NCBI RefSeq assembly: GCF_000003605.2
Contig: NW_003140819.1
Location: forward strand, 73,576-109,940
Origin: Saccoglossus kowalevskii
Taxonomy: Eukaryota; Hemichordata; Enteropneusta; Harrimaniidae
DNA length: 36,365 bases
Direction: 5' to 3'
Of this stretch, positions 1 to 36,365 are shown one piece after another. The notes below the pieces were generated by a model. It was not told the origin of the DNA and did not search any database. It saw only the letters and a list, made by a program, of their open reading frames with translations. Both the position numbers and the translations under genes were made by a program. The number at the start of each line of letters is the position of its first letter. Positions within the stretch are counted from its first letter, which is position 1.

Positions 1-1175
1 ATCCTGTAATAATCACAAAAAATAATCCCCAAAAGAAATCCTGAAAAAAGGAATAATCGCTTAACTTAGCCAATGTCGTAAACCCGAGGTCGTAAATTGC
101 TATAAATAATCACGAGTCACGTGATCTCACTTGAAAACATGGTCAAATATTGACTGTCTGGTTGGAAATCCGTCTAACACTGTATCGAATAATCTCTACT
201 AACTTTCCGTTTGTTTCAAGAGACATCACTAAGGGGCATGATGAACGGGTCAACTTTTGTTGTCAACATTTGTTGTCAACATGTTGCAGCTTGTTGATTG
301 CGATAGAGACATGTTCTATTCCGTGCAACGAGCCTTAAGCATTACGTCATATGATTAATTCGTCATGAGGAGGCACGATCGGGACAAATAAACGAGTAAA
401 CAGAATCAAAGAAAAACGACAGACGTATTTGTTTAAAGCGGGAGGGTCGTCACTCGCTGTACGGCGTAAGCGTGACAGGCGATATTGGCCGCGGGCGAAA
501 CAATGCTAGCATAAAGCAGGGTGTTTTTGAGATAATTACAAGCCTCGGTTTAGCAAAATACAACACATTTCCGGGTCGGCACATCATTCATGCTGGGGGG
601 GGGGGGTACAAATTAAGTGCAAATTATGTTGCCCACTGCATTTTTTTGTAGATTATATGTTTGCAGTTTGTTCCGTGCGGATCTATGCCAACCCAACCCG
701 CAGACATAATGGATTAATCCTCAGTGGATCGAATCAACACACGTGTTGATTTTATCGTTTTTCTTTTTTAATTTTTTATAGTAGGTAACATGAACCCTTA
801 TGTAGTTCAGAATTTTACTTTTCGTACTATCGACTCAACAAATCCGTTTTCTTCATAAATATTTATAAATATATTTCAAGGGCAGTTATTCCAACCAGCC
901 AACCAACGAGCGCGATGACGATGACGTCATTCGACAATGTTCAAATGTCATTCCTTCAGCGAATATCAATTTTTCGTTTCAGTTTCAATTGTGGGATTTA
1001 TATATTTTTTTTATAAATAATGAAAGAAATTGATTTGCTGTGCCGATACACATAGTATGCAAAAACAAACTTTATAAATTTTCACTAGTTTCAGTTTTGT
1101 ACAATGTTTCTAAGAATTTGTAGCCTAATATGAATGGAGAACACATTCTAGACAAATCCGTATTGTCACTCAAAT
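1..1175. other. No gene recognised
   Basis: No supported exon. At 434-475 is a decayed left end of a TTAA family 2 MITE (TTTAAAGCGGGAGGGTCGTC). A G-tract occurs at 595-607. CACGTG occurs at 118 and 740, TGACGTCA at 922. Confidence 0.6.
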
Positions 1176-1484
1176 TTAAAGCGCGGTAGTTCGTCGCACT
1201 GCGCATGTGCGAGATATATGGGTCTTCATATAAACAAAGATGGCGACTTTGACTGCTGCGCAGATCAACGAGTACGAACTGAGACGTTTCCAAGCTTTAA
1301 TTAGGTAATTGTCATGTGATTGGAAGGTATCGAAAGAGTTACCGGCGGTAAACGGTGCATAACGCGCCCAGATCAAACATCATACTTGTGATTTCCATTT
1401 GAAGTGCGCATCGGATTATGGGAAAATCAGTGTTTATCAACACAAATTTCGCACATGCGCAGCGTGACAACTACCGCGCTTTAA
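1176..1484. mobile_element. TTAA-flanked MITE, family 1, complete copy
   Basis: The 309-bp element has long inverted ends, TTAAAGCGCGGTAGTTCGTC at left and its complement ending ACTACCGCGCTTTAA at right. The flanking TTAA is the target duplication typical of piggyBac-like elements. The interior includes ATATAAACAAAGATGGCG and GCGCATGTGCG. Small open frames here are by-products. Confidence 0.88.
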
Positions 1485-3080
1485 AAAGTTTTCATTACGG
1501 AAAAAAAGTAATATATATTCGCATGGGATGTAATCAAACGAGGTCACGTGGTGCTAACATCACTTCCATATTAAAGGTCACCATCGTTCACATAAAGATA
1601 ACATTTATTTATAGAACCTGAACTGATTGTACGAAGTAAACCGCTGCCTAAATTTAGAAATCATCCAATTAACTTTGAGCTTATTTTTTTCTTCTAAATT
1701 TTGGATTGATACAATATCAAAAGTCTGATGTAGCTAGAGGCGCCTCTTGTCGATGGTTATTAAATCGCGTTCAAGTTTCGCGAGATCAGCACAGAATCAG
1801 AATTTGCATTACAAACGTCTGTTTCAGTAAATCGGGCTCGTTGACGAATTCCGTAAGGGGAGATCTCACGTGACCTACAACCGACAGCTACCCTAGATTA
1901 AATCCAACCACAGACTCGACCTACCTCAGATTTCAGTCAGATAGCGAAAGATATTACATGCTGGTTTACCGCAAACATTTCAATTAATACGCGCCCTCTA
2001 GCGACGAAAGCGCCCGTGATGTAGATGGTGTAAGCAAGCAATATCGTCCAAACACCAATTTGTGTGGTTGTTTGTGTAGTCGTTCCTCATTTCAAATATA
2101 GTAAATCTCTGAATATAACAGCTTTATTGTCTGACGTCACAGATCAAAACAAAATATACATTGTGAACGGCCATTACGTCATAGAAGCGCTTCGTCGCTG
2201 GGAGCGCGAGTTTATTATGCGTGCGTATTGTGGCCTTAATTAATCGCTGGGTTTTATGTCCGATTATTTCACTGACAGTTAAATGCGCCTGAATAAGACC
2301 CAGAGAATATTTGAATTCAACATTAAAATTTATTGTTTTCTTTATAAACCATTGAATTTAAAATTCAGCGAATAGTACTTCTGCAAAATAAAAATCCGCT
2401 AACATTAAATACAGCGACTTTTTTTCCTTCTACGGTTTTTCTAAAAAATGAAACTATTTTGAGTGAAAGGAAATGTTATTTTATTCCACAATACATCATT
2501 TCCACTGAATACTGTAAAACATATATTTTTAGCTAGCATGTTATTTTAGCTAATTTGGCTAATCTGTAATTTCGCTAATTCAAGATGTAGCTAATTTAAC
2601 AGTAAGTATATTCTCACAGGGAGATAATCGACACTTTAGCTAAATTAAGATTCTGTTAATTCATGTCAAGAGTAAAATCTGCTAAAATTGCATGCAGCTT
2701 TTTCAACGTGTTCTACAGTATATCAAAATACGATATTGAACAAGTTCAAAATCGTCTCATATCAATTTTCCTTCCCTTTTTAGCGCGACACCGAGTTATG
2801 CGAACAGCAATACTGAGCCGGTTCGATGTCAAAGGTCAAGGACACGCACGTGTCTATATTTAGGCCACGTATAGAAGTATGTATTCAATTAGACGTAGTT
2901 CATTTTCGGTTATATTTTATAACAATCAAGCAGAATCTAATAAAACAGTCGTACTAAATCGTAGACCTTATTTTTTTCATTGTTCTGTATAATTTAAAAA
3001 AAAAATATATGTTAAAAAAAAAATTTTAAGATCTACAACTAGATGTAATTGCCGTGGTAAAATTAACACTTCCGGTTTAT
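1485..3080. other. No gene recognised
   Basis: Mostly A/T-rich with short spurious frames. CACGTG at 1545, 1867 and 2847, TGACGTCA at 2132, and a GCGCCCTCTA motif at 1991. A possible old foldback element covers about 2264-2420, with AAAATCCGCTAA-like arms. Confidence 0.5.
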
Positions 3081-3730
3081 GTACATAATATCGCCCTGGT
3101 CACGTGCTCACCGTCTTACAGTAGCAGGGTATTGACCGGGAGATAATATTCACAATATATCGTATTTCCAACACTTATCGATATGGGGTATATATTGACA
3201 CGGAAATGTACATACTGAGGCCTTTATTATCGACTGTGTCTACATCATTTAATGCACTCACTTAGTATATTGCATCTAGGGCGATATTATTACAATATAA
3301 TGCACAGGCAGCATAATGTACGAGTCTCTATCTGCGAAACATACTAGCGTATTGCACCCAGGACAATATTTCAGTAAAATGCACGTCCTATGTCTATATT
3401 TGCGAAATATATACCGCATTCAGGGCTATACAAATTTTACATAACAAGACATTATTCCTATAATATAATATACCTGTGTCTAAATTCACGGAATACTCAC
3501 TCCGAAGTATTACTGTTATACATATCTTACAAGGTCAATATTCAGTGATAATGTACACAAATATGCACCCCAGGTTTATATTCACATTAATATCGGTAAT
3601 TTTTTTTACAAGATATTAGATCTGTGCAACAATTTGCGATCAGACAATTATTATTGGGTCAATATATCATTTGATATAAGCACCCGAAGTGAAGCATGAT
3701 GTATTGCATTCCATTCCACAATAGTAGCTC
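3081..3730. other. Possible very degenerate tandem repeat
   Basis: Phrases such as GCATCTAGGGCGATATTATT, GCACCCAGGACAATATT and GCATTCAGGGCTATA recur at roughly 65-75 bp, alternating with CTATATTTGCGAAATAT-type words. This suggests a decayed satellite, but I cannot align it securely. Confidence 0.4.
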
Positions 3731-4840
3731 ACGGGGTCATGACCCCATTACAAGCAATAAAGACCGTGATACTTATGGGTATCTTGATGACGTCGACTGT
3801 GACTGATAACGTGGATTCCATTCTGACCTGTGGCAAAACCTACTATTGCGTGGAAAATACATTGCGCATTCTTGCTCGACGTGTCGGGAACCACGACCAC
3901 AGTCTTCCCCCATTGGTGACACGTACTTTGTATCGAACTCCGCACAGTTCGATACGCGTTACTTATCATCACTGCACAAAGCAGCTTTGCATAGAACTCA
4001 TTTGCATATTCGAATACTCGTATGTTCGAACTACAAGACCCTATCGGTTAACAAAGTTATGCGTAAGTCACTCGGTTACTTTAATCACTTTAATAAGACG
4101 TTTCACGCCCTGACTCCGAATAAAATGTTCAGTTATTTAGATTAAACTAAACATGACTTGCGTTAGAAAAGTGCAATTCTTTACTACAAGCCAAAGCATT
4201 AGATAAATGTACAATAAATGACTAACTTTATAAACTTACTAGAACCTATGTGTTCTATGGCTGTTAGATATGGAAAATCGAATCCGTTCAAGGCAGAAAT
4301 AGTCTTGAAATATTCACCAGAATGCAAGATGAAATTAGTATTTAATGTTTCTTTCCCAACTACATTGTATATTCGTTAACAAAACGTTTTTTCTCCCAGT
4401 TTTAGTGTATGACGTGCGCCATTTCACTACAATAACATTACCTTGCAAAACATAGTCCGCGATATAATGGTTCGTATTTACGTTTCTACTGAAGTCTGAC
4501 ATTAATAAATAGTTCGGATGTCACATGCGTTTTTTTCCACATTTTGTTATACATTTTTAAATGTAACAACTACAGGAACTTATGGCCATGCGTAGTGAGG
4601 TGATTGACCACAGAATTGAAGGCTGCCTGTGGCAGAGGTACTATTGCGTAAAGCGCAATGACCTATGGGAAGGAGGTTGACTTTGTATGTCAGTTAATAC
4701 GACTTTGTTTCCCTGGATCGAACGCGGATCTCCGAGTTCGAGATTATTCTTTCAAATCTGCCCACGTGATGTGTTTTTAGACATATATTTTTCATTTCGA
4801 AAAAAATAGACACATTTGTACCAACGGAGGAAACCTGGGG
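3731..4840. other. No gene recognised
   Basis: The longest frame (3739-4113) has no recognisable domain and overlaps equally long frames in other phases. I see nothing else of note except the lead-in to the 20-bp array. Confidence 0.5.
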
Positions 4841-5270
4841 TCAATATGCCAGGTCACGTGGTAATATGTCAGGTCACATGAAATTGTGAAAGGTCACATA
4901 GTAATCTGTCAGGTCACATGGTAATATGTCAGGTCACATGACATTGTGAAAGGTCACATGGTAATTTGTCAAGCTGTAGGGCAATCTGTCAGGTCACATG
5001 GTAATATGCCAGGTCACGTGGTAGTATGTCAGGTCACATGACATTGTGAAAGGTCACATGGTAATTTGTCAGTCTATAGGGCAATCTGTCAGGTCACATG
5101 GTATTATGCCAGGTCACGTGGTATTATGTCAGGTCACGTTGTAATATGTCAGGTCACATGGCAATTTCTCAGGTCACATGGTAATATGCAAAGTCACATG
5201 AAATTGTGAAAGGTCACATGTCAATCTGTCAGATCACGTGGTAATATGTCAAGTCACATGATTATCTGTC
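4841..5270 (+). repeat. 20-bp AGGTCACRTG tandem array, about 21-22 units
   Basis: The unit is GTAATATGTCAGGTCACATG, in perfect 20-bp register with no indel for about 430 bp. Sixteen units keep exact AGGTCA, and the rest are degenerate. Three unit types (TGCC..CACGTG, TGTC..CACATG, TGTGAA..CACATG) recur in a 100-bp five-unit order. See 4941-5040 against 5041-5140. Confidence 0.93.
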
Positions 5271-5279
5271 AGGTACGAA

Positions 5280-6934
5280 TGTTCTTCAAACAATTTGAAG
5301 CAAATAGCCCCCCCTGTATAAATATTGATTGGCTTGGCGATGATTACCTCTCCCCCAAATGCATAAACAACTTGGATCAATTGACCTGAGATTAGCCTAT
5401 CGTGATGTACGACCGATGAGTGACGTCATCATATTCGCACGCCAATCAGGGCGAAACACGTATCACGCGATGCCGTACTGGCTGGTTTAACGAGAGACGA
5501 GGCAACAGCTCATGGAGGTACATTCAATTTGGTGACGTCATGTGATTAAACCCCATCAAAGGTATGAAGACTGAGTACGCACTACCCCCTCCCCCCAAAA
5601 AAAATTGTAGGGTTGTGCAGAATGTTGAAACTTCTGTACGAGTTGGTTCGGAATAATTTATTTGACGTAATCGCGATAATAGGACAACATTTCGACAAAT
5701 AAGATGATTAAAATGTGAGTTTTAAAAAATCAAACAACGGCATATCAGTTGATTCCACAAAATTCAGAATTTTTACTGGGAATTATAGAGAATCAGACTG
5801 GTAGTTTTCAAAAAGTAGGGTTTTTTTTACGAATTTAAACGAAACATACTAAAAATAAACAAATCATTTCGAGTGATTTACAAGAAGTAGAAAAGAGTAT
5901 TTTTTAAATAAAAAATACTAAAATTAATGAATTTTTGATATTGTCATGAAATGAACAAATAGGAATGAGGTCACCTCAAATATTGCTTTTAAAAATTGAT
6001 GCCAGACGGACAACTAATGACTCCAAGTCACTGGGCAGCTGATCTAAAATGTCACGTGACCATCTCCGCTCATTTATCGAATGGTCGGCCTCTATAAAGC
6101 GGCGGCGTAGTCTTCCTGGGTCAAGTTCATGGTCGGTAGGTAAGTGTCATGGAATTTACGAAGATAAAGCAACTTTTTCATCGTATACCATTTCTGAAAA
6201 AATAGAGACATAGAGACACGCGAAGAAGTTAAAACGGCTTTCAAAGAATTTACGACCACAATTGGTCACGAAAATCAACGAATTTATGAATAATCTTGGT
6301 ATAGCTGTTGTCTCCCTCGTAACAGGCACTGTGTCCCCGAGGGGTCGGGTACCAGGCTGATATAGATACGACATGACCGCGTTCTTCAAAACCATCACTT
6401 TCCTTTTTTGAAAAAATGCTCAGTTTTTGAAAAAAAACAAAAAAAAAACATATTTTAGGCAAACACCAGGAAGATACCGTGACACTGGCTTTTTGATCTG
6501 TTCGAATTTATGTGTGGTTTCTTTCAAAACTACGAGGTCTTCCTCTGCCAAACCACTTTCTTGTTGTCTTGTTCTCCTGTTTGACCTATGAAAAGTACTT
6601 CTTTTTTTTTCGCGAGCATGTAGACTCCTAAAATTAAGCATCTTTCTTCGCCAGAGCCAAGTCACCCATCCCCAGGTGTGGCACATACATTCAATACAGG
6701 GAAGCATTTGATTTATCCCGTATTCGTGTAGACTGAGAGTTGATTTCTAAGAGCAGAGTGAACCAAATGAGTATTGGTCACCAAATCCGGGAAGAGAATA
6801 ACGCTCTGGAGAGGAGCACTTGTAACTAAGATGTTTATCATCAACTGCGAGGGCTGGAACTGCGCCAAAGTTCTCGCGAGATGTTCAATAACATATATCA
6901 ATGTGCCTTTTCACGTGCCGCTCATCAACGTTGA
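5280..6934. other. No gene recognised
   Basis: TGACGTCA at 5421 and 5533, and a perfect GTCACGTGAC palindrome at 6051. 6420-6700 holds A/T tracts that keep minus-strand frames open without any family resemblance. Confidence 0.5.
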
Positions 6935-7120
6935 AACACGCTCCCATCTGACATGCGTCAAGTCACTGATGTCAACTTATTTAGAAAAAGACTGAAAACA
7001 TATTTATTCAACAAAGCCTACAGCGTGGATTAACTTTCTCAGCGCCTTTGAACAAAACTTAGTTTTAGATCCAGACGCTTTATAAATCTTTATGATTGAT
7101 TGATTGATTGATTGATTGAA
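6935..7120 (+). mobile_element. 3' end of a CR1/L2-like non-LTR retrotransposon, 5' truncated
   Basis: An open frame 6935-7033 encodes NTLPSDMRQVTDVNLFRK, then RLKTYLFNKAYSVD and a stop. This is the familiar tail of CR1/L2/jockey-group reverse transcriptase ORFs (N-LP---R then F---LK-YLF). It is followed by about 55 bp of 3' UTR with the GCGCCTTTGAAC and GACGCTTTATAAAT motifs and a (TTGA)n tail to about 7120. Everything upstream is missing. Confidence 0.72.
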
Positions 7121-7211
7121 TATCAATATGTAAACATAACTTACGTCACAGTTAGACTCTATGTACGATAGTATGAAGTCTCTGCTGTATTCACACCATG
7201 AGAGGAAGTGG

Positions 7212-7539
7212 TATCCTCGGGGCGGAGCTACGTCACGGACGTTCTACGTTGCTAAGACGCGCACCACTGTACCACGTATTTCTATGGGCTCTGTGCACGC
7301 TGCTGTGGAACGCCGGTGGAGCCGGTGAAAACTCGAGAAAACAACACAAACTCAACTTTGAAGTAATCCTGAACAACCAAATTTATATATGTTACACACG
7401 TAGGGCTAATCTTGTTACACTGTTCAGGGGACTTTCAACAACCATCGCAAAGTACCGTTTTCTGCGAGTTTTTGGTCTTTGTTTTCACCGCGAGGGTTGC
7501 CAGGCGGTAGAAAATGCCCGGATGTCCGTCCCGAGAATA
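7212..7539. mobile_element. TA-flanked MITE (TCCTCGGGG ends), copy 1
   Basis: The 328-bp element is flanked by TA. It starts TATCCTCGGGGCGGAGC and ends GGACATCCG-type sequence inverted (GATGTCCGTCCCGAGAATA). The 126-codon open frame starting at 7198 lies across it and is not conserved in the second copy, so it is not a gene. Confidence 0.85.
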
Positions 7540-7564
7540 TTTGTACTATGGACTACACTGCGTG

Positions 7565-7928
7565 TATATAAACCATAATTATACTGTGACCACGATCACT
7601 ATGCACGAGGTTCTAATGCTGTATTTCTTTTATAATATAGATGCTGTAATGCTATCATTATTATTTTTATTTATACTATGTTCGGGATGTCATACTTCAT
7701 TTATACTACAGCTACGAGACTGTACTGCCATTATACAACGATTGACAGGTTGTAACGCAGTTATTCTATGGTCGATAGGTTGTATTGAATTTATACCACT
7801 ACTGCGAGGTTTTACTACACTTACATTGTAATTTAGAGGACGAATTTACACTGTGCTGCAGTCTATTATCATTTATACATGACCGAGAAGCTATACTGCA
7901 TTTATACTACAATTGATTGACAATTATT
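7565..7928. repeat. Degenerate flank of the 30-bp minisatellite
   Basis: Recurring TTATACTA(T/C) and GGTTGTA or CGAGGTT words at roughly 30-bp spacing suggest decayed copies of the adjacent array. A similar decayed stretch follows from 8736 to about 8800. Confidence 0.6.
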
Positions 7929-8735
7929 CTATGACTTTAAAGCCGGTTTTAAAAATACTCTTTGACTGAAAGACTGTTTTGGAATTATACTATCATAATG
8001 GCTGAAAGGCTGTTTTGAAATTATACTATGGCTGAAAGGCTGTTTTGAAATTATACTATGGCTGAAAGGCTGTTTTGGAATTATACTATGGCTGAAAGGC
8101 TGTTTTGAAATTATACTATGGCTGAAAGGCTGTTTTGAAATTATACTATGGCTGAAAGGCTGTTTTGAAATTATACTATCATGGCTGAAGGGCTGTTTTG
8201 AAATTATACTATGGCTGAAAAGCTGTTTTGGAATTATACTATAGCTGAAAGGCTGTTTTGGAATTATACTATGGCTGAAAGACTGTTTTGAAATTATACT
8301 ATGACTGAGAGTTTTTTTCAAAGTGTAGTATTGCTGCAAGGCTGTTTTGAAATTATACTATGGCCGAAAGGCTGTTTTGAAATTATACTATGGCTGAAAG
8401 GCTGTTTTGGAATTACACTATGGCTGAAAGGCTGTTTTGAAATTATACTATGGCTGAAAGGCTGTTTTGGAATTATACTATCATAATGACTGAAGGGCAG
8501 TTTTGAAATTATACTATGGCTGAAAGGCTGTTTTGGAATTATACTATGACTGAAAGACTGTTTTGAAATTATACTATCATGGCTGAAGGGCTGTTTTGAA
8601 ATTATACTATGGCTGAAAAGCTGTTTTGGAATTATACTATAGCTGAAAGGCTGTTTTGGAATTATACTATAGCTGAAAGACTGTTTTGAAATTATACTAT
8701 GACTGAGAGGTTTTTTTCAAAGTGTAGTATTGCTG
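7929..8735. repeat. 30-bp minisatellite, about 25 units
   Basis: The unit is GGCTGAAAGGCTGTTTTGAA plus ATTATACTAT. As 30 is a multiple of three, several frames stay open and encode 10-residue repeats such as HSIISKQPFS on the minus strand. These are artefacts of the period. Blocks 8177-8330 and 8576-8730 match unit for unit, about 399 bp apart. Confidence 0.93.
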
Positions 8736-8799
8736 AATGGCTATGCTGATCTCAATGTATACTACGAATGTGTATGCATTTACTAGGATTCTGTTTATA

Positions 8800-11229
8800 C
8801 TAATTAGGTGCCTGAAGCATGAATGTATATTCTGGGGGTGACCTTTGACACTGATGTCACAGTGCCAATCAGCGGGACACACACATCTGTTTATAGTTCT
8901 TTGGATTTCTACACTTGGGAACGGGCGTTGCCATCGATAACCAGCACCATGCCGCGTACGCATAAATGTATATATGTACGTACGTACTCAACACTGGTTT
9001 CCACTCTCGACAACATTAGTTGCCGAAAACACCACAGTTCACCTTTCGAAGATTTACTGGTATGACCTTGGCATTTATTCTTTGCTAGGCAACTGGTCGG
9101 TGATATCATCGATGTGGAGTGCGTACACAACCTTCGTTCATGCAAGACTTCACTTACAAACACACACAGGCCTCACAGTTACAGAAGTAACTTCTGGGGG
9201 AAAACTACTACTACAAAAAAAACGGAATTTACTGACAAATTTAAAAATGGCGCCGACCCATCCTCACCCTTAGAAACGGAATATTGTAACGTCCGAGAGA
9301 CGATATTAAAGACACATTTTAGAAATAAATATAATTTTTATTTTTTTTTCCAGTCACGTACGTTTTCGAGATCTACCATCTCCCCGCAAGTTTCTAATGG
9401 CCGAATCCCTTATTCACAGCGTTTCAATACGGAAAAGGAAGTTGCTTGTATCTGATAACGCAATGCAGTGTGGGACATCTTTGTTTCCGTTACGTTGTCT
9501 ACCTTTTTTTAAACTGTATTTTTCTTCTTATTGAATTGCTAATCTCGAATGTAAATTTGTTGGTAGATTATTTCAGATGTCTTTTTCAAGATATATATAA
9601 CTTTGATGACGAAGACTAAGACTATTTCAATATTGGCGAGTGATAACCGATAGTCTGGGTCACGTGACAGACTTCCTGCCTTTAATTGGTTTGATGTTGG
9701 TGTCGAATACTCCCAAGTTCATTTTAAAGTAACGTTCAGCCAATCATTCTGTTGGATTTGTCAACAAAACGTGGCGTTAGTTGATTTAAAACTAATAAAT
9801 ATATCAGTACGCGAATAAATGGATATTCTAAGGCAGTTGCACATCTGTCCCCTACTAATAAGGTATCATCACCAGCGATGACCCCTGACCCCGTGTGACG
9901 TCATCGCAGCGATATTCCACGGTCAACTCCGTAGACCAATTGATCATATTCAGGATTCGCCCCGACTATTAAAAGTATTTAAAGATTTAAAACATAATCG
10001 CCCTTAGAATTATATTTATCCGAATCAGGATTACGTGGCTCTTATGGTGTGTGGATTCAAAGAAAGTTGTAGTTTTAAAAAGTAATTCCTAATAACAGCG
10101 CAGATATAGTTACTGACCTGTTGTGGGCCCCTCTTCTCTGTCAACCAGAAGTAGATAGTTTTAAAAATACCCTGTGAAACCGTAGGGCAGTGCCGATCAC
10201 ACGTAAACACACTGAAATAACGGCCATGCGACAAAGACAGTCGACTTCGACGTGATATTCACACACAGGACCTACCCGAACGGCATATCCCCGGAGGACT
10301 TTCCCATGTCGGTGACGTCACACATTCCATCGCTTCTTCGGTACGAGTTGTGAAGATCTCACAACGCTTGAATAAAAAAAAAACTTTGAAGTCCTCTTTT
10401 TTCTCTTCGTCGTGAATCCGCTCTCAATATGGCTGGTACTCTACTATACACTGGGGTGGCTGTTAATATTTGACACGCTCTGAAAGACTGTGTAGCAATC
10501 CACGACTGGGCTGACCACTCACGGTGTCGTCTTAAAACGGGGTCACTACAGAACCACTTGAGTTACATATTGAGGTCATGACCCCAGTTTCCGCTCTTGT
10601 CGAGTGACGGCGCATGTGCGATGTGAAGTTAATCCACGAGTTGTTGGTAGGCACACAAGTAAGATAGGCCTTCGTCACGGTGTTATACAAACAAGAGCGA
10701 ATTGTTAAAAATCCAGAAGTTTGGATTAAATTTAAAAGTTGTACTCTGAGATAATTTGTCATGTATGTTTCGGTAAAAATATTAATTGACGTTATCGACT
10801 TGTGTTGCATTTTACATATAGTCTTACAGAAAAAACTGTCAATATTAGAATTATTTTTCTAATAAATTATTACAACCATACTCATAACTTCATATGACTG
10901 TTCGCTATATGACGAGGCTTTTTATAATAAATTATAATAAATATCCCAATATGTGAGATATCAGTTCTTTTCAAATATTAGATGCCGGAGTTTTGGACGG
11001 CATTTGGAGACGCGCCATACCTATGAAACGCGCCTTCTTGTGACAAAGCTTCGTTGACGCAGACGAAATTACAGCGCTTTTACGCCACAACGTGCAAGTT
11101 TCCAAGGTAACGGCGGAAATCGAAACAGGGAAAAGGGGAAGTAGTTAGCGGCCCTGGATAGTTTCGTATTAAATTGCAAATAGAACATACGCCAGTTTCT
11201 CACTATTTTAGTTTGCACTGACTCTACCA
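8800..11229. other. No gene recognised
   Basis: Overlapping short frames on both strands at 8820-9460 have no homologous motif. GTCACGTGAC at 9659 and TGACGTCA at 9896 and 10313 are the only clear sites. Confidence 0.5.
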
Positions 11230-11618
11230 TATCCTCGGGGGTGGACATCCGGGCATTTTCACCGCCTGGCAACCGGAGGCGGTGAAAACAATGGCCCAAA
11301 ACTCGCAGAAAATGGTATTTTGGGATGATTGTTAAGACTTCTCTGAACAGTGTAACAAGATTATCCCTACGTGTGTAACATATATAAATTTGGTTGTTCA
11401 GGATTACTTCAAAGTTGAGTTTGTGTTGTTTTCTCGAATTTTCACCGGCTCGACTGGCGTTCCACAGCAGCGCGCACAGAGCCCATAGAAATGCATGTAC
11501 AGTGGTGCGCGTCTTAGCAACGTGGAACGTCTGTGACGTAGCTCCGCCCCCGAGGATACATTGGTGCGCGTCGTAGCAACGTGGAACGTCTTGTGACGTA
11601 GCTCCGCCCCCGAAGATA
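11230..11618. mobile_element. TA-flanked MITE (TCCTCGGGG ends), copy 2, inverted, with end duplication
   Basis: The main element 11230-11558 (329 bp) is the reverse complement of the 7212-7539 copy. It starts TATCCTCGGGGGTGGACATC and ends GCTCCGCCCCCGAGGATA. The last 56 bp are then duplicated at 11562-11618, ending GCCCCCGAAGATA. Confidence 0.85.
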
Positions 11619-12799
11619 CTAGTACACTAACAAAATCACCGGGGGGGGGGGGGTACAGGTAAATACAGGTAAACGTTGGTATTATCCAACAACCGTAAAA
11701 TGTTTATGGATGCCTTTTTACTCTCATGGCTGTGTTGATAACCCTAATTTCAACAGCTTCACCATGATGAAGAATTAGTTTTTACAAACACACACGGCGC
11801 CATTCTGTGCGCAGCTATGCGCAACACTGCGTTTCAGTTCGAGCTGCACACTGCTTTAGTATAGGTTTATGTCAACACAATTCTCTTTCAACAAATATAC
11901 TGTGCATAATATACTGTCAAAGCACAAAAAATACGTAACAAAACGATGCCGTCACAAGTCAAATCCCACGGACTCGCAGTTTATTTAGGTAGACGAACTG
12001 TCCAATCGCAGATCGAATGTTTCGAAGCACGTAGCTGAGCGCGCTGACGAAACTCGCGGTAAGCGCGATTAAAAATCACGCGAAATCGCTTCAAAATCTA
12101 TCAAATAGTGAATATTGAAAACCTGGCAAACAAATCATTTCATGAATGTTGCCGCGTATCATGTTCTCTTTCATGTTATTGGCGTAAGTCAGGGAGGAAG
12201 TAGCCTAACATGTAGGAGTGAGTAGCGCCCTCGCCGGCCGACCGGTATCAGCTCTCACTTGTCTACCTGTAATGCGCGATTCTGATTGGCTGTCATGTAC
12301 ATATTTCTCACAATTGGCGCAGATTTAGACTATTAAATATTCCATATAACTTTGGAGCGACACAGTCGTCTCACAGAGCGTTGCATTCTGGGATACCTCT
12401 CATACAATGACGTAAAAAAGGGTCAGATAAAATGCTGTTTTCTCATTGGTTGGCAGCTATAATTAAGCTACTCATTAGCATAAAAAAATCACTCAAAGAC
12501 GTGGACCTAACGCTAGGGGAGAATAGTAAGAGTCAAGTTGTGGAAATATTGCGTCATCGACAGAGAAGAATGGACGTTTAATAGATAGACAACATAGGAC
12601 GTTTTCCCTTCACCGTTCAAACAATTTAGGCAATACTGTGAATAACATAACTATTTGGGCATGTTTACATATTGTTTCGCTTTCACTTTCACTTATTTTG
12701 ATTTTGTGTAGCAGGCCGATGACATTAGAATAGTGTAATACATTCGTACTACATTGCGCCCTCTAAAGACAAACTACGATAGATGTCGATGGGTATCGT
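11619..12799. other. No gene recognised
   Basis: G-tract at 11641-11652. Otherwise unique-looking A/T-moderate sequence, with a GCGCCCTCTA motif near 12756. Confidence 0.5.
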
Positions 12800-13345
12800 C
12801 TTGAAGCCTACTAATAAATTAAAATACCCAGAATTTGTTCATTTTGCAATAAATTGTACTCCAAGGCAATATAAGGATATTGACCTAAAAAAAGTTGGGG
12901 GTCACCAGCCTTTTTTTTCGAGAAATTGATGGTTGTATTTTAGTTGAAAGTCGCAATTTTGACTCTATTATAATGCTTTTACCATATTTTCCTATGCAAT
13001 ATGCAATATATTATTGCAATATCTCAAAATCTAGCCTGGTGACATAAGCTGAAAAAATCATATATTGTTGATGATGGAGTACATTTTGTTATTATGAATT
13101 ATTTAAAAATTCTGGTTTTAAAAAGTGTTAAAAATACATTTTTTCTTCAACATTGTGTTCTATGGAATTGTTCTAAAAATAGCAATTTTCAAGAAATATT
13201 AGGACACATTTCTCAAAAGGCTCAACTCTAACACACAAAATAATGTTATTTCATTGTACCATGAGATATTAGCTTCATGATTGTACATAATAAACTAATG
13301 AACATTGTCATGCGATTTATGACCAATTTTGTTAAAAATTATGAG
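12800..13345. repeat. Dispersed A/T-rich repeat, copy 1
   Basis: Runs from about ACTAATAAATTAAAATACCC to GTCATGCGATTTATGACCAA. It is homologous to 14997-15435 and, for its right half, to 23170-23390. No coding capacity. Probably an old transposon. Confidence 0.75.
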
Positions 13346-14888
13346 TAGTGAAATTATTTCATATACCTATCTGGACATTACATCGAGGTCGGACATTGCG
13401 CTCTAGCGCCCTGTTCCCGTCCAACTGACCAGAATTACTTTTCAAATAAAAGTGAAAGCTGATTCTCTACCAACACTCCCAGGCAACAGTGAGAGGATGG
13501 CGCGTGACCCTTGTTACGCAGGATGGAGAAGGCTAGGAGCAGAGATACAGCGCGGGACTCCGTGACGTTAAGCGGCGCCGCGGGCGCGCCGTTGACGCGA
13601 TGGAATGGCCGCGGAACACCACGAACGTTCTGAACGTGTTTTAAAAGGTAATTTAGAACACCTGGAACAAACTGGACCTGTGTGATTGTCGGCATCATTT
13701 GACATCAAAATGTTGCCTTAGTGATTTTCATTTCGTCTCGTCAAGGTAGGAACTGTCCCCGGGCTGGGGAGGGGGAGCTCTATGATACGATGTGGTAAAC
13801 GATCCTCGAAACTTGTGAACAAAATGTTCAATGTCTTCATCATAGTAGTGGACCTCCAATGCTTCGCTATTTTTGGTAGAACAGGTTACCGTGACTAGTA
13901 CCAGTTTTAACAAAAAACATTTGAATTCAGGGAAATTTCGCGACATATTCCTCAATATATTAGTATATTCAGTCACTGACATTCAAATAATATTTAAAAA
14001 CGTAACATAGCAGACCGGGGTAATATCCATGATTTTACTCAACTAACATGATACATCTTTATAGAATTTCGCCGGTTAATGTAAATCTCGCCCCTTTTCT
14101 CGGTCCAGGTAATAAACAACACCATGGCAATGACATGCGCATATGTATTTAATGTGACTCCGGTCAGTGCCGGAGAAATAGTACCTCCAACAGCTTTTCA
14201 AGAAGAAAAAAAACAGTTTAAAACGAAAATTATACTACTATGTTATTGTTCTCGACAATGGATTCGGAATTGAGACATTTCTAATTTGAAGCTAGCCCCG
14301 AGTACAGTCCTGTATGTTGCTTTGGGGTCAGAATGATCAGCGGAAGAAGGCCAACCTACAGGACTGAACTCAGGGCTAATTTGATGCCGGAACTGGGAGC
14401 ATATACAATTAGAATACGAACGCGAATTCATGTCTCCGAGGTTAGAAGGAGAGAAGTATATTGACTTGTGTATTAGAAGAGAACAGGCGTATGATACGAA
14501 GGGGAAACCAAAATTATCTCGACAACAGTGTGTCCATAGGGGGATTACCATTCACGGTCACTCTATTCGCCATTCCCATAAGTCGCGCCCTCTACCGACA
14601 GAGCATTTCCGTGACGTCAAAATGACGCAAGACAATGTCGTTCAACTCGACAACTGTGTTTGTGTAGTCTATCACCCAGAATAAAATTAAATTCTTCAAG
14701 CATATTGATAACTACGCATCAAAATGAAATCGACGATTTGAACTGCTTTTGTGTCATCCAATTACGTCATGGAAACGCGTCGCCGCCAGAGGGCGCAACT
14801 TATTTATCTTTGTCTACAAGCGTTTCTTTGCTAGTGAGAGGATGCGGCCATTACACTGGAATATAATTCTATTCGTAGATCACACGCA
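13346..14888. other. Upstream region of the secreted-protein gene
   Basis: A local G/C-rich island at about 13490-13630 (GCGGCGCCGCGGGCGCGCCG at 13571) stands out. TGACGTCA lies at 14612 and GCGCCCTCTA motifs at 14585 and 14787. A TATAAT lies about 25 bp before the ATG, too close for a normal TATA box. No core promoter can be assigned. Confidence 0.4.
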
Positions 14889-14966
14889 ATGAAGACGATA
14901 CTAGTTATACCAATTGTTCTGATAATCTGCCATGTTAGTGTCGCCACCCCTGTAAAACGTACTAAG
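14889..14966 (+). CDS. Exon 1 of secreted repeat protein: signal peptide
   Basis: This exon encodes 26 residues beginning MKTILVIPIVLIIC and ending TPVKRTK. It is followed by the strong donor GTAAGA and ends in phase 0. It carries the whole signal peptide plus a short basic propeptide stub. Codons KRTK here join an Arg codon at the start of exon 2 to make the RTKR motif. Confidence 0.82.
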
Positions 14967-17900
14967 GTAAGAATGAAGATGTTTTGTTAAAGTAGAAGCC
15001 TACTCATAATTGAAAATACCCAGAATTTATTAATTTTGCAATGAACTATACTGCAAGGCAATATAAAGATATTGACTTAAAAAGTTTGGGGTCACCAGCT
15101 TTATTGTCGAGAAATTGATGATTGTATTTTAGTCGCCATTTCGGCACTAGTATAGTAAGTATATTATGCAACATCTCAAATTCTAGCGTGATGACATAGG
15201 CTGAAAAAATCATATATTGTTAATGATGAAGTACTTTTTATTGTTCTGAATTATTCAAAAAATCTGGGTTTTAAAAAGTGTCAAAAATGGATTTTTTCTT
15301 TAACATTGTGTTCTATGGAATTATTAAGACACGTTTCTCATAAATCTTAATAGTAACACACAAAATAATGCTATTTAATTGTACCAGGAGACATTAGCTT
15401 CATGATTGTGATTTATGACCAATTATGAGTAAGTTTCTACCTTAAGAAGTGGAATAAAAACGAAAGCGTTGTCATATTTATACACTGCGTTGAGGGTGGT
15501 GCTTTATCGTGGTGACCACACAACTCCAGGAACGTCGATGTTGTCGATAACTTGCTCACAGGCATGTTATTGCACGCAATGCACTATGGGAGAAAACTTC
15601 CCATTGTATATAATGAAATAGTATTATCACACCAAAAATTTCTAAATTGAATGTTTCAACTCATACCACTTCTAACCTTTTCATCACCAGACTTTTCCCA
15701 AAAAAATTTTCTGCAATTTTTTTCTTTTTTTGGCTATTTTTGTTTCAATCTTCTGGACGACAGTGCGGACTATAAACGAGACTATTTCGTGAATTTTTGA
15801 TGAAAAGAGGGAATTGGTGGCGAAAAGGCTAACAGTCTGAGGTTTCAACAGTACAATGTATTAGGATTAATATAAATAATAATATATGTTGATAAACACT
15901 GATTTTCCCACAATCCATTGCGTTCTTCCAATAAAAATCACGAGTACGTGTTTACCGAGTTAAAGCTCAGTAACGTCACGTCTCAGTTTGTAATCGTTGG
16001 TCTGCGCATGCGTGACCACCTTTATCAACGATCGTTTTTTCTTTGTTCTTATATTTTCAGAGAAACTCGCCATGTTTGTCTGATTACGATTGTCTGCCGT
16101 ACGAACACTGTTACTTGCACTCGCTCAGTACTCCATTTGGTGGGATATGTCAAGATAAACCGTCGGTAAGTTTAATAAAACCGCTGCAATAAGACCGAAT
16201 ATATTGCACCAATAACAGATTGCAATGCATGACGGGATTTATTGTAGCGAAGACAATAAATAACGTAATCGATAGAAGGCGCAACGCATCAGGTTTCGAC
16301 CAGTATAAGTACGTGATTTTGTTATCACTGCCGAGACCTCGCGTAATGCGTGATCTGATTTCTGCCACAAAAATTATTGGATTTTCAGCTTTTTTTTTTT
16401 AAATATAGTTTATGAAATCTTTATCTTTCTTTATCAAACTGCGTTTGGATGAACTTTCTTTATTTAAATTGACCATCATCGAAGGTGTATAGTGTATTAT
16501 TGAGCGTGGAAATACCCCGAACAAATGTTTGTCGAATCCCACGGAATTTTTTTGACGCTACTGCGATGTTATGGCCTTTCTTTGGTCTGTTTCACGTTTC
16601 ACGCATAACGCGGGATCTCACAGTGAACGGAAAACGGTCCTTTTCAGATTTTTTTCTTTTAATTTATAATTTAAACATTGTTTTGCTGGCAATACAATTT
16701 TAAAGGGAGGTGGTCGTCGCGCCACGCATGCGCGAGATATGGGTTTCATATAAACAAAGATGGCGTTTTTGACTTTTGCGCAGAGTATTAACTGAAAGGT
16801 TACCAACATTAATTAGGTAATTTCTTCGTTGATTAGAAAGTATCGAAGGAGTCGCCGGCGGTAATTAGTGCTAGGGGAGCCAAAGTCAAAATTCGTACTT
16901 GTGATTTCATTAGAAAAGCGCACTGGATTGCGGGAAATATGAATAACAAATGTGGCACATGCGCGGCACGACGACCATCGCCTTTTAATGTAGAAAAGCA
17001 TATATGTATACATTGTATCTTTTGGTAATTTATGTTTCATGTTCAGGGTCGTCAGATGCGAGATGCTTCCCCCATAAATTACGATTATTACGAAAATATC
17101 AACAACAACGATGCACAATACGACAATCCGGTTGTCGGTAACCAGTACGATGACGGAACCCTTCAGGAGGAAACGCTGGATTACGAAAACAACAAAATTG
17201 CGCAGTTCGATAATGTGGGAGCTCAAGCAACACTGAAACCAGCGCCCTTCGACTTGGAGCAAAATATGGTAAACCCGGAGGATAACACTCACGACGAGAT
17301 GAAACTACGCGACTTCGGCCACGTGTACGTCATCCATGGTGATGACGATGACGTCAACGGATCGCCGGGGGCTGTGATTGGCGCAGACGGCACCGTGTAC
17401 GGCACTTCGAACGACTATGATGAAAGCGTGTTTGTGAATGCCCCGCCAGTACACGGCAATGACATCATCGATGAGGGCGTACACAACGTGGACAACTTTG
17501 TGGAAGTGGACTACTTGAACCCGATTCAACTGAATCAGGATCAAATTGGTGAGAATTTTTTTCTATTGAAAAAGACAGGGCCAGTATGGACGATGTTGAG
17601 TATTTGAAACTACCAAATTAATCTGGGCAACAAATTGATACATTTGAGCATGACTTTCCACACCGTAGTTCCGGTCACACATGATATTAGCAAATGCGCC
17701 AATGCTTTGAGTTTCCGGTACGTACTATTAATTCATTGCGCATGTGCATTCAACCCAGTGCTATATACACGTGCAGACTACTGGTTTACATAAACTCACA
17801 AACGTCCATATTCCGGGTTCAATCTTATACATTTCATTGTTTTAAATTAGAGAAATATATAGTATGAACAATTGACCATTTTCCGTTCACTGCGAGAATC

Positions 17901-20884
17901 ACGCGTTATGCGTGAAATCGAACGTAAATACAGGACAAACAAATTGCGTCAAACATCGCGTGGGGTTTGACAAACGCGAAAATATTTTAAGGGATTATAT
18001 TTCCATGCTTACTAACGTGCTGTACACATTTGATGATGGGCAATTTCGATGAAGTAAAGGTATTCAAACGCAATATTCCCCTGTCAAAGATCGGCCTTTC
18101 CATGTGAGCTACGAAATAAAGAAATTCGAGTTCAAAATCAAATCGTTCGATTTTTGCGGCAGACGTTCGACGCGTGTCTTTCATGCATCTCGCGCGATCT
18201 CGCAATTGTACGGAAAATCACCTATTGTGGGATATGTATGTAGGAGTAACAACAGTTTTAGTTTGGTGCGCCCTCTCTAAATCTGCCGCTGTTTATAAAT
18301 GAACAAACTTGATCTCAATGACAAATAAATAAAATTGAACTGAGAAAGTGACTAGCCAAGACTAAGATTAGATCAAAGGATGGTGTTGTCAATTAGAGTA
18401 AAGCGGGGAATATGTCACGTTTTTGCATTTTTTTTTATTACTCATAAACAAAAAAATACAGCGTGTTGTTGTTTATAAACAGGCGTCTACCCATGAGTCT
18501 TTGCGTTTTCAGCGCGCGTTGTTATCGTCGATTGGGACACATAGATACATTTGGGACACATAGATAGATTAGGTGTCGAAAATAATAATCCTGTGATCGG
18601 GTAGATTAGATTTGATTGAACCAAGACTAAGATTAGATTGAGCTAAGCTGAGCTAAATTAATCAAATTTAACCTAAACATGTAAATCTAACGTTGAGTAT
18701 AATTTTCACTGTTTTTACTTAAAGCGGGAGGGCCGTCACCTGCGCACGCGCGGGAATTGAGTCCCAAGCGACGATAACAACACACACTAAAAACGCAAAG
18801 GTTCATGGATGGATGCTTGTTTGTAAACAATGACACGCTATGGCCATCTGACGCATGCGCAGGTGACGACTCCCCCGCTTTAATTTCTGTTTTGCTTATC
18901 TGTTTAAATGTGACCAGANNNNNNNNNNNNNNNNNNNNNNNNNNNNNNNNNNNNNNNNNNNNNNNNNNNNNNNNNNNNNNNNNNNNNNNNNNNNNNNNNN
19001 NNNNNNNNNNNNNNNNNNNNNNNNNNNNNNNNNNAAGCATATGGGAAATCCCTCACAAAGCAGCGATGCGCGGTAAAGATAAGAAGTTACACGCAGACGC
19101 CATATGGGCGTACACCTCTCGGGCTCTTATCACGGTGTTTTGATACACTGTTAGCTGCAGTGAGGCGAACGCACGTCAGAAATATACACGCCTACCTACG
19201 CTGTTTTTATTGGTTGTTAATATCACTGCGCGTCACTGCTCTATAATGATTTATTCACTTGACGCGCACCAGCAACATACACGCTTACCTACGCTGTTTT
19301 TATTGGTTGTTAATATCACTGCGCGTCACTGCTCTATAATGATTTATTCACTTGACGCGCACCAGCAATATACACGCTTACCTACGCTGTTTTTATTGGT
19401 TGTTAATATCACTGCGCGTCACTGCTCTATAATGATTTATTCACTTGACGCGCACCAGCAATATACACGCTTACCTACGCTGTTTTTATTGGTTGTTAAT
19501 ATCACTGCGCGTCACTGCTCTATAATGATTTATTCACTTGACGCGCACCAGCAATATACACGCTTACCTACGCTGTTTTTATTGGTTGTTAATATCACTG
19601 CGCGTCACTGCTCTATAATGATTTATTCACTTGACGCGCACCAGCAATATACACGCTATACTGTCAGCTGTTGTAATGTATACCATGTTATTGACAGGTC
19701 CGAGCGGAATAGAAACTGATGTTGATATACCTGATTACGTAGCGCACAGTCCAGGTGATTTAGAAGCTGCGGCAAATTCTGCTTCCATGGAAACCAATGG
19801 CAAATATGAAGAGGATTACGGGTATGGGGATACGCCGCAAAACAACGCCCTCTATAATAACCATTTGATAGGGCAAACGACAGGTTACAATTCAAAGTTT
19901 CCTACAACCAATCATCAAACAGGAAATAGTAACAATGGTTATGGTCAAGGTTCACCACGACATGGTAGTCATAACAACCAGCACGGTTTTAACAATTATG
20001 GTCATCGGCAAAATGCACAGCAAAATCCCGATTACAATAACGCATTGTCAAATCATCAACAAGGTTACAATAATGCATTGCCCAATCATCAACAAGGTTA
20101 CAATAACGCATTGCCCAATCAACAACAAGGTTACAATAATGCATTGTCAAATCATCAACAAGGTTACAATAATGCATTGCCCAATCAACAACAAGGTTAC
20201 AATAATGCATTGCCCAATCAACAACAAGGTTACAATAATGCATTGCCCAATCAACAACAAGGTTACAATAATGCATTGCCCAATCAACAACAAGGTTACA
20301 ATAATGCATTGTCAAATCATCAACAAGGTTACAATAATGGTTACAATAGTCCTTTATCACAAAATGGAGGACGGGAAAACAGCGACAATTACAATGCATT
20401 TTCACGTCAACAAGGCAGAAATGGCGTACATCAGAATAATTTTCAAAGCAGTGGCGCTCTCAATAGCAATTATAATAATGGATTACCAGGTCAGCAACTG
20501 AATGGTGACCATGGTATCAACAATCCAAGCTTATCTCAATACGAACAAAGAAATAGCACCCCCAACAGCACTGAACAAGTCAATCATCCACTGGGTGGCC
20601 TAGATCAGGCTAACAGCGCCACCAAAGTTGGTAACCAGGAACAAGATTATACTAACAATGGTGAAGGTCAAAGTTCACAAGTTTTTAACATACAAGATTA
20701 TCATGCAAATTTGGCTGACTCTCCGAACGCTGTCGACACTGGAGAAGAAAATGACGAAATTCAATTAATTGAGGAAAATGAACCAGTTTATCACCCCGAC
20801 AACAATCCCGGAAATGTAGCAGGAATGAATTCTGTCATGAATTCCGATACAGATAATGGAAATGCCTTTATAGACGACTACTAG
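14889..20884 (+). CDS. Secreted cysteine-module plus Asn/Gln-rich repeat protein, four exons (unrecognised family)
   Basis: Exons join as 14889-14966, 16061-16165, 17047-17548 and 19698-20884. All introns are GT-AG and phases match (0, 0, 1), giving 1872 nt and 623 residues. Residues 1-19 are a signal peptide (hydrophobic core ILVIPIVLIIC, probable cleavage after VSVA). The exon 1/2 junction creates RTKR, a furin-type site. Exon 2 holds four cysteines (C-x5-C-x5-C-x12-C), the only cysteines after the signal peptide. Exon 3 is rich in Asp, Asn and Tyr. Exon 4 is rich in Asn, Gln, Gly and Tyr, has nine 11-residue repeats, two NST sequons and an acidic tail ending DDY. I see no tryptophan and no transmembrane segment after the signal. 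The architecture suggests a secreted matrix, adhesive or mineral-associated protein, or an unusual precursor, but this is inference. The start has G at -3. 5' UTR exons and the poly(A) site were not identified. Confidence 0.85.
14997..15435. repeat. Dispersed A/T-rich repeat, copy 2 (intron 1)
   Basis: Shares AATACCCAGAATTT, AAGGCAATATAAAGATATTG, CATATATTGTTAATGATGAA and TGTGTTCTATGGAATT with copy 1, with several deletions. It begins about 30 bp after the exon 1 donor. Confidence 0.75.
16061..16165 (+). CDS. Exon 2: four-cysteine module
   Basis: The exon is 105 nt, phase 0 to 0, with acceptor TATTTTCAG and donor GTAAGT. It encodes 35 residues. The cysteines are at exon positions 5, 11, 17 and 30, and a CLSDYDC motif recalls the CxxDxDC start of Dickkopf, WAP or EB-type modules. 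Only four cysteines are present, so it is not a complete copy of any of those domains. Because it is symmetric and flanked by phase-0 introns, it is an exon-shufflable cassette. Confidence 0.82.
16700..16988. mobile_element. TTAA-flanked MITE, family 1, in intron 2 of the secreted-protein gene
   Basis: The 289-bp element starts TTAAAGGGAGGTGGTCGTCG and ends ACGACCATCGCCTTTTAA. It shares the ATATAAACAAAGATGGCG interior with the copy at 1176. It ends 58 bp before exon 3, inside the region where branch point and acceptor must lie. Confidence 0.88.
17047..17548 (+). CDS. Exon 3: acidic Asp/Asn/Tyr-rich segment
   Basis: The exon is 502 nt, with acceptor GTTCAG at 17041-17046 and donor GTGAGA at 17549, leaving phase 1. 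It encodes 167 residues plus one base of a split Gly codon. The sequence is strongly acidic, with clusters such as NYDYYENINNN, HGDDDDVNG and NDYDESVF, and has no cysteine. Reading on past the donor hits a stop at 17607, which supports the splice. Its long clean frame and acidic bias match exon 4. Confidence 0.85.
18395..18545. mobile_element. TTAA-type MITE family 2, diverged partial copy
   Basis: Recognisable by AGTAAAGCGGGGAATATGTC and GTTTATAAACAGGCGTCTAC, followed by CATGAGTCTTTGCGTTTTCA. The right inverted end is missing. Confidence 0.7.
18719..18883. mobile_element. TTAA-flanked MITE, family 2
   Basis: The 165-bp element starts TTAAAGCGGGAGGGCCGTCA and ends GACGACTCCCCCGCTTTAA. The interior has TTGTTTGTAAACAATGAC and GACGCATGCGCAGG. 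It lies in intron 3, just before the assembly gap. Confidence 0.88.
18919..19034. other. Assembly gap (116 N)
   Basis: A run of unknown bases in intron 3, between a TTAA MITE and the 93-bp array. The true length is unknown. The repeat array may be collapsed or extended here. Confidence 0.99.
19182..19657. repeat. 93-bp tandem repeat, about 5.1 units, in intron 3
   Basis: Units start ATATACACGCTTACCTACGC and are almost identical; the first unit(s) differ by single C/T changes. Exact 93-bp spacing is seen at 19201, 19294, 19387, 19480 and 19573. The array stops 40 bp before the exon 4 acceptor at 19697. The period keeps an open frame (19210-19719) with a 31-residue repeat, but that frame differs from exon 4. 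Confidence 0.93.
19698..20884 (+). CDS. Exon 4: Asn/Gln/Gly/Tyr-rich repeat region and acidic C-terminus
   Basis: Acceptor TTGACAG ends at 19697. The first two bases GT complete the Gly codon started in exon 3. The exon encodes 394 further residues and ends at TAG 20882-20884. It contains the 11-residue tandem array at 20039-20335, then a non-repetitive Asn/Ser/Gln-rich stretch. The last part is acidic (DTGEENDEIQLIEENEP). The composition resembles prion-like low-complexity or structural secreted proteins. Confidence 0.85.
20039..20335 (+). repeat. Nine coding 33-bp repeats (NALPNQQQGYN)
   Basis: Nine consecutive in-frame units of 33 bp encode NAL(S/P)N(H/Q)QQGYN. Two main variants occur, NALSNHQQGYN (units 1, 4, 9) and NALPNQQQGYN (units 3, 5-8), with a hybrid as unit 2. 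Units are nearly identical at the DNA level, which points to recent expansion or homogenisation. There are no dibasic sites between units, so this is unlike a classical neuropeptide precursor. Confidence 0.95.
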
Positions 20885-21236
20885 AAACTTCTGCAGAGGT
20901 CAACGATCAGATGTTGAATGATGAATTGGCAAGTGTTAACATGGCCCTTTTTTAGTTATTTAAAAAAATCGATGTTTTGGGCAATGACACTTTATTATTA
21001 TAATGCACATTTGTTTTAAAATACCAGTAACCAAATTTTTCCTCATTTGCATAATTTGGGGAGTCAACTTGAACTATCATCTACACAAATGCATCAAGCT
21101 GCTCTTCAGTTTGAAGAAGTTGGCGACTGACAGACAGACGACAGACAGACCGACATACATTGATCACATCTTCTGTAGTCAAATGAGCAAATAGTGTGAA
21201 ATGTAGACTAAGAGTCAAGTACAGACCGTGCATAAC

Positions 21237-21448
21237 TTAAAGCACGATAGTTGTCGTGCCACGCATGCGCGAGATATATGGGTCTCATATAAACAAAGAT
21301 GGCGACTTTGACCGTTGTGCAGATCAACGAGTACTGACGGAGACGTTTCCAAGCTTTAATTAGGTATTTTTAGGTGATTGGAAGGTATCAAAGGAGTCAC
21401 CGGCGGTATTCAGTGCACATGCGCAGTGCGACGACCACCACCTTTTAA
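21237..21448. mobile_element. TTAA-flanked MITE, family 1, internally deleted copy
   Basis: The 212-bp element starts TTAAAGCACGATAGTTGTCG and ends ACGACCACCACCTTTTAA. Compared with the 1176 and 16700 copies it lacks about 80-100 bp before the right end. Confidence 0.87.
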
Positions 21449-21597
21449 GTTCCATGCTGGTTAATAACTGGTTTTGCAATTTCATTAAAATTTGCAATTT
21501 TTAAAGTGATTATCATTATCATCAATAATTTCAACTTACACTTTGTGGTATTTACCAATGTCACTAATGTGAAACATACAGTACAGTCAGTCGTAAC

Positions 21598-21762
21598 TTA
21601 AAGCAGGGGAGTCGTCACTTACGCATGCGTCAGGTGGCCATAGCGCGTCATTGTTTACAAACAAGCGTCTACCCATGAGCTTTTGTGTGTTTAGTGTGTG
21701 TTGCTATCGTCGCTTGGGACTCAATTCCCGGGCGTACGCAGGTGAGGACCCTCCCGCTTTAA
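21598..21762. mobile_element. TTAA-flanked MITE, family 2, opposite orientation
   Basis: Exactly 165 bp, like the 18719 copy but inverted. It starts TTAAAGCAGGGGAGTCGTCA and ends ACCCTCCCGCTTTAA. The interior carries TTGTTTACAAACAAGCGTC. Confidence 0.88.
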
Positions 21763-21959
21763 CTTCCAAGCTGGCTAGTAGCTGGCTTAGCCTTTTCATA
21801 AAAAAAATTATAATTTGTAAACCAATCATTATTGTTATTAATAATTTAACTTATATTTTGTAGTATTTACCCTTGTTACTACCGGTAATACAAGATGGAT
21901 TTAGGTACATTACAATGTACAATATAGATATGTATCAGTTTTAAGAGCAATCTAGCTTG

Positions 21960-22074
21960 TTGAAGCGCGGTGGTCAAATTTCATGTAAATAAACAATGTA
22001 TTTTACACGTGTTGTATACGTCGCTATGAGTCCCATATCGAACAGAACGCGGCACGACGGCTACCGCCCTTTAA
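21960..22074. mobile_element. TTAA-type MITE family 3
   Basis: The interior ATGTAAATAAACAATGTATT and CGCTATGAGTCCCATATCGA is shared, inverted, with 23401-23533. The right end is ACGACGGCTACCGCCCTTTAA. The left site is TTGA rather than TTAA. Confidence 0.8.
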
Positions 22075-23169
22075 GTTACTCGTGGATCGTACTTTTGACC
22101 AATCAGAATTTGAGAAAAAAATCCTTTTTTCTGTATGTACCCCCACCATAAACCTACACTCCCAGCCCCCCTCAATTCAATTGTATATGTTCAACTCGAT
22201 AACTATAGGTATCCTTAGGAGGGGCATATACAATTAAATTTGGACGTGCTGGAGGGGTAGAGCTCGGGGCTGGGTGTCCAAATGGAACTCTTTCCTTCTT
22301 TAACTTTTTTTTTTTTGAAATTTTTTATATATTTTTTTTAACTTTCTCTAGAAACTCCATTTTTGTGCAGATTTTTTTTTTTTTTTTTCACAACATTGTG
22401 TAGAAATATATGGTGAGAAAAAATTGTAATGGATGAAATAGTAAACATTTGTTGTAATTTGTTTCGTTTATTAATATGTGATTATTCAGTAACATCTTGG
22501 TGGAGTAAAAACAAACAAATAAAACATATATCGCACACAAAAAATGTATTGCCTTCATTGTGTTCATTGTAAAGACTTTATATATGCAACACAAATTTTA
22601 TATATCCAATCAGCTTGCAGCTTATGAAACAGCTTCTTTAGGCAACCAATCACACTGCTTGATAAGATGTATGGTTGTATGCTGATTGGCTAGCAAAATT
22701 CATCTAAATAAATCGAAACTTGGTGATTTGTTGTTGACTGTATATAGTATGAGGACAATTCCTTTCGTTGCATGAATGGGAACAAATATGTGATTTTTCA
22801 TCAGTATTTTTGTTGAAAACCAGATGCTGGATAAAATATGTTTCTTACACATTCTTTCTCGCAAACTGTCAACTGTGACTGTCGATACTAGAGTACAGAA
22901 TAAAAAAATAGCGCATGAAAAAATTACATTTGAAGAAAGTGAAAAATACATTTTGTGAATTCAGTGAGTGAGTGAGTGACTTTACAAAATATCTAATAAG
23001 GCCGTTTAAGCTGAATTCACAATTTGCAGTACTGAGCAATGCATTATGGGAGAGAAATACATATTCTGCACTAAGCATATGTGCAAGCCATTATGGGAAG
23101 TTACCATGGTAATGAGGATATGTAGAAAGCATGAGTTGGAGATCAAATTACATTACATTTTTCACTTTC
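22075..23169. other. No gene recognised, A/T-rich intergenic
   Basis: Contains a small inverted pair near 22150-22265 (CCCAGCCCC against GGGGCTGGG, AATTGTATATG against CATATACAATT) and long T tracts at 22300-22390. Frames are short and A/T-driven. Confidence 0.5.
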
Positions 23170-23390
23170 TTAAAAAGTGTCAAAAAATGCAATTTTTCTT
23201 TAACACTGTGCTCTATGGAATTGTTCTAAAAATAACAATTTTCGAAAGATCTTAGAACAAGTTTCTCAAACTACGTCCATGTAACACACAAGAGAATGCT
23301 ATTTCAAGTTGCCCTGGGAAAATAGCTTCATGATTTTAAACAATAAACCAATGAACATTGTCATGCGATTTATGACCAACTTTTTAAAAA
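23170..23390. repeat. Dispersed A/T-rich repeat, copy 3 (right half)
   Basis: Shares CTCTATGGAATTGTTCTAAA and GTCATGCGATTTATGACCAA with copy 1. It is directly followed by the TTAA MITE at 23401. Confidence 0.75.
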
Positions 23391-23400
23391 GGCTACCACC

Positions 23401-23533
23401 TTAAAAGTCGGCAGTCGTCGCGCCGCGTCGTGTTCGATATGGGACTCATAGCGACGTGTACAACGCGTGTAAAATACATTGTTTATTTACATGAAATTCG
23501 AACACACGCTGCACGACGACCACCACGCTTTAA
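23401..23533. mobile_element. TTAA-flanked MITE family 3, complete copy
   Basis: The 133-bp element starts TTAAAAGTCGGCAGTCGTCG and ends ACGACCACCACGCTTTAA. It has the same terminal motif as families 1 and 2 but an unrelated interior (GTTCGATATGGGACTCATAG). Confidence 0.85.
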
Positions 23534-24600
23534 GTTACGCTTAGATCAACGTTTATTTCATCAAATCTACGAACTATAAATATTTGATTGACACTGGAGT
23601 GTAAATTTATTCTGAATAAAACTGGAATATCTGACTATATATAAAATAAAGACAATTTATCCGGGATTTTTTTTATTTAGCCGAAATCTGCTTTCATTGA
23701 AAACAGCAGCAGAGTTTTGAAACTGAATAACTATAATCGAACCGTTCTACGGCTTTCAGTCAACTATGAGTTTTCATTGGAAATTTTCGCATTTTATATA
23801 TTATTGTCTGTGACTGTAAAAGCAATAAAACTTTGAGCGCCGTTTTCAACTTTTGACAAAATGATTTTGTAGTCTGCTCCTTCCAACATGAAATGTTGAT
23901 AAAAACTGACAAACCTTTTGATCAAAAACTGAAAGTGATATCTAAAACTGTCTGTGTGGCTCAAAATGGTGATTAAATTTACTAAAAATTTGACAAAACG
24001 TGGAAATATTTGTATTGAATTTTGGGCGGGAACAAATTTCTCAAAAAGTTAACCTTTTCAACATCAGATTTTCTTATATCCTTCAATATTTCTGGAAATG
24101 AACCCTGATTTTGGAACCAATAGACAAAATTTTGGTCAATTTTAAGTTTAAGTAAAAAATTGGTTATTTTTGTCCCAATCTTCTGAATGAAAGTGCAGAC
24201 GATAAACGGGACTATTTTGTGAATTTAAGATAAAAAGAGGAAACTGGTGGTGAAAAGGTTAAACACTCGGTTTCATTGCACCTGATGAGTTATATTTGCT
24301 ATTAAAATTAAATTTATACGTGAACAAGTTTTACAGTAGAATTCATTGTTTCAGCGAAAAATCTGTGAATTTTAAAATCAAAATACACGGCGTGAAAATT
24401 AGAAGATTTATTCCTGAAAGAAAGTAGTTGAATTTATGAATGGGATACAGCCACAACTAAATTTGTTTTTTACAAATGTTGGAAATTTCAAAATAAAATT
24501 AATTACACAAGTACAAGATGTGTTTTATATACGATTTAAAAAAAAATTAATTCAAATTACAAATTGTTAAATTTACAATGAATTATAAATATGTAGGCAA
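23534..24600. other. No gene recognised, dispersed A/T-rich repeat
   Basis: 24170-24290 matches 15738-15850 (CAATCTTCTG, GACTATTT, GTGAATTT, GGTGGTGAAAAGG). Related words recur at 30830-31000 and, inverted, at 36220-36300. This is an old interspersed repeat. Confidence 0.5.
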
Positions 24601-24613
24601 TTGCCAATACCTA

Positions 24614-25066
24614 CCACTAGAGGGCACCTAGTGAGTGATGACATCCCACTAGAGGGCACTGTACTATCAACTTACAGAGACTAGACCACTTTCTCTGAAG
24701 TCGAAGAAATAGCATTTTGCATATGTGTGCATACCATTTTGGGATGTAACGTAAACTTACATGCGTGATATCGTGCTTCTGGGTTTACCAATCAACATCA
24801 CAAAAATAAAATTCCGTTCTATCGACTATCAGTAAACTGACATGTTTGTATTTTCCGCCATGACAAAGCAGGAGTATTTTTGCCTCCCAGTCTCGCTACT
24901 TCCGGGAAAGTGGTCTATCTAATAAAGTGCCCCTACAGTTCAGTACCTACCACTAGAGGCCGCCTGTTTTTTTTTCAAAGCAGCTATTTTGCCTATCTTT
25001 AGCCGAACTGGTTCGTCAGATAATTTGTACCACTAGAGGGCACAATGCTTACCACTAGAGGGCGCC
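24614..25066 (+). promoter_or_regulatory. Cluster of five CTCF-like core motifs
   Basis: CCACTAGAGGGC(A/G)C cores lie at 24614-24628, 24646-24660, 24950-24964, 25030-25044 and 25052-25066, all on the plus strand. The first, second and fifth match the published bilaterian CTCF core CCASYAGRKGGCRSY at every position. The third and fourth each differ by one base. They lie between two convergent genes. Confidence 0.7.
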
Positions 25067-25095
25067 TGTTTTCCCAAGAGCTACTTTGCTTTATC

Positions 25096-25101
25096 TTTAT
25101 T
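25096..25101 (-). terminator. Possible poly(A) signal AATAAA for the aminopeptidase gene
   Basis: AATAAA on the minus strand, about 800 bp beyond the stop codon. Other A/T-rich variants are possible and no cleavage evidence exists, so this is a weak candidate. Confidence 0.2.
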
Positions 25102-25299
25102 CTAACTGGTACTTGAGATAAATTGGTAAAATGGTTTGTAAAATTTTCATAAATGATAATCTCAGTTTATGAAATTATGATGCAGTCAATTAAAAATAAC
25201 TAAAATGGTTTACAGAAATTTTTCAAGACGTTTCACAGTAATTTACACAAGTAATTACACTAAATGATAATTTCCATCCGGATAAAATGTCATGATAAT

Positions 25300-25890
25300 T
25301 ATAAAAGACCCCTTAACTTACTGTCAATTATGAAAGGGTTCCTTAACTTAAACAAACAAAGCCCTGGGCAACTTAATCATGAAATATAGCCCCAAATTAG
25401 GCTTGGGCGTCTGTAGTTATGCATCAAAATAGACCCCTTAACTCAGTAATCGTTATTCACCTTTTATCACGCAGCAGCCATTGCTGACTATTTGCACTCC
25501 TAGGCCCGCTTTCATAATAATTGATCGTATCAGCAGCGAACCGTACATATCATAACGTTTCAGCGATCCTGGATTTAGAGCGCAAATTAATCAACAATGG
25601 CCGCAGCATGGTATAAGAATGTTAGCTATTAAAGGTGACTTAGTTTTAAAAGTGGGCCCCCTAACTCAGAAAACTAAATTAGCAATAGGTGACTGAATTT
25701 GAAAAATGGTCCCTCTAATTTGGAAAACTAAATTAATCTTGGTTAACTGGAAATTATAAAAGTGGGCCCCCTAACTTAGACAAAACTTAAATAAATTGGT
25801 CATTGGGAAATGAGCATAATAATTGGTCATCATTTTGAAAATAGGCCCCTTAACTTAAAAGTCTCAATCAAAGAGACCCCCCTAAGTGAG
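25300..25890 (-). repeat. Degenerate GTTAAGGGG repeat beyond the aminopeptidase stop codon
   Basis: On the minus strand the motif (C/T)TAAGTTAAGGGG(C/T)C or CTAAGTTAGGGGGCCCAC recurs about eight times, near 25306, 25336, 25429, 25652, 25705, 25763, 25841 and 25873. Each is followed by an A/T-rich spacer. It begins within 20 bp of the TAA, so it is probably in the 3' UTR. Confidence 0.7.
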
Positions 25891-25903
25891 GTGATGGTCT
25901 GCA

Positions 25904-26044
25904 TTATTGATTCTCCAACCACTCTTGAACTTGCTCAAAGTTGTTGTCCATCCATTTGATATTGGCTTTGGTGCTCTCGATGGCTTGTTCATACGCTCTT
26001 GCCGCAGACCCGAGGTTAGGATGATTGTCACCGAAATCAATCAA
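25904..26044 (-). CDS. Terminal exon of aminopeptidase
   Basis: The exon is 141 nt including the TAA stop at 25904-25906, after acceptor TTGTTTCAG. It starts in phase 0 and encodes 46 residues beginning LIDFGDNHPNLGSAARAYEQ and ending EWLENQ. The TKANIKWMDNN block is the near-universal C-terminal signature of this peptidase group. Confidence 0.95.
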   Translation of the reverse strand: MIDFGDNHPNLGSAARAYEQAIESTKANIKWMDNNFEQVQEWLENQ

Positions 26045-29000
26045 CTGAAACAAAAAAACAAAAACAAAGACACATGTATAAGTCAGAGAAAATCATGGTT
26101 CAAGTCAACAAGATGCTGTCTATTATGGTGAGACTTGTACAAAAAGGGTTGTGGGCGCACGTACGGGTTAGTGTGCGCATGTGAGTATCCATGGTAACGT
26201 ACTGAGGTCATGAAGACAGCGAATCAGTGATAACACAGAATTCTGTGACGTCTATGTTATTTACATAGCGATTCCAGACCAACCTTGAGTGTTAGGATTG
26301 GGGCTAGAATTAAACTCACCACATTACCATGAATCCCTATCACCATAAAAAAGGTTTATGATTAAATATTTTTTCCAATAGAAAATTATGTTTGTTTGGT
26401 CTGAAATTATTAAATAAATTATAGAAAAAATGAATAGATATAAGCAAAATATTACACTAAAATCTGGTTTATATTATCTACTAGTACTGTCTGTAGTTGT
26501 ACAAACTGTAGATCGCTCCACTTTCGCTGTTAGCGAGTTTTCGCGATTCAATGACATTCATTTCACGAAAGTCGTCTCGTAGGAACTCAGAGAAATTTTC
26601 ACTGCTACCAAATTCATCTCTCGTGAAATTAATAGAGTTTTTTTTTGCGAAATTTAAGCGGTTTTGTGTTTCTACTATTCTTATGTTTTTTGATTGGTCT
26701 CCACTGACATGAAACACGCAAAACAAATTTAATTACATGGCGAAAAACAGCATAACAATTGATCCTACACCAAAAAACAGTTTTGTTGTGTTAAATTTTT
26801 TTTTCAGCTTGTCTGTAAACATGTACCAACAGCAAGCATAATAACACCACATGATAAATACTACTGTGAAATACTTTAATTTAGCTGGAATTGATTTTGG
26901 TGTTTCGTATGAAATTTATTTTCACTGATTTTTGCGAACTGAATGTAAAATATAGAAAAAAAGGTACTGTGAAATAATTTATTTTCACTGGAATTAATTT
27001 TCGCTGAAAAGACTTTTTTGGGTATTTTTCATGGAATTTATTTTCACTGATTTTTGGTGAGTTGAATGTAAAATATAGGAAAAAAGGTATATTCGCTGAA
27101 TTTTATTTTCACTGAATCATCCCTTCAGGAAAAATAGCGAAAATTAATTCCAAGCGAAAATAAAGTTTTTACAGTATGTAAAATCAAAGTAAGTAAACCT
27201 ATATTGCGTGCGTGACTGATTTCGTGAAGATCTTCAAAACGAAATCGCGAAAATTTGACTGCTGGTAAGTGACTTGTGAAGGTACAGAGTGAAATGTTGT
27301 GGCCCCAGATTTCCATCGTTTACACTTATTTTTTTTTTTTATGAAATGTGAATTTCATTTTACAGAATTACAAATTTTTAAACTGCAGTAAAGCTAAGAA
27401 GAAAAATATCTGTTCCTCATTTCCGCACGCATCATTTTGAACTATGCGCCCCAGACCTTTTTTTCCCTTCTAAAGCATTCCAAAAAGCTCTTGTACTTGC
27501 ACTTGTTTCAAATTTCCCCCATTTTAGCTCGGTATTCAAAAAAAAAAAAAAAAAAAATCGCCTCACGATTTTGAAATTTACATGAAACGAGAAACAGAGA
27601 ATTTTTTTTTCCTGGCCTAAGATAATATTGCTAACAACCATATATGGCGATTCGCTGGCGTAATAAAATGCCGGGAACGTTTGAAAACTTATTGTGTTAC
27701 TGAATACACCTCAGTATGGTAATGCAAGATTTTCTGTTGCGTCAACGAATAATTTACGTTTGTCAATTACCTGTCAGAACGACTTGGAGGACAGACTTAC
27801 TGCCAGTAGTCTTTTCTTATCAATGTTATTTAATTAATATATTTAAATAGACGTCCATGCCACTGTATTAAAAATGCCAATTTGATCGCCCAAAGACAGG
27901 ACAACAAGGTTCTCATACAAATAATTCCTTCAAAACTCTGACAGCCAAGATCTGTTTATTCCGCCATCATTATTCTATTCAGAGGATGTCTTCTGAAGTG
28001 CGCCCTCTATGGCAACTTGAAGTCCCACCATTTTGTTTTACATTCATTGCCATACGCTAGGGCAGCTCTGATTGGACGAATGTCTTAGAGGCGCTTCCAA
28101 TCAGATCTGTTTATTTCAGTTATGTGTGACCTCTTGGTTTAATCACACGCAAGTACGTTAGGAGGGGGAGGGTACATGTTTACATTGAGTGCCTGAAACA
28201 GTTTCTGATTGTACAAATATAAAGTACCAAATCAATTGCAGAAGTTATTTTCATGATTCAGTGAAAATAAAAACCAGCAAATATAATTTATTTCCTATAT
28301 TTTACATTCAACTCATTAAAATCAGTGAAAATAAATTCCATAGAAAACACCCAAAAGTCTTTTCAGCGAAAATTAATTCCAGCTAATATAAATTATTTCT
28401 CAGTATTTTGATCATGAAACTTTGACCTGTACATAAAAATCCATAAAAGATTTTGCTGTGTATTAAATTTATTTTCACTGATTTTGACGAGTTGAATGTA
28501 AAATATAAGAAAAAGAGTATATTCTCTTGATTTGATTTTCACTGAATCATACCTTCAGCAAAAATAGTGAAAATTATTTCCAAGCAAAAATGAAGTATTT
28601 TACAGTGTTTTACAGTGAGTCGGGCGTGATCCAGAAAATTATTTCTCTGATGTGAGGGCGCACTTCCCGTAGCGTTACAAGGCTGGGCAATACGAGCTAC
28701 GTGATAAATACGATTCCTGATGCTGCATGTTATGTATTACCAGGTCAGCATTATGATTCACTAAACATCAGTCAAGCAAGTGATTAACACCGAATAAACC
28801 GCATGGTAAATACTTTGTCATATTATAGTAAATATTTACTGGGAACTTGATTCGAACCAACGTTTGTGTATGGCACCAGATCGTCTAACTTCACAGCACG
28901 TCACGTCTTCCCCTCGGCCACCGATCAGGCGATGCTACGGGCTCACTATTCAATATTCACTAAATATCAGTCAAGCAAGTAAATAACACTTAATAAACGC

Positions 29001-32000
29001 CATGGTAAAATCTATGTCAAATTATAGTAAACATGTGCTGTGTGCTTGATTCAAACCAACATTTACATGCAGTGCCTAATTGCCTAACTTCTCGTCATGG
29101 CACGTCTTCCCCTCGGCCACCGATCAGTCAATTTGTCGGGCTCACTACTCGATATTCCTTCATACATACTTTTACAATACTATGATTACTCATTTTAAAA
29201 TATACATAGACCAAACTGTTCTAAAAGAGAACTAAGTTATAACTCCAAAACAAAGACAAAGTGCATATTTTAACATGCACATACCGTAGTTAGTAACTAA
29301 GACAATATGCACAGTAACTATGACAACATTGCTTGTAATTATGACAATATGCATATAGTTGGTAACCAAGACGACAAGCCCAAAGTTAACTAAGATGACG
29401 AGCACTTGGTCAGTAACTATGACATGCACGTAGTTTGTAACTATGACAACATGCATATATTCGGTAACTAGGTAACTAAGGCGTCATGCACCAAGACAAT
29501 TACATAGTTGGTATCAATGACGACAAGCACTTTAGTCAGTAACTATGACGTGCACATATTCAGTAACTATGACAACATGCGCATAGTTGGTAGCTAATGC
29601 AACATGCAGGTAGTTGGTAACTATGACAATGTGCACGTGGCTGGTAACTATGACGACATGCATGGTGGAGTATACCTGTGAGAGCTCAAATCGTGTGTTT
29701 AACTGAGACGTCAGCGCCGTCAACATTCTACTCCATGTGAATAAACTAGTACCAAACCTGGAAAGAAGGCAATCACATGATACAAATCAACCAATCACTC
29801 TTGAGATTCATTATGACCATATATGGACATACTGTTGTCAATATTACCTTATATGGCCATTATAGCAAATATACAATATATTGGTATATGAACATGTTTG
29901 CCATATATGGACAGGTTACCATTATTAACCTTATATGGGCATAATGGTAATTGTACCATATATGGGCATGACATGTTTACACACCATATAAGGAGATACT
30001 TGTGACAGCATATTACCATATATGGGCATGACATGTTTAAACACCATATAAGGAGATACTGGTGACAGCATATTTCCATATATGGGCACCATTACCAAAT
30101 ATGTACATACATACCTGTTGCAAATCGAATTCTGTATTCATTTGGTCAGTAACAGCGGTCAGCAGGCGAGCAAACGTAAAAGAACCGCTACCGTACCTAT
30201 GACAACCAAGGGTTAGTCATGCAAGCAAGAACACAATAAACAGAACAGGTTAAAAAGCGGTGGTCGTCGCGCCATGCATTCGCGAGAAGTTTGGACTACT
30301 TTGGATGTTGTGCAGATCAATGAGTACAAAACTGAGCGTTGCTTTAACTACGTAATTTGTTCGATGATTGGAAGGTATCGAAGAAGTCATCGGCAGTAAT
30401 TAGTGCAAGTAGTTCCAGGTTCAAAACTAGTACTGTAAAATCTGTATTAAAAGCCGCGGCTTCTATCAAAATGATACAATGCAACAGAGGGATGCGGCTT
30501 CTATTAGAGCATCTACACATATGAGAAATGGTGAATTTTTGGTTCTCAATTGTTCAAAAAGAATGGGTGCGTCTTCTATTTAAGAATGCGGCTTCTAATA
30601 CAGATTGTACGATACTTGTGATTTTCATTAGAAGAGCGCATTGGATTGTGGGAAAATCAATTTTTATCAACACGAATATCGCACATACACGGCACGACGA
30701 CCACCAGACATGCAACTTTGTGTTTCCCAAAGGATTCATAAATATGATTATCCCTTTTAAGTGCCATTGTCAATTTTTGACACTATCTACAAAATGGATT
30801 TGTATCGTTCGCTCCTCTCCACGTTAATTGTTTTGACAAAAGTTTTGATTAGAAACTAAAAATAATATCTGAAACTGTCTATATGGTCCAAAATGACGAT
30901 AAAATTTAGTCATAGTCATAAAATTTTACAAAATGTGAAAATATTTGCACAGAATTGTGAGTGAAAAAAAAAAAATATCTGGCACTCAAAAAATTATTCG
31001 AAACGTTAAAGAAGTAAAGTAAAAAAGTTATTCAGTTTAGAAAAACACATCTCTGAAAAAAAAAATCATGCTAGGCACAAATTTTGTTTACATAATTAAC
31101 GAAGAAATTAAAAAAAAAAATACATTAACTCATGCAGAATGTTGCAATCAAATTTCAGCGGGAAAAATGAGGTAAGAAAAAAAAAGGTAAGAAAGTATAC
31201 AGAAAAAATGTTTGGAAAAACATCTTTATAAAAAATATACATGCCAGACACAGTCCACATTTACATTATCAATAAAACATATTAATTTAAGAAACATATA
31301 TTATGAAATGGCAAGCAACATCAGATTTACAGACATAAACACATTTTATCATTATTGATATCATATAGGTTTTTATGCATGATCCCAAAGGTCACACTTC
31401 CTGGCACTTTGAGCTGTAAAGGTCACACATCCTGGCACTTTGACCTGTAAATCTTGGCACATATTACTGTAAAATACTTTTTGCTCTGAATTTATTTTTG
31501 CTATTTTCATTGAAGGAATGATTCAGTGTAAATAAAATCCAGCCAATATACCATATGTCTTATATTCAACTCTTTAAAAATCAGTGAAAATAAATTCCAT
31601 ACAAAATACCCAAAAGGTCTTTTCAGCGAAAATTAAATTTGGCTAAAATAAAGTATTTAATTATTGTTGTCCCATTAGCGCAAAATTATTCCTTCAGCAA
31701 AAATAGTGAAAATTAATTCCAAGCGAAAATAAAGTATTCTACAGTATTCCATAAACTTCTTTAAATTTGTTTATCATCGGCATACATATATATCATTGAA
31801 TTTTGTCCTCATAGAAAGTACCAGGATGTGTGACCTTTCATAAAGTACCAGGATGTGTGACCTTTCATAAAGTACCAGGATGTGTGACCTTTCATAAAGT
31901 ACCAGGATGAGTGACCTTTTATAAAGTACCAGGATGTGTGACATTTTATGTTAATACTTACATATCAAACAAGATGTCGTAGTTAGCTCTAAAAAAATCC

Positions 32001-35000
32001 CACGCTAGAGCTCTACCAACGTAGTTAGAGGCGACATATCGTATCGTGTACGAAGCATCCTGTTTTCTGATCTTGGTGGAATCAATGGAATACTCTAAGT
32101 ATCTGTTGATAATGAAAATAATAATAATATGGTTCTAGAAGGTTAATAAGGTTTATAATCAGGTCAGAAATGTTAATAAGCTTTATAATCAGGTCCTAGA
32201 AGGTTAATAAGGTTTATAATCAGGTCAGGAATGTTAAGGTTTATAATCAGGTTCTAGAAGGTTAATAAGGTTTATAATCAGGTCAGGAATGTTGATAAGG
32301 TGTATAATCAGGTCCTAGAAGGTTAATAAGGTTTCTAATCAGGTCAGGAATGTTAATAAGATTTATAATCAGGTTCTAGAAGGTTAATAAGGTCTATAAA
32401 CAGGTCAGGAATGTTGATAAGGTTTATAATCAGGTCCTAGAAGGTTAATAAGGTTTATAATCAGGTCAGGAATGTTAATAAGGTTTATAATCAGGTTCTA
32501 GAAGGTTAATAAGGTTTATAATCAAGTCAGGAATGTTAAGAAGGTTTATAATCAGGTCCTAGAAGGTTCATAAGCTTTATAATCAGGTTCTAGAAGGTTA
32601 ATAAGGTTTATAATCAGGTTCTAGAAGGTTAATAAGGTTTATAATCATGTTAGGAAGGTTAATAAGGTTTATAATCAGACCAGGAAGATAAAGAGGTTTA
32701 TAATCAGGTCCTAGAAGATTAATAAGGCTTATAATCAGGTTCTAGAATGTTAATAAGGTTTAATATTAGATTCAAGAAGGTTAATAATGTTTGTATATGA
32801 ATAAAATTATAGATTTTATTACTTGTTCAGTATTAAAGTGGGGGAGTATTAAATAATCAGGTCCTAAAAGGTTAATTGGGTTTAAAATCAGGTTCTAGAA
32901 GGTAAATAATGTTTATATAAGAATAAAACCATAAATATAGTACTTGTTCAGAGTGAAAAAAAAAAGGGGGGGGGGGGGTATAAAATATAACCAGGTCCAA
33001 GAAGGTTAATAAGGTTTATAATCAAGGGCTAGTAGATTAATAAGGTTTATATATAGTTGTTGTTCAGGTTTAAAGCAGAGGAGTCGTCCCCTGCGGACAC
33101 GATAGGTAGCCATAGCGTGTTGTTGTTTACAAACAAGCATCTACCCATGAGCCTTTGCGTTTTTAGCATTAGTTCTTATCATGTGTGCCCTTCGTCTTAA
33201 CACCACATTCTGGTAACACAATACCTGTACTGTAAAATACTTTATTTTAGCTGGAATTAATTTTTGCTGAAGAGACTTTTTCGGTGTTTTGTATGGAATT
33301 TATTTTCACTGATTTTTGACGAGTTGAATGAAAAAAGGTATATTCCCTGGATTTTATTTTCATTGAATCATTCCTTCAGCGAAAATATTGAAAATTAATT
33401 TCAAACGAAAATAAAGTATTTTACAGTATTTGGTAACCCTGGCGACAATACCTGCTTAATATCCATGGCACGTTACTACAAGCCATCGATGACTGCAATC
33501 GTGACTTTTCACCGGCGTCACTTTCTTGTTGGTAACGCTCCCACATGAAATCCCACTCTTTGACGCCACCGTGTCGTATACCATTGCAATACACGAGGGA
33601 CTTCAAATTAGGGGTGATGCTGTAAATAGAAAAGAAGATTACGCACTATAAAATGAGTGATAATGTACTATAAAAATACTACTGTAAAGGGGTTAATTAT
33701 TCACTGGGTTTTAATTTTGCTTATTTGGCTGACTGGAAAATGCGCTAAATAAAACCCAGTGAATATGTAAAATTTAGCATAGAACACATTATCTAAATGA
33801 TAAAACCGTGAATTTAAAACCCACTGAAATGGTAAATCAACGAAATATAAACCCAGTGAAAATTAGTCATTTGACAGTATTAGTCAGAAGAATGCTGTTG
33901 ACCTTTAACATGTTGACCTTTAACCTTTGAATGCCAAATTCAACTTTTTTCACCTATCACAAATCCATGCAGCATATTTTTTTTTCAGATTTTTTTTTTC
34001 AAAATTAAGAACAGAGCTAGTCAATTTGAATATGGACAACAATGTCAAATGATATTCAGCCCAAATTACAACCATAAGTTGAATTCAAACTTGAACATAA
34101 CAAGTGAATTATGTGGGTAAAATGAAAAAAAATGAAGGAAAAAAAGTGTATTCTGTATATGACTTTTACCATCTAGCCTCCCAGGTGGAAATAGTTGTTT
34201 GGACACCAAAATTGAAATTGGCAAAGTCAAACATTACTAAGAATCTTTCAAAAGATAAGGAGTTACCGGGGTAGCGGTTATCATGATAAGTTTATTTCTG
34301 TGCAGACAGAAGTCAACTTATGTCACAATTTTTAAACCCACATAAATTTTTTCATAATTTTTCAAAAATGTTGAGCAATATATTATTATTTATACTAAAA
34401 TATGTTATTCATAGTTTTAATATATTTTTTAGGTCAACTATGTGGAGTCATTAAAAATTTGACTGAAAAAAAAATTTTTTGTCAAAAAATAAACCTGCAT
34501 AAATTTGTTTCCTATTTTTTTCAAAAATTTCTAGACCTAATTATTTTGATATTATAAGATTTAACCTTTTGAACTTTTGAACTTTTGAACTTCAAAGTCT
34601 AATTTCATCATCATTTACAATTGTTTTAAAACAATTATTTTTTTCATAATTTTTCAAAAATTTTGATGAAGACTTGTAGCCAAAAGGAAATTATGTCCAT
34701 TTGGGTCCAAAATTATCTCAAAAAAAAATAGAAAGATATAAAAACTAAAAAAATACATTGTTGTATTTCAATCACCCTTTCACCGAAATGTGGGATTTAC
34801 CAAAAACTGTTAAGATGAATATGAAATTCTGTGTGTAAACACATAAGTAACAAGCAGCTTCTCGGCTGAGATAGCTTCCCTGTTAGCAATGCACAATTCA
34901 ATTAAAGAACTGAAGATATCATTAGAAAATGAACAATATGTATAGTACACTGTATCAAAGCAATCAGACTTGCTGTTTTCAACAAGAATTCGAAAAAACT

Positions 35001-35820
35001 ATAACTTTTTACCAAAAATATTCATCAAAATTAGAGAATTGAAGATATCATCATGAAACCTAAAATAGGTCTACCCAAAGTACATATACACCAAGTATCA
35101 AAGCATTCAGGCTTGTAGTTTTCAAGAAAAAGTCGAAAAAGTAAAACATTGACACGACGACAGACGGCGACGATGAACAATCACTCATATGATAAGCACA
35201 AAATAGTCCTGTTTATAGTCTGCACTTTTCTTCACAAGACTGGGCCAAGAATAGCCAAAGTTTTTGAGTAAAAACTGAAAATTTACTCAAATTTTGTTTG
35301 TTGTCTCCAAAATTAGGGTTTATTTCCAGAAATATAGAATAATATAAGACAAGCAGCCTATCGGCTGAGATAGCTCCGCTGTTAGCAATGCACATTTCAA
35401 TTAAAGAACTGAAGATATCATTAGAAAATGAACAATATGTATAGTAATAAAGCAATCAGACTTGAAAATATCACTTTTTACCAAAAATTGCAAAAATATT
35501 CACCAAAAATAGAGAATTTGAGATTTTGACATGAAATGAACAAATCTGAAAAAGAACCATCCAAGGTACTTGCATATCAAATTTGAAAACATTCTGACTT
35601 GCTGCTTTGAAAAAGAAGTTGAAATTGTAAAGTTGACGACGACGGACGACGACGACGACGGACAATCAGAAATATGAACAGTAATAAAAAAGTGCAGACT
35701 AATACTCACGCATTAGCAACAGGATCCTGCATCCACAAGTCAAACTGTTGTACAGCCTCATCGATGCAAGGTTTGTAACCATAGCGACATGCAGTGCTCA
35801 ACACATTGGCACGATGGAAA
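25904..35820 (-). CDS. M1-family aminopeptidase (aminopeptidase N-like), C-terminal part, gene runs off the right edge
   Basis: Minus-strand exons are 35820-35710, 33619-33452, 32102-31962, then alternative 30196-30115 (A) or 29757-29676 (B), and 26044-25904 ending in TAA. Every intron is GT-AG and phases agree, giving 213 residues plus stop. Family hallmarks of the ERAP1_C-type domain are clear: PNLKSLVYCNGIRHGG, EWDFMWERYQ, ACSNVPWILSRYLEYS, IRKQDASYTIRYVASN, YDILFDMYGSGSF and the tail TKANIKWMDNN followed by EWLENQ. These align by eye, from knowledge of the family, with vertebrate aminopeptidase N. Family members remove N-terminal residues from peptides as zinc enzymes, often as type II ectoenzymes. 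The HEXXH zinc site and N-terminus lie outside the window, so activity and membrane anchoring cannot be confirmed. Confidence 0.95.
26045..26861. other. Intron before terminal aminopeptidase exon: possible old inverted-repeat element
   Basis: 26480-26700 reads like a non-coding transposon made of TTCACGAAA, TTTTCGCGATT and GCGAAATTTAAGC phrases, which keep a minus-strand frame open. No exon signals. Confidence 0.4.
26862..27176. mobile_element. TA-flanked MITE, CTGTAAAATACTTT family, with internal duplication
   Basis: It begins TACTGTGAAATACTTTAAT and ends TTTTTACAGTA. The left half is present twice (26862-26957 and 26963 onward), so one copy is truncated or nested in another. It lies in the last aminopeptidase intron. 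Confidence 0.8.
27177..28243. other. Aminopeptidase intron, no exon seen
   Basis: A/T tracts at 27330 and 27540-27556, and a GCGCCCTCTA motif near 28000. I found no further exon needed: the protein alignment is continuous across this intron. Confidence 0.5.
28244..28620. mobile_element. Inverted pair of CTGTAAAATACTTT-family MITE fragments
   Basis: 28244-28410 is a reverse-orientation copy (ATGATTCAGTGAAAATAAA to AATTCCAGC) and 28455-28620 a forward copy ending GTATTTTACAGTG. Together they form a large imperfect inverted repeat. Confidence 0.75.
28757..29157 (-). mobile_element. Tandem dimer of a tRNA-derived SINE
   Basis: Two direct copies about 199 bp apart on the minus strand each start near GTGAGCCCG. 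Each carries an A-box-like GGTGGCCGAGGGG (28910-28922, 29109-29121) and a B box, GGTTCGAATC in the 28.85-kb copy and GGTTTGAATC in the 29.05-kb copy. Box spacing fits a class II (Leu/Ser-like) tRNA ancestor. Each has the same A/T-rich tail. Confidence 0.75.
29271..29665 (-). repeat. About 34-bp degenerate tandem array rich in TGCATG, downstream of exon B
   Basis: The repeat core on the plus strand is GTAACTATGACAACATGCA with variants. On the transcript (minus) strand it supplies TGCATG at 29657-29662, 29603-29608, 29485-29490, 29450-29455, 29423-29428 and 29274-29279, plus GCATG at 29576-29580. The first lies 14 nt after the exon B 5' splice site. Confidence 0.85.
29676..29757 (-). CDS. Alternative exon B of aminopeptidase (duplicate of exon A)
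   Basis: The exon is 82 nt, with acceptor TTTCCAG and donor GTATAC. It encodes FGTSLFTWSRMLTAL through TRFELSQ, 27 residues. It is identical to exon A at 14 of 27 positions by my count, with the same length and phase. It has no stop and good splice sites, so it looks functional rather than decayed. It loses the Gly-rich YGSGS start of exon A. Confidence 0.85.
29817..30085. repeat. Nine CArG-type elements CC(A/T)6GG between the alternative exons
   Basis: Perfect CC(A/T)6GG decamers start at 29817, 29847, 29901, 29929, 29956, 29984, 30016, 30044 and 30076, spaced mostly 27-32 bp. Forms are CCATATATGG (palindrome), CCTTATATGG and its complement CCATATAAGG. The last four belong to a 60-bp tandem duplication. 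The array fills most of the 357-bp intron between exons A and B. Confidence 0.9.
30115..30196 (-). CDS. Alternative exon A of aminopeptidase
   Basis: The exon is 82 nt, with donor GTATGT and acceptor GTCATAG. It encodes 27 residues starting YGSGSFTFARLLTAV and ending TEFDLQQ. It matches the family consensus at this position better than exon B does. A TGCATG motif lies 22 nt upstream on the transcript strand (30218-30223). Confidence 0.9.
30250..30760. mobile_element. TTAA-flanked MITE (family 1), with nested insertion
   Basis: The left end is TTAAAAAGCGGTGGTCGTCG. The right inverted end GGCACGACGACCACC is at about 30690-30705, and a further TTAA lies at 30757-30760. The element is interrupted at about 30429-30608 by another inverted-repeat element whose ends read ATCTGTATTAAAAGCCGC and GCGGCTTCTAATACAGAT. 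It lies just upstream of alternative exon A. Confidence 0.75.
30761..31387. other. Aminopeptidase intron, A/T-rich, no exon seen
   Basis: Remnants of the dispersed repeat of 23.9 kb (ATCTGAAACTGTCTATATGG). Otherwise poly-A/T-rich. Confidence 0.5.
31388..31458. repeat. Two to three copies of AAAGGTCACACATCCTGGCA repeat (inverted relative to 31810-31946)
   Basis: Short tandem copies of AAAGGTCACA plus CTTCCTGGCACTTT or ACATCCTGGCACTTT occur here. They are the reverse complement of the 27-bp array at 31810-31946, making an inverted pair around the MITE at 31465-31746. Confidence 0.8.
31465..31746. mobile_element. TA-flanked MITE, CTGTAAAATACTTT family
   Basis: Termini are TACTGTAAAATACTTT and AAAGTATTCTACAGTA. 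The interior is long-palindromic with motifs such as CAGTGAAAATAAATTCCAT. It has the same family as 33228-33428, with an internal interruption around 31660-31690. Confidence 0.85.
31810..31946. repeat. 27-bp tandem repeat, about five units
   Basis: The unit is AAGTACCAGGATGTGTGACC followed by TTTCATA. It ends about 16 bp from the 5' splice site of the aminopeptidase exon 31962-32102, inside the downstream intron. Each unit contains an AGGTCA half-site on the other strand. Confidence 0.9.
31962..32102 (-). CDS. Aminopeptidase exon with IRKQD motif
   Basis: The exon is 141 nt, with acceptor CAACAG and a strong donor GTAAGT. It encodes 46 whole codons, YLEYSIDSTKIRKQDASY to ANYDILFD, and ends with AT. 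Those two bases join the G that begins either exon A or exon B to form a Met codon, so both downstream choices keep the frame. Confidence 0.95.
32132..33060. repeat. About 31-bp minisatellite filling an aminopeptidase intron
   Basis: Units read GGTTAATAAGGTTTATAATC then AGGTTCTAGAA or AGGTCAGGAAT. The two tail types alternate over much of the array, giving an approximately 60-bp higher-order unit. Copies become degenerate after about 32780. The intron between exons 33452 and 32102 is mostly this array. Confidence 0.9.
33070..33190. mobile_element. TTAA-type MITE family 2, right-truncated copy
   Basis: It starts TTAAAGCAGAGGAGTCGTCC and contains TGTTTACAAACAAGCATCTA and CATGAGCCTTTGCGTTTTTA. 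It then breaks off. Confidence 0.75.
33228..33428. mobile_element. TA-flanked MITE, CTGTAAAATACTTT family, most complete copy
   Basis: The 201-bp element starts TACTGTAAAATACTTTATTT and ends with the complementary AAATAAAGTATTTTACAGTA. It is a foldback element with TA at both ends, consistent with Tc1/mariner-like target choice. No coding capacity. Confidence 0.88.
33452..33619 (-). CDS. Aminopeptidase exon with VYCNG / EWDFMWERY motifs
   Basis: The exon is 168 nt, with acceptor TTTACAG and donor GTATTG. It encodes 55 whole codons from ITPNLKSLVYCNGIRHGG to SSMACSNVPWILS, then AG of a split Arg codon. The motifs VYCN, EWDF-W and ACS---WIL are strongly conserved in the aminopeptidase N group. 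Confidence 0.95.
33680..33879. mobile_element. Foldback MITE with TACTGT / ACAGTA ends
   Basis: It starts TACTGTAAAGGGGTTAATTA and ends CATTTGACAGTA. Inner arms carry CACTGGGTTTTAATTTTG and its complement AAACCCAGTGAAAATTAG. It is a different family from CTGTAAAATACTTT despite the shared CTGTAAA tip. Confidence 0.75.
33880..34845. other. Aminopeptidase intron, A/T-rich, no exon seen
   Basis: Short GACCTTTAAC and GAACTTTTGAACTTTTGAAC runs (33900 and 34570) and long A/T tracts. Nothing coding. Confidence 0.5.
34846..35700. repeat. Two direct copies of an approximately 350-bp repeat ending in GAC-rich tract
   Basis: Copies start at 34846 and 35347 (CGGCTGAGATAGCT, TGTTAGCAATGCACA, TTAAAGAACTGAAGATATCA). 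Both run to a GACGAC-rich tract followed by GACAATCA or GAACAATCA (about 35150-35190 and 35634-35670). The second copy ends next to the donor of exon 35710-35820. A related GACAGAC tract is at 21130-21165. Confidence 0.7.
35710..35820 (-). CDS. Aminopeptidase exon (first in window)
   Basis: The exon is 111 nt, with acceptor TTTTCAG and donor GTGAGT. After one base completing an earlier codon it encodes 36 residues, FHRANVLSTACRYGYK through MQDPVAN, and ends with two bases of an Ala codon. It corresponds to the helical ERAP1_C segment before the PNLKSLVYC motif. Confidence 0.92.
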
Positions 35821-36365
35821 CTGAAAATAAACAAAAATAACATTTAATTTTTTACCAAGATTTTAGAAAAATTCAGTTTTCATAAACAAATCTTGAATTT
35901 AATGACAATTTTGCTTGCTGAATTTAAAAGACAAATTGGTCAAAAAACATTTTTTTTTTGTATTAATTTAATAAGAATTGAATAGTTCATAATTTCTGGA
36001 ATTCTGTTAATCCTTCGATAGTCTCCAATAACAAATTTCCTTTTAGACTACAATTTGACTACAATAAATTGAAACACTTTCATCAACACTCACAAATTTA
36101 TAAATCAATTTTTTTTTATAATTTTTCCAAAATTTTGATCAAGTCTTGAAGCCAAATATAAATTATTCACTTTCAAATTTTTGAAAAAAATTCAGGATTT
36201 TTTATTTCTCTTTGTGAAGTGGCTTAACCTTTTCACCACCAGTTCCCTCATTTCATCACAAATTCACAAAATGAAAATTAGGGTTCATTTACAGAAATAG
36301 TGAAGATTATGAGAAAAAAGTGATGAAAAATTTGAGAAATGCCAAAATGATTAAAAAACTATTTT
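35821..36365. other. Upstream intron of aminopeptidase to window edge
   Basis: A/T-rich with no exon. The segment after 36220 is an inverted relative of the 24.2-kb dispersed repeat. The preceding aminopeptidase exon must lie beyond the window. Confidence 0.6.

Follow-up and report, generated by a model that had tools for sequence, protein, structure and literature searches.

Why does an aminopeptidase gene of Saccoglossus kowalevskii carry, close to its 3' end, two neighboring and homologous exons of exactly the same length, and are both meant to enter the same mRNA? The gene lies on the minus strand of the window, by which we mean the whole stretch of 36,365 nucleotides analyzed here (C3168:73576-109940 in a genome assembly of 572 Mb); the gene encodes an M1 aminopeptidase, and the stretch covers its 3' end. 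Judged from the sequence, the two exons, A and B, are tandem duplicates in an aminopeptidase N (APN)-like gene and most probably mutually exclusive, with one of them per mature mRNA. We assign this reading a probability of roughly 80%; the pair is known from one assembly and one gene copy.

The first exon of the gene in the window is the constant coding exon E1 (35710..35820, minus strand, as are all exons described here), which was recognized by APN homology and whose acceptor was inferred from an AG together with that homology; further exons are located upstream of the window. Splice sites and APN homology define the constant coding exons E2 (33452..33619) and E3 (31962..32102), and the donor of E3 splits a codon after two bases. 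They are followed by the alternative exon A (30115..30196; 82 nt, YGSGSFTFARLLTAVTDQMNTEFDLQQ), an intron of 357 nt (29758..30114), the alternative exon B (29676..29757; 82 nt, FGTSLFTWSRMLTALTSQLNTRFELSQ), which is a derived copy, and the constant last coding exon (25904..26044), which ends in the stop codon TAA. All printed splice sites of the gene are GT or AG. A 61-nt unit, tandemly repeated in 11 copies (window 32124-32792), ends about 20 nt before E3.

The spliced C-terminal piece comprises 213 residues with A and likewise with B. It matches the Pfam family ERAP1_C (PF11838) with 192.6 bits when A is used and 188.9 bits when B takes its place, a cost of 3.7 bits, the cut-off being 38.2. 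Among solved structures it is most similar to chains that carry the name aminopeptidase N (E 5.5e-62 for the version with A, 2e-58 for that with B), which we take to be mammalian and whose family label is presumably MEROPS M1. Both results bear out the earlier note, which had called the gene aminopeptidase N-like.

On its contig, the gene extends upstream beyond the window. At about C3168:124.5 kb, one exon on the same strand encodes both AAGAMENWG and VSHELAHQ, i.e., the GAMEN exopeptidase and HEXXH zinc motifs, and matches Pfam PF01433 with 73.4 bits; more exon-like matches to paralogues occur near 125.1 and 126.1 kb. Strand, order, and family suggest that the window gene is continuous with the GAMEN/HELAH exon, the contig being partly unreadable between the two. 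A second zinc-ligand glutamate following HEXXH was not found in the readable part of the contig, some of which is unreadable. Where readable, the gene looks otherwise intact. The 661-nt A-B region was found at one place in the genome by a search in which very frequent words are passed over; within that search, neither a further allele nor a segmental copy at another place turned up.

The frame relations of the two exons are the main argument for their exclusive use. A and B each measure 82 nt, are bounded by GT-AG, are entered in phase 2 and left in phase 0, and contribute one base plus 27 codons to the frame, so that the coordinates, lengths, and phases claimed for them in the earlier note are correct. 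Joining E3 to the last exon via A or via B gives, in both cases, a frame that is open to the same TAA. Double inclusion (E3+A+B) reads ...QQVWY*, with the stop at nt 10-12 of B, and omission of both exons (E3+last) reads ...FDI* (Asp-Ile-stop), exactly the V-W-Y-stop and the I followed by a stop that had been predicted. Nonsense-mediated decay (NMD) usually requires a stop that lies at least 50-55 nt before the last junction. Since the stop of the A+B product is located 70 nt ahead of that junction, this mRNA is expected to be an NMD target. The stop of the skip product lies inside the last exon, and this mRNA would therefore yield a truncated protein and not be cleared by NMD. The claim that only one-or-the-other use makes protein thus stands for full-length protein, which the single inclusions alone encode, but not for protein of any kind, given the truncated skip product. 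Tandem exon duplication and frame incompatibility, the two features from which mutual exclusion had been proposed, both hold at the level of the sequence. In the mechanism that we propose, each mature mRNA would carry A or B, never both, and A+B splicing mistakes would be removed by NMD.

What the two exons encode can be read from the solved structures. In the printed alignments with APN chains, the query aligns gap-free through the exon segment. For 9cam_B, a chain of 967 residues, the residue number equals the query number plus 750; this offset agrees with the human motif Y891GGGSFSF898 as given in the available text of PMC6222927, and the exon therefore corresponds to human APN 891-917. The same text presents APN 891-898 as a flexible domain IV loop whose Phe896 caps the S1 pocket and perhaps serves as its gatekeeper; according to it, S1 specificity is influenced by cap residues of the C-terminal domain (PMC6222927). 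The final columns of Table 5 in this paper, which we took to list the cap residues, contain S895, F896, and S897 for APN, E865, S868, and S869 for ERAP1, Y892 and R895 for ERAP2, and P957 and Y961 for IRAP (PMC6222927). A docking study, in the part available, equates IRAP Tyr961 with ERAP1 Ser869 and ERAP2 Arg895 and explains inhibitor selectivity by this position (PMC11874008).

The start of the exon coincides with the start of the 891-898 loop. The placement of the exon swap within the C-terminal helical domain, as put forward in the earlier note, is therefore supported and can be made more precise: the segment starts with the loop of domain IV that forms the S1 cap. In A the loop reads Y-G-S-G-S-F-T-F and in B F-G-T-S-L-F-T-W, with Gly892, Phe896, and Thr897 in common and five of the eight positions (891, 893, 894, 895, and 898) different. 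The other 8 of the 13 differences between A and B fall into the helix after the loop and include a change from Glu to Arg at human position 912. In our best reading, the splice choice would swap the S1-capping loop (human Y891-F898) together with this helix. The two isoforms would have a common catalytic machinery and would differ either in their P1 preference or in cap rate and closure. Because Phe896, the named APN cap residue, is unchanged between A and B, the effect on specificity is possibly modest.

The identity of Phe896 in A and B also suits a different explanation, in which the exons are mutually exclusive and the swap serves a purpose other than S1 specificity, for instance folding, stability, or contacts in a dimer or with a partner, by way of the post-loop helix. 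This would account for the differences that lie beyond 898, including the charge reversal at 912, but leaves aside the five changes within the loop and the coincidence of the exon boundary with the loop start. We regard it as somewhat unlikely and continue to favor a swap of the S1-cap loop together with the helix behind it.

If only one of the two exons is used, something has to enforce the choice. Steric exclusion operates in introns of up to about 50-60 nt; an A-B intron too short for the spliceosome was ruled out by its length of 357 nt. Incompatibility of U2- and U12-type sites was likewise rejected, no U12-type donor being present among the printed sites when these were compared by eye with the U12 consensus. 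RNA structure offers a candidate enforcer. The A-B intron contains many CC(A/T)6GG palindromes and has a strong predicted self-fold of -116.4 kcal/mol, where 100 shuffled versions average -88.1 (z -5.15), and the donor of A is paired in the local fold model (unpaired 0.05 vs. a mean of 0.33). According to such a model, an intron hairpin between A and B would hide the donor of A and thereby enforce the choice.

Several observations argue against this hairpin model. Among the 85 fold windows along the gene region, two are as stable or more, one overlapping the A-B intron and the other lying elsewhere. The predicted fold is built of tandem palindromic repeats, which are stable by themselves: the intron holds 9 of the 11 CC(A/T)6GG palindromes of the window (five CCATATATGG and four CCATATAAGG or CCTTATATGG), in part within a 60-nt tandem repeat (29954-30088), and these palindromes may explain the fold without selection. 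The motif CC(A/T)6GG fits what we take to be the CArG box consensus. Pairing of the A-B intron with the preceding intron was matched by 13 of 30 shuffles, pairing with the first 1500 nt of the following intron by 1 of 30, and pairing of the two outer introns with each other by 14 of 30. Hence, no docking/selector pairing stood out in the three intron pairs tested, two of which comprised only parts of long introns. Altogether, we consider it unlikely that this hairpin enforces the choice between A and B.

The intron between B and the last exon contains, at window 28756-29157, two copies of a 199-nt unit that are 79% alike. With its GGTGGCCGAGGGG and GGTTCGAATC-like stretches, this unit looks to us like a tRNA-derived SINE, an assignment that we treat as an assumption. 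ARAGORN called no tRNA, and no Rfam family was found at gathering score. Elsewhere in the window, a 420-codon open frame on the plus strand (19622-20884) is rich in QQGYNNALPN repeats and has no Pfam match, and the tandem repeats at 7929-8716 read as SHSIISKQPF-like peptides and perhaps represent a non-coding satellite. Pfam searches with eight other open reading frames of the window gave no match above the cut-off and two below it. A mitochondrial-looking locus on contig C4830 (L032) has a COX1 match with seven TGA codons read through, and in its frame taken for ND1, two serine-like positions are occupied by AGA and lysine-like ones by AAA; this codon use fits an invertebrate-type code and would speak against vertebrates as well as echinoderms.

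Whether B has been maintained was addressed by comparing it with A. The two exons are identical at 45 of 82 nt and, on recomputation, at 14 of 27 residues, the figure that the earlier note had given for two homologous 27-residue segments. Within the 81 codon bases A and B differ at 37 sites, of which 11, 8, and 18 belong to codon positions 1, 2, and 3, respectively. Third codon positions agree in 9 of 27 cases, where composition alone leads one to expect 6.8, and the NG86 method gave a dN of 0.44 with dS not computable. In the 40-nt flanks, 13 positions before the exon and 11 after it are identical, which is near chance, and the similarity between A and B thus ends at the splice sites. With both third positions and flanks near chance, it is the protein, not the DNA, that was kept. 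Of 200,000 sequences derived from A by 37 random changes, 30% were stop-free, a fraction of 4.5e-5 kept at least 14 residues, and 2.5e-5 were in addition stop-free.

Profile searches point in the same direction. Using an HMM built from A alone on all six frames of the window, we detected, besides A, only B as significant (E 1.1e-7; next match 0.72). An HMM built from two APN segments of solved structures recognized A with 3.3e-9 and B with only 0.54, which shows that B alone is derived and weak. A has 16/27 and 14/27 residues in common with the two APN segments, B 11/27 and 8/27, and when each exon was searched together with short stretches of the constant exons, the top match among solved structures was 2.3e-7 for A and 1.4e-4 for B. 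B is thus a homologue of A that has been kept for its protein, with A nearer to vertebrate APN. A third copy of the exon was not found in the window with an HMM of A, B, and the two APN segments (best other match E 0.2), nor were duplicates of the other exons of the gene, each constant exon matching the window once at E up to 1.

The donor of A matches the consensus at 8/9 positions and that of B at 6/9, as do the donors of E1 and E2, and the pyrimidine tract is better in B (13/17) than in A (11/17). A weaker donor with a better tract in B, and the reverse in A, would suit two competing exons and proves nothing. That B is a relic, either a duplicate that splicing now ignores or a poison exon lowering expression when joined to A, would be in line with its weaker donor, with the decay geometry of the A+B stop, and with the 30% of random versions that remain stop-free, but is very improbable in view of a protein sequence kept despite near-random third positions and eroded flanks, a frame kept in register with that of A, for which a poison exon has no need, and two GT-AG splice sites combined with a tract that beats that of A.

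The pair A and B can also be set against the paralogues. M1 genes are numerous in this genome, with at least 48 exon-level matches to PF11838 and at least 69 to PF01433, both counts being lower bounds for repeats and large families. The catalytic-domain matches are partly clustered, on C3168 at about 124.5, 178-182, 213-217, and 249-252 kb, and many lie on C3160. An exon at the equivalent place was located in 13 fetched paralogues, with the same phases in all 13. According to the script calls it measures 73 nt and runs from phase 2 to phase 0 in 12 of them; in the thirteenth, the script took an inner AG (61 nt), and an upstream AG also gives 73 nt. An HMM scan of the fetched stretches revealed one plausible copy of the exon per paralogue (13/13). 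Both neighboring exons were located, with all bases readable between them, in only 4 of the 13, and in the remaining ones the stretch covered on at least one side was at most 3 kb long (in one case 119 nt), two of them with unreadable bases. Two of the 13 paralogues encode the same exon peptide and hence are not independent.

A 10.6-bit match in L021, antisense to the gene and resembling one in L016, was taken for a repeat, and a weak candidate exon in the neighbor gene on the same contig was left out of the paralogue count. Two further C3168 stretches, largely or wholly unreadable, gave no match. The single copy at the same place and with the same phases indicates that the exon boundary is old and that the duplication is peculiar to the window gene among those seen.

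The pair itself is probably old as well, since the divergence between A and B (14/27 residues in common) is about that between A and the two APN chains (16/27 and 14/27). It could then be common to a wide group of invertebrates and have been lost in vertebrates. Together with the idea that one APN gene gives rise, via a mutually exclusive S1-cap-loop exon, to two enzymes differing in S1 specificity or cap dynamics, this forms a wider proposal, which we place slightly below even odds. The site of the proposed swap, the S1-cap loop, is what gives the locus its above-average interest. If the loop is swapped by splicing, nature would provide two enzymes that are identical except for 27 residues, a comparison that makes the function of the S1 cap directly testable, and tissues could tune peptide trimming without a new gene. 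Vertebrate M1 aminopeptidases of different S1 specificity are separate genes, with loop residues among those that differ.

Mutually exclusive tandem-duplicated exons are known from Dscam and many other genes. A and B resemble such exons in their adjacency, homology, equal length and phase, and in the frame clash that arises when they are combined. They differ in that the gene is an M1 aminopeptidase and in that exclusion is deduced here purely from sequence. Human sets of tandem or mutually exclusive exons are presented in PMC5740500 and PMC9741552, and the terms aminopeptidase, ANPEP, ERAP, and peptidase are absent from the main texts of these two papers. In the open-access literature, screened by title and the opening lines of the abstract, we found no description of an aminopeptidase with mutually exclusive or duplicated exons. 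This agrees with the earlier note, which knew of no account of such a switch at this position in the M1 family, and is not proof of absence. The gene would give a known kind of splicing a new instance, aminopeptidase N, and it is possible that both isoforms are already annotated.

Compared with vertebrate aminopeptidase N (ANPEP/CD13), the window gene aligns throughout its C-terminal part, has GAMEN and HELAH upstream, and is gap-free over residues 891-917, whereas the second copy of the 891-917 exon may set it apart. Splice diversity in APN genes is a feature that it would have in common with the APN isoforms of Helicoverpa armigera; in the available text on the latter, however, new splice patterns are possibly linked to circular RNA and the term 'mutually exclusive' refers to Dscam only (PMC6722899). 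ERAP1, ERAP2, and IRAP have differing S1 residues in the same table columns as APN 895-897 (PMC6222927), and, as far as the available part of the docking study goes, inhibitor selectivity depends on differing S1 residues (PMC11874008). In these three enzymes the variation lies between genes, whereas in the window gene it would lie between exons.
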